Shown: positions 1 through 64,000 of the stretch, in pieces | Layout: the number at the start of each line of letters is the position of its first letter | Position numbering within the stretch: position 1 is the first letter of the stretch | Source: Prochlorococcus sp. AG-363-N16 | GTDB taxonomy: Bacteria; Cyanobacteriota; Cyanobacteriia; PCC-6307; Cyanobiaceae | Length of the DNA stretch: 64,000 nucleotides | NCBI GenBank assembly: GCA_003280135.1 | Contig: QCFW01000003.1 | Coordinates: 1-64,000, forward strand | Direction of reading: 5' to 3' | Made by a program: the position numbers and the translations under genes | Notes under the pieces: generated by a model | Databases searched by the model: none | Seen by the model: the letters and a program-made list of their open reading frames with translations, nothing else | What the model was told of the DNA's origin: nothing

Positions 1-933
1 TATTCCCAAAGAACCTGTGAAGATTTGAATAATTGGCGAATTGATATCCTGCCCCAAAATATGTGCAACCCATTCCACTGGAAGGGGAAATCCCCAGCCT
101 CCTAGATATAAGATAGAAACTAATAAGGCAGATAAAACTAAATTTATATAGCTTCCAAGATAAAAAAGAGCAAATTTCATTCCAGCATATTCAGTTTGAT
201 ACCCAGCAACTAGTTCTTCTTCTGCTTCAGGCAAGTCAAAAGGCAATCTTTCGCATTCAGCAAGAGCACAGATCCAAAAAATTACAAAACCTACGGGTTG
301 TCTCCATATATTCCAGCTAAGAATTCCGATAGTGTTTTGCTGATCCACTATATCCACAGTACTAAGAGAATTGCTCATCATTACTATTGCTAAAACTGAT
401 AGTGCAAGAGGTATTTCGTAACTAATGGATTGAGCAGCAGCTCTAAGACCCCCAAGTAAGGAATATTTATTATTTGAGGCATAACCACTCATTAATAGTC
501 CAATTGGTTGAATACTGCTTAGAGCAATCCAAAGAAAAATCCCTAGACCTATATTGCTAATAAGCAAATTCTGACCAAAAGGAACAATTAACCAAGAAAG
601 TATTACTGGTATTAATACAAGAACTGGTCCAAGCGTAAAAAGCAATCCATCAGCTTTTGCTGGAATTACATCTTCTTTAACTAGTAACTTTAATCCATCT
701 GCAATTGGTTGCAGTATCCCTAATGCGCCTGCATATTCAGGACCAATACGCTGTTGTGCTGCAGCTGAGATTTTTCTTTCTAACCAAACAGTAACCAATA
801 CTCCAATCAAAGCTGAAGTAAGCACTAATAACATTGGCAGAGGGAGCCAAAGGATATGTGAGATCTCTGAGGAAATACCAAATCCTTGAAGGAGATTGTT
901 GAAACTTAATTCAAGATCAAGGCCAGTATTCAC
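1..933 (-). CDS. ndhA: NAD(P)H-quinone oxidoreductase subunit 1 (NdhA), 3' end cut by window edge
   Basis: NdhA is the quinone-channel membrane subunit (H subunit, NuoH type) of cyanobacterial NDH-1, which works in respiration, cyclic electron flow and CO2 uptake at the thylakoid. The visible 311 codons read from a GTG at 933 and stay open to base 1; full-length homologues are near 370 residues, so roughly the last 60 are outside. The translation has several hydrophobic segments and the family stretch '[20 protein letters not shown]' near residues 50-70, typical of the quinone-site loop. The GTG is chosen because it gives the usual short N-terminus before the first membrane helix. The ndhI-ndhG-ndhE genes probably follow beyond the left edge, by analogy with other cyanobacteria. 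gltA lies upstream on the same strand, 71 bases away. Confidence 0.95.
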
Positions 934-1004
934 TAATAAAATGTTTTTACTTCTATTAGGTTAGTAAAAATTTGATCTATTTTCTGATATTTAAAGTACT
1001 AGTT

Positions 1005-2174
1005 TTAGTTAATTGATCGATCTTCTAGTGGTTTCCATGTTCGTTCTCCTTCGCCTATATATATTTGTGTAGGTCTAAAAATACGATTAGCACTAAGTTG
1101 TTCTCTCCAATGAGCCAACCATCCAGCTACCCTAGAAATAGCAAAAATAGGAGTAAATAAGTCTTTTGGGATTCCTAATTTTCTGTAAACAAGACCTGAA
1201 TAAAAGTCAACATTTGGGAATATACCTTTTGGACCAAGCATTGGACTTGCTTCGGCTTCCAGGGCTTTTGCTATATCGTACATTTCATCTTTACCAAATC
1301 TTGCAAACAGTTCTTCAGCAAAAGTTTGCAAAATAGTAGCTCTTGGGTCTTTGACTTTATATTCTCGATGTCCAAAACCCATTATTTTCTGCTTGTTTTT
1401 AATTGCTGCTTTTAAAAAGTTTTTTGCTTGATCGGGACTTTTGATGTCTTCTAACATTTTAATTACGTCTTCATTAGCTCCTCCATGTAAAGGCCCTGCA
1501 AGGGTGCCCACTGCTGAAGCTATTACTGCATAAGGATCAGTAAGAGTGCTAGCAGTAACTCTTGCACTGAATGTACTTGCATTTAAGCTATGTTCTGCAT
1601 GCAAAATTAAGCATCTATCAAATACTCGTGCTTCTAAAGGATCAGGTTCTTTTTCAGTAAGCATATAAAGGAAATTGGCTGAATAAGGTAAGTCATCTCT
1701 TGGTTGTATTGGGTCTTGACCTTTTCTAATTAATTGAAAAGCAGCTACCATTGTTGGGATTTTTGCAATCAGTCTCACCACAGCGTCATAAATATATTTA
1801 GGGTTGTCAGTTGCTCGTCTTGAATAGAAGAGTCCTAATGATGCTGCACTCGATTGCAGTGCATCCATTGGGTGACCAGACTCTGGGAAACATTTCATCA
1901 TGTCCCTCACTCTGAAACTTAACCTTCTATGCATTTGAATTTCTTTTTCAAACTCTCTTAATTCCTTTGATGTAGGAAGCTTTCCCCATATGAGTAGAAA
2001 AGTTGTTTCTAGAAAACTACTTTTTTGTGCTAATTCAGCAATGGAATAGCCTCTATACTTGAGGTCTCCCTTGATCCCGTCAATATCACATATTGATGAT
2101 TGAGTTACTGGAACTCCTTCAAGTCCAGGCCTTAATTCAAGTTTTGCGGGTTCTTTACTTTTGTCTATTTTCAT
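1005..2174 (-). CDS. gltA: Citrate synthase
   Basis: Condenses acetyl-CoA and oxaloacetate to citrate, the entry to the cyanobacterial TCA branch that supplies 2-oxoglutarate for nitrogen assimilation. The 389-residue product has the normal length of the short cyanobacterial type. Catalytic landmarks are visible: 'LHAEHSLNAS' (histidine of the first catalytic region), 'GPLHGGAN' (second histidine), 'GFGHREYKVKDPRA' (third region), and 'PNVDFYSG' with its catalytic aspartate. The ATG is preceded by a strong but closely spaced GGAGGGA. It lies upstream of ndhA on the same strand and may be transcribed with it. Because the family includes 2-methylcitrate synthases, substrate is assigned by context; no prp genes are nearby. 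Confidence 0.96.
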   Translation of the reverse strand: MKIDKSKEPAKLELRPGLEGVPVTQSSICDIDGIKGDLKYRGYSIAELAQKSSFLETTFLLIWGKLPTSKELREFEKEIQMHRRLSFRVRDMMKCFPESGHPMDALQSSAASLGLFYSRRATDNPKYIYDAVVRLIAKIPTMVAAFQLIRKGQDPIQPRDDLPYSANFLYMLTEKEPDPLEARVFDRCLILHAEHSLNASTFSARVTASTLTDPYAVIASAVGTLAGPLHGGANEDVIKMLEDIKSPDQAKNFLKAAIKNKQKIMGFGHREYKVKDPRATILQTFAEELFARFGKDEMYDIAKALEAEASPMLGPKGIFPNVDFYSGLVYRKLGIPKDLFTPIFAISRVAGWLAHWREQLSANRIFRPTQIYIGEGERTWKPLEDRSIN

Positions 2175-2217
2175 TCCCTCCAGAATTTTTATATAAAGAT
2201 CATTGCAAAAGCAATCT
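2175..2217 (-). promoter_or_regulatory. gltA leader: inverted repeat, -10-like box and strong Shine-Dalgarno
   Basis: Directly upstream of gltA on the minus strand, GGAGGGA abuts the ATG (2175-2181). A TTTATATAAA element that could hold a -10 box lies at 2188-2197. Just upstream is the inverted repeat ATTGC-aaaa-GCAAT (2202-2215), extended on each side by AAG/CTT with an offset. A repeat in this position could be an operator or a small hairpin. The binding factor is unknown and no NtcA-type GTAN8TAC is present here. Confidence 0.35.
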
Positions 2218-2357
2218 TATTATAAAAGGCTTCAAGTTGCTTTAGACGGGTTTTGGAATTATTTAAGTTGGCATCTGATACCATAGAAGCTGTAGGTATT
2301 AATAGTGATATCTTTTTATAAGATTTTGAACTCAAATTATTCAAATAAAAAAGATCT

Positions 2358-3959
2358 TTAATCTAAAGAAAGCTTTGCTAGAAAATTAATTTGAGCATTT
2401 GTTTCCTCTTGGTTTGAACCAAGAGAAATAGCAAGTCTATTAATATCCTTTGCAATTGAATTTCCTATTATTTTTTCCATTAGTATCCAGGGCTTCCATT
2501 TTTGCATTAGTTTTTGTGAAGAAACTCTACCTAAAGAAATTTTTTGATTAATGTTTTTACCTTTGATTTTAAAAAACATTTCTTTCCCTATAGGCAAAGG
2601 TAAACTTTCTTGGCGCTTCTGAATGAAAGGTAGTTGATTACTCCACCAATTTTTATCATCATCATCATCATCCAGTAAAAAAGCAATTTCCTTATCTATT
2701 ACTTGATCACTATTTATATTATTAACTTTAAGTCTAGACCATATTTTAATATCATTATCTTTCAAAGAAATAGATTCATTTTTAAAATTATCCTGCTTTA
2801 AAGATTCATTAATAGATTCCTCTTGGTCATTTTTATTCGTTCCAATAATCCATTTTCCTTGATTATTTGCAAACACTAGTTCTCCACTCTCCACTTCGGC
2901 AATTCTTCTAGTATTTCTTAGGTCTATGTTATTGATGTATTGACTAAGTAGTGGTTCTAGTAAACTTGATATTGGATTTTGATTATTTATATCAAAAATA
3001 TCACTTGTATTATTTAAAATTGCAAGGTCTTCCAAGCTTTTATTGACTCCCAATCCATTGAATAAATTCTCATCATTAATTTCGTTTTGATCGACAAATA
3101 AAAACTTATCATTAAAGTTAAACATACCTTCTAAAAATAATTCTTTACCATTTGCTTTCATTGAACCAATAAATTTATCGAAATCATTTCTCCTTGTTAT
3201 TTTCTCTGGAACATTAAACCATAACCTTAGACCTTCTTTTGAAATACTTATCAATGAAATGCTATTACTTAAATTTGGAATCAAACTTTTTATTGAATCG
3301 TCTGATATTTGACTTTCCTCGGGTTTGTTTGATATTTCTAAAGACTGCTCTAAAGCATTTATACTAGATGCTACTAATACCTCATTGCTATCCGTCAATG
3401 CTGATGCTAGTATAGATCTACTGTCACTTTTACTTTCTGATCTTGCACTAAATATTGTAATATTATTAGTTTTCTTTTCTTCAACATCTATACCTAATAA
3501 TTTTTTTCTTTCCCAAAAATTTTCTAATATTTGTTTATTATCTTTAGAAGTATCTTGAAGCACTAGAAGCCAGTTAAATCTATTTTCTTCATTTAATGGT
3601 TTGAATACTGAGAAGCTAATTCTTGATCCAATATTATTTGAAAGGTCTTTTTCAAAGTCGAGCCCTATCAGTGCAAATATTCCATTCCTTAATTTAATAC
3701 TTGCTTTCTTTGCTGAGTTTCTTTTTTTCGTAGGTGCAGCTGCTTCTACATATTTTGGAAAGTTATTAGGATCAATTTTTAGGTGAATTGTAAATAGATT
3801 TTCTTTTGGAATAAATCTTGCGGAATTAGGAATTTCTATTACTTCTTCTTTTAAGTTTAATGGAGTTTGATTAAAAGATAATTTCCATAGGCCAAAAGCG
3901 ATGAGAATTAAAGTGATTATCGTTATGATTAAGCCATTAATAAATGATGTTGCTTTCAT
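2358..3959 (-). CDS. DUF3352-type membrane-anchored protein of unknown function
   Basis: A 533-residue protein with one N-terminal membrane segment (about residues 9-27) followed by a large polar, presumably periplasmic or lumenal domain rich in Asn, Ser, Lys and acidic residues. The pattern (N-terminal anchor, then repeats of 'FIPKENLFTIHLKIDPNNFPKY' character and a late 'GNSIAKDINRLAISLGS' stretch) matches the DUF3352 family of cyanobacteria, whose function is not known. A run of six aspartates near residue 431 is encoded by a short GAT repeat and may vary between strains. The gene is divergent from the rhodanese gene across a 72-base gap and shares orientation with gltA. I infer the family from overall character, not a catalytic motif. 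Confidence 0.75.
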   Translation of the reverse strand: MKATSFINGLIITIITLILIAFGLWKLSFNQTPLNLKEEVIEIPNSARFIPKENLFTIHLKIDPNNFPKYVEAAAPTKKRNSAKKASIKLRNGIFALIGLDFEKDLSNNIGSRISFSVFKPLNEENRFNWLLVLQDTSKDNKQILENFWERKKLLGIDVEEKKTNNITIFSARSESKSDSRSILASALTDSNEVLVASSINALEQSLEISNKPEESQISDDSIKSLIPNLSNSISLISISKEGLRLWFNVPEKITRRNDFDKFIGSMKANGKELFLEGMFNFNDKFLFVDQNEINDENLFNGLGVNKSLEDLAILNNTSDIFDINNQNPISSLLEPLLSQYINNIDLRNTRRIAEVESGELVFANNQGKWIIGTNKNDQEESINESLKQDNFKNESISLKDNDIKIWSRLKVNNINSDQVIDKEIAFLLDDDDDDKNWWSNQLPFIQKRQESLPLPIGKEMFFKIKGKNINQKISLGRVSSQKLMQKWKPWILMEKIIGNSIAKDINRLAISLGSNQEETNAQINFLAKLSLD

Positions 3960-4031
3960 AAGTTGGATAATAGCTCCTTTCCTTATTTGTTTATAAGCCT
4001 TTAAGCTCTAAAGAGTTGCCAAAATAACGAA

Positions 4032-4385
4032 ATGAATCAGAAACTTCCTAAAAATATTTCCCCTAGTGATTTGTTTAAATGGATACAGAAAGAATCCGTT
4101 AAGCCGATATTGATAGATGTTCGGGAAGATAATGAATTGGATATAGCGAGATTCCCTGAAAAGAATTTGCATATCCCTTTAAGTAAATTTGAAATTTGGT
4201 GCGATACACTCCATGAGCATTTATCTATTGAACAGCCAATTGTAGTTTTATGTCATTCAGGTATTAGAAGTTGGAATTTTGGAGCCTGGTTGATAGAACA
4301 GAATTCTAGATATGATGTTTGGAATCTGGAAGGTGGAATTGATGGATGGAGCCAAGAAATTGATAACTCTGTACCTAGGTATTAG
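4032..4385 (+). CDS. Single-domain rhodanese-like sulfurtransferase
   Basis: A compact 117-residue rhodanese-homology domain with no signal peptide or extra domain. The active-site loop is 'CHSGIRS' with the likely catalytic persulfide cysteine at residue 74. The usual CH2A-like 'LIDVRE' (28-33) and the C-terminal 'NLEGGIDGWSQEID' are also present. Such stand-alone rhodaneses carry sulfane sulfur or act in tRNA thiolation or redox chemistry; the actual acceptor cannot be read from sequence. It converges with trpB (22 bases between stops) and is divergent from the DUF3352 gene, so it is probably a single-gene transcript. Confidence 0.88.
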   Translation: MNQKLPKNISPSDLFKWIQKESVKPILIDVREDNELDIARFPEKNLHIPLSKFEIWCDTLHEHLSIEQPIVVLCHSGIRSWNFGAWLIEQNSRYDVWNLEGGIDGWSQEIDNSVPRY

Positions 4386-4407
4386 TTTAGGAATAGACTT
4401 TTAGTCT

Positions 4408-5658
4408 TTATATTTCTGATTTCAATTGTTCTGCAACTGTATTGACATCCTTGTCTCCACGTCCAGAACAATTAATTACTATTTCTTGACCCTTTTTGAG
4501 CTTCGGACAAATTTTTTCTAGCCATGCAAAAGCATGTGCCGTTTCAAGTGCAGGAATAATCCCTTCTAATTGGCTTACTAGTTGCAATGCCTTGAGAGCT
4601 TCTTTATCTGATACGGCAACATATTCAACTCTCCCTATTTCTTTAAGATAACTATGTTCAGGACCTACACCAGGGTAATCAAGACCCGCACTGATTGAAT
4701 GGGCTTCTTGAACTTGCCCGTCTTGATCTTGCAGCAGAAGGCTCATTGCACCATGCAATACACCGGTTCGTCCTTGAGTCATTGTTGCAGCATGTTTATT
4801 CGTTTGAATTCCTTCACCTGCTGCTTCTATTCCAATCATTTTGACTGACTTGTCTCCAATGAATTCATGAAACAATCCCATCGCATTAGATCCTCCTCCA
4901 ACACATGCCATTAAGAGATCAGGTGTCCTTCCAAAAGCATTATTGCATTGTCTTCTTGTTTCTTCTCCGATAATTGAATGGAAATCTCTAACTAGCATTG
5001 GGTAAGGATGCGGTCCTGCTACTGAACCAAGTATGTAGTGAGTAGACTCAACATTGGTAACCCAATCACGAATAGCTTCACTAGTTGCGTCTTTTAATGT
5101 CGCAGTACCTGAAGTAACGGGATGGACACTTGCACCTAATAGCTTCATTCTAAAAACATTTAAAGCCTGTCTTCGCATGTCTTCTTTGCCCATATAAATT
5201 ACACATTCCAATCCAAAGCGAGCACAAACGGTTGCAGTAGCAACCCCATGTTGACCTGCACCTGTTTCTGCAATAATTCTTTTTTTGCCCATTCTTATTG
5301 CTAGAAGTGCTTGCCCAAGAGCATTATTAATTTTATGAGCGCCAGTATGATTTAAGTCTTCTCTTTTTAACCAAATCCTTGGACCTTCACCTTCCCTTAA
5401 GTAATGCTTAGTTAGCCTTTCTGCTTCATAGAGTGGCGTTGCTCTGCCTACATACGTTTTAAGGAGATGGGAAAGCTCATTCTTAAAAGAAGAATCTTGC
5501 CAGGCATCTTGAGCAGCTTTTTCAAGTTCTTCTAGTGCAGGAATTAGAGTTTCTGGTACATATTGGCCTCCAAAGCGACCAAAACGTCCTGACTGATTGG
5601 GTCTTACTTTTCGTGCAAGATTGTCATTATTAGGTTTTGAGGAGAATGTGCTTGTCAC
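4408..5658 (-). CDS. trpB: Tryptophan synthase beta chain
   Basis: Catalyses the PLP-dependent condensation of indole with serine, the last step of tryptophan synthesis, as the beta subunit of TrpA2B2. At 416 residues it is of normal TrpB1 type. The PLP lysine is K109 in '[10 protein letters not shown]', the phosphate-binding glycine loop is 'GGGSNAMG' at 254-261, and '[11 protein letters not shown]' marks the N-terminus of TrpB1 rather than TrpB2. The start is GTG at 5658, 43 bases from the divergent SUI1-like gene; the two share a very short promoter region. trpA is not in the window. A trpG-type gene lies about 17 kb away, so tryptophan genes are dispersed. Confidence 0.96.
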
Positions 5659-5701
5659 CAGAAAATGGTCGAGAATAAAAAACAGATTAGTTACAAGAGC
5701 A

Positions 5702-6025
5702 ATGCCTAAAAGAAGCTGGCGTGAATTTGGAGATTATGCTCCTAATGACCATAAAAAACCATTAGATAATCTTCAATCTAAAGCTGATCGTCCTGTAAGG
5801 GTAAAAAAAATGCGTGGTGGCAAAGGAGGAAAAACAGTAACAATTGTAAGCGGCTTAGGTCTCCCTTCGCTTGAATTGAAAAAGCTTCTCAAAGTTATGA
5901 AAGTAAAATGCGGAACGGGAGGAACATTGAAAGAAGATACTATTGAAATCCAAGGGGACAAGATAGATCAAACTATAGATTTATTAATTCAGGAAGGTTA
6001 TAAACCAAAACGTTCTGGAGGTTGA
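5702..6025 (+). CDS. SUI1/eIF1-like translation factor (YciH type)
   Basis: A 107-residue protein with the SUI1 fold: basic '[20 protein letters not shown]' region near residues 37-57, then '[28 protein letters not shown]' features typical of eIF1/YciH. Bacterial members are thought to influence start-site selection or stress translation, but their role is not settled. I start at the ATG of 'MPKRSWRE' because this matches the usual length. Upstream in-frame codons (from 5597) overlap the divergent trpB and translate to unrelated sequence. The gene points towards cysC (57 bases on) and could be cotranscribed with it. Confidence 0.88.
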
Positions 6026-6082
6026 TTTTCTGAGTTTGTTCCCATTTGGATGGACAATACTTTAAGTAACATTGATTGACTT

Positions 6083-6709
6083 ATGTCATTAGAACCTGAA
6101 GGAGCCAACCCATCAAAATCTTCCAATATTGTTTGGCATCAAGCATCAGTTACACGAAAAGACATTGCTAAAAAAAGGGGGCATAAGAGTGCCATCCTTT
6201 GGTTTACAGGATTATCAGGTTCAGGAAAGAGCACTTTGGCAAATGCAGTAAATGCTGCTTTGTTTGACCAAGGATTATCAACGTATGTTCTTGATGGAGA
6301 TAATATTAGGCATGGACTATGTAGTGATTTAGGATTTTCTGATTCTGACAGAGAGGAAAATATTCGAAGAATTGGAGAAGTCGCGAAGCTTTTTTTGGAT
6401 TCTGGGGTCATAGTGTTAACTGCATTTGTTTCTCCATTTCGTTCTGATCGCAACAAAGCTCGGAAACTTGTTAACGATAATGATTTTCTTGAGATCTACT
6501 GTGCAGCAGATTTACACACTTGTGAAGATCGTGATACAAAAGGTTTATATGCTAAGGCTAGGAAAGGAGAAATTAAAGATTTCACAGGAATCTCAAGTCC
6601 ATATGAAGAACCTGATTGCCCTGAATTGAAGATTGATACCGGCACTTTAAGTTTAGAAATATGTGTTCAAGAAGTTATTAAAAAATTACATGAAAATTCT
6701 ATTTTTTAA
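6083..6709 (+). CDS. cysC: Adenylylsulfate (APS) kinase
   Basis: Phosphorylates APS to PAPS in sulfate assimilation, in the cytoplasm. The 208-residue single-domain enzyme has the Walker A loop 'GLSGSGKST' at 43-51, the APS-binding stretch 'DGDNIRHGLCSDLGFS' and 'ENIRRIGEVAKLF', the 'FVSPFRSDR' motif and the lid segment 'KGLYAKARKGEIKDFTGISSPYE'. No ATP sulfurylase domain is fused and no other sulfate gene lies nearby. It follows the SUI1-like gene on the same strand and converges with purE. Confidence 0.96.
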   Translation: MSLEPEGANPSKSSNIVWHQASVTRKDIAKKRGHKSAILWFTGLSGSGKSTLANAVNAALFDQGLSTYVLDGDNIRHGLCSDLGFSDSDREENIRRIGEVAKLFLDSGVIVLTAFVSPFRSDRNKARKLVNDNDFLEIYCAADLHTCEDRDTKGLYAKARKGEIKDFTGISSPYEEPDCPELKIDTGTLSLEICVQEVIKKLHENSIF

Positions 6710-6743
6710 ATTAATTTGATCTGCAACATAGTATTCTTATAAA

Positions 6744-7280
6744 TTAATTTCCATTCAAATAACTAATTGCTCCTATATCAGTTAGTTTTTTATCTTTATT
6801 TATTACTTGAGAGTGAAGATCTTTTCGATATTTAGTTAGCCTTTGCATAATATTTTCATCATGTATACCTAAGATTTTTGCTGCTAAAAGACCTGCATTA
6901 ATGCCAGCTCCTATAGCTACAGTAGCTACGGGAATACCACTTGGCATTTGCACGATTGAATATAAAGAGTCAATACCAGACATTGTTTTGCTTTGAATAG
7001 GCACTCCAATTACTGGAAGATCAGTTAGAGCTGCCACCATGCCAGGTAAGTGTGCAGCACCTCCAGCTCCTGCAATAATTACTTTAAAACCTTTTTCTTG
7101 AGCAGATTTCGCAAATTCAACCATTTCTAGAGGAGTTCTATGAGCCGAGAGAATTCTTACTTCGTTCTTTATTTCGAATTCTTCTAGAATTTGAATAGCA
7201 GGTTGCAGGCTAGGGAGGTCAGAGTCACTACCCATTACAATGGCTATCAAATTTGTTCCTTTAGTATCTATTGAAGACAC
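6744..7280 (-). CDS. purE: N5-carboxyaminoimidazole ribonucleotide mutase
   Basis: Class I PurE converts N5-CAIR to CAIR in purine synthesis. The conserved motifs '[12 protein letters not shown]', '[13 protein letters not shown]' and '[11 protein letters not shown]' are intact, with the catalytic histidine in the SAHRTP loop. The start is GTG at 7280, giving 178 residues, slightly longer than the 160-170 usual for the core; the extra residues are at the C-terminus. purK, the partner that makes N5-CAIR, is not in the window. The gene is divergent from nagA across 78 bases. Confidence 0.96.
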
Positions 7281-7358
7281 GTTTAAATAATGTAGAGTTC
7301 ATTCTATTAATTAAGATAACTTGTTAATAGCTAAAGAGCTATTAAAGGATTTAAATTT

Positions 7359-8519
7359 ATGCGCCAAATAAAAAATATTCGCTTACCACACCCTTTTAAT
7401 ACTCAATGTAACGACTTTTTTTGGACTATTTGTGTTGACCATTCTAATATCATTAGATCTATTAAGCGTATTGAAAACCACTTAGCACTAGATGGTGAGG
7501 ATTGGTCTGGAGATTGGTTAAGTCCTATGGGAGTTGACTTGCAAATTAATGGAGGTCTTGGAGTTGCATTTAGTGATTTGCATTTTGAACAATTACCAAG
7601 CATTTATGCATTATTAGATAAACTTTGGCTTGATGGTGTTGAGGCAATTTGTCCAACAATCGTCACTTCAAATATATGTTCTTTAAGGAAATCTTTAGAA
7701 GTGATAAGAGTGGCTAGGAAAAACAATAATCAAAAGCAATCATGCAAACTTCTTGGATCTCATCTAGAAGGACCTTTCTTATCAAAAAAACATAAGGGAG
7801 CTCATGAATTGCAATATATTTCTAATCCCTCTATTTCAGAAATAACCAAAAGAATTCAAGGCTTTGAAGATGAGATATCTCTTGTCACTCTTGCCCCGGA
7901 GTTGAAAGGCGCTGCTGAAGTGATTGCATTCTTAAGGAAAAATCAAATTGTTGTTTCTTTGGGACATTCTTCTGCATCGAATGAAGAATGTAAAGCTGCA
8001 TTTAATTCAGGTGTAAGCATGATCACGCATGCTTTTAATGCTATGAATGGCATTCATCACCGTGATCCTGGTCCTATTGTTGAAGCGATGGTAAATGGCA
8101 ATATCAGTGTCGGTTTAATTGCGGATGGGACGCATATACATCCGCATATAGTAATAATGTTGCAAAAAATGTTTTCTAAACAGCTTTTCTTAGTGAGTGA
8201 TGCATTGCCGCTTTATGGGACCAATTCCTCTAAATGCTTATGGAATAATGAAGTGATTAATGTTAATAATGGAGTCTGTTTTTTAGATGATGGGACGTTG
8301 GCAGGAACCTCTTTATCTTTATTAGAAGGCTGTAAAAATTTAGCAAAATGGACTGAAAATATTTCCTTTTCCATCTGGACTGCAACAGTTGCTCCTAGGA
8401 TCGCCATTAATACTGGTAAAAAAATAGAAGAGTTTTTGCTTGGAAAACCTTTACACCACTTGCTTAGATGGAGTTTTCAAAAGGATACCTCTAGTCTTTG
8501 TTGGAAGCATGCTAAGTAG
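7359..8519 (+). CDS. nagA: N-acetylglucosamine-6-phosphate deacetylase
   Basis: Removes acetate from GlcNAc-6-P to give glucosamine-6-P in amino-sugar recycling. The amidohydrolase landmarks are clear: metal-binding E137 in 'HLEGPF', H203 in 'LGHSSAS', H224 in 'THAFNAM', and catalytic D281 in 'LVSDALPLYG'. At 386 residues it has normal length. AAGGA lies about ten bases before the ATG. No nagB, nagK or amino-sugar transporter is adjacent; chlM follows 27 bases downstream on the same strand, so the two may be cotranscribed without a functional link. A role in cell-wall or chitin-derived GlcNAc use is inference. Confidence 0.93.
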   Translation: MRQIKNIRLPHPFNTQCNDFFWTICVDHSNIIRSIKRIENHLALDGEDWSGDWLSPMGVDLQINGGLGVAFSDLHFEQLPSIYALLDKLWLDGVEAICPTIVTSNICSLRKSLEVIRVARKNNNQKQSCKLLGSHLEGPFLSKKHKGAHELQYISNPSISEITKRIQGFEDEISLVTLAPELKGAAEVIAFLRKNQIVVSLGHSSASNEECKAAFNSGVSMITHAFNAMNGIHHRDPGPIVEAMVNGNISVGLIADGTHIHPHIVIMLQKMFSKQLFLVSDALPLYGTNSSKCLWNNEVINVNNGVCFLDDGTLAGTSLSLLEGCKNLAKWTENISFSIWTATVAPRIAINTGKKIEEFLLGKPLHHLLRWSFQKDTSSLCWKHAK

Positions 8520-8546
8520 TATTCTCATGGAAATTATTTCATTGCA

Positions 8547-9266
8547 ATGGCTATAGAAGATCGTCAGGACCTAAAACAGGCTGAGAAGGCAGAAGTAACC
8601 TCCTATTTCAATGGAACAGGCTTTGAAAGATGGAATCGTATTTATAGTGACACTGACGAGGTTAATAAGGTTCAGAAAAACATTCGTAAAGGTCATCAGA
8701 AAACTGTGGATGATGTACTTCAATGGGTTAATGAATCAAAGCCTTTAGGTGCAATGAGTTTTTGTGATGCTGGATGTGGTGTCGGAAGCCTTTCTTTGCC
8801 TTTAGCCTTAATGGGAGCCGGTTCTATAGCTGCTAGTGATATTTCAAACTCTATGATCGAGGAAACAAAAAGAAGAGCACTTTTGTCTGGAGTGAATATG
8901 TCTAAAATCACATTTACTACCTCCGATCTTGAAAGTTTACAAGGCTCTTTTCATACAGTTATTTGTCTAGATGTTTTTATTCATTATCCGCAAAAAGCAG
9001 CAGAAGAAATGGTTAAACACTTATGTGGTTTAGCAAAGAGTAAACTTATAGTGAGTTTTGCACCTTATTCTCCTTCATTAGCTTTGTTGAAAGCTATTGG
9101 TCAGTTTTTTCCAGGACCAAGTAAAACAACTAGAGCATATATTTTGAGAGAAAAAGGAATAGTGAGGTCAGCAGAAGAATGTGGTTTTACGCTTTATAGA
9201 CGTAAATTAAATCAAGCTCCTTTTTATTTTTCTCAATTGATTGAGTTTAGAAGGAGTGAACCTTAG
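8547..9266 (+). CDS. chlM: Magnesium-protoporphyrin IX methyltransferase
   Basis: Transfers a methyl group from S-adenosylmethionine to the C13 propionate of Mg-protoporphyrin IX, the second committed step of chlorophyll synthesis, at the membrane. The 239-residue protein has the SAM motif 'DAGCGVGSLSLPLA' (74-87) and the BchM/ChlM N-terminal signature 'YFNGTGFERWNRIYSD' (20-35), which separates it from other methyltransferases. 'VSFAPYSP' and 'PGPSKTTRAY' near the C-terminus fit the same family. It sits downstream of nagA and ends 15 bases before the stop of the convergent response-regulator gene. Confidence 0.96.
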   Translation: MAIEDRQDLKQAEKAEVTSYFNGTGFERWNRIYSDTDEVNKVQKNIRKGHQKTVDDVLQWVNESKPLGAMSFCDAGCGVGSLSLPLALMGAGSIAASDISNSMIEETKRRALLSGVNMSKITFTTSDLESLQGSFHTVICLDVFIHYPQKAAEEMVKHLCGLAKSKLIVSFAPYSPSLALLKAIGQFFPGPSKTTRAYILREKGIVRSAEECGFTLYRRKLNQAPFYFSQLIEFRRSEP

Positions 9267-9281
9267 TTGAAGTATCAAATC

Positions 9282-10010
9282 TTAAGTTACTAGATTATTT
9301 TCAAGTGCATATCTAACCAGCTCTGTCCTGCTAGATGTTCCAGTTTTAATAAATAATCTACTTACATATTTTTCTACATTTCTAATAGAAGTTTCTAATT
9401 TTCTAGCTATTTCTTTATTCATTAAACCTTCAGCAACTAATTGAAGAACACTATCTTCTCTAGGAGTAAAAGTAGGAATAATAATGTCTTTTCTTAAGGA
9501 GTTATTATCATTTTGGGTTAGCATGGAACGTATTTCAGTAATTTGCTTCGCCATTTGACTGACATCAGTATCTGCAAACCTTGCAGCCTCAGTGAGAAGT
9601 CTTTCTTGTCGTTTAACAACATTTCTTACGCGAGCGACTAATTCATCAGGGTCAAAGGGTTTTGGTATGTAATCATCTACACCAGCTTGATAACCTTGAG
9701 TTCGATCTGTGGTCATACCTTTTGCAGTTAAAAAGATAACTGGAGTTCCTCCTAGCCTTTCATCCTCCCTGAGCCTTTTTAAAAGAGTATACCCATCGCA
9801 TCTAGGCATCATTACATCACTAATAATTACGTCAGGAATTATTAGTTGTGCTTTTTCCCATCCATCTTCTCCATCTATTGCAGTTTTTACGTCAAATCCT
9901 TCGTCTTCCAGATAAGCCTGCACAGCATTCCTAATGCCTGGCTCATCATCTACTAATAATATCCGTGGTTTTTGTGAAACCTCTAATTCAGAAGATTTTG
10001 TTTCATTCAT
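9282..10010 (-). CDS. LuxR/NarL-type response regulator, possibly Ycf29-like
   Basis: A two-domain transcription regulator. The receiver domain (about 15-130) has the acidic pair 'DDEP' (21-24), phospho-acceptor D65 in 'ISDVMMP', and the conserved lysine in 'LTAKG'. A linker precedes a C-terminal helix-turn-helix of LuxR type, 'FTPREDSVLQLVAEG..NKEIARKL'. The Ycf29 assignment rests on remembered similarity to red-algal plastid Ycf29 and cyanobacterial homologues, and is uncertain. I choose the ATG at 10010; a TTG five codons upstream (10025) is an alternative. No histidine kinase is adjacent, so the phosphodonor is encoded elsewhere or absent. Divergent from the cysteine desulfurase gene. Confidence 0.87.
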   Translation of the reverse strand: MNETKSSELEVSQKPRILLVDDEPGIRNAVQAYLEDEGFDVKTAIDGEDGWEKAQLIIPDVIISDVMMPRCDGYTLLKRLREDERLGGTPVIFLTAKGMTTDRTQGYQAGVDDYIPKPFDPDELVARVRNVVKRQERLLTEAARFADTDVSQMAKQITEIRSMLTQNDNNSLRKDIIIPTFTPREDSVLQLVAEGLMNKEIARKLETSIRNVEKYVSRLFIKTGTSSRTELVRYALENNLVT

Positions 10011-10094
10011 AAATGTAAGACCCAATACTTGTACAGAATCTAGAAGAGATTTAATACAAGGTTATCGATTTTAAAGTTTTTCGCGAGGTGGTTC

Positions 10095-11240
10095 ATGCAA
10101 CAAAAACCATTGGAATTTGATTATCAATCAACAACTCCTTGTTTGCAAAGTGTTGTTGATGCTATGGAGCCTTACTGGAATGAAGATTGGGGAAATCCAT
10201 CAAATCGTCAAAATCGTTCTGGCATTTTGGCATCTGCTGCAATGAGTATTGCTAGAGATACTTTGGGACAGTCTTTAGGAATCAATTCAGAAAGATTAAT
10301 TTTTACAAGTGGTGCTACTGAAGCCAATAACTTGGCTTTAATTGGTCATGCACGTGCACATGCTAATGAGCTGGGTAAAAAAGGTCATGTTATAACTATG
10401 ACCACAGAACATCATGCAGTATTAGATCCAATAAAACAACTTGAAAAAGAAGGGTTTAGTATTACTGCAGTGAAGCCAAGATCTGATGGAATTTTATGTT
10501 TAGATGACTTTAATAATGCTTTTAAAGATGATACTTTTATGGTTAGTATAATGCTAGCTAATAATGAGATTGGTGTAATACAACCTATTAAAGAAGTTTC
10601 AAAAATATGTAAAGATAGAGGAGTAATTCTTCATAGTGATGCAGCTCAAGGATTTGGATATTTACCATTTACAATAGATACATTAGGGGTTGATCTAATG
10701 ACAATAAGTGGTCATAAAATTTATGGGCCTAAGGGGGTTGGTGCATTAATTAGAAGTAATGATATTTCTATCCATCCTTTAATTTTCGGAGGTGGACAGG
10801 AGCAAGGAATAAGAGCAGGAACTCTTCCTGTCCCTTTAATTGTAGGTTTTGGTAAAGCTGTTGAAATTGCCATAAATGAAATGGAAAATAATATTGTTAG
10901 GTTCAGAGATTTACGCAATAAGTTATGGTTTGGCCTTTCTAGTCAGATTTCTGGATTATTAATTAATGGATCTTTAGATAAACGTCTTCCTCATAACTTA
11001 AATTTTACTATTAAAGGAGTTCTTGGAAGTCGTATGCAAAAGCTTTTAAGATCTAAAATTATTTGTACTAGTGCATCATCATGTAGTAATGGATCTCCTT
11101 CACATGTTCTTATAGAACTTGGACGAACTTCAAAAGAGGCGGAAGCCTCCCTAAGACTTAGTATAGGAAGATTTACGACAAATAATGATATAGAACAAGC
11201 TATTGAATTGATTTCAGAAATAGTTCAACAATTGCGTTAA
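10095..11240 (+). CDS. Cysteine desulfurase (NifS/IscS-like)
   Basis: A PLP enzyme that takes sulfur from cysteine for Fe-S cluster or thio-nucleoside synthesis. The PLP lysine is K208 in 'SGHKIYGPKG', the cofactor-binding stretch is 'TSGATEANNLAL' (71-82), and the sulfur-accepting cysteine is C330 in 'SASSCSNGSPSHVL', as in class I enzymes. Length (381) is typical. The N-terminus 'FDYQSTTPC' corresponds to the family 'YLDNAATTP' but is altered, with no AATT. No iscU, iscA or sufE gene is adjacent; its stop converges on rsmH. Which sulfur pathway it serves cannot be read here. Confidence 0.92.
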   Translation: MQQKPLEFDYQSTTPCLQSVVDAMEPYWNEDWGNPSNRQNRSGILASAAMSIARDTLGQSLGINSERLIFTSGATEANNLALIGHARAHANELGKKGHVITMTTEHHAVLDPIKQLEKEGFSITAVKPRSDGILCLDDFNNAFKDDTFMVSIMLANNEIGVIQPIKEVSKICKDRGVILHSDAAQGFGYLPFTIDTLGVDLMTISGHKIYGPKGVGALIRSNDISIHPLIFGGGQEQGIRAGTLPVPLIVGFGKAVEIAINEMENNIVRFRDLRNKLWFGLSSQISGLLINGSLDKRLPHNLNFTIKGVLGSRMQKLLRSKIICTSASSCSNGSPSHVLIELGRTSKEAEASLRLSIGRFTTNNDIEQAIELISEIVQQLR

Positions 11241-11261
11241 ATATGATTTACTAATAAAAAA

Positions 11262-12167
11262 TTACTTTCTTTTTGCAACTCTTAACTTTGCACTTCGACT
11301 GCGTGGATTTGTAGAAATTTCATGTATCTTTGCTGTGATTGGTTTTTTAGTTACCCTTACTAGTTTCTCACTATTAAGAAAAGCTCTTTTGACCATTCTA
11401 TCTTCTAGAGAATGAAAACTAATTATTATAAATAATCCATTTTGATGAATCCAATCTGGTCCATTATTTAGAAGAATTTCAAGAGCATCAAGTTCTTTAT
11501 TAACTGCAATTCGCAATGCTTGAAATGTACGTGTTGCAGGGTGAATCCTGCCAAAACGTGTCTTTGGTGGATAACAGCCTGCAATTGCATAAGCTAAATC
11601 TAGAGTTCCTGAATAAGATCCATTTGTGGCTAAATCATTCTTAATTCTCCTTGCGATTCTTCTTGAAAATTTTTCTTCTCCATATTGATAAATAAGATTT
11701 GCCAAGTCGCGCTCGTCTAATTGGGCTATTAACTCCGATGCTTTGATCCCTTCTGATTGATTCATACGCATATCCAAAGGACCATCAACTTGAAAGCTGA
11801 ACCCCCGTGAGGCTTGATCAATTTGTGGACTACTCACTCCAAGATCCGCAAATACTAGTGATGCTTTTTCGGATGGGGCAAATTGACTGAAATTCGTATG
11901 TTGTATTTCAGCCCTTTCTCCAAATTTTTTAAGTTGTTGTGAAGCAGCATTTATTGCGATTTTGTCTTGGTCAATACCTATAACATTTATGTCTGGAAAA
12001 TTTTCGAGTACTAATGCTGAATGACCTCCTCCACCAAGTGTTGCATCAATCATTAAGTTCTTTTTGCTTGCATTACAAGGGATTTCCTTAACGAAATCAA
12101 TCAATTCATTTGCTAGAACAGATAAATGTTTGAAGTTGGAATTGGAAACTTTGGATTCTTCTTTCAT
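11262..12167 (-). CDS. rsmH: 16S rRNA (cytosine(1402)-N(4))-methyltransferase
   Basis: Methylates C1402 of 16S rRNA in the ribosomal P site. The 301-residue protein has the family N-terminus '[12 protein letters not shown]', the SAM-binding '[10 protein letters not shown]' (about 43-52), '[10 protein letters not shown]', '[14 protein letters not shown]', and the C-terminal '[15 protein letters not shown]', all signature blocks of RsmH/MraW. In many bacteria it begins the division-cell wall cluster; here it stands alone, divergent from ndhH with 45 bases between starts and convergent with the desulfurase gene. Confidence 0.96.
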
Positions 12168-12212
12168 CTCGACTCTCTAATATCGTAAGTAAGTATTTGG
12201 AATTTCGGCTCC

Positions 12213-13397
12213 ATGTCGCAGTTGGAAACACGAACTGAGCCAATGGTGGTCAATTTTGGCCCCCATCATCCCTCTATGCATGGTGTTCTGCGCTTAGTAG
12301 TCACCTTAGATGGGGAAGATGTTATTGATTGTGAGCCAGTAATTGGTTACCTTCATCGTGGAATGGAGAAAATTGCTGAAAATAGAACAAATGTGATGTT
12401 TGTTCCTTATGTCAGTCGGATGGATTATGCGGCCGGAATGTTTTATGAAGCAATTGTAGTCAATGCACCCGAGCGATTAGCAAATATTTCTGTGCCTAAA
12501 CGAGCTAGTTATATCAGAGTGTTGATGCTAGAGCTAAATCGTATTGCTAATCATCTTCTTTGGCTGGGCCCATTTTTAGCGGATGTCGGTGCACAAACTC
12601 CATTTTTTTATATTTTTCGTGAACGTGAGATGATCTATGACCTTTGGGAGGCTGCAACTGGTCAAAGGCTAATAAATAATAATTATTTCCGTATTGGCGG
12701 TGTGGCCTGTGATTTGCCATGGGGATGGCTTGATAAATGCAAAGATTTTTGCAATTGGTTTGGTCCGAAGATTGATGAATATGAAAAGCTAATAACTAAT
12801 AACCCAATCTTTCGTCGGAGAATTGAAGGTTTAGGTTCTATTACTAGAGATAAAGCTATTAATTGGAGTCTTTCAGGGCCAATGCTTCGTGCTTCAGGAG
12901 TCCCTTGGGATTTACGCAAGGTAGATCATTATGAGTGTTATGACGATTTTGATTGGGATATAGCTTGGGAAAAGGAAGGAGATTGTTATGCCCGATATCG
13001 AGTTAGAATTGAGGAAATGAGACAATCTTTAAAAATTTTAGAACAAGCTTGTGACATGATTCCTGGTGGTCCAACTGAGAATTTAGAAGCAACTAGAATG
13101 AAAGATGGCAAGGACAGCATTTATTCAGGTTTTGATTATCAGTATGTTGCAAAAAAAGTTGCCCCTACTTTTAAAATACCTAATGGAGAATTATATACAC
13201 GCCTAGAATCAGGTAAAGGAGAAATTGGTGTATTTATTCAAGGGAATAATGAGGTCACTCCTTGGCGTTTTAAAATTCGTGCTGCTGATCTAAATAATCT
13301 GCAGATTCTTCCTCATATTCTGCAAGGGGCAAAAGTTGCAGATATTATGGCAATTCTCGGGTCAATAGACGTAATTATGGGATCAGTTGATCGTTAG
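12213..13397 (+). CDS. ndhH: NAD(P)H-quinone oxidoreductase subunit H
   Basis: The 49-kDa-type hydrophilic subunit of NDH-1, forming part of the quinone site with NdhK and NdhA. The 394-residue sequence carries '[16 protein letters not shown]' at the N-terminus, '[16 protein letters not shown]', and the C-terminal '[18 protein letters not shown]', all diagnostic. The cysteines that bind a cluster in hydrogenase relatives are absent, as expected for NuoD/NdhH. menI begins eight bases after its stop and is very likely cotranscribed. Confidence 0.97.
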
Positions 13398-13405
13398 AGA
13401 AGTGG

Positions 13406-13879
13406 ATGACTATAAATTCAGGCACATGGCTTAATTTAAAACGAACTGTTCGCTTTGGTGATACAGATGCAGCCGGTGTGATCCATTTTCTTAATATATT
13501 TAAGTGGTCTCACGAAGCTTGGGAAGAAAGTATTCAGAACTATGGATTAACAGTCTCCGATATTTTCCCAACTAATAATTTTGAAAATCAGAGTAATCGA
13601 CTAGTAATTGGGTTGCCAATTATTCATTGCCAAGCTGATTTTTGGAGGCCTATAAAAACTGGGGATGATTTATTGATTGAATTAATACCTAAAAAAATTG
13701 ATAATGGAAGGTTTGAAACGAAGTTTAAATTTAGGCGTCATCAAGAGCATATTGCACAATCTCTTGTGAGACATCAAGCAATTAACTCTTTATCTCATAA
13801 GAGATGTGAATTGCCTCAAGGAATACTATTATGGTTAGAAGCTTCTTCTTTAAATAATGGCATTTCTCTTTGTGAATGA
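13406..13879 (+). CDS. menI: Hotdog-fold thioesterase, probable 1,4-dihydroxy-2-naphthoyl-CoA hydrolase
   Basis: A 157-residue 4HBT-type hotdog thioesterase. The active-site block is 'FGDTDAAGVIHFLNIFKWSHEAWE' in character (residues 16-40), with the Asp of 'DTDAAGV' as in 4-hydroxybenzoyl-CoA and DHNA-CoA thioesterases. In phylloquinone synthesis such enzymes free DHNA from DHNA-CoA before prenylation. The assignment to this reaction comes mainly from position: it lies next to menE, menC, menA and menF. It starts eight bases after ndhH on the same strand, so regulation may follow ndhH. Confidence 0.85.
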   Translation: MTINSGTWLNLKRTVRFGDTDAAGVIHFLNIFKWSHEAWEESIQNYGLTVSDIFPTNNFENQSNRLVIGLPIIHCQADFWRPIKTGDDLLIELIPKKIDNGRFETKFKFRRHQEHIAQSLVRHQAINSLSHKRCELPQGILLWLEASSLNNGISLCE

Positions 13880-13890
13880 TTAGTTCTAAA

Positions 13891-15141
13891 TCAGACATCA
13901 CGTTTATCAATAACTTCTTTTTGGAGCCATATTAACCATTTTTTTGACTCCCATTTGCCTTGAGAATTTCTTGTGAGTTGTGGGCAGTTATGCCATGCGA
14001 TGGGCCGTTCATAAGGTGGCCAATCTTTTACAATGTTCTTAAGTATAGAAAACAACTTTGAGTCAAGTTTTTTCTCTGTTTTAGGGCATAAACGGAATAA
14101 GGCTACAAGTCTTTGTCCCCATTCTTTATCATTAACACTGGCTAAAAATATGTCTTGTATAGGGATGTGAGCTTGTGAAGCAGCATTTAATAATTTTAGT
14201 TCTAAATTTTCTTTGTACACTGTTTCTCCACCTGAGTTAATGGCTGTATCTATTCGGCCCAACACTCTAATTTTTTTTCCATCTTTTTCATCAATTAAAT
14301 CTGCAGCATCACCAGACTCCCACCAACCTTCGCTATTTACAATCGGTTCAAACTTTCCATTGATAAATTTAGCTTTAGCTAATCTTGAGGTTTTTACTTC
14401 TAATCGGTTGTTTTTCCCAACTCTTAGTTGAACATCTTGTAGTGCGATGCTGTATTTGCTTATTCCTAAAAGAAAGTCCTCTGGACTTTGGATTGCAATC
14501 ATTGCTGTTGTCTCAGTAGCTCCATAGCAGGGTGCCAATCTTATCTTGAGCTTTCTTGCAGTTGAGGCCAAGTCGTCTGGCAATAAGGCTCCGCCTAACC
14601 AAATGATTGAGAATGATTGCAGCCATTTAATCCCTTCAGTATCTTTGATTAAACGTCTCAATTGTGTAGGGACTAGAGAGATGATTTTAGATACTTTTTC
14701 TATATGATTTCGTGATTCAAGCTTTTGCTCTAGTAATTGTGGCTCTTTCATTAAAGAAGGTTTGATAGGTATGTATCTTGAGCCCCAGCATTCACTACGC
14801 CACCAGGCCATGAGACCACTAATATGATTGAGTGGTAACGCATTAAATATTTGGCAGTCCTTTATATTTATTCCATGTTCTCGTAGCCAATATGCTGATG
14901 CATAGGCTGATTGATTAAGATGACTATAGGGAATTAGACATTGATGAGGCCCTCCTGTACTTCCACCGCTTCTGATAATAATTCCTGAACCTAAAGGTAC
15001 TTCTGATTTTGGAATAAATGTCTTTTTTGTGTTCTCTGCTATTAATTCTATCAACAATTTTTTTTCTATTGCATGAGAAATGTTTGCAAGAGTCTCTTCT
15101 GGCTTTTCAGGATGACAAATAATTGATCTTATTTCTTTCAT
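13891..15141 (-). CDS. menE: o-Succinylbenzoate-CoA ligase
   Basis: Activates o-succinylbenzoate to its CoA thioester in phylloquinone synthesis. It is a short acyl-adenylate ligase (416 residues; many family members exceed 450). The phosphate loop 'SGGSTGGPHQC' is near residues 58-68, the aromatic/adenine-binding motif 'LAPCYGATETTAMIA' near 202-216, and 'GWWESGDAADLID' is the acidic motif. The C-terminal lysine region is compact: 'LTRNSQGKWESKKW'. It overlaps the end of menC by four bases (ATGA), so the two are translationally coupled. Confidence 0.93.
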   Translation of the reverse strand: MKEIRSIICHPEKPEETLANISHAIEKKLLIELIAENTKKTFIPKSEVPLGSGIIIRSGGSTGGPHQCLIPYSHLNQSAYASAYWLREHGINIKDCQIFNALPLNHISGLMAWWRSECWGSRYIPIKPSLMKEPQLLEQKLESRNHIEKVSKIISLVPTQLRRLIKDTEGIKWLQSFSIIWLGGALLPDDLASTARKLKIRLAPCYGATETTAMIAIQSPEDFLLGISKYSIALQDVQLRVGKNNRLEVKTSRLAKAKFINGKFEPIVNSEGWWESGDAADLIDEKDGKKIRVLGRIDTAINSGGETVYKENLELKLLNAASQAHIPIQDIFLASVNDKEWGQRLVALFRLCPKTEKKLDSKLFSILKNIVKDWPPYERPIAWHNCPQLTRNSQGKWESKKWLIWLQKEVIDKRDV

Positions 15142-16106
15142 GCAGACCTCCAGACTAATTCTGGGTTGCTACTGAAAAGCTCACAATTAGGACACCAACC
15201 ACGCCCTAGACCAGGTGCTTTGGGTGTAGGACCCTGTCGTTGCAAAGTCGCTAAATATTCAATCCAGCGTTTCCCTATGCCTGTTTCGAATGCTGTGCTA
15301 ATTGTCCTAAAACCTACTTTATTTTTCAGCTCGTTCAAAAGTATTCTTGGATCACCTTCTAAAGATGGCTTACGTATTTGCCAACTTTTCCATGTTTTCC
15401 GAAGTTCTGGATAATCTATTAGTGATTCATCAAGAGCTATAGGAACCTTTGTTGCTAATTCTGTCAGTCCTGCTATGTCATTTGAAGCTAAAGGTTGTTC
15501 AATCCATTCCAACCTTTTTTCTCCCTTTAAATAGTTAACCCAATCGTTAGCTTGATTTCTACTCCATCCTGCATTTGCATCTATTCTGAGGTGACCATTT
15601 ATTGGCAGTAGATACAGTATTTGATTAAGTAATTCTTTTTCAGTCTTGTTGGGCAATATAGATACTTTCCATTTAATAGTAATTTCTTTAGATGAATTTG
15701 AGAAACAGTGCAATTTGGATTCCAGCTCTGAGATAATAGATCCATCTGTTGGTAATAAGAATGCGGTCTCTTCATCAGCGAACTCACTTTTATTATCTTT
15801 GAAATCAATTAGCGAGTCTATTTCTGCTAATGCTGCACCTAAGCCAAATCCTAATGATCCAGGAAAAAGGGGCAGGTTTTTTTCTAAAGTTTCGCGTGCA
15901 AATGTTTTCCCAAGAGCTTTTAAAATTGATTCACATTTTTTGAGTTCTTCATAATTAATTGGTGAGATTTCTCCCCATCCAACTTTTCCTGCCTTTGTTT
16001 CAAGTTTTATTAACCAACCTTCTTTTTTTTTAATTGCACCTTGCGATGTTTTTAAAGAGTTTTGAAGCTTAAATGAAAATGATTTTATTGTGAGTGAAAG
16101 GTCCAT
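15138..16106 (-). CDS. menC: o-Succinylbenzoate synthase
   Basis: Dehydrates SHCHC to o-succinylbenzoate. It belongs to the enolase superfamily (muconate lactonizing subgroup). The expected catalytic set is visible: lysine pair K145-x-K147 in 'IKWKVS', metal ligands D176 in 'RIDANAG', E203 in 'WIEQPL' and D226 in 'ALDESL'. The 322 residues match cyanobacterial MenC, which diverges strongly from E. coli MenC. Its stop overlaps the start of menE and its start lies 16 bases after menA, giving an operon menA-menC-menE. Confidence 0.92.
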   Translation of the reverse strand: MDLSLTIKSFSFKLQNSLKTSQGAIKKKEGWLIKLETKAGKVGWGEISPINYEELKKCESILKALGKTFARETLEKNLPLFPGSLGFGLGAALAEIDSLIDFKDNKSEFADEETAFLLPTDGSIISELESKLHCFSNSSKEITIKWKVSILPNKTEKELLNQILYLLPINGHLRIDANAGWSRNQANDWVNYLKGEKRLEWIEQPLASNDIAGLTELATKVPIALDESLIDYPELRKTWKSWQIRKPSLEGDPRILLNELKNKVGFRTISTAFETGIGKRWIEYLATLQRQGPTPKAPGLGRGWCPNCELFSSNPELVWRSA

Positions 16107-16122
16107 GAATTAAGTTAATGGA

Positions 16123-17079
16123 TCAACCATTTTGCAACATAGGCGCTATAGCTAAACCTAAAGATAATCCCAATCCATTTAAGGTTTGAAAACGTAAAGC
16201 TAAAAATTTGCTTTCGCTAATTAATTTAGGATTATTGTGATGTTTTTTAAGCAATTTCATTAGATTCATTGCACAAGGAAGACAAATGATTGCGAGTAAC
16301 GCTGTTATTGGCCACTTGGAATTCATTATTGGTAATAACTCAAGGATTAAGGTTGTTGCAATGAACCATGGGACAAGTAATGCTGCTCGTTTTGTTCCTA
16401 TTTTTACTAAAAGAGTTTTTTTCCCATTTGCAGAATCTTCTACAACTTGATGAAAATGGGAGCAAAAGAGAACTAATGTAGTGGCTATTGCTGGCCCTGA
16501 ACCAAGAGTAAAGGCTTCTTTCCAAGGGATTGGAGTTGCATTGAGTTCATGAGGTGCGAGAACGATTAATGCTGCTGCTGTTGCAAGAGGGCCAAATGCA
16601 AGAAAACATAATGGTTCTCCCAGTCCTTGATACCCTAGGCGGAAGGGAGGACCTTGATAGAGGTATCCAAGAATGCAGCATCCTATGATGAGTATAAAAA
16701 CAGAGGGATTACTATTTAAGGCAAGACTGAGCATTAATAAAAGACCTATAAAAAGCATTAAGTACGCCAAATTTCGTATTAGCTTCTTATTTCCAGTTAG
16801 AGAAACAACAGAATGAAGCTTAAAGGCATCAACCCCAGTTTCTGCATCGTATAAGTCATTGGTGAGATTTTCCCATATCAAAAGAAAAACGGACCCTAAA
16901 AGAAAGCCGATTAATTGATCGAGACGGATAATTTCTCCTTCACACAATCTCCAACTTGCTGCTAAAACGATTGGCATCACAGCTACCGAGTATAAAGGCC
17001 ATTTAATTGCTTTTTGCCAAAGCTTATTTTTGTTGATTTTGGTTGAATTAATTGATGCAACAGCATTATTGTCTTGCAT
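16123..17079 (-). CDS. menA: 1,4-Dihydroxy-2-naphthoate phytyltransferase
   Basis: Membrane prenyltransferase of the UbiA family that attaches phytyl to DHNA. About eight or nine hydrophobic helices fill the 318 residues. The first aspartate-rich motif is 'NDLYDAETGVD' (near 74-84), which binds the diphosphate through Mg2+. In cyanobacteria the product becomes phylloquinone of photosystem I, so phytyl is the inferred prenyl group. It is the first gene of menA-menC-menE on the minus strand and is divergent from menF across 79 bases. Confidence 0.93.
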   Translation of the reverse strand: MQDNNAVASINSTKINKNKLWQKAIKWPLYSVAVMPIVLAASWRLCEGEIIRLDQLIGFLLGSVFLLIWENLTNDLYDAETGVDAFKLHSVVSLTGNKKLIRNLAYLMLFIGLLLMLSLALNSNPSVFILIIGCCILGYLYQGPPFRLGYQGLGEPLCFLAFGPLATAAALIVLAPHELNATPIPWKEAFTLGSGPAIATTLVLFCSHFHQVVEDSANGKKTLLVKIGTKRAALLVPWFIATTLILELLPIMNSKWPITALLAIICLPCAMNLMKLLKKHHNNPKLISESKFLALRFQTLNGLGLSLGLAIAPMLQNG

Positions 17080-17158
17080 AAGATTTGTTTTACCTACCTT
17101 TAACCTTAGTTACGATTTATACATTCATCACTCTCTTTGATAATGACCTCCTTTTGGT

Positions 17159-18562
17159 ATGAAGTTTGAAGCAACTTTCAGCGAAATCCTACAAGAAGCT
17201 TTAAGAGGCTGGGCTTCTAGGCGCTTTGAAGAGTGTATTTTAAGTTTTGCCTTGCCAATAAACAATATTGACCCTTTACTTCAACTTCCTTTAATTTCTG
17301 ATCAGCAAGAATTTACTTTTCTTTGGGATTTAGCTCCTGAACTGTGTATTGCTGCAGCTGGTAAATGTCAAAATTTTGAATTAGTTGGTCCACGCAGGTT
17401 TGAATTAGCCCAAAGATTTACTGATGAAACCTTTAAAAGGTTGATAGATGGAACTCATGATTCTCCTTTGCATGCAAAACCAAGAATCTTATATGCCTTT
17501 ACTTTTTTTGAACAAACTTCTGAGTTAATTAGAGATCAAGAGATTGACCCTGCTTTGCAGGCCATACTTCCTTCTTGGCAACTTACGAGTCAAGATGGAC
17601 TTGGATGGCTTCGATTAAATGCTGTTGTTTCTCAAGAGGCTGATGTAAGAGACTTTGCAGAGAAGTTATGGTCAATGTGGAAGAAGTTAGAAAAACTTAA
17701 ATCTCAGAAAATTTCTTATGTAAGAAACTTTGATGCATCCCCTAAAGATTCTGAAGATTGGGAAACTCAGTATCGCTTATCACTCAAAAAAGCTATTGAA
17801 TTGGTTGAATCAGAGCAGCTTAAGAAAATAGTTCTTGCTGTAAAGCAATCAATTGGCCTTAAAGAACCTTTTGACCCCTTGATCATTTTAAGCGCTCTTC
17901 GTGATTACCAATCAGGTAGCTGTAGGTTTTTATGGCAACGATCAAAGCGGAAAACATTTTTTGGAGCCTCTCCAGAACGTCTATTAAGCATTAGTCAAGA
18001 TCAAATGATTACAGATGCTTTAGCTGGTACAGCACTGGCAGGAGAGAAGGCGGATGGTTTATTGAGTTCTGAGAAAGATTTAAGAGAACATCAAGTAGTT
18101 GTTAGTTCCATCAAGAAGGAATTAATGAATGTAGGCTTATTGCCTATTTGTGCTGATAAACCTTGCTTGGCAAAACATGGGCATTTGGTTCATTTGCATA
18201 GTCCAATTACATCTCAATTGAAAGATCAATTACCCTTACAATTGTTAAATGCCTTACACCCAACCCCTGCTGTTGCAGGGTTGCCACGAAGTAAGGCTTT
18301 GAATTGGTTGCGAACATTAGAGTCTTTTGATAGAGGTTTGTATGCTGCTCCTATTGGATGGATTGATACATCAAACAATGCTGAATTTCGCGTAGCAATT
18401 AGATGTGGTTATTCTTTTGAGGAAAAAATAGACTTGTTTGCTGGAGCAGGCCTAGTAAAAGGTTCACGTTTAGAAGATGAATTAGAAGAAGTCCGATTAA
18501 AACTTGCTGTTTTAGCAGATCAAATTTTCTTGCAATCTAGACTCTCAGGAAAAGTTTTCTAA
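17159..18562 (+). CDS. menF: Isochorismate synthase
   Basis: Isomerises chorismate to isochorismate, the first step of phylloquinone synthesis. The C-terminal chorismate-utilising domain has '[12 protein letters not shown]' (near 270), '[15 protein letters not shown]', '[15 protein letters not shown]', '[11 protein letters not shown]' and '[17 protein letters not shown]', the standard motifs. The N-terminal half is the variable region of the family; total length 467 fits. Anthranilate synthase is excluded by the '[10 protein letters not shown]' lysine motif and by location with men genes. Its 3' end overlaps the 3' end of gshB on the other strand by 18 bases. Confidence 0.94.
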
Positions 18563-19471
18563 TAGTTTCTTAATCACTAAATCTCCAAGCGGAATTTTCA
18601 TAAGGTTTTCAACTTCACGAATTCCTGTAGGACTTGTCACATTAATTTCGCTGAGCATGCCACCAATTACGTCAATGCCTACGAAAAACAAGCCGTCTCT
18701 TTGTAAGAAAGGAGCAAGTTGCTCACATATTTTGATTTCAGAAGCGCTTAATTCAGTTGCTTCTGCTTGACCTCCTAAGGCTAAATTACTTCTGAAATCT
18801 CCTGCTTTTGGTTTACGGTTAATAGCTCCCAAAGGTTCTCCATTGACTAGTAATATTCTTTTATCTCCTTCTGTGACTTTAGGAAGGAATTTTTGCATCA
18901 TTACTGGCAGTGTTTCTTGCGCAGTAACCAGTTCTAAGAGGGCTGGAATTCCAGGTGAATTATTTGCAACTCTTACAACTCCTTGTCCTCCTTTTCCTCC
19001 AAGAGGCTTGAGAACTACTTCACCATGCTCCATTGCAAACTTTTTGAGTTCATCCACTCTGCTAGCTACAAGAGTTGGAGCCATTAATTGACTAAATCTA
19101 AGAGCTCCTAGTTTTTCATTCCAAGCTCTTAGAGAAGAAGGTTTATTTAAAACAAGAACACCTTCACGTTCAGCTACTTCGAGTAAGTGAGTGGCATATA
19201 AAAAAGCTTCATCAACAGGAGGATCTTTTCTCATCCATATGCAATGAAATTGATTTAATGCAATATTTTGAGCTAATTCAATACTAATCCATGGATCTGG
19301 ATTTACTTTGCTTGCAATTACTCCAGCATTGTCGCCATTAGCCTGAAGGTCTGCTGGAGTGCAAACCCATACTTCAAGAGAAGCTCGATGAGCCGCTTCC
19401 ATAAGAGCGGCTGATGAGTCTTTGGATGGATTGATGAACTTTATTGGATCAAGTACAAACAGTTGCTTCAT
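18545..19471 (-). CDS. gshB: Glutathione synthetase
   Basis: ATP-grasp enzyme that adds glycine to gamma-glutamylcysteine, making glutathione. The 308-residue bacterial type shows '[20 protein letters not shown]' N-terminally, '[16 protein letters not shown]' (ATP-binding loop near 155-170), '[16 protein letters not shown]' and the C-terminal metal-binding '[21 protein letters not shown]'. It follows grxC by nine bases, a glutathione-linked pair that must be cotranscribed. Its 3' end overlaps the convergent menF. Confidence 0.96.
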
Positions 19472-19480
19472 TGTTTTTAA

Positions 19481-19735
19481 TTAAGAAAGTAAGGTGTCCA
19501 ACTTGCTTGAATTTTCAAGTTCATAAAGCTCATCACATCCGCCAATACCATAATCATTAATGAAGATTTGAGGAACTGTTTTGGATCCATTTGCCCTTTT
19601 AGCCATTGCTAAACGGGCTTCTTCGTCTCCATCAATTGGGTATTCAATATATTTGACACCTTTTTTGCTTAGCAGAGCTTTAGCACGAATACAAAAGGGA
19701 CAGTATGCCCATGTGTAAATTTCTACCTTTTTCAT
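19481..19735 (-). CDS. grxC: Glutaredoxin (dithiol, GrxC type)
   Basis: An 84-residue glutaredoxin that reduces disulfides with glutathione. The active site is C12-P-F-C15, in 'WAYCPFCIRA'; Pro of the cis-loop is in 'KTVPQIFI', and 'GIGGCDELYEL' is the glutathione-binding end. It lies immediately upstream of gshB. The divergent neighbour is prfB, with about 80 bases between the start codons. Confidence 0.95.
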   Translation of the reverse strand: MKKVEIYTWAYCPFCIRAKALLSKKGVKYIEYPIDGDEEARLAMAKRANGSKTVPQIFINDYGIGGCDELYELENSSKLDTLLS

Positions 19736-19815
19736 GGATCAATTAATAGTTAAAATTTATTTTATGTCTGTTCCTTATACTGATAACTTCATAAACATGT
19801 ATTTCTTTTATTGAT

Positions 19816-20944
19816 TTGTTAGATCTTACAGATTTCAAGAGAGACCTTTCTTTACTTATTGATCGCCTGAGCAAAGCTCAGGACTGCCTTTGACGTCCCT
19901 GCGTTAAATGCTCGTCAAGCCGATTTTGAACAAATTGCCTCGCAACCAGACTTTTGGAATGATCAATTCAATGCCAAGAAGTTGATGAGGCAATTGGATG
20001 AAGTTAAAGATCAATTAAAAAAATTAAATGATTGGCAAAGAGTGATAAAAGATGCAAATGCATCTTTAGAACTCTTTGATCTAGACCCAGATGAGGAGAT
20101 GCTTTATGAGGCTAAAGAAGGACTTGATAAATTAAAAGTTGAATTAGATCTTTGGGAACTAGAACGTCTTTTAAGTGGTCCTTATGACAAAGAAGGAGCT
20201 GTTTTAACTATTAATGCTGGAGCTGGTGGGACAGATGCACAAGATTGGGCTCAAATGATTTTAAGAATGTATACCAGGTGGGCTGAAGAACATGGAATGT
20301 CCGTTACTATCAATGAACTTTCAGAAGGTGAAGAAGCTGGTATAAAAAGTGCGACTGTTGAGATTGAAGGTAGGTATGCATATGGTTATTTGCAGAAGGA
20401 AAAAGGAACTCATCGATTGGTAAGGATTTCTCCATTTAACGCAAATGGCAAGAGACAAACTAGTTTTGTTGGAGTTGAAGTTATGCCAAAACTTGAGCAA
20501 GAGGTTGATTTAGATATTCCAGACAAAGACTTAGAAATAACCACAAGTCGTTCTGGAGGCGCAGGTGGTCAAAATGTGAATAAAGTCGAGACTGCAGTGC
20601 GGATTCTTCATATTCCAACTGGTGTAGCTGTTCGATGTACGCAAGAACGATCACAGTTGCAAAATAAAGAGAAAGCTATGGCATTGCTGAAGTCGAAATT
20701 AATGATCATTGCTCAAGAACAAAGAGCTGCTGAAATTGCTGACATTAGAGGCGATATTGTTGAAGCTGCGTGGGGCAATCAAATACGTAATTATGTGTTT
20801 CATCCTTATCAAATGGTAAAGGATCTGCGAACATCTAAAGAGACCACTGACATTGATGCTGTTATGAATGGTGATTTAGATCCATTTATTCAGGCTCTTT
20901 TACTTCAGGTTCTAGATAACCAAGATAATGAATTAGACGATTAG
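19816..20944 (+). CDS. prfB: Peptide chain release factor 2, made by programmed +1 frameshift
   Basis: RF2 releases peptides at UGA and UAA. The gene has two frames: 25 codons from a TTG at 19816 end at an in-frame UGA (19891-19893), and the second frame resumes with GAC at 19892 and runs to TAG at 20944. Joined as 19816-19890 plus 19892-20944 it encodes 375 residues, normal for RF2. The first part reads '[20 protein letters not shown]', matching RF2 N-termini; the second part starts '[20 protein letters not shown]'. The GGQ motif is in '[13 protein letters not shown]'. No in-frame ATG exists before an upstream TAA, so TTG is the only reasonable common start. It heads a forward run through ybeY, dgkA and trpG. 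Confidence 0.95.
19880..19894 (+). promoter_or_regulatory. prfB programmed +1 frameshift site
   Basis: The sequence AGGACTGCCTTTGAC contains the canonical slippery CTT-TGA-C of bacterial prfB (19888-19894) with an AGGA Shine-Dalgarno-like element four bases upstream of CTT. When RF2 is scarce the ribosome pauses at UGA, the Leu tRNA slips from CUU to UUU and reading continues at GAC. The AGGA is weaker than the AGGGGG of E. coli. Both flanking frames give RF2-like protein, which is the main evidence. Confidence 0.92.
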
Positions 20945-20947
20945 TCA

Positions 20948-21136
20948 ATGACGAGAGAACCTTCTAAAAGCATTGCTCCAGAGCAAAAGAATTCATCGCC
21001 AAGTTTCGTTAAATTAGCGATGAAAAATATGGTTAAAAAAGGTAATCAGAGCTTATTACATTTTGGCTTTACGGCAGTTGGCTTTATAGCATTTATTCTT
21101 TTAGTTGCTGTACTAGGAAGACCTAACTTGCCATAG
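20948..21136 (+). CDS. Small DUF3188-type membrane protein
   Basis: A 62-residue protein with a basic, Ser-rich N-terminus and one C-terminal hydrophobic helix (about 39-57: 'FGFTAVGFIAFILLVAVLG'). It looks like the DUF3188 family of marine picocyanobacteria, of unknown function. It begins three bases after the prfB stop and ends 12 bases before ybeY, so it is translated from the same message. The consistent tight spacing supports a real gene. Confidence 0.75.
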   Translation: MTREPSKSIAPEQKNSSPSFVKLAMKNMVKKGNQSLLHFGFTAVGFIAFILLVAVLGRPNLP

Positions 21137-21148
21137 GCAATATTTAAA

Positions 21149-21736
21149 ATGAATTTAACTGCCACAGATAAACTTTCAATAGAAATTGATCTTTCATTTC
21201 ATGGTTTTTCTGATGTCAATTCCTTAGATGTAATTGATAAACAGACAAGAGAAATCTTAACTGAATCGGAAGTATGGGTTGAAAATTTTAGTGAATGGCT
21301 ATTTCGTATAAGCAATAACAATAGTTTAAACTGCCTACAAATTATTAGAAATAGACGGTTATTTAGCCTTGGCTTGAAATTTACTGATGATCAAAATATC
21401 TCTTTACTTAATAAAAAGTGGCGAAATTCTGATTCTTCAACAGATGTTCTTTCATTTTCTGCAATTGAAGAAAATATTGTCAATATCCCTTCAGAATTCC
21501 TTGAGTTAGGAGATATTATTGTTTCTATACCCACTGCATTCCATCAAGCAAAGGAATATGGTCATTCTTTAAGTATTGAGCTTCGATGGCTTGTTATTCA
21601 TGGTTTTCTTCATTTACTTGGCTGGGATCACCCTACTGAAGAGTCGCTTAATGAAATGCTTGCTTTGCAAGAAGAACTTCTTAAGGACTCAGCTAAGTTT
21701 CAAAATCATTTTTCTATAAGGAAAGAAAATTTATGA
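21149..21736 (+). CDS. ybeY: Endoribonuclease YbeY
   Basis: Zinc-dependent single-strand endoribonuclease involved in 16S rRNA 3'-end maturation and ribosome quality control. The zinc motif H-x3-H-x5-H is present as 'HGFLHLLGWDH' near residues 150-160. 'WRNSDSSTDVLSFSA' is the second signature. The 195 residues include an N-terminal extension of about 50 residues relative to E. coli, common in cyanobacteria. Its last four bases overlap the dgkA start (ATGA), which indicates coupling. Confidence 0.95.
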   Translation: MNLTATDKLSIEIDLSFHGFSDVNSLDVIDKQTREILTESEVWVENFSEWLFRISNNNSLNCLQIIRNRRLFSLGLKFTDDQNISLLNKKWRNSDSSTDVLSFSAIEENIVNIPSEFLELGDIIVSIPTAFHQAKEYGHSLSIELRWLVIHGFLHLLGWDHPTEESLNEMLALQEELLKDSAKFQNHFSIRKENL

Positions 21737-22188
21737 AAGAAGATAAAACAAAATTCTCAAATGGGATCGATGAACTTTCCACTAAAGAACACCAGCTTTA
21801 TAGGAAGGATTCTTGGCTAATTGCTAAAAACCTTTCTGCCAGTTTCAAATATGCAGTTCAAGGATTAATTTATACTTTTTCAAGTCAGCGGAATTTTCGT
21901 ATTCATATCTTAATTGGCATATTAGTTAGTTTTATTGCATTATGGTTGAATTTACCTTTTACCCATCTAGCAATTTTAGTTTTAACTATAGGGGTTGTTT
22001 TAATTTTAGAATTGCTCAACACTTCAATTGAAGCAGTAGTTGATCTCACTATTGGAAGGCGTTTTAATACTTTAGCGCGTACCGCAAAAGATTCTGCAGC
22101 GGCAGCTGTCTTGGTTGCGTCATTATGTTCAATTTTAATTGGGGCCTTTTTGATTTTGCCCCCGCTATTCATCAGGCTAAGTATCTGA
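21733..22188 (+). CDS. dgkA: Diacylglycerol kinase family (probable undecaprenol kinase)
   Basis: Small integral membrane kinase. The conserved 'ELLNTSIEAVVDLTIG' block near 95-110 carries the catalytic Glu, and 'AKDSAAAAVLVASLCS' follows. Three hydrophobic helices are evident. The basic N-terminal 'FKYAVQGLIYTFSSQRNFRIH' is typical of the Gram-positive and cyanobacterial type, which acts largely on undecaprenol; the true lipid substrate here is inferred. It is translationally coupled to ybeY, an association seen widely in bacteria. Confidence 0.93.
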   Translation: MKEDKTKFSNGIDELSTKEHQLYRKDSWLIAKNLSASFKYAVQGLIYTFSSQRNFRIHILIGILVSFIALWLNLPFTHLAILVLTIGVVLILELLNTSIEAVVDLTIGRRFNTLARTAKDSAAAAVLVASLCSILIGAFLILPPLFIRLSI

Positions 22189-22198
22189 GATTTTTTCA

Positions 22199-22786
22199 AT
22201 GCTCTTAGTTATCGACAATTACGACAGCTTTACCTTTAATCTTGTTCAATACTTGGGCGAGTTGGCATCTGATTATGTTGTAGCAAATGAAATTTGCGTA
22301 AAGCGTAATGATGTTATATCTATAGCTCAAATTAAAGAGTTAAAGCCTGATGCAATTCTCTTATCTCCTGGCCCAGGGGATCCTAAGCAATCAGGGGTTT
22401 GCTTAGATATTTTAAAAGAGCTTTCCCCATCTATACCCACTTTAGGAGTTTGTTTAGGGCATCAAGCAATAGCTGAAGTGTTTGGTGGAAAAATTGTCAG
22501 AGCAAATGAACTTATGCATGGGAAGACATCGCATGTTTTTCATACTGGTAATGACCTTTTTAGTGGATTACCTGATCCACTTGTTGCCACGAGATATCAC
22601 AGTCTTATTGTTGAAAGATCAACGCTCCCAGATTGTTTAGACATTACTGCTTGGCTTGATGATTATACGATTATGGGAATTAAGCATAGAGTCTATCCAC
22701 ATATTCAAGGAGTACAATTTCACCCTGAAAGTGTTTTAACTCAAGCTGGGCATCAATTACTGAGTAACTTCTTATGTTTGGCATAA
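22199..22786 (+). CDS. trpG: Anthranilate/aminodeoxychorismate synthase glutaminase component
   Basis: A class I glutamine amidotransferase, 195 residues. Catalytic C85 lies in 'LGVCLGHQAI', and the His/Glu pair is in 'VQFHPESVLT'. 'LLSPGPGDPKQSG' is the oxyanion region and 'NYDSFTFNLVQYLG' the family N-terminus. It supplies ammonia to TrpE, and in many bacteria also to PabB for folate. No trpE is nearby, so which partner it serves is open; one gene may serve both. Confidence 0.93.
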   Translation: MLLVIDNYDSFTFNLVQYLGELASDYVVANEICVKRNDVISIAQIKELKPDAILLSPGPGDPKQSGVCLDILKELSPSIPTLGVCLGHQAIAEVFGGKIVRANELMHGKTSHVFHTGNDLFSGLPDPLVATRYHSLIVERSTLPDCLDITAWLDDYTIMGIKHRVYPHIQGVQFHPESVLTQAGHQLLSNFLCLA

Positions 22787-22819
22787 ATCCAGGCCAAAAA
22801 CTTGTTACATTTGTTTTCT

Positions 22820-23569
22820 ATGGTTTTTTTTATGATTAAGTACTTTCCCCTATTTCGATCAATAATTAAGTCATGGTTCTTTTTAATGATCTTTGCCTTT
22901 GTTTTTAATTCACAAGCAAAGGCAGATACTATTCAGATTACTAGTTTTGGTCATAGTTCATTTTTAATTAAGGGAGGAGGGTATCGAGTTTTGATCAACC
23001 CTTTTACTCCTGTTGCATGCGCCGAAGGTTTAAGAAAACCAAATGTCACAGCAGATGTAATACTTGCAAGTTCTGAATTAGCTGATGAGGGTTCTAGTGC
23101 TTACAAAGGTAAATTTTTTGTTGAGCCAGGTGTTTATAACGTCAAAGGTTTACGTTTTCAGGGCTTGTCTTCTCCACATGATCGTGTAGGAGGACGACGT
23201 TTTGGTTTTTCAACTGCATGGCAATGGAATCAAGGAGGTGTTAATTTCGTCCATCTTGGAGGTAACGTTACACCTGTCAAATTTCAAGACAAATTACTTT
23301 ATGGTAGACCAGATGTATTATTTCTAGCTGTTGGTGGTGGTGCCAAGGTTTATAACGGTCAAGAGGCCTCGGAGGTAGTTCGTGTTTTAAATCCTAGAAT
23401 TGTCATCCCAGTACAGTATGTAAAAAACAAAAGATTAGAGAATTGTGATCAAACTGACATTAAGCCCTTTTTAAATTCAATGGAGGGAATCAAATTTAAG
23501 AAAATAGGTAAAACTTATAAGTTACCAAGACGTTTTCCAGAAAATACGGTGATAAAACTTATGCCTTAG
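22820..23569 (+). CDS. Secreted metallo-beta-lactamase-fold protein without the canonical metal motif
   Basis: About 249 residues from the ATG at 22820 (alternatives: TTG 22802, ATG 22832). A hydrophobic signal or anchor near residues 15-35 ends in 'SQAKADT', a plausible cleavage site. The mature part starts 'IQITSFGHSSFLIKGGG' and '.RVLINPFTP', as in UPF0173-like MBL-fold hydrolases. Where the family has HxHxDH after the 'ADVIL' strand, this protein reads 'ADVILASSELADE', and the HLGD position reads 'HLGGN'. So the usual zinc ligands are mostly missing, suggesting a non-enzymatic or altered role. It overlaps the convergent hisC stop by four bases. Confidence 0.8.
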   Translation: MVFFMIKYFPLFRSIIKSWFFLMIFAFVFNSQAKADTIQITSFGHSSFLIKGGGYRVLINPFTPVACAEGLRKPNVTADVILASSELADEGSSAYKGKFFVEPGVYNVKGLRFQGLSSPHDRVGGRRFGFSTAWQWNQGGVNFVHLGGNVTPVKFQDKLLYGRPDVLFLAVGGGAKVYNGQEASEVVRVLNPRIVIPVQYVKNKRLENCDQTDIKPFLNSMEGIKFKKIGKTYKLPRRFPENTVIKLMP

Positions 23570-24681
23570 ATACCCTCAGCTTTCTGAAATGCTCTCCAGA
23601 ATGTTTCCATTTGAGATTTTGTGCCGATCGATACTCTTAAAGAGCCTTCAATTAATGGTTTGTTCTTCATATTTCTGATTAAGATACCGTTAGCTTTTAG
23701 AGAAGATTCAATTTCTGAAGAATCTTTTTTAGGCCATATTAAAAAGTAATTGCCACTATCAATGTGATGCTTTATTTCATATGTCAATAGTTTCTCGTGG
23801 ATCCATTTACGTGCGTCTAGGACTTGTCGAACATAATTATCAATATATTCTTGATCTTTAAGAGCAGCAAATGCTGCTTTCACAGCAAAACTATTAATAT
23901 CATATGGACCAGTTACTCTTTTTATTCGATTGATAACTTCTTTATTACCTATACCAAAGCCTATTCGTAAACCTGCTAGGCCAGATATTTTTGAAAGAGA
24001 CCTTAATACCACTATGTTTGGAGTTTGAGAGAAATCAATTATAGGTAAGATACTATCTCCTAAAAATGCCTCGTATAATTCGTCAACTATGATTAACGTT
24101 CTTGGTGACAAAAAAGCTAATTCAAGAATATTCTTTGCTGATGTCTTTGTGCCTGTAGGATTATTAGGATTACAAATCATTAGAAGCCTAGGCTTGTCTT
24201 TTTTTAATGAATCTTTAATTGCATTTAAAGGAAAAGAAAAATTTCTAGCTTCATAAGGAATTTCTATTATTTGCATTCCTTGCATATTTGCACATGGGTT
24301 GTAATAGCCAAAAGTAGGTAATGTTGTTAGAAACTTCTCTTTTGCGTTGCCATAGGAATGAAAAATTGCATGTATTGCGCTATCAACACCATTAAATAGT
24401 CCAATTTGAGATGGCTCAAGATGTGTTTTGTTTAGCGAATTAAGACTGTTAGCGGCTGCTTGTTGAAGTCCATTATATTCAGGATAAGTAGCAATTTCCT
24501 TGGAAGAAATACTACGTATTGCATCAATAACTTTTGGACTTGGACCTATTGTATTTTCGTTAAAGTCAAGGCGAAGAAGATTTCTTCTTCCTTCTAAAGG
24601 TGCAATATATGGATTCATATTTTCTATCTCTTGCCGTGGCTTGGGGAAGTGTGAGGATATTGAATTATCTAAATTTTCCAT
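23566..24681 (-). CDS. hisC: Histidinol-phosphate aminotransferase family protein
   Basis: A class II PLP aminotransferase of the HisC type. 'RLDFNENTIGPSP' near the N-terminus, 'CNPNNPTGTKTS' and 'VDELYEAFLGDS' in the middle, and 'VLRSLSKISGLAGLRIGFGIG' with the PLP lysine (SLSK) are clear. I start at the ATG at 24681 (371 residues) because it forms a TAATG overlap with the argS stop; an in-frame GTG at 24753 would bury 24 codons in argS. A second HisC-fold aminotransferase lies at 38711-39796, so the true histidine enzyme could be either this one or another gene; this is the better candidate. Confidence 0.85.
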   Translation of the reverse strand: MENLDNSISSHFPKPRQEIENMNPYIAPLEGRRNLLRLDFNENTIGPSPKVIDAIRSISSKEIATYPEYNGLQQAAANSLNSLNKTHLEPSQIGLFNGVDSAIHAIFHSYGNAKEKFLTTLPTFGYYNPCANMQGMQIIEIPYEARNFSFPLNAIKDSLKKDKPRLLMICNPNNPTGTKTSAKNILELAFLSPRTLIIVDELYEAFLGDSILPIIDFSQTPNIVVLRSLSKISGLAGLRIGFGIGNKEVINRIKRVTGPYDINSFAVKAAFAALKDQEYIDNYVRQVLDARKWIHEKLLTYEIKHHIDSGNYFLIWPKKDSSEIESSLKANGILIRNMKNKPLIEGSLRVSIGTKSQMETFWRAFQKAEGI

Positions 24682-26483
24682 TACATTCTTTCCAAAGTTT
24701 TTATGCCTAGAAGGTTTAGACCTAGCTTTAAAGTGTCTGCAGTGAGTCGACACAAAAGCAAACGACTCGACTTTGAAGGTTCCTTTGATTTTAAAATAGG
24801 TATTTGATCATAGAAGCGGTTGAAAACTTGACATAATTCATAAAGATAACTGCAAAGACGATTTGGTAATAATTCCGCTTCAACTTGAAGGATTATTTCA
24901 TCAAACTTTAGTAATTCGCGTATAAGATTCCACTCTTGTTTTTCTGAGTAGTCTATGTTGATAGATTGTGGATTCAGGTTTCCTTCTTTGCGGTTAATTC
25001 CTGCAATCCTTACTAAGGAATATAGGAGATAGGGTGCTGTATTACCTTGCAAAGCAAGCATTCGATCAAAACTAAACTGATAGTTTGTGATTCTATTTTG
25101 ACTTAGATCTGCATATTTGACTGCAGAAATACCAATTACTCTTGAGACATTCTCTATAAACTCTAGGCTTTCTGTACGTCCTTCTTCTTTTAGTCTTCTA
25201 ATAAGATCTAATTTTGCACGATTAACTGCTTCATTAAGCAGATCTTTAAGCTTAACGGTTTCGCCAGAACGAGTTTTTAATTTTTTACCATCTTCTCCTT
25301 GTACTAAACCAAATGGCACGTGCTCAACACTACAGTCTTTAGGTATCCATTTTGCTCGTTTTGCAACTTGAAAAACACCTGCAAAGTGACTGGCTTGTCC
25401 TGCATCAGTGATATAAATTAAACGACAGGCACCATCACCTGCAGGCTTTTTATTTAATCGGTATCTAATAGCTGCTAAATCAGTTGTTGCATAATTAAAA
25501 CCACCGTCAGTTTTTTGAATAATTAGTGGCATTGCTTTACCTTCTTTCCCTTTGAAATCATCTAAAAAGACACACTTGGCACCTTGATCTGTGACTAATA
25601 AACTTAATCGATCAAGATCATCGATAACTTTTTTTAAGAATGGGTTGTAAAAAGATTCACCTCTTTCTTCAAGTCGAATATCAAGTAGATTATAGATTTC
25701 CTGAAACTCTTTGCGTGATTGATCGCATAATAATTTCCATGCTTTGATTGTTTTAGATTCACGTTGCTGTAGCTTTATTACTTCTTGCCTAGCATTAACT
25801 TGGAAAGCCTCATCATTATCAAATCGCTGTTTAGCTTCTTTATAAAACATCACTAAATCTCCAAGATCAAATGCGTTAGCTGTTTCAAGTGCTTGTGGTG
25901 CAACTGATTTTAAGTGTGCTATAAGCATGCCAAACTGAGTTCCCCAATCCCCTACATGATTGAGACGTAGGACTGAATATCCACGAAATTCAAGAAGTCT
26001 AGCAATTGAATCACCAATAATTGTTGAACGTAGGTGCCCTACATGCATTTCCTTTGCAATATTGGGACTTGAGAAGTCAACGACTATAGGTGAAAGTTCT
26101 TTACTTTTATGTATCACTGGCACTGCCAATTTCTTATCGTTTAGCCTCTTTTGTATTTCAGATTTAAGACAATGTTCTTGGAGTCTTAAATTTATAAATC
26201 CTGGACCCGCTATTTCTGGTGGCAGACAAATCTTTTTAAATTCACTATTTTTCTGTAGCTCTTTAACAATTGTTTCGGCAATATCACGAGGCTTTTGTTG
26301 GATTAACTTAGATAAACCCATGGCACCATTGATTTGGAAATCTCCAAACTGAGATTTACTTGCGGGTACTAGTTGAGGGTCTAAACGTTTGCCTAGTTTT
26401 TTTGCCAATAAATTGGCTTCAGGAAAAGTCTCTTCAAAAGTAAGAATTATTATTTTTTCTAAGCTTTGATAAAGAGATCTCAT
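24681..26483 (-). CDS. argS: Arginyl-tRNA synthetase
   Basis: Charges tRNA-Arg. The class I signature HIGH appears as 'HVGH' in '[18 protein letters not shown]' (about residue 145). '[20 protein letters not shown]' is the family replacement for KMSKS. The N-terminal Add1-like domain (about 1-115) and C-terminal DALR anticodon-binding domain ending in '[10 protein letters not shown]' complete the enzyme; 600 residues is normal. It overlaps nadC by four bases and hisC by one, in a reverse run. Confidence 0.97.
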
Positions 26484-27364
26484 TCTTCTGGTGTTGTAGT
26501 TGTATTGAAGCGCATACTAAAATCTACCCAGCTACTTTGAGTAATAGGAGCACTTGTAGATATTAAGTCAATGCCTGTAGCGGCATATCTTTTAAGGTCT
26601 GTTGTTTTAATTCCGGAAGCTTCTAAAACAATTTGATCAGATTGTCTTTGAAGAGAATTTTGTTTTGCTAAATCTCTTAAGCGAGGGACGAGTTGTTTGA
26701 GTTGATCTGGAGTCATTTCATCAAGTAATACTCCATCAGCTCCATATATTACGGCTTCTTTGGCTTGTTGTATTGTTTCTGCTTCAACAATGATTTTTGT
26801 TGTCCAAGGAATGTTTTTTCTAAGAACTTGAATTGATTCTTGAATGCCTTCACTCCAAGCTATATGATTTTCCTTTAACATTGCAGCATCATCTAAACCC
26901 ATTCTATGATTAATACCTCCTCCACATCTAATTGCATATTTTTCAATTAACCTTAGTCCAGGTGTTGTTTTTCTTGTATCTGATAGAAACACACCTGTAC
27001 CTTCTAACTCATTAACAAGCTTATTGGTATGAGTAGCGATACCCGATAAATGCATCCCTATGTTTAACGATGTGCGCTCTCCTGATAAAAGTGAGGATCT
27101 TGGCCCCTTTAAATCTAAGATTTTTTGATTATTCTTAAATGCTTCTCCTTCTTGTATATGTATATCGACTTCTACTAAGGGATCTAAACGTTGAAATAAT
27201 TGTTTAATGATTGGACCACCACAAAAAATACCGTTTTGTTTTGTTATCCAGTGGGCACAATAGATTTTATTGTCGATTGGAAATACTGTTAAGTCACCTC
27301 GTCCTATATCTTCATTTAACCAAGAGTCTAAAAGAGTGTTTATGGCGGGAAGTCGCAATTGCAT
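26480..27364 (-). CDS. nadC: Nicotinate-nucleotide pyrophosphorylase (carboxylating)
   Basis: Forms nicotinate mononucleotide from quinolinate and PRPP in NAD synthesis. The 294 residues have '[16 protein letters not shown]', '[24 protein letters not shown]', '[39 protein letters not shown]' regions (substrate-binding Arg/Lys) and '[22 protein letters not shown]'. It lies four bases after mnmE and overlaps argS by four. The combination is unlikely to reflect shared function. Confidence 0.96.
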
Positions 27365-27368
27365 GAAT

Positions 27369-28736
27369 TTATTTTCCGATACAAAAACGTGAAAATATCC
27401 TATCTAGAATTGCTTCTGAAATCTCATCACCTGTTAATTCTCCTAAGTTTCTAACAGCTTCGCGTAGATCTATAGTCCAAAAATCCCATGGTAGGCATTG
27501 AGTCTCTTCCGCTAGAACTCTACTAAGAGCTTTTGAACAAGAACTAACAAGATCAATTTGTCTTTCATTTAGGGCAATTTCTATTCCTTGAGTTTTAGTT
27601 GCGCCAACTATTTTTAAAAGCTTAAAGATCAAGTCTTCTTTACCCTCTCCTGTTAATGCGCTCATATGCACATCAGGTTTGAAGCTATTAGATTCAATTT
27701 TTAAATCTACTTTATTGCCAACTACGAGTTTAGGAATATTTTCAGGGATATTGCTTAGGAGGTCTTGATTGGACTTATTCCAGCCAATACTAAGATCAAA
27801 AATGATAATAACAATATCTGCACTCATTATAGCTTTCTCACTTCTAGCAATACCTATTTTTTCTACAACATTTTTCGTTGGTCTAATGCCAGCACTATCA
27901 ATCAGGGTTATGGGTATTCCTTCTAAAATGATTTCACTTTCTAATAGATCTCTAGTTGTTCCAGGGACATTTGTTACGATAGCTTTTTCTTCTTGAGAAA
28001 GTAAATTAAGCAGTGAACTTTTTCCAACATTTGGCAGACCTATAAGTGCGACTTTTAATCCATTTCTAATCAATCTACCTTGTCTTCCTTCTAAAACTAA
28101 TTGATCGAGTTTTTGTTGAACTTGTTTGAGATCTTTAATCAACTTAGTTCTATTAAGAGGAGGCAGTTCATCTGCAAAATCAATTCTTGCTTCAATTTCA
28201 CTTAAGTTATCAAGAAGTTTGTTTCTGAGATTATTAATTTTAAGATTTAGATGACCCTCTACTCCAGCTATAGCGAGTTGAGCAGCTTTCTTGGTCTTTG
28301 CACTTATTAAGTCATTAATTGCTTCTGCTTGAGTAAGATTTAGCCTTCCATTCAAAACAGCACGTTGACTAAATTCACCTGGCATAGCCCTTCTGACATT
28401 TGGTTGTTTTAAAATTTCTTCAAGCACTCTTTGGACAGTTATTAACCCCCCATGGCATTGAATTTCCACTACATCTTCGCCAGTGAAGCTTTTTGGGCCA
28501 TCCATTACTAAAATTAATACTTCATCAATATTTGCTGTAGTTTTCTGATCTACAACATGCCCATAAAGAATCGTATGACTTTTCCAAGCTTTGTTTCCTG
28601 GGATATTCACAATTGCTTGAGCAGCTTTCTTTGCACATGGACCTGAAATCCGAATTACTGCAATACCTCCTTGCCCAGGTGCAACGGCAGACGCTAAGGC
28701 TGCAATTGTTTCTTCAGTGGGAAAATCGAAATTCAT
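27369..28736 (-). CDS. mnmE: tRNA modification GTPase MnmE
   Basis: With MnmG, adds the carboxymethylaminomethyl group at wobble uridine 34. From the ATG at 28736 the protein has 455 residues, the normal size; a TTG 11 codons upstream is less likely. N-terminal folate-binding domain begins 'TEETIAALASAVAPGQGGIAVIR'-like sequence; the GTPase domain has the P-loop 'GLPNVGKS' (233-240), 'DSAGIR' and 'NKVD'; the essential C-terminus 'FCIGK' is intact. It heads the minus-strand run mnmE-nadC-argS-hisC and is divergent from the DUF2062 gene. Confidence 0.96.
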   Translation of the reverse strand: MNFDFPTEETIAALASAVAPGQGGIAVIRISGPCAKKAAQAIVNIPGNKAWKSHTILYGHVVDQKTTANIDEVLILVMDGPKSFTGEDVVEIQCHGGLITVQRVLEEILKQPNVRRAMPGEFSQRAVLNGRLNLTQAEAINDLISAKTKKAAQLAIAGVEGHLNLKINNLRNKLLDNLSEIEARIDFADELPPLNRTKLIKDLKQVQQKLDQLVLEGRQGRLIRNGLKVALIGLPNVGKSSLLNLLSQEEKAIVTNVPGTTRDLLESEIILEGIPITLIDSAGIRPTKNVVEKIGIARSEKAIMSADIVIIIFDLSIGWNKSNQDLLSNIPENIPKLVVGNKVDLKIESNSFKPDVHMSALTGEGKEDLIFKLLKIVGATKTQGIEIALNERQIDLVSSCSKALSRVLAEETQCLPWDFWTIDLREAVRNLGELTGDEISEAILDRIFSRFCIGK

Positions 28737-28808
28737 TAATTTAAGAATGGCAATATTCTTTACGATCAATTTGAGTTTTTATTTTAAAGCTCTACAGATC
28801 GGCATTTA

Positions 28809-29270
28809 ATGCTTGCAAAATTATTTAATTCGATGAAAAGAATTAGAAAAAAGATTGCTTGGCTATGGAGGCAAGAAGGTTCACCTGCTAAACGAGCAAG
28901 AGGAATTGCTGTAGGAGTATTTAGTGGATGCTTCCCTTTTTTTGGTTTTCAGACTCTCATTGGGATTGGGTTAGCAAGGTTATGCAAAGGTAATATTCTA
29001 CTTGCAGGGTTAGCAACCTGGATAAGTAATCCTTTTACGTATTTGCCATTGTTTTGGCTTAATTATGAAGTCGGAGAGTTTTTTTTAGGAGTTAGAAAAA
29101 AAACTCAACATATTCCTGACTTATCTCAAGACGAAATAATAAGCCAAGGTTGGCTATTTAGTAGCAGAATTCTAATAGGGTCTTCAATTGTTGGGTTATT
29201 CTTAGGAGCATTTTTTGGAGTTATCTTTTATGTATTGTTTAGACATTTATCGATTAAGAAGTTTAAGTAA
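28809..29270 (+). CDS. DUF2062 membrane protein
   Basis: A 153-residue protein with a basic N-terminus ('RIRKKIAWLWRQEGSPAKRARG') followed by three hydrophobic helices. 'IAVGVFSGCFPFFGFQTLIGIGLARL' and 'WISNPFTYLPLFWLNYEVG' are the marks of DUF2062, a family often linked to lipid or glycan synthesis genes, but of unproven function. No such partner is next to it here. It converges with the rsh gene, 87 bases between stops. Confidence 0.82.
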   Translation: MLAKLFNSMKRIRKKIAWLWRQEGSPAKRARGIAVGVFSGCFPFFGFQTLIGIGLARLCKGNILLAGLATWISNPFTYLPLFWLNYEVGEFFLGVRKKTQHIPDLSQDEIISQGWLFSSRILIGSSIVGLFLGAFFGVIFYVLFRHLSIKKFK

Positions 29271-29357
29271 TAAATGCTATTGATAAGTCCAGGAAACTCT
29301 TAATAATTTGGGAGCTCCATATGTGGATATTAGAGGTTCTTGGGTTGCTGAGTATTT

Positions 29358-31634
29358 TTAACCTAGCTCGGTTCTAGCAATATCAATGACGTCAGCTAAA
29401 GAGCGAATTTGTTGAATAGTTGCTTTTAGTTGGCTTGCATCTTTTAATTCAATCCTCAAGACAATACAGGCAGGTTTTCCATAAGCAGTTTTAACACTTG
29501 CATCACTAACGTTAATACTGCTGTCAGATAGTCTTAAAAGAATATCTTTAAGTACACCCACTCTATCGATGACTTCAATTCGCAATTGAGTAGAAAATCT
29601 ATGCTCTTGAGTTGATAAATTATCATTCCATTGAACTGGTATTCTCCTTTCAGTAGGTATACTATATAAATTATCACAACTTTGTCGATGTATTGTGATA
29701 CCATGATTTCCTAAGGCAACAGCCCCTAAGATTGCTTCTCCAGGGAGTGGTGAGCAACAGCCTCCAAGCCTATAGTCTAATCCTTCTACTCCGAGAATAG
29801 GAGAACTCTCTCTAGGAGATTTTTTAGAAGGTAAGACTTCTTTTTGCTCGGATAGTTTTTCTGCAAGATCATTATTGGTTAGAGGTGACTCGTTGGTAAT
29901 ATTTTGCAGACGAACTTCTTCTCTTAAGCGATTTAATACTTGATGTATAGTGATTGCACCAAAACCTAAAGCCGCAAGTAAGTCATCAGGTGTTTTTAAA
30001 TTACATCTTTCAGCAACTTTCTTCATTGCGTTGCTCTTTAGTAATGCATCGAACCCATCCCTACCAAGATCTCGTTCTAAAAGATCTTTACCTCTTTGCA
30101 CAGTTTCCTCCCGATGACTTTTTTTGTACCATTGTCTGATTCGATTCCTGGCGGTTGGAGTTGCAACAAAGTTCAGCCAATCAAGGCTTGGACGAGCCGT
30201 TTTACTTGTTAGGATTTCTATAAAGTCTCCATTTTTTAGAGATGAAGATAGTGGACAAAGTTTGTCATTAATGCGACTTCCATTGCAATGATTCCCTACT
30301 TCAGAGTGAATTCGATATGCAAAATCAATAGCTGTTGAACCTTTCCTAAGCCCTACCACATCACCTTTTGGAGTAAAGACAAAGACTTCCTCGTCAAATA
30401 GATCTTCTTTGATTGATGCAAGATAGTCATTATGGTCATTATTGCTATCTTCTTGTTGCCATTCTACTAGTTGCCTTAACCAATTAAACCTTTCTGTATT
30501 TCCAGAAGCGGGAGAACCACCTTCTTTATATTTCCAATGAGCAGCTATGCCAAATTCTGCAACTTGGTGCATTTCTGGTGTTCGAATTTGTATTTCAATG
30601 GGTCTATGACGACCAATGACAGCGGTATGAAGTGATTGATAGCCATTCGGCTTAGGTAACCCAATGTAGTCTTTAAAACGACCAGGGATAGGTCTGAAAG
30701 TATCGTGAACAACTGCTAGAGCCCTATAACATGCTTCCAGGTTTGGAACGATTATTCTCAGTGCTGCAATGTCATAAATTTCATGGAACTCTTTTTGTTG
30801 ACGTTGCATTTTGCTCCAGATGCCAAAAAGATGCTTTGGCCTTCCATTGATTTCATAGTTGTTAAGACCAGCTGCTATTAATTTGCATTTCAAGAGTTCA
30901 ATAGTTATATCCAACCGCTTCTCTCGCTCACTTCTTTTTGTAACTACTTCTTGTTGTATTTGCCTATAAGCTTCAGGTTCAAGAAGTTTAAAAGCAAGAT
31001 CTTCCAGTTCCCATTTAAAACGCCCAATGCCAAGTCTGTTAGCTAATGGGGCATAAATTTCTTTAGTTTCTAATGCAATTCTTTGTTGTTTATCCCATTG
31101 TAAGTAATCTATCGTACGCATATTGTGTAATCTGTCTGCTAGTTTTACAAGAACTACTCTGATATCAGAAGCCATGGCAAGAAACATTTTCCTTAAATTT
31201 TCGGCCTGTGCTTCCGTTCTATTGGTGAAATGAATACCGCCTAATTTTGTAACACCTTCTACTAGCCCACTGACCTCTTCACCAAAGAAACTCTGTAGTT
31301 GTTTGAGAGTTAGATCTGTATCTTCAATTGCATCATGTAAAAAACCTGCTGCGATCACAGTTGGACTTGCTCCTATTTCTCGTAATAAATCAGCGACTGC
31401 AATGGGGTGAACAATATATGGATCTCCACTGGCTCTGTACTGACCTGTATGTAAACGAAATGCTAAATCAAAAGCATTCGCCAGTAATGATTCTGGGGTT
31501 GTTGGACATGTTTCTCCTTTCCCAGCAGGTGTTTCGGAAATACAGTTTTTTAGCCATTCAGGTAATTCAATGCCGTAATCATCAGCATTGGAAACTTCTT
31601 TAGTTTTGAGCTGAGGTTCTTCAGGCATTCTCAA
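29358..31634 (-). CDS. spoT: Bifunctional (p)ppGpp synthetase/hydrolase (Rsh)
   Basis: Controls the stringent alarmone. Domain order in 758 residues: HD hydrolase with 'FLHDAIEDTD' (H100, D101), nucleotidyltransferase with 'YDIAALRIIV' and 'RFKDYIGLPKPNGYQSLHTAV' (about 290-340), TGS ('VFVFTPKGDVVGLRKGSTA', about 425-490), a cysteine-containing 'GGCCSPLPG' segment, and a C-terminal ACT domain (about 685-758). Both active sites look intact, so both synthesis and breakdown are expected. A single Rsh is usual in small-genome cyanobacteria; the name relA or rsh would serve equally. Confidence 0.95.
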   Translation of the reverse strand: MRMPEEPQLKTKEVSNADDYGIELPEWLKNCISETPAGKGETCPTTPESLLANAFDLAFRLHTGQYRASGDPYIVHPIAVADLLREIGASPTVIAAGFLHDAIEDTDLTLKQLQSFFGEEVSGLVEGVTKLGGIHFTNRTEAQAENLRKMFLAMASDIRVVLVKLADRLHNMRTIDYLQWDKQQRIALETKEIYAPLANRLGIGRFKWELEDLAFKLLEPEAYRQIQQEVVTKRSEREKRLDITIELLKCKLIAAGLNNYEINGRPKHLFGIWSKMQRQQKEFHEIYDIAALRIIVPNLEACYRALAVVHDTFRPIPGRFKDYIGLPKPNGYQSLHTAVIGRHRPIEIQIRTPEMHQVAEFGIAAHWKYKEGGSPASGNTERFNWLRQLVEWQQEDSNNDHNDYLASIKEDLFDEEVFVFTPKGDVVGLRKGSTAIDFAYRIHSEVGNHCNGSRINDKLCPLSSSLKNGDFIEILTSKTARPSLDWLNFVATPTARNRIRQWYKKSHREETVQRGKDLLERDLGRDGFDALLKSNAMKKVAERCNLKTPDDLLAALGFGAITIHQVLNRLREEVRLQNITNESPLTNNDLAEKLSEQKEVLPSKKSPRESSPILGVEGLDYRLGGCCSPLPGEAILGAVALGNHGITIHRQSCDNLYSIPTERRIPVQWNDNLSTQEHRFSTQLRIEVIDRVGVLKDILLRLSDSSINVSDASVKTAYGKPACIVLRIELKDASQLKATIQQIRSLADVIDIARTELG

Positions 31635-31741
31635 ATTCCAATTCAGGTTGATCTGCGTTGAATTTGACCTTGAGCTGGCATCTAGTATGTCTTATATGGA
31701 TAATACATTTTATTCAGGCTTACTTCTTATTGCTACATCAT

Positions 31742-33349
31742 ATGGTTAGTTCTTTAGGGGATGTTTTAAAGATTCAAGGCTTAAAAGTGCGTTACCCAAA
31801 TAGCACTAAATGGATTCTTAATGGATTTAATTTAAAAATGTCTGCTGGAGAGAAGGTAGCTCTTGTAGGGAGCTCAGGTTCAGGGAAAAGTACAGTTGCC
31901 AAGGCTTTAATGCAGATTCTTCCCCCTGGTAGTACTTGTTCAGGAGAGTTGAATGTAGATGGTCAAAATCTTTTGCAATTAACTAATAAAAATTTGCAAA
32001 AAATAAGAGGGGAATTAATAGGACTTGTGTTTCAGGATCCGATGACAAGATTAAATCCGTTAATGACCGTGGGTGACCATTTGATTGATACTTTAAGAGC
32101 ACATCAACCGAAGGCTTCTCGTTCTAAATTAAAGATTGAGGCTGATGAATTGCTAACTAAAGTTGGTTTAAGGCCAGAGAGGTTTAATGCTTACCCTCAT
32201 GAATTTAGTGGAGGAATGCGTCAGCGGGTGGCTATTGCATTAGCTATAGCTTTAAAGCCGCCTTTGATAATCGCCGATGAGCCTACTTCTAGTCTTGATG
32301 TTGATGTAGCTAATCAGGTTATGAGCGAATTAAGCTTTCTTTGCGATGATCTAGGAAGTTCACTTTTATTAATAAGTCATGATTTAGCACTTGCCTCAAG
32401 ATGGTGTGAACGTATGTCAATACTCCAAGATGGAGAAACTGTAGAAGAAGGTTTTACCAAAGAAATCCTTGTGAAACCACAATCTTTTCTTGGTCAAAGA
32501 TTAGTGGATGCGACTAAAACACGAGAAGAAAAAAAATGGTCACGAAAACCTACATCTCATGTTGTGTTGGAAGTTGAAAGATTACGTTGTTGGCATGCTC
32601 GAGAAGGCATGCCGTGGGATTTAAATTGGGTTAAGGCAATTGATGAAGTTAATTTTTCTCTTAACGCAGGAGAAACATTAGGGTTGGTTGGAGTTTCAGG
32701 TTGTGGGAAAAGCACTTTATGTAGATCTTTAGTTGGTTTATTGCCTATAAGAGGAGGTCAGATCAGATTACTTGGCCAGTCTTTGGGACAACAATCTCAG
32801 AAAGATCTAAAACAATCTAGGCAATCTTTACAAATGGTTTTTCAAGATCCTTATGCATCTTTGAATCCAAAAATGACAGTTATTCAAAATATTTCTGATC
32901 CTATACTTATTCATAATTTATTAAATCGATCTCAAGCAAAAGAAAGAGCACGAAACTTACTAGAACAAGTAGGGCTTACTCCACCAGAAAGATTTCAGAA
33001 TCGAGTTCCTTCTCAACTTTCAGGGGGACAACAACAAAGAGTAGCCATCGCAAGAGCTCTTGCTTTGAGGCCAAAGGTTCTAATTTGCGATGAAAGTGTA
33101 AGTATGTTAGATGCTGAAATTCAGTATGAAATTCTAGCGTTACTAAATTCTTTACAAGAACAACTTGGATTAGCAATTTTATTCATTACTCATGATTTGC
33201 TATTGGCTCGTGGCTTTTGTCATAGGATTGCTGTTTTAGATAAAGGTAAGATTGTTGAAGAAGGCTTAGCTGATTTTTTATTCGAGAATCCTAGTGCTGC
33301 TATTACGCGTAAACTAATAAGATCTTGTTCTAAGATTAACAAAGTTTAG
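31742..33349 (+). CDS. ABC transporter ATPase with two fused nucleotide-binding domains (oligopeptide/nickel type)
   Basis: A single 535-residue chain holding two complete ABC ATPases of the Dpp/Opp type (YejF-like fusion). Domain 1 has the Walker A loop 'GSSGSGKST', signature 'SGGMRQRVAI' and 'DEPTSSLD'. Domain 2 has 'GVSGCGKST', 'SGGQQQRVAIARAL' and 'CDESVSMLD', where the usual glutamate after Walker B Asp is kept (DES) but Pro is replaced. An ATG at 31742 gives a natural N-terminus; an in-frame TTG at 31658 is less likely. No permease or binding-protein gene is in the window, so the substrate is unknown. Confidence 0.9.
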   Translation: MVSSLGDVLKIQGLKVRYPNSTKWILNGFNLKMSAGEKVALVGSSGSGKSTVAKALMQILPPGSTCSGELNVDGQNLLQLTNKNLQKIRGELIGLVFQDPMTRLNPLMTVGDHLIDTLRAHQPKASRSKLKIEADELLTKVGLRPERFNAYPHEFSGGMRQRVAIALAIALKPPLIIADEPTSSLDVDVANQVMSELSFLCDDLGSSLLLISHDLALASRWCERMSILQDGETVEEGFTKEILVKPQSFLGQRLVDATKTREEKKWSRKPTSHVVLEVERLRCWHAREGMPWDLNWVKAIDEVNFSLNAGETLGLVGVSGCGKSTLCRSLVGLLPIRGGQIRLLGQSLGQQSQKDLKQSRQSLQMVFQDPYASLNPKMTVIQNISDPILIHNLLNRSQAKERARNLLEQVGLTPPERFQNRVPSQLSGGQQQRVAIARALALRPKVLICDESVSMLDAEIQYEILALLNSLQEQLGLAILFITHDLLLARGFCHRIAVLDKGKIVEEGLADFLFENPSAAITRKLIRSCSKINKV

Positions 33350-33359
33350 AATTATAAAT

Positions 33360-34322
33360 TTACTTTTTTCTTAGAGTTGTCAATAAAGCTTGGAAAATTA
33401 TTGGGATGGGTGCATTGAAAACAATACTTTCATTAGTTACAGGATGTTGTAACCCTAGTTCAATTGCATGTAAAACCTGTCCTGAGAGCTTTATTGGTAA
33501 TTTTCTACATCTACTATATGTTTGGTCTCCTAAAATTGGGTGTCCAAAATGTGCACAGTGAACTCTGATCTGATGTGTACGCCCAGTATCTAATTTGAAT
33601 TTTAGAAGAGAATAATCTCCAAGCCTTTCAATAAGTTCCCAGTGTGTACATGCATGTCGACCTTCCTTTTCGGAAACAACGGCGTATTTTTTTCGATCTA
33701 TAGGATGTCTACCAATGGGACCAATAATTGTTCCTTGATCACCTTTTGGCACGCCGTGCACAACAGCAATATACTTTCTAGAAGCAATTCTTTGTTGTAT
33801 TTGCATTTGAAGTGCTACTAATGATTCTTGAGTTTTTGCGATAACAATACAGCCAGTTGTGTCTTTATCTAATCTATGAACTATTCCTGGACGTAACTTG
33901 CCATTTATTCCAGGCAGATCTTGACAATGTGATAGTAGACCATTTACTAAAGTGCCATCTTTATTTCCTGGAGCAGGGTGGACAGCGATTCCAGCTTTTT
34001 TATTGATTACTATTAAATGTTCATCTTCATATATTATATCTAAGTTCATCTTTTCTGGTTTTAGATAAGGAAGCACTTCTGGTGGTGGTAGCCATAATTT
34101 AATTTCATCTCCTTTTCTGAGGGGTGTTTTAGCCTTTGCTGTAATTTCATTCACTTTCACTAAACCATTATTAATAAATTTCTGAATACTAGCTCTACTT
34201 TGCTCGGGTCTCTGACTGACAAGCCAACGATCAAGACGCATTGGTAATGGTTTTGGATAATGAAGGATGATGATCTCACCTTTACCTATCCCAAAGCCTG
34301 TGTTTCCCTCAGGACTTCTCAT
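33360..34322 (-). CDS. rluD: Ribosomal large subunit pseudouridine synthase (RluD family)
   Basis: RluA-superfamily enzyme: an S4 RNA-binding domain (about 28-88), then the catalytic domain with D152 in 'VHRLDKDTTG'. 'DTGRTHQIRVHCAHFGHPILGD' is the second signature. Length (320) suits RluD, which modifies helix 69 of 23S rRNA, but RluC and other relatives cannot be excluded by motifs alone. It is translationally coupled to rbgA upstream (four-base ATGA overlap), both acting on the large subunit. Confidence 0.92.
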   Translation of the reverse strand: MRSPEGNTGFGIGKGEIIILHYPKPLPMRLDRWLVSQRPEQSRASIQKFINNGLVKVNEITAKAKTPLRKGDEIKLWLPPPEVLPYLKPEKMNLDIIYEDEHLIVINKKAGIAVHPAPGNKDGTLVNGLLSHCQDLPGINGKLRPGIVHRLDKDTTGCIVIAKTQESLVALQMQIQQRIASRKYIAVVHGVPKGDQGTIIGPIGRHPIDRKKYAVVSEKEGRHACTHWELIERLGDYSLLKFKLDTGRTHQIRVHCAHFGHPILGDQTYSRCRKLPIKLSGQVLHAIELGLQHPVTNESIVFNAPIPIIFQALLTTLRKK

Positions 34323-35185
34323 AAAGGTAATTCCAACGGGATTTGACCTAGTAATGTTTTCCTGAAGTCATCCAAGAGTCTTTGAGACATCCTTTCAAGG
34401 TTTTCAGATGTATGCAATTTAGCTGCATTGAATAGCCATTTATAAGGATCCCAATCCGTTTCTGTAAAACTAATTCCATAACGTAAGCAAAGTGATTGTT
34501 CAATTGCAATCGAAGTAGATTTTTCTAGATCTTGCAACATATTTAAAAACGCAATAGCCACAAGTTCGGTGTCATAGCCCCCTTGCCCTATGTCATCACA
34601 TATGGCAAGTTTTAATGCAGCTTGTTGGTTTTCCAGGTTGGGAGGTAATACACCAGGAGCATCTAGGAGATCAATTTTTTCATCTAACCTGATCCATTGC
34701 AAAGATCTTGTGACGCCTGCACGACGTGAACTAGAAACAACCTTTTTTCGAATTAATCTATTTATCAGGGCAGACTTCCCAACATTTGGGAATCCAAGTA
34801 AAAGAGCTCTGACAGCTCTAGTTTTCATACCTCTTAGTTTGCGTCTTGCATTTAATTCATACCCAAGTGTAATAGCAGTTGTCTTTATTCTGCTAACACC
34901 ATCACCGGATTTAGCATTACACCATAATGGCTTTTTTTGTTTAGTTCCTTTATACCAGTTGTTCCATTCTTCAATGTTTTTTTTTGTAATCATGTCTTTG
35001 CGATTGATCACTAGTAAATGTTTTTTACCTTTGATCCACTTTTCAAGATGTGGATGAGAAGTTGAGATGGGAATACGAGCGTCTCTGACTTCTATTACAA
35101 GGTCCACTTTTTTCAGACTTTTAGTTAACTGTTTCTCTGCCTTAGCTATGTGGCCTGGATACCAGTGAATAATTGAGTTGCTCAC
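34319..35185 (-). CDS. rbgA: Ribosome biogenesis GTPase RbgA (YlqF)
   Basis: A circularly permuted GTPase that helps late 50S assembly. The order of motifs is G4 first ('NRKD', 61-64), then G1 ('GFPNVGKS', 131-138) and G3 ('DAPG', 175-178), diagnostic of the YlqF/YawG group. The N-terminal 'IHWYPGHIAKAEKQL' is the family signature and supports the GTG start at 35185. The C-terminal RNA-binding domain is present (288 residues). The reading frame stays open for about 55 codons upstream of the GTG, with no ATG, GTG or TTG that would improve the start. Confidence 0.95.
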   Translation of the reverse strand: MSNSIIHWYPGHIAKAEKQLTKSLKKVDLVIEVRDARIPISTSHPHLEKWIKGKKHLLVINRKDMITKKNIEEWNNWYKGTKQKKPLWCNAKSGDGVSRIKTTAITLGYELNARRKLRGMKTRAVRALLLGFPNVGKSALINRLIRKKVVSSSRRAGVTRSLQWIRLDEKIDLLDAPGVLPPNLENQQAALKLAICDDIGQGGYDTELVAIAFLNMLQDLEKSTSIAIEQSLCLRYGISFTETDWDPYKWLFNAAKLHTSENLERMSQRLLDDFRKTLLGQIPLELPL

Positions 35186-35597
35186 AGTAAAATAAAGAGG
35201 AAGGATTAATGCTGGAATATCTTTGGCTAATGCATTAAGCTCATCTCCTTCAAGTATATAACTTCTTCTAGAAATCTTTTGCGTTTCAAGAAGTTTATAA
35301 TTCTTTTCATAAATAATTAAAATGTGATCTATCTTTTGTATTTTTTACGCAACCTACTTTTTTGAATAATTTGATAAGTCAAGATTACTAAAGGTTTGAA
35401 TTTGAGGTTGAACTTTTTATTTAATCAAGAAAATAATCTTTTTGCTTCTGAATCTTTTAATGAGGCAAAATATTTCAATTCAATTTTTGTTTTAGTCAAA
35501 GGGGTATGTTCAGGTACTAACTCTGGTTAATAAAAGTTCCATTAGTTCACTCTTCAGGTTAGTCTCAAGCCCGTTTTATTTTCAAAGGGTACACTCC
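35186..35597. other. Intergenic region between rbgA and pgk
   Basis: At 412 bases this is the only gap over 300 in the window. It lies between divergent genes and so must hold both promoters. It is AT-rich. I see no tRNA or obvious structured RNA and no credible small gene longer than about 27 codons. There is an imperfect direct repeat GGTTTGAA / GGTTGAA near 35392-35411 and an NtcA-like palindrome at 35504-35517. A short unannotated RNA cannot be excluded. Confidence 0.6.
35504..35517. promoter_or_regulatory. NtcA-like palindrome GTA-N8-TAC upstream of pgk
   Basis: GTATGTTCAGGTAC matches the GTAN8TAC consensus exactly and ends 80 bases before the pgk start. NtcA is the nitrogen regulator of cyanobacteria. 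A good TAN3T box at the expected distance (about 22 bases) is not clear; ATTAGT at 35541 is the closest. Such a six-base match occurs by chance every few kilobases, so this is only a candidate. Confidence 0.3.
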
Positions 35598-36806
35598 ATG
35601 GCAAAGCGTTCTCTCTCTAGTCTAAGTGTAGAGGAGTTATCCGGTAAGCGTGTATTGGTAAGAGTTGATTTCAATGTCCCACTTGGTGAGGACGGTTTAA
35701 TAACTGATGACACAAGAATTCGTGCAGCACTCCCCACAATTAAAGACTTAATTAGTAAAGGAGCAAAAGTTATCCTGTCTGCTCATTTCGGCAGACCAAA
35801 AGGAAAGGTTAATGAAGAAATGCGTCTTTCACCAGTTGCCAAAAGATTGTCAGAATTATTAGGGAAATCAGTTTTGAAAACGAATAGTTGTATTGGAACT
35901 GACGCTGAAGAAAAAGTTGCAGCTATGCAAAATGGAGATATTGTCCTACTGGAAAATGTTCGTTTTATTGGAGGGGAAGAAAAAAACGATCCAGAGTTTT
36001 CTAAAGAATTAGCTTCCCTTGCTGAAGTTTATGTTAATGATGCTTTTGGAGCAGCTCATAGGGCCCATTGTTCTACAGAGGGAGTTACAAAATTTTTAAG
36101 TCCAAATGTTGCTGGATACTTAATGGAGAAAGAATTGCAATATCTACAAGGTGCTATTGATGAACCTAAAAAACCTTTAGCTGCAATTGTTGGAGGATCT
36201 AAAGTAAGCAGTAAAATAGGAGTTTTAGAATCTTTACTTGATAAGTGCGACAAGATTCTTGTAGGAGGAGGAATGATTTTTACCTTTTACAAAGCAAGAG
36301 GGTTATCGGTTGGCAATAGTTTAGTTGAGGATGACAAAATTGAATTAGCTAAGGAACTTGAAAAAAAAGCTTTAGAAAAAGGTGTTCAATTTTTGCTTCC
36401 TACTGATGTTGTCTTGGCAGATAATTTTTCTCCAGAGGCAAATAGTCAAATTTCTTCTATTAACTCAATTCCTGATGGTTGGATGGGTTTAGATATAGGA
36501 CCAGAATCTATCAGTCTTTTTCAAAGTGCTTTGAATGATTGCAAAACAATTATATGGAATGGCCCTATGGGAGTTTTTGAGTTTGAAAAGTTTTCCAAAG
36601 GAACAAACTCCATTGCTACAACTTTGGCTGAGTTAGGGCAAAAAGGCTGCTGCACCATTATTGGAGGAGGAGACTCTGTAGCAGCAGTTGAAAAGGCAGG
36701 CTTGGCTGAGAAAATGTCTCATATTTCAACGGGTGGTGGAGCAAGCTTGGAATTGTTAGAAGGTAAAGTCCTTCCAGGTGTAGCTGCTCTTGATGATTAC
36801 TTATGA
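35598..36806 (+). CDS. pgk: Phosphoglycerate kinase
   Basis: Interconverts 3-phosphoglycerate and 1,3-bisphosphoglycerate in the Calvin cycle and glycolysis. The 402-residue protein has '[11 protein letters not shown]' (substrate arginine/aspartate region), 'SAHFGRPKG', '[15 protein letters not shown]', '[17 protein letters not shown]', '[13 protein letters not shown]' and '[14 protein letters not shown]', covering both domains. It has a long upstream gap, expected for a highly expressed gene, and converges with a secreted unknown. Confidence 0.97.
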
Positions 36807-36849
36807 GTTAAGAAAAGCATCTTGTAGGCAAGTTAGTATGTTTTTAAGG

Positions 36850-37593
36850 CTATAAATTCAGATCATTTTCATTAGAAACTATTTTCACGAACTTAGTAAT
36901 GGATATAAGCCCTTCAGGGTGGACAATGATAGCTGCCCATTTTTGGTAGCCAGGTTCCATTGGTGCTTGCACTGATTTAAATATTCCCCCTGAACCCATA
37001 GGCATAAGCTCTATCTTTTCTAGTGATTGATTGATATTCTTTTTATGATTTAATGAGATTAAATTACCTGCAACTATTGAGTTCTCTAAAGGTTGGTTGA
37101 TTATAATATCTACATCATATCTACTTCCTGTTAAAGCGGTATTCGGTATCTGTAATGTAATATCAATAGGCTTATTTGTATTTTTTAGAATTGATTCTTC
37201 ACTTATAATTTCATGACTAGTTATTTTACCTTTTTTTATTTCTAGTGCGATTCTTTGATTAGTTTCTAGAGTATATAGTTGACTATCTTTTTTCTTCAAT
37301 GCTGTAACGGCTAACTTTATTAATTTTCTATTATCTTTTAAAGTACCAGCTGGATTAATTTCCCACTTTGCATTTGGAAATTCTTTTTGAAAATCTAAGA
37401 AATCTTCTTTAATACTTACAGCTATTTCAGTTTCCAAAAGCCCATTGACATTGCTTAGATCATTGTTATTCAAAGCACTTTCAATGCTTTTGCTCAGGCC
37501 TTTTAAATTTATATTTTCAGCAAATGCTGCGTTGTTTAATGAAAGGAACAATAAAATCCCTCCATTTATAATCAATTTAACTAAATGGGACAC
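36850..37593 (-). CDS. Predicted secreted protein of unknown function
   Basis: 247 residues beginning with a signal peptide: 'LIINGGILLFLSLNNAAFAEN' with cleavage likely after AFA (about residue 25). The mature part is beta-rich in appearance, with 'ITLQIPNTALTGSRYDVDIIINQPLENSIVAG' in the middle, which resembles an immunoglobulin-like strand pattern. I recognise no catalytic motif or named family. It converges with pgk and is divergent from murG over 57 bases. Confidence 0.78.
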   Translation of the reverse strand: MSHLVKLIINGGILLFLSLNNAAFAENINLKGLSKSIESALNNNDLSNVNGLLETEIAVSIKEDFLDFQKEFPNAKWEINPAGTLKDNRKLIKLAVTALKKKDSQLYTLETNQRIALEIKKGKITSHEIISEESILKNTNKPIDITLQIPNTALTGSRYDVDIIINQPLENSIVAGNLISLNHKKNINQSLEKIELMPMGSGGIFKSVQAPMEPGYQKWAAIIVHPEGLISITKFVKIVSNENDLNL

Positions 37594-37650
37594 TGCTTGG
37601 ATTGTTTTTTTCCTATAACTTAAGCGTAGAGAATAATAGCAATTATTTCC

Positions 37651-38718
37651 ATGACTAGGTTATTGATTGCAGCAAGTGGAACAGGGGGGCATATTTTCCC
37701 TGCTCTCGCTGTTGCAGAGGCATTGCCTCAGTCTTGGAAAATTTGCTGGTTAGGCGTTTCCAATAGATTAGAGACTCAGCTAGTTCCTGCAAAATACAAA
37801 CTGTCAACTATTTCTTTGAGGGGACTAGAGAAAGGAGGAATGCAAAAATTTCTTCAGTTGCTCAGGCTTATTTTTGCCACTTGGTCAGTTATAAGGTTGA
37901 TTCAAAAGAAAAATATTCAAATATTATTTACCACAGGTGGTTATATATCGGCTCCTGCAATACTTGCGGCTAAATTTTGCCGAAAAAAAATCATACTTCA
38001 TGAATCAAATGCATTTCCTGGGAAAGTAACCCGCTTTTTAGGAAGATTCTGTGACTATGTAGCTCTTGGCCTGCCTCCTGCAAGGGACTATTTACCTAAG
38101 TGTAACTCTATTGTGACTGGAACACCTGTCCGAAAACTCTTTCGCATTAAAAATCAGTTACCTTTATGGGTCCCCAAGGGTAGCGGCCCGCTGTTGCTAG
38201 TTATTGGTGGTAGTCAGGGCGCATTAGGGTTGAATCAAATGGTAAGAAATGCTTTGCCGGAGTTACTTAATAAAGGGTGCAGAGTAGTCCACATTGTTGG
38301 AAACAATGAGAAGAAAATTATGCAACATCAGAACTTAGTAGAAAAGACTTTTACAAATGAAATACCTGGTTTATTGCAGCATGCCGATCTTGTTATCAGT
38401 CGAGCTGGAGCTGGCACTTTAAGTGAGCTTGCAGTATGTAAGGCTCCTGCAATTTTAGTACCTTATCCATATGCAACTGATTCACATCAAGACTTCAATG
38501 CTGCTTATGCTTCTCAGTTTGGTGCTGCAATAATTGTGCAGGAACATGAAGCACATAACAAGAGTTTAGAGAATGCATTAAATCGACTATTGTCCAAACA
38601 TCTCTCCAACAGTAGTCAATCCTTTAATCCTTTACTGAAAATGAAAGAAGGTATGGTAGAAATTGCAAGGAAAGAAGCTCATCAAAAAGTCATAGAACTT
38701 CTTTTCGGCTTTACTTAA
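37651..38718 (+). CDS. murG: UDP-N-acetylglucosamine:lipid I GlcNAc transferase
   Basis: Makes lipid II by adding GlcNAc to lipid I at the inner face of the cytoplasmic membrane. Family GT28, 355 residues. The N-terminal glycine loop 'ASGTGGHIFPALAVAEAL' is near residues 8-25, 'GGYISAPAILAA' is the second, and the UDP-GlcNAc site has 'VIGGSQGALGLNQ' and 'ISRAGAGTLSELAV' with 'LVPYPYATDSHQ'. No other mur gene is nearby. The 3' end overlaps that of the next convergent gene by eight bases. Confidence 0.97.
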   Translation: MTRLLIAASGTGGHIFPALAVAEALPQSWKICWLGVSNRLETQLVPAKYKLSTISLRGLEKGGMQKFLQLLRLIFATWSVIRLIQKKNIQILFTTGGYISAPAILAAKFCRKKIILHESNAFPGKVTRFLGRFCDYVALGLPPARDYLPKCNSIVTGTPVRKLFRIKNQLPLWVPKGSGPLLLVIGGSQGALGLNQMVRNALPELLNKGCRVVHIVGNNEKKIMQHQNLVEKTFTNEIPGLLQHADLVISRAGAGTLSELAVCKAPAILVPYPYATDSHQDFNAAYASQFGAAIIVQEHEAHNKSLENALNRLLSKHLSNSSQSFNPLLKMKEGMVEIARKEAHQKVIELLFGFT

Positions 38719-39796
38719 GAATCCTCTCCATTTCTCTAATGATTCGTTGATTGTTTGGCTTTGTTTGCAGACTGATTCGCAACCAATTTTCTCCTAACCC
38801 TTTAAAAGATCTACAATCTCTTAGTAGAATGCCTTGCTGAGCCATTTTTTGATGCAAAGTGATTAATGGTTTATCGCTTTGTATTAATTGAAAATTAGTA
38901 GCTGAGTGGTGAGCAATTATTCCTTTCAGGGCTTTCAGATGGGAATGTAGCCAATTTCCTTCTGTGCGTATCCAGTTTTCTATATCTTGAAAATGTTTTT
39001 TTATTAGTATGTGGTTATTCATTACTATTGAACCAAAAGCATTAGCTATCCCATTTATTGGCCAAGGATCTCTGAAACTTTGCCATTGACTTAATCTCTT
39101 GGAATCTGCAATAGCGTATCCGAGTCTTAGTCCTGCTATACCAAATACTTTTGTCAGGCTTCTAATTACGATGAGATTGGTATTGTCTTTTATTAGGGGT
39201 ATAAGAGATTGCATTTCTCCATTCGGAACTAATGGAAGAAATGCTTCATCGCATATCACAAGTTTGTAAGTTTCCAGTAACGTCTCCAGTGATTCACGAC
39301 TCCATAACTGGCCAGTTGGATTATGTGGATTGGTTATCCATATTGCTTCAGATTTTGATTGTAAGGGAAATAATTGAGGAAACTTAGCCTCCCAAGATAG
39401 AGGTAACGGGAGCTCTAAATAACTAGAATTCCAGCATTTAAGAGCTCTTTTGTAATCTGCGAATCCAGGCGATGGGAGTGTGCTAATTCCACACATTGCA
39501 GCATCTCGAGCTGCCCATGTGATCAATTCAGCAGCTCCATTACCGGGGAGGACCATAGATGGGTTGACATCATGCCAATGTCCTATGGACTCTCGTAAAT
39601 CTGAATAATTTCTGTCTGGATAGCATCTGATTGCAATATCATGAATCGCTTTTGTTATTGATTCTTGGATAGCAAGAGAATTGTTGAAAGGTACTATTGA
39701 TGCACTTGCATCAAGAAGTTCATTTTCATGAATGCCTAATCTCTTCGCTTCTTGCGCAATATTGCCACCATGTCTAAGAGATTGTGCCTGGCTCAT
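38711..39796 (-). CDS. PLP aminotransferase-fold protein, CobD/CobC-like (threonine-phosphate decarboxylase candidate)
   Basis: A 361-residue class I/II aminotransferase-fold enzyme. The N-terminal 'RHGGNIAQEAKRLGIHENELLDASASIVPF' closely follows the CobD/CobC pattern (HGG..., DFSANINP equivalent), rather than HisC. Other motifs: 'NPHNPTGQLW', 'ICDEAFLPLVPN' and the PLP lysine in 'IRSLTKVFGIAGLRLGYA'. CobD makes aminopropanol phosphate for the cobamide lower-loop linker, plausible because picocyanobacteria make pseudocobalamin. HisC activity is an alternative. It is the third gene of rnhA-pyrD-this on the minus strand. Confidence 0.8.
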   Translation of the reverse strand: MSQAQSLRHGGNIAQEAKRLGIHENELLDASASIVPFNNSLAIQESITKAIHDIAIRCYPDRNYSDLRESIGHWHDVNPSMVLPGNGAAELITWAARDAAMCGISTLPSPGFADYKRALKCWNSSYLELPLPLSWEAKFPQLFPLQSKSEAIWITNPHNPTGQLWSRESLETLLETYKLVICDEAFLPLVPNGEMQSLIPLIKDNTNLIVIRSLTKVFGIAGLRLGYAIADSKRLSQWQSFRDPWPINGIANAFGSIVMNNHILIKKHFQDIENWIRTEGNWLHSHLKALKGIIAHHSATNFQLIQSDKPLITLHQKMAQQGILLRDCRSFKGLGENWLRISLQTKPNNQRIIREMERILK

Positions 39797-39811
39797 TATT
39801 TGAAAAAAGTT

Positions 39812-40996
39812 TTACGCTTCTAACCATGGTGCGTTACTACCAATAGCCTCCGATATACTTTGAAATTTATGAAGATCTAATTGCTCTGAAAACCCTTTTA
39901 AAATGTTAGTGACTAAAGATGGACCTTGAAAAATCCAACCTGTGTATACTTGCAAGAGAGAAGCTCCTGCTGTTATACGTTCCCAAGCAATTTTAGGGGA
40001 ATCAATTCCACCCACTCCAATAAGAGGTATATCATTGACGGATGATTTTCTTAGTAGCTTTAATACTTCTACGGCTCTTTTTTGTAGTGGAGATCCACTA
40101 AGACCTCCAGCTTCTTCCTGAAGAGTCCTTCCTGTTTGTAAGATAATTCGACTATCGAGACCTAAGCGATCAAGACTTGTATTTACTGCAATTAACCCTG
40201 ATAACTTTTCTTCGCAAGCAACACCTGCGATATGTTGAATTTCAGTGTCTTCTAGGTCTGGTGCAATTTTAATTAATAATGGTAGAGAATTATTTAATAA
40301 TTTTAGATGTCTGATAAGACGTCGTAATTGGGATGGTTTCTGTAATTCTCTTAATCCAGGAGTATTGGGAGAACTTACATTGATGACTGCATAATTTGCT
40401 AAAGGAGAAAGGATTTCTAGAGATGCAGCGTAATCCTCTGCTGCTTGCTCTAAGGGAGTTACTTTTGACTTGCCAAAGTTAATACCTAAAACAAATTGTC
40501 TGTTCAGAGGGTCTCCAATATTCTGCTTTTGTAATGTTTTAAGCATTGCCTTTGCACCATTATTGTTAAAACCCATACGGTTTAAAGCTGCTTTTTCTTT
40601 TGCCAGTCGAAATAGTCTTGGACGAGGATTTCCTTTTTGCGAATGCCAAGTAACTGTTCCAATTTCGCCATAGCCAAAACCAAAGAATTCCCAAATGCCT
40701 GCTCCCACTCCATTTTTATCAAAACCAGCTGCAAGTCCAATTGGGTTTTTAAAGCTTTTCCCAAAGAACTTTTGTTCAAGTCTTGGATCTGCATGTTGTA
40801 ATTCATTTGCTAGTTGATTCAATATTTCTGATATACCAGGCCTTTTTCTATAAATTGAAGCTTGTCCAATCAAGGCAAGTGCAAATTGAGTTAGTCGTTC
40901 AGGATCAATACCAGTGTCGTGAGAAAGGATTGGACTTAGAAATTGGTTATAAAGCGCATCGCTTGAAAGTGTCTTTAGAAATGATTGTTTTTTCAT
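39812..40996 (-). CDS. pyrD: Dihydroorotate dehydrogenase (quinone), class 2
   Basis: Oxidises dihydroorotate to orotate using quinone, at the membrane. The 394 residues include an N-terminal helical region for membrane/quinone contact, '[13 protein letters not shown]' and '[12 protein letters not shown]' (FMN/quinone tunnel), the catalytic serine region '[15 protein letters not shown]', 'LIKIAPDL' and '[28 protein letters not shown]'. The class 2 N-terminus rules out the soluble class 1 enzyme. It overlaps the rnhA stop by four bases. Confidence 0.95.
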
Positions 40997-41481
40997 TCTT
41001 CCTTTCGTTTGGATGTTAGCTGTATTTCAACTTCTTTTGAGAAGCTAACAGCAATTTTATCTACTCTGTCATTGTCAATATCACCACTATGTCCTTTTAC
41101 ATATTCAAAATCTACATCTATGAGACGTTCTTTGTCTAAAGCTTCCCATAGATCTCTATTTAATACTGGCTTGCCTGATGCTGTTCTCCAATTTTTCTTT
41201 TTCCATCCTATTATCCAGGTGGTTATGCCATCAATAAGATATTTACTATCAGTTCTTATTTTCATTTTAGGGTGACGCGGAATATTCTTGAGTCTTTTTA
41301 GTACCTCTAATGCTGCTTTTAGTTCCATTCTGTTATTTGTTGTTTTCGGAGAATATCCGCCAAATTCATCTATGGAACCATCTTCATAGCGTATTAACGC
41401 ACCCCATCCCCCTGGACCTGGGTTTCCACTACAAGCTCCATCTGTAGCTGCAGTTATAGCGGGCGAACAATTTGTACTCAT
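40993..41481 (-). CDS. rnhA: Ribonuclease HI
   Basis: Cuts RNA in RNA-DNA hybrids. The 162-residue enzyme shows the catalytic acid set: Asp of '[15 protein letters not shown]' (near residue 14), Glu in '[13 protein letters not shown]', Asp in '[16 protein letters not shown]' and the C-terminal Asp in '[13 protein letters not shown]'. The basic '[21 protein letters not shown]' handle is present. It is coupled to pyrD and lies behind the rplL end, separated by a hairpin. Confidence 0.96.
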
Positions 41482-41489
41482 AGGAAATT

Positions 41490-41510
41490 AGCCGGCCCTT
41501 GAGACCGGCT
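41490..41510 (-). terminator. Stem-loop after the ribosomal protein operon
   Basis: Between rplL and rnhA the minus strand reads AGCCGG-tctcaaggg-CCGGCT, a GC-rich six-base-pair stem standing out in AT-rich DNA, followed by AATTTCC rather than a long U-run. Its position 40 bases after the rplL stop suggests a terminator or an mRNA 3'-end stabiliser. Read-through into rnhA is possible. Confidence 0.5.
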
Positions 41511-41549
41511 ATAAGTCTAAAGAGTTCCCAAATTTAATGCAGAATCAGT

Positions 41550-41942
41550 TTATTTAAGAGTTACTTTCCCTCCTGCACCTTCGATAGCTTTCTTTAATGC
41601 TTCTGCTTCATCTTTGGATATACCTTCTTTAATTGTTTTTGGTGCAGCCTCAACCATTGCTTTTGCGTCTCCTAGACCTAGTCCGGTTGCATTGCGTACT
41701 TCTTTAAGTACTTTAATTTTTGCTGCAGCATCAAAACTTTCTAATACAACTTCAAATTCAGTTTTTTCTTCAGCAGCTTCGCCACCAGCAGCAGCAGCAG
41801 CGCCAGGTGCTGCCATTACTACTCCAGCAGATGCTGCCGCAGAAACACCAAAAGCGTCTTCAATTTGTTTCACTAATTCAGAAGCTTCGAGTAATGAGAG
41901 CTCTTTAAGTGATTCAAGAATTTTGTCGGTTTTTGTAGACAT
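41550..41942 (-). CDS. rplL: 50S ribosomal protein L7/L12
   Basis: The flexible stalk protein that recruits translation factors. 130 residues: an N-terminal dimerisation domain ('[22 protein letters not shown]'), an Ala/Gly-rich hinge near 38-57, and the C-terminal domain ending '[17 protein letters not shown]'. '[22 protein letters not shown]' is typical. It follows rplJ by 52 bases. Antisense Gln-rich or Ala-rich reading frames here come only from the repetitive hinge codons. Confidence 0.98.
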
Positions 41943-41994
41943 GATTTAAATTCAGCAAAGAGTTAGGAAGAAAAGTTTGTCGGAATTACAGAGA

Positions 41995-42522
41995 TTAGCT
42001 TTCACCGTTGTCGGCATGCTGCTTTAGAGATCTAGCTAGACCTGATGGAACTTCATTGACCCCTACAGCAAGTTTTGTAGGTATTGCATTCAATGCTCCT
42101 GCAATTTGCGCCATAAGAGTCTCTCTTGATGGAAGACTTGCAATTGTCTTGATTTCATCTTGAGAGAGAAGTTTGCCTTCAAAAAGTCCGCCTTTGGTTG
42201 CGGATTTTTTGGTTTCTTTCTGGAATGTTTGAACTGCCTTTAATGCAGCACCTACATCGCCTTTTACAAGTACGAATGCATTGGTTCCAGTGAGTAAAGA
42301 CTCAAGTCCTGACCATGAACTATTTCCATCGATTGCCTTACGAATTAACGTATTTTTGGCAACTTTACAAATGCCACTACTTGGCTCAAGACGAGTCCGT
42401 AGATCAGACATTTCTTTGATGGAAAGACCTTTGTAATCTAGAACCAAAGCCATTTCGGCTTCTGCTAGTAGGTCTTTAATCTCGTTGACTATTTGTTTCT
42501 TACTCTCCAGTGTGCGGCCCAT
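41995..42522 (-). CDS. rplJ: 50S ribosomal protein L10
   Basis: Forms the stalk base with L12 dimers on L11. The 175-residue sequence begins '[19 protein letters not shown]' and has '[17 protein letters not shown]' and 'KNTLIRKAI' for rRNA binding; the C-terminal helix (about 140-175) binds L12. It is preceded by a structured leader (see 42535-42715) through which L10 probably represses its own mRNA. Confidence 0.98.
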
Positions 42523-42534
42523 AGTAATTGGATC

Positions 42535-42719
42535 GAATCAGGGAAGTAACTAGACAAGCTGCCGTAAATCTCTTAAAGGAGACGAGGATGCTCTGTCGAT
42601 TCAATCCAAATTAGATAAACCGTTTAGCATTTGCCTCGGCAGGGTTTCTGTACTTTCGTACTACCTACTTTCTTTGGCTTTGCTAATACCAGATGGTATT
42701 TGCTAGTTCAATAAATATA
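42535..42719 (-). ncRNA. L10-type ribosomal protein leader with candidate promoter
   Basis: The 207-base gap before rplJ carries several stems on the minus strand: AATACC-atct-GGTATT (42685-42700), GTAC-gaaa-GTAC (42650-42661), and the unpaired-type motif CCTGCCGAGG (42634-42643) close to the L10 leader consensus of bacteria. An extended -10 like TGGTATATT (about 42714-42722) lies just ahead and could start the leader after the rplA stop. The L10(L12)4 complex is the expected ligand. Identification is by pattern, not by computed fold. Confidence 0.65.
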
Positions 42720-42729
42720 CCAAATGAGG

Positions 42730-43437
42730 CTACGCTTCTTCCTTAAGGTCTTGAAGAGCATTGATATCAACTTGCACAGAAGGTCCCATTGTTGAAGTTA
42801 AATAAAGACTTTTCCAATAACGTCCTTTAGCACCACTAGGTTTATTTCTCTCTATTGTTTCTTGTAAGGCTTTTAAATTTTCAAGTAAGGCTTCTGCAGT
42901 AAAGCTTGCTTTCCCAAAACGAACATGCACAATCCCACCACGATCAGCTCTAAATTCAAGTTTTCCTGCTTTAAATTCTTTAATAGCTGCACTGATATCA
43001 GTTGTAACTGTCCCTGCCTTTGGATTTGGCATTAGTCCTCTAGGACCTAGTACGCGGCCTAGCTTTGCGACTTTAGGCATCATGTCAGGAGTTGCTATCA
43101 GTATGTCAAAGTTCATCTCACCCTTGCTAATAGTTTCAACAAGTTCTTCCTCTCCAGCTAAATCAGCTCCAGAAGATTTAGCTTCAGAAACTTTCTCTCC
43201 TTTGGCAATAACGGCTATTTTTACTGACTGACCAGTCCCTTTTGGTAGAGCAACGGTTGTTCTTAATTGTTGGTCAGTGTATTTGGGATCTATTCCAAGC
43301 CTTGCATGAGCCTCGATTGTTTCATCAAACTTTGCTGTGGAATTTTCTTTAACCAAATTAATAGCGTCGATTGGTGCATACAGTCTTCCTTCAACTTTTG
43401 AAGAAAGATTGGTCATTCTTTTAGAAGGTTTGTTCAT
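42730..43437 (-). CDS. rplA: 50S ribosomal protein L1
   Basis: Forms the L1 stalk that moves E-site tRNA and represses its own mRNA. 235 residues with '[33 protein letters not shown]' N-terminally, the signature '[20 protein letters not shown]' and C-terminal '[20 protein letters not shown]'. It follows rplK after 81 bases, an unusually wide gap for this pair, which holds a likely L1-binding hairpin. Confidence 0.98.
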
Positions 43438-43444
43438 AATAAAC

Positions 43445-43474
43445 GGGGTTCATGCGACCGCTTTGGTCTCCCCC
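43445..43474 (-). promoter_or_regulatory. Probable L1-binding mRNA element before rplA
   Basis: On the minus strand GGGGGAGACC-aaagc-GGTCGC-ATGAACCCC folds as an outer GGGG/CCCC stem and an inner GACC/GGTC stem, with an asymmetric internal loop containing GCATGAA. This resembles the L1 site on 23S rRNA helix 76-77 and known mRNA mimics, which share an ATGA-type loop strand. It ends seven bases before the rplA start region, where it could block translation when L1 is in excess. Confidence 0.65.
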
Positions 43475-43518
43475 TGAATGGTTGAAGTTAGGTTGATTGG
43501 CAAAAATTTTGAAAAAAT

Positions 43519-43944
43519 TTAGTCACTAATAGAAACACCCATATTTTTAGCTGTCCCTTCTATGACTTTCATTGCCGACTCAATACTACTGCAATTAAGA
43601 TCCGGTAATTTTGTTTTTGCTATTTCTTCTAATTGACTACGATTAATTGATCCTACTTGGCCTTTTGCGGATTCCCCTGAACCTTTTTGAATTCCTGCGG
43701 CTTTTGTTATAAGAACTGATGCGGGAGGTGTCTTTGTAATAAAGGTAAAACTTCTATCTTCAAACACAGATATCTCAACTGGTATGACAAATCCAGCTTT
43801 GTCTTGAGTTCTTGCGTTGTACTCCTTGCAAAAGGACATAATATTTACACCATGTTGTCCAAGGGCTGGCCCTACAGGAGGTGCAGGATTTGCTTTGCCA
43901 GCCTGAAGAGCTAACTTAATGATCGCTACAACTTTCTTTGCCAT
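43519..43944 (-). CDS. rplK: 50S ribosomal protein L11
   Basis: Part of the GTPase-associated centre. 141 residues: N-terminal domain with '[31 protein letters not shown]', and C-terminal rRNA-binding domain with '[39 protein letters not shown]' features. Start ATG at 43944, 114 bases after nusG. Operon secE-nusG-rplK-rplA-rplJ-rplL is conserved across bacteria. Confidence 0.98.
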
Positions 43945-44058
43945 CTTTGAGGGGAATTGGATTAATTAATACTTACCTACTGAAGAGGAAAGCTTGTGAA
44001 TGTTTTTCAAAATTACTTCTTTGTTTGCCAAAAAAGGAATTATTAGAAATTTTATCAG

Positions 44059-44730
44059 CTAGTTCTGCTTATTGATTTGAGAAAATTCAAGTTCAACGGG
44101 TGTTTCTCTTCCAAAGATTGAAAGAAGTGCTTTTAATTTGCTTCTTTCTCCTGAAACTTCTATAACTTCACCCTGGAAATCTTTAAAAGGACCTCCAGTA
44201 ACGAGAATCCTATCTCCTTCTGCAAGGTCAAGTTTAACAACGGTTTTCTTCTCAGCTGTCCTTTTAAATATTCTATTTACTTCAGAACGACTAAGTGGTC
44301 TTGGTTTGATATGACCTCTCCCTCGTCCCGTCGGTCTTCGGTCTTCTGCACCAACAAAGTTAATTACATTTGGAGTACTTCTAACAGCCATCATTGTGTC
44401 CTCATCAAGTACCATTCGTACTAATACATAGCCTGGGAAAACTTTTTCTTCTGTAGATTGTCTGCTTCCATCTTTTTTTAATTTTACCGCTGGAGTTTGA
44501 GGGATTTCTATTTCTAGAATTCTGTTGCTTACTCCAAGAGTTACAGCTCTTTGCTCCAAGGTGGCCTTGACTTTTTTTTCACAGCTCGAGGCAACTTGAA
44601 TGGCATACCATCTGGCTATGGATGTTTTAGCTATGGAATCTAATCCACCTAAGGTTTCGTCTCCATTCTCTGGTGAACCTAAATCTATTACCTCTGAGGG
44701 TGAATTGGGAGTGGGATCTAACTCAGACAC
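44059..44730 (-). CDS. nusG: Transcription termination/antitermination protein NusG
   Basis: Binds RNA polymerase and couples it to Rho or ribosomes. 223 residues: a disordered acidic N-terminus of about 35 residues, the NGN domain ('ARWYAIQVASSCEKKVKATLEQRA', 'VFPGYVLVRMVLDEDT', 'NFVGAEDRRPT') and a C-terminal KOW domain ('LAEGDRILVTGGPFKDFQGEVIEV'). Start is GTG at 44730. It follows secE by 44 bases. Confidence 0.97.
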   Translation of the reverse strand: MSELDPTPNSPSEVIDLGSPENGDETLGGLDSIAKTSIARWYAIQVASSCEKKVKATLEQRAVTLGVSNRILEIEIPQTPAVKLKKDGSRQSTEEKVFPGYVLVRMVLDEDTMMAVRSTPNVINFVGAEDRRPTGRGRGHIKPRPLSRSEVNRIFKRTAEKKTVVKLDLAEGDRILVTGGPFKDFQGEVIEVSGERSKLKALLSIFGRETPVELEFSQINKQN

Positions 44731-44774
44731 TGTGTAGAAAATGCTTGGTGAAAATTAAGAATGTTGGATGTCAT

Positions 44775-45023
44775 TCAACGAAAGATTTGAGAGGCACCCC
44801 AACCAAAAAAACGACTGACTGCAGCAATTGATGCTGCAGAAAGGGTTACCATCAATATTACAGCTATTGATTCACTAAAAAGTTGTTGGCGACTAGGCCA
44901 GACAACTAATTTTAATTCCTCAATAGTCGCAGCTAAAAAGCCTTTTTTTGGCGAAGGATTCTCTTCGCTAACAGGCTCAACTGAGTTTGGATTCTCTTGG
45001 TCTTGAGAAGGTGTTGTTGTCAC
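44775..45023 (-). CDS. secE: Preprotein translocase subunit SecE
   Basis: Small subunit of SecYEG. 82 residues with a soluble Pro/Glu-rich N-terminus, then the amphipathic 'FLAATIEELKLVVWPSRQQLFSES' block and one transmembrane helix, the single-TM form usual in cyanobacteria. Start GTG at 45023. It begins the operon with nusG and follows clpB by 75 bases. Confidence 0.95.
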   Translation of the reverse strand: MTTTPSQDQENPNSVEPVSEENPSPKKGFLAATIEELKLVVWPSRQQLFSESIAVILMVTLSAASIAAVSRFFGWGASQIFR

Positions 45024-45098
45024 AGCAAAACGTCCTAGGCTGAAGCTTTTGAATATGAAATAGTTTAGTAGCTATCAGATTTCTTGATATTACTATCT

Positions 45099-47840
45099 TT
45101 AGTGCTCCCCTTTAAAGTTTAATTCTTTTGAATCATTGTCACTTTCCTGAATTCTCACTGCCGAGAACCCTTGGAATTCGTCTTCAAGCAATTTAGTTGC
45201 CAAGGGATTTTCTATTCGTCTTCGAATAATGCGTCTTAATGGTCGTGCTCCATATTCAGGCTCATATCCATCTAGAGCAAGGTTTTTGATTGTTAAATTA
45301 TCAACACGTAATTCTAGATTTTGTTCTGAAAGTAAATTAGTAACTTCTTTAAGTTGTAGTTTAATGATCTCTTGTAGATTTTCTTTTGAAAGCGGTTTGA
45401 ATTGAATTGTTTCATCAATTCTATTAAGAAATTCTGGGCGAAATTGTTTTCTTAATAATTGCTCAATTGTTGCATTTAGAGACTGAAAGATCTCTTGAGA
45501 TTCATATTGATTACTTTCTAAAAATTGTGTACTTTCAAGAATTTTTCTACTTGCAATATTACTTGTCATCACAATCACCGTATTTCTAAAATCAACAGTT
45601 CTTCCTTGAGAATCGGTTAGTCGACCATCATCTAAAACTTGAAGTAAAATATTAAATACATCGGGATGAGCCTTTTCTAATTCATCTAGAAGTATCACAG
45701 CATATGGGCGTCTTCGAATTGCTTCGGTTAGCTGACCACCCTCTTCATAGCCAACATAACCAGGTGGAGCTCCAAGAAGTCTCGCAACAGCATTTCTTTC
45801 CATGAATTCACTCATGTCAAGCCTTACTAATGCTTCTTGTTCATCAAATAATGATTCTGCTAGAGCCTTTGCAAGCTCAGTTTTCCCTACTCCAGTTGGG
45901 CCTAAAAATAAGAAAGAGCCAATAGGTCTATAGCTATCTTTCATCCCAGCTCTTGCTCTTTTAATAGCTTCTGCTACTGCTTTGACTGCTTCACATTGCC
46001 CAATAACTTTTTTAGAAAGATCTTTTTCTAAATTTAAAAGCTTTTGCTTTTCACCAGCTATTACTTTATTCATAGGAATGCCAGTCCAGTTTGCAACAAC
46101 ATCTGCTATATCTTCAGGATCTACTTGATCTCTGATTAATTGTGAGCCATTTGATTGCAATGTTTGTTCAATTAATTCCTGAGTATTTACTATTTGCTCT
46201 TGTATTTTATAAAGAGATTGATATTTAAGTTTTCCAGCTTCTTCCAGATCTCCATTAGCTTCTGCAGCCTCGATTAAATTTTTAATACTTATTTCCTCTG
46301 AATACAAAGCTTCTAAATCTTGAGTTTGGGTTTTCTGTATTTCCCAGCTGTTATAGAGATTATTGATTTTTGTTTCTTGCATGTTAACCTTTTCTTCTAA
46401 TTCTGCTAATCCTCTGTCTTCTGTATCAAGTAGTTTTTGTTTTAATTCTGAAAGTAAAATTTCTTCTAATTTAATTAACTTTGGCTTTGATGTTGATTCG
46501 ATTTTTATTTGAGCAGCTGCTTCATCTATAAGATCAATTGCTTTGTCTGGAAGACATCTGTCGCTTATATATCTATCTGCGAGTTTATTTGCTGCAATTA
46601 ATGCTTCATCTGAAATACGTACTCCATGATGCATTTCATATTTACCTTTAATACCTCGTAGTATCTCTACGCTTAAATCTATGCTTGGCTCTTTGATAAG
46701 AACTTGTTGAAATCGTCTATTTAGTGCTTGATCTTTTTCTATTACTTTTCGATAATTTTCAGGTGTTGTTGCACCAATACATCTCAGCTCTCCACTAGCA
46801 AGAATTGGTTTCAATAAACTCGCAGCATCAGCACTTGATCTATCCGTGGAGAGCAAAGTATGAAGTTCATCAATAAAGAGAATTACCTTTGCTTTGCTTT
46901 CGCTGGCTTCTTTTAAAACAGACCTAAGTCTCTCTTCAAATTGCCCTCGAAATTTTGTTCCAGCTATTAATGCTCCAATGTCTAATGATATTAACTTTAA
47001 GCCTTTTAAAGAGTCTGGAACTTCATTTTCAATGATTCTTTGTGCTAGTAATTCTGCTATTGCTGTTTTACCTACTCCAGGAGCACCAATTAATACTGGA
47101 TTATTTTTTCCTCTTCTAGATAAGACTTTGATTGCAGAATTAATCTCTTTATTTCTACCAATTACAGGGTCTAACTCTTGATTTAATGCTGCTAAGGTTA
47201 AATCTCTACCAAACATTTCCAAAAAGCTTGGTTCTTTTGTGATAGTGATTTTATTGTTAATATTTGATGCTTGAGATTGACTTTCTGATTGGATTAGTTC
47301 GTTAATATCTTCACTTTCTCTGTGCATATTTTGCTCTATTTCTTGCATGTTCTTTGTATATAAGCGTTCTACTGTTTTTTCTATTTTGCGAGGTAATCTT
47401 TTTGGTGACTTTCTTAATTCGCTTTCAAGAATCTCACTGGGCAAGCCAACTGCATTAAACAGCTCAGAACCAACCCTTTTGTCTCTTCCAATTGCTAAAA
47501 GTAAATGAGAGATTTCTATGGAACGAGAACCCCACCTTCTTCGGAAAGTATCTGCACAATCAAGCAATTCTTCTAAGTCCTCGCCGATAAACAAATTGGA
47601 ATGATTGGAGCTTGGTAGCGTAGCAAGAAAAGCTTCGAGTCTGTCTAGGATCTCTTCCTCATTAATGGGAAGTGCTGAGACTATATTTTGAAAGTTTGCA
47701 TCAGTAAAAAGTACTTGCAATATATGTTCTACATCAAGATTTTTATGTTTCCATCTAAGAGCTTCTTTCTCAGCTTCAAGCAAAACACTCCATGCTTGAT
47801 TACTAAAGGCATCAGGATTATTAGTTAGGCTTGGTTTCAT
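45099..47840 (-). CDS. clpB: ClpB-type disaggregase/Hsp100 (possible ClpB2)
   Basis: A 913-residue AAA+ unfoldase with two nucleotide-binding domains. After the Clp N-domain (about 1-150), NBD1 has 'GAPGVGKTA' and NBD2 'GPTGVGKTE', with 'DEYR'-like Walker B 'LFIDELHTL' and 'ILLDELEKAHPDVFNILLQ'. The coiled-coil M domain typical of ClpB sits between (about 430-560). No ClpP-binding IGF/IGL loop is evident, so it is a disaggregase rather than a protease regulator. Cyanobacteria usually have ClpB1 and ClpB2; which this is cannot be settled here. Gene position next to secE may be conserved. Confidence 0.9.
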   Translation of the reverse strand: MKPSLTNNPDAFSNQAWSVLLEAEKEALRWKHKNLDVEHILQVLFTDANFQNIVSALPINEEEILDRLEAFLATLPSSNHSNLFIGEDLEELLDCADTFRRRWGSRSIEISHLLLAIGRDKRVGSELFNAVGLPSEILESELRKSPKRLPRKIEKTVERLYTKNMQEIEQNMHRESEDINELIQSESQSQASNINNKITITKEPSFLEMFGRDLTLAALNQELDPVIGRNKEINSAIKVLSRRGKNNPVLIGAPGVGKTAIAELLAQRIIENEVPDSLKGLKLISLDIGALIAGTKFRGQFEERLRSVLKEASESKAKVILFIDELHTLLSTDRSSADAASLLKPILASGELRCIGATTPENYRKVIEKDQALNRRFQQVLIKEPSIDLSVEILRGIKGKYEMHHGVRISDEALIAANKLADRYISDRCLPDKAIDLIDEAAAQIKIESTSKPKLIKLEEILLSELKQKLLDTEDRGLAELEEKVNMQETKINNLYNSWEIQKTQTQDLEALYSEEISIKNLIEAAEANGDLEEAGKLKYQSLYKIQEQIVNTQELIEQTLQSNGSQLIRDQVDPEDIADVVANWTGIPMNKVIAGEKQKLLNLEKDLSKKVIGQCEAVKAVAEAIKRARAGMKDSYRPIGSFLFLGPTGVGKTELAKALAESLFDEQEALVRLDMSEFMERNAVARLLGAPPGYVGYEEGGQLTEAIRRRPYAVILLDELEKAHPDVFNILLQVLDDGRLTDSQGRTVDFRNTVIVMTSNIASRKILESTQFLESNQYESQEIFQSLNATIEQLLRKQFRPEFLNRIDETIQFKPLSKENLQEIIKLQLKEVTNLLSEQNLELRVDNLTIKNLALDGYEPEYGARPLRRIIRRRIENPLATKLLEDEFQGFSAVRIQESDNDSKELNFKGEH

Positions 47841-47877
47841 AGATTATTTATAGCCTGTTGAGGAGAACAAAAGTTTT

Positions 47878-48279
47878 TTAAGTAGCAGTGGAACATATAT
47901 CTTTTTGAATTAATTCAATTTTGTATCCATCGGGATCTTGAACAAAGGCGATTAAAGTATCACTATGCTTCATTGGACCAGGATCTCTAATGATATTTCC
48001 ACCATTGTTTGCAATTGTCTGACATGTTTGATAAATATCTTTGACACCAATTGCTATATGACCATATCCAGTACCTATGTCATAAGATTTTTGATTCCAG
48101 TTGTGAGTCAATTCTAAAACAGCCCCACTTTCTTCAGAACCATAACCAACAAAGGCAAGGGTAAATTTCCCAGAAGGGTAATCTTTTTTTCTCAGTAGTT
48201 TCATCCCTAATACCCTGGTATAAAAGCTTATTGATGCTTGTAGATCCACTACTCTAATCATTGTATGAAGGATTCTCAT
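47878..48279 (-). CDS. gloA: Lactoylglutathione lyase (glyoxalase I)
   Basis: Isomerises the methylglyoxal-glutathione hemithioacetal to S-lactoylglutathione. The 133-residue protein keeps all metal ligands at the E. coli numbering: H5, E56, H74 and E122. Alignment by eye is nearly collinear with E. coli GloA ('MRILHTMIRVVDLQASISFY', 'FVGYG', 'GYGHIAIGV', 'DPDGYKIELI'). Glutathione genes gshB and grxC are also in the window. It is divergent from eno. Confidence 0.96.
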   Translation of the reverse strand: MRILHTMIRVVDLQASISFYTRVLGMKLLRKKDYPSGKFTLAFVGYGSEESGAVLELTHNWNQKSYDIGTGYGHIAIGVKDIYQTCQTIANNGGNIIRDPGPMKHSDTLIAFVQDPDGYKIELIQKDICSTAT

Positions 48280-48344
48280 TTGCTTAAAGATGTCTTTGGA
48301 GTGCTTTCTTATTCTGATATCTAATCAGATGGAAAGACTGATGA

Positions 48345-49718
<1,374 letters not shown>

Positions 49719-49729
49719 ATAAAACTTCC

Positions 49730-51418
49730 TTAGAATTTTTCTTTTTTCATTTGAATCTTTTCTAGTCTTTCTTCACTTCTCATTTTCAGTTGTAGTTTCA
49801 TCCATCCCAGTGAAACAGGAAGAGCAATAATGATAGGGATGATAGATAAGAAAGGTCTTGTGGTTGACCCTAATAATGCTGCTGCAATTCCTAGACAACC
49901 AATTAGGATTGATTGACTCATAGATTGCTGAGCATTAATCATTCTTCTTAGTTGTCTATCGGATTCGCCAACTCTGATTTGTAGTTGCAAATCACCTTGT
50001 TCAAGCTTTTCAAGGCTTTCATCTAAACGTTTGGGCAATGAAACTGCTTTGCTGCCTAGTTCTCCTACCTGTCGACCAATTTCATTGATCAGATCATTTT
50101 GATTTGAATTACCTGAACTCATAAGAGGGATAATGTATGGCTTTGCAATTGCAACTAAATTAAAGCTCGGATCTAGAGTTCTGCCTACTCCTTCAAAGGT
50201 AGAAAGTGCTCGCATTACAAAAATCAACTCAACTGGAAGGCGAAAAGGCTTGCCATAAACTAATTCATACATATCTCCAGATAATTTGTTAATTACATCC
50301 GAATTAAAAGGAGGCGTCAGTGTTTCTTTTAACATTACTCTAACTAATCTTCTCACTGGCCCTACATCAATATCATTTGCGAGAAGACCAGAATCTTGTA
50401 GTTGAGTTATAAGAGTTGATGTGTCTCTGAGTGCTACTGATCTGACCATTGCTCCTATGCGCTTCCTTAATCTTTCAGAAACCATTCCCATCATTCCAAA
50501 ATCATAAAAAATCAAAGAACCATCTTTACTCACTGCAAGATTCCCTGGATGAGGATCTGCATGAAAAAATCCAAATTCTATGAGTTGTTTGAAATAACTT
50601 GAAGCACCAATTTCGGCTATAGAAGATGCATTTATTCCCAGACTCTTTAAAGCTTGTTGATCAGTTATTTTGATTCCTGGAACATACTCTAAACAAATAA
50701 CTTTTTCAGAAGTGAGTTCCCAAATGACTTGAGGAATTTGAATTTTTGGTTCGTCTAGAAATTGTTGCCTAAATCGAGCTGCATATTGAGCTTCTAATTG
50801 GAAATTGAGTTCTTTTAATAACACTTTTTTACATTCCTTTGCTATACCAACCCAGTCTCTTCCCTGACTCCATTTTTTGTTTTTCTGAAGCAATGCCGCA
50901 ACTCCTTGCATCACTTCGAGGTCTAATCTAAAGAAGGTTTCTAAACCTGGCCTTTGAATTTTAAAAACAACATTGCAGCCATTTCTTAAAGTCGCTCTAT
51001 GCACTTGTGCAAGAGAAGCTGCGCCAAGAGGGATTTTTTCTAAACTAACTATTTCTTTATATCGATAACCTAATTCTGTCCTAAGAATTTCTTCGGCTTT
51101 TTTATAATTAAATGAAGGCACATTATCTTGAAGATTTGCAAGTTCAGTAATCCATCCTTTTGGTAAAAGATCTGGTCTAGCAGATAATAATTGTCCAAGT
51201 TTTATAAAAGCAGATCCTAATTTAAGCAATTCTTTTGTAAGCCACGTTGCACGTATCTTTTGCCTAAATATTTTTGTTTGCGTATTGTAACCACTAATGT
51301 ATGTAAATGACTTTGAATCCCACCAAAGGAAAATTAAAAGTAAAACAAAAGACCTCCAAATCCTTAAAGCCCTAAGATTCTTTTTTATTAAATCTAGTAA
51401 TTTAGTGCAAGAGATCAA
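49730..51418 (-). CDS. UbiB/ABC1 atypical kinase family protein
   Basis: A 562-residue ABC1/ADCK-type atypical kinase. The family motifs appear: 'KLGSAFIKLGQLLSARPDLLP' (KxGQ), 'LGAASLAQVHRATL' (Ala-rich loop), 'VVFKIQRPG' with the ATP lysine, 'EYVPGIKITD', and 'FHADPHPGNL' with 'YDFGMMG'. Two C-terminal hydrophobic segments (near 505-545) suggest membrane anchoring. Relatives act in plastoquinone/tocopherol metabolism or stress; the target is unknown here. A TTG start (51418) overlaps the upstream gene's TGA as TTGA. Confidence 0.88.
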   Translation of the reverse strand: MISCTKLLDLIKKNLRALRIWRSFVLLLIFLWWDSKSFTYISGYNTQTKIFRQKIRATWLTKELLKLGSAFIKLGQLLSARPDLLPKGWITELANLQDNVPSFNYKKAEEILRTELGYRYKEIVSLEKIPLGAASLAQVHRATLRNGCNVVFKIQRPGLETFFRLDLEVMQGVAALLQKNKKWSQGRDWVGIAKECKKVLLKELNFQLEAQYAARFRQQFLDEPKIQIPQVIWELTSEKVICLEYVPGIKITDQQALKSLGINASSIAEIGASSYFKQLIEFGFFHADPHPGNLAVSKDGSLIFYDFGMMGMVSERLRKRIGAMVRSVALRDTSTLITQLQDSGLLANDIDVGPVRRLVRVMLKETLTPPFNSDVINKLSGDMYELVYGKPFRLPVELIFVMRALSTFEGVGRTLDPSFNLVAIAKPYIIPLMSSGNSNQNDLINEIGRQVGELGSKAVSLPKRLDESLEKLEQGDLQLQIRVGESDRQLRRMINAQQSMSQSILIGCLGIAAALLGSTTRPFLSIIPIIIALPVSLGWMKLQLKMRSEERLEKIQMKKEKF

Positions 51419-51711
51419 TTTCTGCCCTCAACTTTTTCGGTAATAATTGACATTTTTTCTCTAATAGAAGCAATCTTTAGCTGAGACTTGCTTGGACTAC
51501 TTTTTTGAACTGGTGAATCTTGTGATTCTTCTTCAAGACGATTGGCTTCAATAATAATTTCTTCTTTTAATATCTCCCATTGAGCTTTAACTTGATCGGG
51601 AGCTTGTTTTGCTTTTTGAGAGAATTCATTAGCAGTGGTTACAAATTTCCTAGCTAATCTCGAGGAAATTAGCGTGACGGTAGCTCTTAATAGGTTTTCA
51701 GATGAACCCAT
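51415..51711 (-). CDS. Small helical protein of unknown function
   Basis: A 98-residue, highly charged protein, likely alpha-helical, with 'RLARKFVTTANEFSQKAKQAPDQVKAQWEILKEEIIIEANRLEEE' features pointing to amphipathic or coiled-coil helices. No signal peptide or membrane helix. I do not recognise the family. It overlaps the UbiB-like gene by four bases (TTGA), so the two are probably translated together and may work together. Confidence 0.7.
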   Translation of the reverse strand: MGSSENLLRATVTLISSRLARKFVTTANEFSQKAKQAPDQVKAQWEILKEEIIIEANRLEEESQDSPVQKSSPSKSQLKIASIREKMSIITEKVEGRN

Positions 51712-51751
51712 GATTTAATGCGTCAATAAAGAATTTAAAGATGGCTAAAAG

Positions 51752-52189
51752 TTATGGATCAGGCAATGAGTTGAAGAGATTTTCAATAAATTTTGCATCC
51801 TGATGTAATAGATTATCTTTAGAGTTTATTTCATTATTGATGAATTCTTCTCGATTTTGTGTTGGGAAATTTTTAAATGATGTTTTTTCTGGTTGCAATT
51901 TTTTAGACGCTTTAGCTTTTGTTGATTCTTTTGAGACCTCTTCATTTTTTTCTTGAGGGGTAAAGATTTGATCTTTGCTACTTGTTTTGCTTAGAGGTTG
52001 GAATAAAGTTGAGTCATTGCTTGCGAAAGAAGAGTTGATAGTGGTCTTTTTGCTGTTGTCTTGTGTAATAAGCTTTGAAGAATAGAGCTGCCTTTTAGTC
52101 ACTTCATAACCAGTTGCAAACAATATTCCAGTCACAAAAGGGATAACCCAAAAATCTCTTAATCTTTTTACGGTGGCTTTCTGTTTCAT
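51752..52189 (-). CDS. Small membrane-anchored protein of unknown function
   Basis: A 145-residue protein with one N-terminal hydrophobic segment (about 13-29) and a long polar tail rich in Ser, Lys, Asn and Thr, with 'KEKSTKAKASKKLQPEK'-like low-complexity character. Composition suggests a disordered lumenal or periplasmic tail. No family is recognised. It precedes the other small unknown and UbiB-like gene on the same strand. Confidence 0.6.
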   Translation of the reverse strand: MKQKATVKRLRDFWVIPFVTGILFATGYEVTKRQLYSSKLITQDNSKKTTINSSFASNDSTLFQPLSKTSSKDQIFTPQEKNEEVSKESTKAKASKKLQPEKTSFKNFPTQNREEFINNEINSKDNLLHQDAKFIENLFNSLPDP

Positions 52190-52422
52190 TAGTCAAAGCT
52201 TAAGACTTTTGCTAGATCCATTTTTTTAGTAAGCATGGTCTTACCTTTTATGATTTTGTTGAGATGCTTCGTTCCTTTTCAAATAACATCCAAATCTTCA
52301 AATATCATCCTATCGTTTGGAAGAGTCAGAATGTTCTTAGACTTTCTAAAGACCTTATCTAAACCATTAGAATTTATTCTTGTGGTTATAGAACCCAGAA
52401 CTTAAAAAGGAGAAAAAGCATT

Positions 52423-53379
52423 TTGGAAACGATTGAATCTGATGTCGTAATAGTTGGGGGCGGTCCTGCTGGGTGTAGCTGTGCTCTCTATACTTCTAGA
52501 GCTGATTTGAAAACAGTAATACTAGACAAGAATCCATCTGTTGGAGCACTTGCAATAACTCATCAAATTGCAAACTACCCTGGAGTTTCTACAGAGATGA
52601 GTGGTGACGAGTTACTGAAATTGATGAGAGATCAGGCAATACAATATGGCACCGATTACCGAAGAGCCCAGGTTTTTGGTATAGATGTTGGCCAAGAATG
52701 GAAAACAGTTTTTACTCCTGAAGGCACTTTTAAGGGACGTTCGCTTGTTCTTGCTACTGGCGCAATGGGTAGACCCGCTTCTTTTAAAGGGGAAGCAGAT
52801 TTCTTAGGCAGAGGAGTTAGTTATTGTGCGACTTGTGATGCTGCTTTTTATAGAGATCGCGAAGTTGCTGTCGTTGGGACCAATAAAGAAGCCTTAGAAG
52901 AGGCTCAAGTGCTTACAAAATTTGCGTCAAAAGTACATTGGATAACTTCAAGTGACCCTAAAGAAGATGACTTGATTGCCCAAGAACTAATTCATAAATC
53001 AAATGTTAACCATTGGAGCAGGACAAGATTATTAGAGATACAAGGTAATGATGCTGGAGTAACTGGTGTTGTTTTGAAAAACCGTACTCAAGAATCTAAC
53101 CAATCATTGGCTGTTGAAGGCGTTTTTGTTTATATGAGTGGCTCTAAGCCTATTACAGACTTTTTACAGGATCAAATTGCCCTCAAAGCAGATGGAGGAG
53201 TAATAGTTGATGACTTTATGTCTACAACTTCAGAAGGAGTATGGGCTATTGGTGATATACGAAATACACCTTTTAAACAAGCAGTGGTAGCAGCATCTGA
53301 TGGATGCGTTGCTGCAATGGCAATAGATAGATATTTAAATAGCCGTAAATCAATAAGAGTCGATTGGGTTCATTCTTGA
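52423..53379 (+). CDS. Thioredoxin-reductase-like flavoprotein with non-canonical NADPH domain
   Basis: A 318-residue low-molecular-weight TrxR-like protein. FAD motif 'GGGPAG' (12-17), redox cysteines C135-A-T-C138, and the C-terminal 'WAIGDIRNTPFKQAVVAASDG' FAD contact are intact. The NADPH domain is not: where TrxB has GGGDSA it reads 'VGTNKEA' (151-157), and the HRR position reads 'ITSSD' (174-178). This fits the DDOR/DTR-like ferredoxin- or flavin-linked reductases described in marine cyanobacteria; the exact electron donor is inferred. The TTG start is supported by AAGGAG about nine bases upstream. Confidence 0.85.
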   Translation: METIESDVVIVGGGPAGCSCALYTSRADLKTVILDKNPSVGALAITHQIANYPGVSTEMSGDELLKLMRDQAIQYGTDYRRAQVFGIDVGQEWKTVFTPEGTFKGRSLVLATGAMGRPASFKGEADFLGRGVSYCATCDAAFYRDREVAVVGTNKEALEEAQVLTKFASKVHWITSSDPKEDDLIAQELIHKSNVNHWSRTRLLEIQGNDAGVTGVVLKNRTQESNQSLAVEGVFVYMSGSKPITDFLQDQIALKADGGVIVDDFMSTTSEGVWAIGDIRNTPFKQAVVAASDGCVAAMAIDRYLNSRKSIRVDWVHS

Positions 53380-53438
53380 ACTAGCTATATGTGTTTAATA
53401 AATCAACAAGAATAAACCCCTAACTTAATTAAGATTAA

Positions 53439-53720
53439 TCAAAGCTCTGTTGCATCAGAAACATATGCAACACCACCATAATAACTAAGAGTAGATCCTA
53501 TATGATTTTTAACTTTTTCTAAGATATCTCCCTCACAAAAAACAATAACGTGAGCATTGGCTCCAAGACCAGTGAATTCCATGTCTTCAGAAACAATTGT
53601 TTGCGGACCTCTTCCTGTCGCGTGTTTAAGGACTGTATAACCTGGTACCTCTGCTTTTTCCAGTGCAGAGATGATTGTATCTAATTCCCTTTCACTGATA
53701 ATCAAATCAAGTCTTTTCAT
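53439..53720 (-). CDS. sbtB: PII-like carbon-sensing protein SbtB, short form
   Basis: A 93-residue PII-fold protein regulating the SbtA bicarbonate transporter. 'GYTVLKHATGRGPQ' (27-40) corresponds to the nucleotide-binding segment and the T-loop, and 'YYGGVAYVSDATEL' ends the chain. Synechocystis SbtB continues with a CGPEGC redox R-loop; that extension is absent and the only cysteine is C62. It lies 14 bases after sbtA. SbtB binds adenine nucleotides including cAMP in characterised species; whether this one does needs test. Confidence 0.88.
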   Translation of the reverse strand: MKRLDLIISERELDTIISALEKAEVPGYTVLKHATGRGPQTIVSEDMEFTGLGANAHVIVFCEGDILEKVKNHIGSTLSYYGGVAYVSDATEL

Positions 53721-53733
53721 TTAATTTTTTTTT

Positions 53734-54723
53734 CTAAATGAGTACATTGTTTACTAAGCTCATATAAAGAGGGATTCCAAAAACTATATTAAATGGGAAA
53801 GTTACTCCTAGAGTAGTTGAAATATAATAACTTGCTTTAGCTTCTGGAACTGTCATTCTCATTGCTGTAGGGACAGCAAGGTAAGAGGCGCTGGCACATA
53901 GAACTGCAAATAAAAGAGCATTGCCTGGCCCTATTAATAACTGTTTCGCTATAAAAACACCTAAACATCCATTCAAGATTGGGATTAATACTGCAAAAAG
54001 AATTAAAAAACTACCAGCTTGTTTTAACCTTGGGAGTCTTTGAGCTGCAACTATTCCCATATCTAATAAGAAGAAGCACTCAACTCCATAAAACAAATAG
54101 CCTTCTGTAAAAGGTTTAATTTTCTCTAGCCCATTAGGGTTATGTGCAGCGGTTAAGAATCCAATTATTAGACTTCCTAAAAGTAAATAGACTGATCCAT
54201 TTAGCATTGATTCATGAAGAATTCTTCTCCATTTAATAATTCTTGTATTAGGTCGATTTTTGGGTGCACATAATTTTACGAGTCCTAAGCCGACAATAAT
54301 GGATGGAGATTCCATTAAGGCAAGAGGTGCAACCATCCATCCATCAAATGGGATTCCTTGACTTTTAAGAAAACTTTCTGCAGTAATGAATGTAACAGCA
54401 CTAATAGAACCATACGCAGCTGCAATTGCCGCTGAATTAAATACATCAAACTTTAAACGCAAAATTATAAAACAGATAATTGGTATTGCTAAAGACATAG
54501 CAATTGCAGCTACAATACTAGGAAATAATGCTTGGTTATTGAGTCCTCCTTGAAGTTCAAAGCCACCTCTAAACCCAATTGCAAGTAATAGATATAAAGA
54601 GAATAATTTCGGTAATGGTGCTGGTATTTCCAGATCAGAGCTTACTGCTACTGAAATTAAACCGAGAAAGAAAAATAGTACTGGGGGGGTCAGTACATTT
54701 TGAAGGACAAGGCTAGTCTCCAT
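53734..54723 (-). CDS. sbtA: Sodium-dependent bicarbonate transporter SbtA-like
   Basis: A 329-residue polytopic membrane protein of about ten helices, the SbtA-type (DUF897) architecture. 'FRGGFELQGGLN' and 'SISAVTFITAESFLKSQGIPFDGWMVAPLALMESPSIIVGLGL' match the conserved regions of SbtA, and the C-terminal 'ASASYLAVPTAMRMTVPEAKASYYISTTLGVTFPFN' block is typical. Synechocystis SbtA is longer (about 374) because of a larger central cytoplasmic loop. Followed by sbtB on the same strand. Confidence 0.87.
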   Translation of the reverse strand: METSLVLQNVLTPPVLFFFLGLISVAVSSDLEIPAPLPKLFSLYLLLAIGFRGGFELQGGLNNQALFPSIVAAIAMSLAIPIICFIILRLKFDVFNSAAIAAAYGSISAVTFITAESFLKSQGIPFDGWMVAPLALMESPSIIVGLGLVKLCAPKNRPNTRIIKWRRILHESMLNGSVYLLLGSLIIGFLTAAHNPNGLEKIKPFTEGYLFYGVECFFLLDMGIVAAQRLPRLKQAGSFLILFAVLIPILNGCLGVFIAKQLLIGPGNALLFAVLCASASYLAVPTAMRMTVPEAKASYYISTTLGVTFPFNIVFGIPLYMSLVNNVLI

Positions 54724-54781
54724 AAACCTTATTTAGCAAGATTTATTAATGTAGGAAAATAGTATTAGATAGTATTTAATA

Positions 54782-56434
54782 TTACTTATTAACCTCTGTT
54801 AATGCTATTTCAAGAGCTTCTTTTCTTGTTGGTATTACACCACTAACTCCAAATTTTATCAACCTATCTTTAACTCTACCAGTTGCACCAGCAACAAATG
54901 CTTTCCGAGCATTTAGATTAGCTTCCTGAATCATATCTTCTATTGCGAGTGTTGCAGTAACACCTAATCTTGGTACATCCGTAATATCAAGAATAAGAAC
55001 TTTATACTTTCTAATTAACATCATTCTTTCTGTGATTCCTTTGGCCGCACCAAAACTAAGCGGTCCTTTTAATCTAAATAACATTACTTCACCTTCACAT
55101 TTTTCAAGCAATGCTTGCTCTTCTAGAGGTAAAGGTAGCTCTGCAGATTCTTCAAGAGGATTATCAGCATCCATTCCTTCTAGTTGTGTTTGAGTAATTG
55201 AATCAATTGTGAGCATATTTGCAATGAAAACTCCTACAAGTACTGCCCATATTAGGTCCCAGAAAACTGTCATTAGCAAAACGCCATACATGACTCCAGC
55301 AGTTTTCAACGAAAGTCTGTGAGCTCTTATTAAAAATCCCCAGTCAATAATATCTAGGCCCACTTTAATAAGAATTCCTGCAAGAAGAGCTGTTGGGATT
55401 TGTTCGGCAAGAGGGCCTGCTCCTATAAGTACTATTAGTAGAACTATGGAATGAACCATTCCAGATATAGGAGTTTGCCCTCCTGATTTGACATTTATAA
55501 CAGTCCTCATGGTTGCACCAGCACCAGGAAGACCGGAAAAGAGACCTGCTACTGCATTGCCAATACCTTGTCCAATTAATTCTCTATCGGATTTATGACG
55601 AGTTTGTGAAATATTATCTGCCACAAGAGATGTTAGTAATGAATCTATTGCTCCTAGGACTGCAAGTACAAGGCCTGCTTTAAGAATGATAGGTAAATAC
55701 TTTTCGCTAAAATTAGGAATGTCTAAAGATGGGATGCCTCTTGGAATATCTCCTATTCTGTCTATTGAGCTTTCGCCAAAAAACACTATAGATATTGGAG
55801 TGACTATAAGTAGAGCTAACAAAGGTGAAGGAACCCACTGACTGATTTTTTGTGGTGTTAGGAAAACAATCGCCAATGTCATTATTGCTACTCCAACTGC
55901 AGCGCCATTCGGTTCAAAATTGTTAAAAACTGTTTGAAGTGACTCAACCACTCCACCTCGTGTGGCTATTCCAAGCAATGGACCAATTTGTAAAGCAATG
56001 ATAATTACGCCTATTCCAGACATGAAGCCTGAAACAACTGAATATGGGACTAGAGTTATGTATTTACCAAGCTTTAATAAGCCAAATAATATTTGAAATA
56101 AACCACCTAAAAAAACTGCTGCCATAACAAGAGGCAAAATCTGCTCTGCCGAAAGATCTCTTGGCACGCCTGCAGCAGCAAGTCCTGCTACTACACCAGC
56201 CACAGTTACACTCATCGGACCAGTTGGACCACTTACTTGTGCAGGAGTACCTCCAAACAAAGCAGCAAGAAAGCCAACAACAACTGCACCATATAAACCA
56301 TAAATTGCCCCGCCAGGACCTAAGGCTGCATTGCCAAATGCCAAAGCAAGTGGCAATGCAACCACCGCTGCTGTTAGACCTCCTAATATGTCTCCTCTGA
56401 TGTTTTTCAGATGAAAACCATTAATTAGAGCCAA
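54782..56434 (-). CDS. bicA: SulP-family bicarbonate/anion transporter, BicA type
   Basis: A 550-residue SulP transporter: about 12-14 membrane helices (residues 10-420) and a C-terminal STAS domain (about 435-548). N-terminal 'GGLTAAVVALPLALAFG' and 'FGGTPAQVSGPTGPMSVTVA' are the SulP signature; 'GMVHSIVLLIVLIGAG' follows. Its position 58 bases upstream of sbtA and sbtB supports bicarbonate rather than sulfate as substrate. Other SulP members carry sulfate, so function is inferred from context. Divergent from the dnaJ-like gene. Confidence 0.88.
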   Translation of the reverse strand: MALINGFHLKNIRGDILGGLTAAVVALPLALAFGNAALGPGGAIYGLYGAVVVGFLAALFGGTPAQVSGPTGPMSVTVAGVVAGLAAAGVPRDLSAEQILPLVMAAVFLGGLFQILFGLLKLGKYITLVPYSVVSGFMSGIGVIIIALQIGPLLGIATRGGVVESLQTVFNNFEPNGAAVGVAIMTLAIVFLTPQKISQWVPSPLLALLIVTPISIVFFGESSIDRIGDIPRGIPSLDIPNFSEKYLPIILKAGLVLAVLGAIDSLLTSLVADNISQTRHKSDRELIGQGIGNAVAGLFSGLPGAGATMRTVINVKSGGQTPISGMVHSIVLLIVLIGAGPLAEQIPTALLAGILIKVGLDIIDWGFLIRAHRLSLKTAGVMYGVLLMTVFWDLIWAVLVGVFIANMLTIDSITQTQLEGMDADNPLEESAELPLPLEEQALLEKCEGEVMLFRLKGPLSFGAAKGITERMMLIRKYKVLILDITDVPRLGVTATLAIEDMIQEANLNARKAFVAGATGRVKDRLIKFGVSGVIPTRKEALEIALTEVNK

Positions 56435-56590
56435 TTGAAAACCCCAAAATACATTTGATATTATGGAATCTTATCTTGCCAAGGTCATTTTTAGCAGTAT
56501 TTAAAACTTGTTTTTTTGCTGAAATAGCTAAACACTCTTTCAAGAAATCCTTGGTTACTAACTTTTTGCCAATAGAATGCCCTTTTTTTG

Positions 56591-57442
56591 GTGACTAAAT
56601 ATATAGATTACTTTCAAATACTAGGTCTTTCGAGGGATGCTTCCCAAGAAGATATTAAAAAAGCTTTTCGAGAATTAGCTAGAAAATTTCATCCTGATTT
56701 GAATCATGGAAATAAGGATTATGAATCAAGATTCAAAGATATCAGTCAAGCTTATGAGATCCTTTCTGATCCGGATAAAAGAAAAAGGTATGAACAATTA
56801 CGTAGGTTAGAAAATTTTGATGAATTTATAAATGATTTACTGGGAAGTCTTGGAGCCAAGAAGGGTCCTTATAAGTATCCAACAAATCCTTTAAGACCAG
56901 ATATAAATCTTGATGCTGATTTAAATTTGAAAATAAGTTTTTCTGAGGCTCTAAAAGGTTCCACAAGAACTCTTTTAATTAATAATGAGCGCGTTAAGTT
57001 GCAAATTCCTAAAGGGATAAGAACAGGTTTTAGACTTAAACTGCGGGGCAAGGGAAATTTGCAGCCTGGAACTGGTAGACGGGGCGATCTTTATATAAAA
57101 TTGGATGTTCAAGATCATCCAATTTGGAAACTACAGGGAGAACTTTTGACGGCAGAGTTACCAGTCTCTTTATATGAAATTGTTTTGGGGACAAACTTTA
57201 CAGTTTTTACACCAGATGGTCCTGTTCAAATAACTATTCCTCGAGGAACATTGCCGGGAGCAACTTTAAAGTTAAAAGGTAAAGGATTCCCATTTCATAA
57301 TCGCCGTGGAGACTTAGTCTTTACTATTAGTTTAAAGTTACCTGATCAATGGTCTGATGAAGAACTGGCTCTTTTTAATCAGCTCAAATCATTGCGTGAA
57401 GATGATTCACGTAATGCTTGGTTGAAATCCATTCGCTTTTAA
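56591..57442 (+). CDS. DnaJ-like co-chaperone (CbpA type, no zinc finger)
   Basis: About 283 residues. The J domain occupies residues 5-70 with the Hsp70-contact HPD in 'KFHPDLNHG'. A short linker lacks the Gly/Phe-rich and CxxCxGxG zinc repeats of DnaJ, and two C-terminal beta domains follow ('LKISFSEALKGSTRTL', 'IPKGIRTGFRLKLRGKG', 'LPGATLKLKGKGFP'). This is the CbpA/DnaJ-type-II arrangement. Start could be the GTG at 56591 or the TTG at 56588; neither has a clear Shine-Dalgarno. Confidence 0.9.
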   Translation: MTKYIDYFQILGLSRDASQEDIKKAFRELARKFHPDLNHGNKDYESRFKDISQAYEILSDPDKRKRYEQLRRLENFDEFINDLLGSLGAKKGPYKYPTNPLRPDINLDADLNLKISFSEALKGSTRTLLINNERVKLQIPKGIRTGFRLKLRGKGNLQPGTGRRGDLYIKLDVQDHPIWKLQGELLTAELPVSLYEIVLGTNFTVFTPDGPVQITIPRGTLPGATLKLKGKGFPFHNRRGDLVFTISLKLPDQWSDEELALFNQLKSLREDDSRNAWLKSIRF

Positions 57443-57487
57443 AGTTCACTTAAGACCAAATTTAAAATTTATCTTTTGCTTGATCAT

Positions 57488-58489
57488 ATGGAACTAACTT
57501 ATCGCCCTCGTCGTCTTAGAAGAACTGCCTCCTTAAGAAGCATTGTCCGAGAGAATATTTTAACCCCTTCAGATTTTATTTATCCTTTATTTATCCATGA
57601 GGGTAATGATATTCAGCCAATTGGAGCAATGCCTGGGATCAATCGCTGGGACCTAGAATCTCTGATAACTGAAGTTCAGCGCGCTTGGGAATTAGGAATT
57701 AGATGCGTAGTGCTTTTTCCCAAGATTTCTGAATCACTCAAAACAGAAGATGGCGTGGAATGTTTTAACGAAAAAGGATTAATCCCTACAGCAATTAGGT
57801 GTTTAAAACAAGAGATACCTGAGATGACAATAATGACTGATGTTGCATTAGATCCCTACTCTAGTGACGGTCATGATGGAATTGTGAGTCCAGAAGGAGT
57901 TGTTCTAAATGATGAGACTATCGTCAATCTGTGCAAGCAGTCTCTTGTTCAAGCTCAAGCTGGTGCAGATTTAATTGGACCTAGTGACATGATGGATGGA
58001 CGTGTAGGAGCAATTCGTGAAGTTTTAGATGATGAAGGATTTGAGCATGTAGGAATTATTAGCTATACCGCGAAGTACTCTTCTGCTTACTACGGACCTT
58101 TTCGTGAGGCGCTTGATTCTGCCCCTAGAGCACTAAGTGCAAAACCTATTCCAAAAAACAAAAACACATATCAAATGGATCCTGCTAATTCCAGAGAAGC
58201 TCTCATAGAAGCACAACTGGATGAGCAAGAAGGTGCAGACATCCTAATGGTTAAACCTGGTTTGGCTTATATGGATATTATTCACCGCTTAAGACAAGAG
58301 TCTGATTTGCCCATTGCTGCGTATAACGTAAGTGGGGAATATTCAATGGTAAAGGCTGCTGCTGAAAGAGCTTGGATTGATGAAAAATCTGTAGTGCTTG
58401 AAACATTATTGAGTTTTAAAAGAGCAGGAGCTGATTTGATCCTTACTTATCATGCATGCGATGCAGCGCAATGGTTGATAGATATGTAA
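57488..58489 (+). CDS. hemB: Delta-aminolevulinic acid dehydratase (porphobilinogen synthase)
   Basis: Condenses two 5-aminolevulinates to porphobilinogen for heme and chlorophyll. From ATG 57488 the product has 333 residues; a TTG four codons upstream is less likely. Schiff-base lysines are K196 ('SYTAKYSSAY') and K256 ('MVKPGLAYMD'). The metal region 'DVALDPYSSDGHDGIV' (118-133) has aspartates instead of the zinc cysteines, so this is a Mg-dependent, plant-like enzyme. Confidence 0.97.
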   Translation: MELTYRPRRLRRTASLRSIVRENILTPSDFIYPLFIHEGNDIQPIGAMPGINRWDLESLITEVQRAWELGIRCVVLFPKISESLKTEDGVECFNEKGLIPTAIRCLKQEIPEMTIMTDVALDPYSSDGHDGIVSPEGVVLNDETIVNLCKQSLVQAQAGADLIGPSDMMDGRVGAIREVLDDEGFEHVGIISYTAKYSSAYYGPFREALDSAPRALSAKPIPKNKNTYQMDPANSREALIEAQLDEQEGADILMVKPGLAYMDIIHRLRQESDLPIAAYNVSGEYSMVKAAAERAWIDEKSVVLETLLSFKRAGADLILTYHACDAAQWLIDM

Positions 58490-58541
58490 AGACGGTTTAT
58501 TGGTTGCTAATCTTGAATGAAGGCATGACGGGTATTTAGTT

Positions 58542-58946
58542 ATGACTCGTAAAACTTTTAATTTTCCTATTGCGAATGTTCAACGACTTGGACATATAGC
58601 TATACGTGTCAAAGATGTCGAAAGGGCAAAATCTTTTTATATGAATTTAGGAATGAAATTGATTTGGGATGATCCTGATTGGTGCTATTTAGAAGCTGGC
58701 TCAGGAGGTGATGGATTAGCTCTATTAGGCCCAAGTTATAAAGCTGCAGGCCCTCATTTTGCTTTTCATTTCAACAGTCGAAAGGAAGTCGAAGAAGTGC
58801 ATGCTCGCTTAACTAAAGTTGGAGTTAAAGTTGGTACTTTGCATGACCATAGAGATGGGACAGCATCATTTTATCTAAAAGATCCTGAAGGGAATTGGTT
58901 GGAAATGCTTTATCTACCTTCTGAAGGTATTCCAACAAATCAATAA
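58542..58946 (+). CDS. VOC (glyoxalase/bleomycin-resistance) family protein
   Basis: A 134-residue single VOC-fold protein: two babbb units, with 'RLGHIAIRVKDVERAKSFYMNLGMKLIW' and 'ASFYLKDPEGNWLEMLYLP'. It is distinct from the true GloA at 47878-48279 and lacks parts of its glutathione-binding character. The substrate is not predictable. It lies between hemB and mutS2 on the same strand with 52- and 17-base gaps, so cotranscription is plausible. Confidence 0.85.
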   Translation: MTRKTFNFPIANVQRLGHIAIRVKDVERAKSFYMNLGMKLIWDDPDWCYLEAGSGGDGLALLGPSYKAAGPHFAFHFNSRKEVEEVHARLTKVGVKVGTLHDHRDGTASFYLKDPEGNWLEMLYLPSEGIPTNQ

Positions 58947-58963
58947 AATATCGACAATACTTT

Positions 58964-61384
58964 ATGGTTTTTAATGAACAAAATCCAAAAGATTCTGCTA
59001 CTGTTTCACCTTTTGAGGAAACTCTTGATTTATTAGAGTGGCCTAGGTTATGCGAACAAATTTCTTCATTTAGCTGTACTCCTCAAGGAAAGAAAAGGTG
59101 TATGAGATTGCCAATACCAAATAGCATAACAACTACTAAGAGCTATTTAGCAGAAACTCTGGAAATTGGTACTTTGGATAAGTTTCTTGAGAATGGCCTT
59201 AGTTTTGTTGGAATTCATGATTTAGATAATATATTGCATCGATCTGCTAAAGGAGGAGTATTGTCAGGTGAGGAATTATTAGCAATAGCTGAAACACTGA
59301 GATCTGCTCGAAGATTAAGACGTCAAATATATGATCAAGAACTAAGGCCTACACTATCAAGTCTTTTAAGTGATATCGCAACATTGCCAGAGTTGCAGAA
59401 GCTGCTTGAATTTGGGTTAGAGGAAGGTGGGAGAATTGCTGATAGAGCAAGTGAGCGGTTGTCCCAGTTAAGGCGAAAACTTTTAGATTTAAAGCTTCAG
59501 AGGCGTGACTTATTACAGGACCTTGTCCGGAGATATAATTCTATCCTTCAAGACACTGTTATTTCTGAGAGGTATGGTCGTTCTGTGCTTTCGGTAAAAG
59601 CTGGAGCGCTTGATCAATCTCTAGGAACAGTCCATGACACTTCTTCGTCAGGGAGTACAATTTTTGTGGAACCGAATACAATTATCCCTATAGGTAACAA
59701 GATTATTGAAGTTAAGGGGGACATTACTAAAGAAGAAAACAGATTATTGGCTTTATGGAGTGGGAAAGTTGTCATCCATATTTCAACTATTAATCATTTA
59801 TCTCAGGTAATGATGCAATTAGAGCTTGCATTGGTTCGAGCACGTTATGGTGATTGGATGAAAGGTGTTGCACCTTCTATACATCAAGATATTGATTCTC
59901 CTTTTTTGATTGAAAAGTTTTGCCACCCTTTATTGCTATGGCAACAGCACTTTGAGAAAGGCAGACCAGTTGTTCCTATTAGCTTTGAGGTCTCTTCCGC
60001 TTTAAGAGTCATTGCAATTACTGGACCGAATACAGGAGGTAAAACAGTAATTTTAAAGAGTGTAGGACTAGCGGTTCTTATGGCACGATCTGGATTCCTA
60101 TTGCCATGTAAAGGAAACCCATCATTACCATGGATTGATCAGGTTTTAGCAGACATAGGTGATGAGCAATCATTACAGCAGAGCCTTTCTACATTCAGTG
60201 GCCATATAACTCGTATTAGTCGAATCTTGCATTCATTAGAAATTAGTAAGGGGTCAACTTTAGTTTTGCTTGATGAAATTGGAGCGGGAACCGACCCTAC
60301 AGAAGGAACAGCATTGGCAATTTCTTTGCTTAAAACACTGGCTGATCGAACTAGACTTACTGTTGTTACGACACATTTTGGTGAATTAAAGGCCCTGAAA
60401 TATAGTGATCAACGCTTTGAAAATGCTTCTGTTGCGTTTGACAGTCAAACGATAAAACCTAAGTATTATTTGCAGTGGGGTATACCTGGGAGAAGTAATG
60501 CTTTAGCAATTGCTAGCAGACTTGGACTTGAACCAGCAATTATAGAGAATGCTCAGAAGTTAATCGGACCCAATGGTTTGGAAGATGTAAATGCTGTGAT
60601 TAAAGGATTGGAAGACCAAAGAAAACTGCAACAATCAGCAGCAGAAGAGACTGCTGCTTTGTTGGCTCGAACTGAGTTGCTTCATGAAGAGTTGCTCGGC
60701 CAATGGAGAAAACAAAGTCAAAAATCAGCAGAGTTTCAAGAAAAAGGACGCCAGAAATTAGCAACATCTATACGAGAGGGACAAAAAGAAGTGCGTGAAC
60801 TAATAAAGCGATTAAGAGAACCAGGAGCTGATGGGGAGATCGCCAGAAGTACAGGAAAGCGTTTGAGAAAAATGCAAATTCACTACCAGAAAGAGACAAT
60901 TATCAAAAATAAAAATGATTGGTTTCCTAAAGTAGGAGATCGTGTGAGATTAATCGCTATTAATAAGGCTGCAGAAGTGCTTGAGATGTCAGAAGATGGA
61001 TTGCAAGTAACTGTTCTTTGTGGCCTGTTTAGAAGTGTTGTTGATTTAACCTCAATTGAAAGCCTTGAAGGTGCTAAGCCACGTCTTCCTGAACCCCCTT
61101 CGGTAAAAATAAAAACAAATTCTCGAGTGATTGAGCATGCAAAAGTTCGGACTAAAAAAAATACACTAGATGTTCGAGGCCTGAGGGTGCATGAAGCTCA
61201 ATCAGTTATTGAAGAGAAATTGCGGCATACAATTGGGCCCCTATGGGTAATTCATGGTATTGGAACTGGAAAGTTAAAGAAAGGGCTACTTGAGTGGTTA
61301 AAGACCCTTGATTATGTTGATGAAATTAGTAATGCCCCTCAAAATGAAGGAGGAGCAGGTTGTACTGTGATTTGGGTAAGTTGA
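58964..61384 (+). CDS. mutS2: MutS2 DNA mismatch-repair/recombination-suppressing ATPase
   Basis: An 806-residue MutS2. ATPase P-loop 'GPNTGGKT' is at 354-361, Walker B is in 'VLLDEIGAGTDPTEG', a coiled coil follows, and the C-terminal Smr endonuclease domain carries 'LDVRGLRVHEAQ' and 'VIHGIGTGKLKKGLLEWL'. The MutS1 N-terminal mismatch domain is absent. In characterised bacteria MutS2 suppresses homologous recombination or rescues collided ribosomes. Confidence 0.95.
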   Translation: MVFNEQNPKDSATVSPFEETLDLLEWPRLCEQISSFSCTPQGKKRCMRLPIPNSITTTKSYLAETLEIGTLDKFLENGLSFVGIHDLDNILHRSAKGGVLSGEELLAIAETLRSARRLRRQIYDQELRPTLSSLLSDIATLPELQKLLEFGLEEGGRIADRASERLSQLRRKLLDLKLQRRDLLQDLVRRYNSILQDTVISERYGRSVLSVKAGALDQSLGTVHDTSSSGSTIFVEPNTIIPIGNKIIEVKGDITKEENRLLALWSGKVVIHISTINHLSQVMMQLELALVRARYGDWMKGVAPSIHQDIDSPFLIEKFCHPLLLWQQHFEKGRPVVPISFEVSSALRVIAITGPNTGGKTVILKSVGLAVLMARSGFLLPCKGNPSLPWIDQVLADIGDEQSLQQSLSTFSGHITRISRILHSLEISKGSTLVLLDEIGAGTDPTEGTALAISLLKTLADRTRLTVVTTHFGELKALKYSDQRFENASVAFDSQTIKPKYYLQWGIPGRSNALAIASRLGLEPAIIENAQKLIGPNGLEDVNAVIKGLEDQRKLQQSAAEETAALLARTELLHEELLGQWRKQSQKSAEFQEKGRQKLATSIREGQKEVRELIKRLREPGADGEIARSTGKRLRKMQIHYQKETIIKNKNDWFPKVGDRVRLIAINKAAEVLEMSEDGLQVTVLCGLFRSVVDLTSIESLEGAKPRLPEPPSVKIKTNSRVIEHAKVRTKKNTLDVRGLRVHEAQSVIEEKLRHTIGPLWVIHGIGTGKLKKGLLEWLKTLDYVDEISNAPQNEGGAGCTVIWVS

Positions 61385-61459
61385 TTTCTTATGCAATACC
61401 TAAGCTTCTAATTCAAGTAATGCTAACTAGTTTTAGAATATTCGCTTACTGCAAAACTA

Positions 61460-61927
61460 ATGACTAAGAAAAAAATTTATTTAGCTTCTCCTTACGGTTT
61501 TTCAAAGCAATGGAAGACTAACCTTTTACCCGAATTTGTTTCTATATTGGAAGATATGGGTGCTGAAGTTTGGGAACCTTTTAGTAGAAATAATCAGGTT
61601 GACTTTTCAAAACAAGGTTGGGCTTATAAAGTTGCCATTTCTGATCTTCAAGATGTTAAAAACTCGGATGCAATGTTTGCGATTGTGAATGGCACACCAC
61701 CTGATGAAGGGGTTATGGTTGAGCTTGGAGTCGCTATAGCTCTAGGTAAACCAACATTTTTGTTTCGGGATGACTTTCGCCGCTGTACGGACTCGGATGA
61801 TTATCCACTGAATTTAATGATCTTTGCTGGGATTCCACTCCATAACTGGAAGGATTACTTTTACACGGATATCAGGGAAATATCTAATTCACAAAAGGCA
61901 TTAGTGAAATGGCTACAAAACTCATAA
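61460..61927 (+). CDS. Nucleoside 2-deoxyribosyltransferase family protein
   Basis: A 155-residue Rossmann-like protein. 'IYLASPYGFS' at the N-terminus binds the nucleoside and the likely catalytic E88 is in 'PDEGVMVELGVAIALGKP'. 'FLFRDDFRRCTDSDDYPLNLMIF' is a family stretch. Members swap bases on deoxyribose or hydrolyse nucleotides, so the substrate needs assay. It is between mutS2 and obgE on the same strand. Confidence 0.88.
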   Translation: MTKKKIYLASPYGFSKQWKTNLLPEFVSILEDMGAEVWEPFSRNNQVDFSKQGWAYKVAISDLQDVKNSDAMFAIVNGTPPDEGVMVELGVAIALGKPTFLFRDDFRRCTDSDDYPLNLMIFAGIPLHNWKDYFYTDIREISNSQKALVKWLQNS

Positions 61928-61968
61928 AAAGTTTTTGTAAGTAGGTATTCTCAATTAATTGTCTCCGC

Positions 61969-61974
61969 TATAAT
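61969..61974 (+). promoter_or_regulatory. Candidate -10 box for obgE
   Basis: TATAAT sits 114 bases upstream of the obgE start in a 160-base gap. No good -35 is seen at the right spacing, which is common in Prochlorococcus. It implies a 5' leader of about 105 bases. Confidence 0.4.
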
Positions 61975-62087
61975 ATATTTAACTAATTTATTTGTGCTTT
62001 ACATCTCTACCGATTCTTGTTATCAAAATACAAATGAAGCATAGTTTAAAAACAGTCCTCGAGATCCATTGATATCAGAGAAATAAG

Positions 62088-63077
62088 ATGCAGTTTATTG
62101 ACCACGCAAAAATCACAGTAAGAGCTGGCCGTGGTGGTGATGGTATTGCCTCATTTCGAAGGGAAAAATATGTTCCAGCAGGAGGTCCCTCAGGAGGTAA
62201 TGGAGGGGATGGAGGAAAAGTTATTTTTTTGGCAGATAATAATTTGCAGACTTTATTGGATTTTAAATTTCATCAATTACTCTTCGCTCAAGATGGTCGT
62301 AGAGGAGGTCCAAATAAATGCACAGGTGCTTCTGGTGAAGATCTTGTGCTGAAAGTACCTTGTGGTACTGAAATTAAACATTTACAAAGTGGAGTAATTT
62401 TTGGGGATTTAACTTTTGATGGACAAAAACTTGTAATAGCTTTTGGAGGTAAAGGAGGGCTTGGGAATGCCCATTATTTAAGTAATCGAAATCGTGCTCC
62501 GGAGAAGTATACGGAAGGAAGAGAAGGAGAAGAATGGCAACTAAGTCTTGAGCTTAAATTGTTAGCAGAGGTTGGAATTATTGGACTCCCTAATGCCGGT
62601 AAAAGTACATTGATTTCCGTCTTGTCTTCTGCAAGGCCAAAAATAGCTAATTATCCATTTACAACTTTGATACCAAACTTAGGAGTTGTTCCTAAACCTA
62701 GTGGAGATGGAGTGGTCTTTGCAGATATTCCTGGTTTAATTTCTGGAGCAGCTTCAGGTATAGGTCTTGGACATGAGTTCCTAAGACATATTGAACGTAC
62801 TAAGTTGTTAATTCATCTTGTCGATGCATCTGCTTCAGATCCATTCGAAGATATTCAAATAATAGAAAAGGAGTTAATTGCTTATGGCCATGGTTTGATT
62901 GACCGACCTAGGATTATAGTTTTTTCAAAAAAAGAGCTTCTAGAAGAAAAAAACTTGAATGATATCACTAAAGCTTTCGAGAGACTTAAGGAAGTTAATG
63001 TGTTATCTATCTCTGCAGTAATGAATGATGGTTTAGAAAAACTTTTGAATGAAATCTGGAGAAATCTTGAAATTTAA
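62088..63077 (+). CDS. obgE: GTPase ObgE/CgtA
   Basis: Essential GTPase for 50S assembly and stress control. 329 residues: glycine-rich N-terminal Obg domain (1-158, with '[21 protein letters not shown]'), then the G domain with P-loop 'GLPNAGKS' (166-173), '[22 protein letters not shown]' (switch II) and 'FSKKE' in place of NKxD. The C-terminal OCT domain of longer Obg proteins is absent, as in many cyanobacteria. Confidence 0.96.
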
Positions 63078-63158
63078 GCAATTTATGTGTTTTAGCTCAA
63101 ATTCTTACTTGTCGATATTTAAAGAATTGGTCATAACTAGGAAGAAGCTTTTGTAATT

Positions 63159-63341
63159 ATGAATTTCTACACTTGTTTTGATAACCAAGGTAAGGTGATT
63201 GCTAGATGTCAAACCTATCAGGAAATTGAGGCTTTAAAAAGAAGAGGTCGTCCTATTCGAGAAGTTCGAGAGATGAAAAAGGAAGAAGCAGTTGTTTGTT
63301 CTTTAACAAGCAGCCCCTCTGATTTTAATATGGATTATTAA
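63159..63341 (+). CDS. Small conserved-looking hypothetical protein
   Basis: A 60-residue soluble protein: 'MNFYTCFDNQGKVIARCQTY' then basic 'KRRGRPIREVREMKKEE'. It looks like a short beta-hairpin/helix protein with two cysteines in the N-terminal half; family not recognised. It converges with cp12 and ends just before a strong bidirectional stem-loop, which supports it being transcribed. Confidence 0.65.
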   Translation: MNFYTCFDNQGKVIARCQTYQEIEALKRRGRPIREVREMKKEEAVVCSLTSSPSDFNMDY

Positions 63342-63371
63342 TCAATACAGATTGATTGAATAATTGCATTA

Positions 63372-63402
63372 AAAAAAAGCAGGATTTTTTCCCGCTTTTT
63401 TT
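63372..63402. terminator. Bidirectional rho-independent terminator
   Basis: Between the convergent 60-residue gene and cp12 lies AAAAAAAGC-A-GGA, loop TTTTT, TCC-C-GCTTTTTTT. One A-C mismatch aside, the arms pair over 13 positions and give T-runs on both strands (63372-63402). It can terminate both transcripts. Confidence 0.85.
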
Positions 63403-63420
63403 AATTTTTAGGAACCTAAT

Positions 63421-63639
63421 TTAGTCGTCATATACAAGACATTCTGGTTCGTCTGGATTTGCATCGCAAAATAATTCAAGCGCATTTGGATCATGCTTAT
63501 CTTCAGGATGATGCTCCTTATACTCTTCAAGAGAGTGAAGCTCATCAGTCAAGTGCCTAAGCTTAGGGGTGTTCCCCTCTGCTTCAGCTGAAAGGATCTC
63601 GTTTTGATCCTTTTGGATGTGCTCGTCAATAGTATTCAT
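63421..63639 (-). CDS. cp12: CP12-type regulator lacking the N-terminal cysteine pair
   Basis: CP12 clamps GAPDH and phosphoribulokinase in the dark. The 72-residue protein keeps the C-terminal GAPDH-binding half, 'ALELFCDANPDEPECLVYDD' with C58 and C67 and the acidic tail, and a helix rich in Glu/His in the middle. The N-terminal cysteine pair that helps bind PRK in most CP12s is absent (no Cys before 58), as also known for some marine cyanobacteria. AAGG is upstream of the ATG. Confidence 0.92.
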   Translation of the reverse strand: MNTIDEHIQKDQNEILSAEAEGNTPKLRHLTDELHSLEEYKEHHPEDKHDPNALELFCDANPDEPECLVYDD

Positions 63640-63760
63640 GAAGAACTTACCTTAAGCTTTTTCAATCAACTTACATACATTAATTAGGTTCAGAGCTTGT
63701 GTCGAATATGTAAACCGTACTTCGTTTTATTTACAACACTTAAGCACCAGAAATGTAGTA

Positions 63761-63904
63761 CTAGATACCAGATCCGTTTGTTTGTTCAACATTTTTTAAG
63801 TATTCGAAAACACTTTTATCACCAATATCTAGAGCTGGATCCATTCCAAATTTACGAATACCAAGTATCAATAACAGAAGAGCTGAAAGACTTAGTAGAC
63901 TCAT
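63761..63904 (-). CDS. Possible 47-residue membrane ORF, or 3' end of a longer gene
   Basis: From the ATG at 63904 the frame reads 47 codons to TAG at 63761: a hydrophobic stretch 'LLSLSALLLLILGIRKFG' then a polar tail 'MDPALDIGDKSVFEYLKN'. The frame is also open upstream to the window end, so it may be the end of a longer gene. No Shine-Dalgarno is obvious. No family is recognised. Confidence 0.4.
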   Translation of the reverse strand: MSLLSLSALLLLILGIRKFGMDPALDIGDKSVFEYLKNVEQTNGSGI

Positions 63905-64000
63905 CGTAATTATTGGAGTAGTTAACTGAAAACAATGGCCTAAAAAGGTTGTTGGTAATAAAAGTGTTAAGCCTATAGCTTCGTTTTGACGAAAACAAAA

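Follow-up and report, generated by a model that had tools for sequence, protein, structure and literature searches.

Programmed +1 frameshifting in prfB, the gene of release factor 2 (RF2), is a standard and long known mechanism and the textbook case of a shift stimulated by a Shine-Dalgarno (SD) sequence, and in +1 shifting a duplex beside the ribosomal E site is thought to destabilise the pairing in the P or the E site. The prfB shift has been surveyed in over 12,000 genomes, and in the accessible portion of that survey the consensus approaches AGGGGG three nucleotides before CTTT, while a conserved hairpin is not mentioned in that portion (PMC12421855). Huang et al. reported that an artificial 12-bp hairpin placed before CUUUGA in an E. 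coli lysate gave about 60% of the +1 stimulation of the SD, and this only without RF2 (PMC6321510). Cho et al. showed that the effect of an upstream hairpin depends on base pairing and proximity; in a -1 system the activity went down by about half when the spacing was increased from 2 to 5 nt (PMC3639245). In the dnaX -1 frameshift, too, one recoding site is served by an RNA stem together with an SD-like sequence (PMC3711429).

The locus described here lies on the forward strand of a window of 64,000 nucleotides, which is the whole stretch of contig QCFW01000003.1 of Prochlorococcus sp. AG-363-N16 that was analysed. With the E. coli system as described in the accessible part of the survey (PMC12421855) it shares the CTT-TGA-C site, a UGA near codon 26, an SD-like element upstream, the RF2 product and the conservation of the site. 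The gene starts with TTG (19816-19818), from which a zero-frame leader of 25 codons (19816-19890, the first residue of the product being Met) runs into the shift site CTT-TGA-C at 19888-19894 (CTT 19888-19890, TGA 19891-19893). Re-pairing by +1 on TTT makes GAC at 19892 the next codon, and the main RF2 frame (19892-20944, 350 amino acids) is closed by the stop TAG at 20942-20944. The early in-frame UGA with the rest of RF2 in the +1 frame, as well as the slippery CTT-TGA followed by C, are thus both present, and CTT is found in 172 of 172 genes of the family. A profile search assigned the product to RF2 (NCBIfam TIGR00020, 469-473 bits against a cut-off of 370, own genome included). The original prediction, which had located the break of the RF2 gene, the 25 codons from TTG, the UGA at 19891 and the continuation at GAC 19892 at these very positions, is borne out by the reading frames and the profile match. 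Its warning that gene finders would tend to report a truncated RF2 was also justified, as a mechanical ORF call shortens prfB to a start at TTG 19982 and 320 amino acids. A direct start of full-length RF2 in the main frame was considered and rejected, because a TGA interrupts this frame seven codons before GAC and the codons in between include no start.

The recoding site is read identically in essentially every relative, with every close relative read carrying it, and the strict pattern of the prfB shift site was found in 364 of 390 cyanobacterial genomes. This conservation across hundreds of genomes rules out chance, a sequencing error or a pseudogene. Loss of the frameshift in those class genomes that lack the strict pattern was rejected as well, since the shift site is present wherever the gene is readable, in some cases as TGA-T or TGA-G, a few loci (e.g. 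L360) being not interpretable. In the cyanobacteria concerned (L351-L353, L361 and L362) the hairpin described below is kept beside the altered site. Near the prfB of one cyanobacterium we also observed a second RF2-like stretch, 47% identical and with an inner TGA (G220:C1:4524955-4525962). Upstream of the gene, an extended -10 promoter-like element, TGATAACTT, is found on the forward strand at 19781-19789, 26 nt before the start codon. Of 162 distinct relatives, 125 keep the pattern TGnTAnnnT(C) in the 45 nt preceding the start (shuffles: mean 9.5, maximum 19), for the most part at a distance of 23-26 nt, and this position would imply that the 5' leader is very short. The upstream reading frame AUG-UAU-UUC-UUU-UAU-UGA (19797-19814) was rejected, because the closest relatives do not show it at the corresponding position.

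It is in the stimulatory element that this locus departs from the described systems. Instead of the usual strong AGGGGG or AGGAGG three nucleotides before CTT, which is found in the sister classes, there is only a weak internal SD-like AGGA (19880-19883), lying one base nearer to CTT and to the P site than the SD of E. coli. The anti-SD GGATCACCTCCT is present in the 16S rRNA of the own genome, and its duplex with AGGA has a predicted energy of about -4.0 kcal/mol against -10.3 kcal/mol for the AGGGGG of E. coli, AGGGGGUAU, in keeping with the earlier description of an AGGA with a four-base spacer to CTT that is weaker than E. coli's. Across the class Cyanobacteriia the SD is similarly weak (mean -4.0 kcal/mol over 96 distinct sequences). 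Here it reads CAGGAY, differing from the consensus in the accessible portion of the survey (PMC12421855) both in position, by one base, and in its overlap with a conserved hairpin. Since a system of this kind is defined by its shift site and its product, with the SD as the variable part, the weak SD marks this prfB as a variant.

The hairpin itself, which the original prediction overlooked, occupies 19866-19882 on the forward strand, with the 5' arm CCTGAGC (19866-19872), the loop AAA (19873-19875) and the 3' arm GCTCAGG (19876-19882), the last overlapping the AGGA. As RNA it is a stem of 7 bp with a 3-nt loop, CCUGAGC-AAA-GCUCAGG, whose base stands 5 nt before CTT, and its predicted fold has an energy of -11.3 kcal/mol (z -2.17, 6 of 200 shuffles being equally good); when 164 nt are folded, the hairpin has one pair fewer and z is just -1.25. 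Other forms occur elsewhere, namely CCUGGGC-CAU-GCCCAGG in marine Synechococcus and CCUGGGU-AAA-ACCCAGG in many other cyanobacteria. A comparison with Rfam gave no family match.

The strongest evidence on the stem comes from codon choice. In the 172 family genes, the leader codons from -9 to -4 are frozen beyond what the protein needs: CGC at -9 in 165 of 170, CTG at -8 in 171 of 172 and CAG at -4 in 170 of 172, although CTG makes up merely 108 of 2568 Leu codons in AT-rich genes, and although the AT-rich genomes prefer CAA, with CAG in 68 of 71 at the leader site but in just 447 of 1620 cases within gene bodies. When synonymous codons were drawn from each gene's own usage for 186 family genes, a full 7/7 stem arose in 31 genes on average and in 44 at most, against 179 observed, and in gene bodies the same stem geometry was met in 144 of 54498 windows. 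Among 73 distinct sequences 96.1% of the stem cells are paired, and sliding one arm by one base lowers this to 43-54%. As for covariation, there are 30 double-change cells against 13.5 in shuffles, and none of 500 shuffles, which ignore the relatedness of the sequences, reaches 30. The compensatory changes fall at pairs 7-15 (G-C, A-U, G-U) and 9-13 (C-G, U-G, U-A), and stem covariation is seen also in a second sequence set. A phylogeny-corrected sign test for pair 7-15 counted 2-4 changes for and 0 against, events too few for significance. Covariation by itself is therefore no more than suggestive, and more weight falls on the synonymous null; judged by these comparisons, the base pairing of the upstream stem is under selection.

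Regarding its distribution, at least 6 of the 7 stem pairs are formed in 313 of 318 prfB loci across Cyanobacteriia, a set that includes some duplicate entries, in which one and the same genome was reached by two routes. The stem is absent from 18 genomes of the same phylum outside the class with a readable site, from E. coli and from nine records of other phyla, the other-phyla records having been read from plasmid or chromid. Most of these genomes and records outside Cyanobacteriia have a strong SD (AAGGAG, AGGAGG or AGGGGG), and the mean predicted energies mirror each other: hairpin and SD have -10.8 and -4.0 kcal/mol in Cyanobacteriia, -3.6 and -10.2 kcal/mol in the sister classes, and -3.7 and -10.4 kcal/mol in other phyla. 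This suggests that in Cyanobacteriia one helper of the slip, the strong SD, was exchanged for another, the hairpin. As far as can be told, a class-wide hairpin in place of the strong SD is an undescribed variant; within the open-access literature, which is an incomplete sample, neither a hairpin in the prfB of cyanobacteria nor the conserved non-AUG start was found described. Two family genomes (L018 and L177) have both lost the SD (CAAGA) and weakened the stem to 5 pairs and about -4.5 kcal/mol, and are candidates for decay of the switch.

We consider it most likely, with a probability of roughly 0.65, that this prfB is a standard autoregulatory +1 frameshift in which the 7-bp hairpin, instead of a strong mRNA-16S rRNA duplex, promotes the slip. 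When RF2 is plentiful, translation would terminate after 25 codons. When it is scarce, the ribosome would wait with UGA in the A site, the hairpin ending 5 nt upstream of CUU would most likely refold behind the paused ribosome and promote +1 slippage as an internal SD duplex does, and the peptidyl-tRNA-Leu would slip from CUU to UUU, so that translation resumes at GAC. A stable stem beside the E site is indeed present (7 bp, predicted). Since +1 shifting at CUUUGA is reportedly stimulated by artificial hairpins placed upstream, the hairpin has probably taken over the role of the SD; by analogy with them the natural hairpin probably stimulates the shift in vivo, and we infer that at this site it is the chief stimulator. 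The likeness to those constructs (PMC6321510; PMC3639245) extends to a stem just upstream, the CUUUGA site and the proposed refolding behind the ribosome. Those hairpins were however designed or viral-derived, with a tested stem of 12 bp, while the prfB hairpin is natural and has 7 bp, and its 5-nt spacing from CTT is inside the range tried in PMC3639245 but not the best there. In contrast to dnaX, where the shift is -1 and the stem is downstream, the shift here is +1 and the stem is upstream (PMC3711429). Given this conserved overlapping hairpin, which is absent where the SD is strong, the earlier proposal that the weak SD means low expression probably tells only part of the story, and stimulation of the prfB frameshift may not be low despite the weak SD.

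The chief rival to the hairpin as stimulator is that AGGA still drives the shift and the hairpin masks it, acting as an attenuator that tunes or damps the SD:anti-SD pairing or blocks stray 30S binding. The 3' arm covers AGG at 19880-19882, Gln is almost invariably encoded by CAG there, also in AT-rich genomes preferring CAA, and an SD-like motif persists in 309 of 318 class loci. Because the 3' arm contains the SD and most genomes keep both, the two roles are inseparable by sequence alone. Nevertheless, in five genomes of three families the SD core is mutated to CAGCA while CTTTGA and 5-7 stem pairs are kept in all five, and two of these genomes, L354 and L355, carry G-C for C-G at the outer pair, a double change that rescues the stem, not the SD. 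Considering also that the duplex amounts to a mere -4.0 kcal/mol and that its SD is shifted by one base towards the P site relative to that of E. coli, we hold masking to be unlikely, though deserving of attention. A role outside frameshifting, such as transcript stability, transcriptional pausing or ribosome spacing, could be served by any short stable stem, and the lack of an Rfam match agrees with it; the fixed place 5 nt from the slip site throughout the class and the trade-off with SD strength make it improbable.

Two further explanations bear on the coding sequence. The leader peptide RL(G/S)xAQD is conserved, and the stem might be its by-product, a proposal already disfavoured and now hardly credible in view of the synonymous null (31 full stems of 186 against 179) and of codons -9 and -8, frozen to rare codons in AT-rich genomes. 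Another proposal is that a shorter RF2 is also made from an internal in-frame ATG at 19985-19987 (forward strand; residue 31 of the main frame, which is Met in about 98% of the family), which would bypass the frameshift and give a basal supply, the weak TTG start setting the regulated one. It draws on the conservation of the codon, which is ATG in 184 of 188 genes of the family but codes for Leu in 48 of 55 other cyanobacteria, and on the region near 19985 being what gene callers would pick. An SD-like motif precedes the ATG in just 10 of 188 genes (178 of 188 being without), there is no synonymous constraint around it, and the Leu/Met helix position is readily explained by the protein, so that this internal start appears very improbable. 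The hairpin as stimulator remains our preferred reading.

The start codon is a second unusual feature of the gene. At codon -25 the 172 picocyanobacterial genes, several of which come from near-identical genomes, have TTG in 97, GTG in 75 and ATG in none, which supports the TTG start first proposed, and in-frame stops are frequent just upstream. In other cyanobacteria 53 of 55 genes start with ATG (a tally made by eye). In a few Cyanobium-like genes the start seems to be a GTG lying further upstream, and in one it is GTG -24. One genus (g9, about ten genomes; L202-L209, L213) has a different N-terminus with ATG at about codon -32, the sole clear return to ATG. On the gene tree the prfB start changed at least 7 times, always between TTG and GTG, while five neighbouring genes show about 36 start changes, of which about 32 lead to ATG or away from it; a Fisher test of this difference is a guide only, as genes and genomes share ancestry. 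A general habit of non-ATG starts was rejected, since the neighbouring genes mostly start with ATG and nearly all of their changes involve it, and the RF1 gene has ATG in most of the same genomes. The kept non-AUG start is likely under selection, and it probably limits initiation on the prfB leader and with it the number of ribosomes entering. The earlier idea that low expression and feedback may be set in two places is indirectly supported by the non-AUG start kept across the family.

A bolder extension, which we regard as doubtful and quite unlikely, is that throughout Cyanobacteriia mRNA refolding has replaced 16S pairing as the driver of the RF2 shift, that the hairpin would stay open when a second ribosome trails behind, so that the switch also reads leader traffic, and that the picocyanobacterial non-AUG start would give the hairpin time to refold behind a lone ribosome. 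If so, prfB would sense the RF2 level and the initiation load together.

A class that seems to swap the rRNA-mRNA duplex for a hairpin of about equal predicted strength would indicate that it is the duplex beside the E site that matters, not rRNA pairing as such, and the prfB genes of Cyanobacteriia offer natural sequences for testing this idea. Annotation tools and consensus logos based on AGGGGG would overlook the hairpin element. In addition, the non-AUG start that the most abundant phototrophs of the ocean have kept offers a second way to approach how the dosage of RF2 is set.
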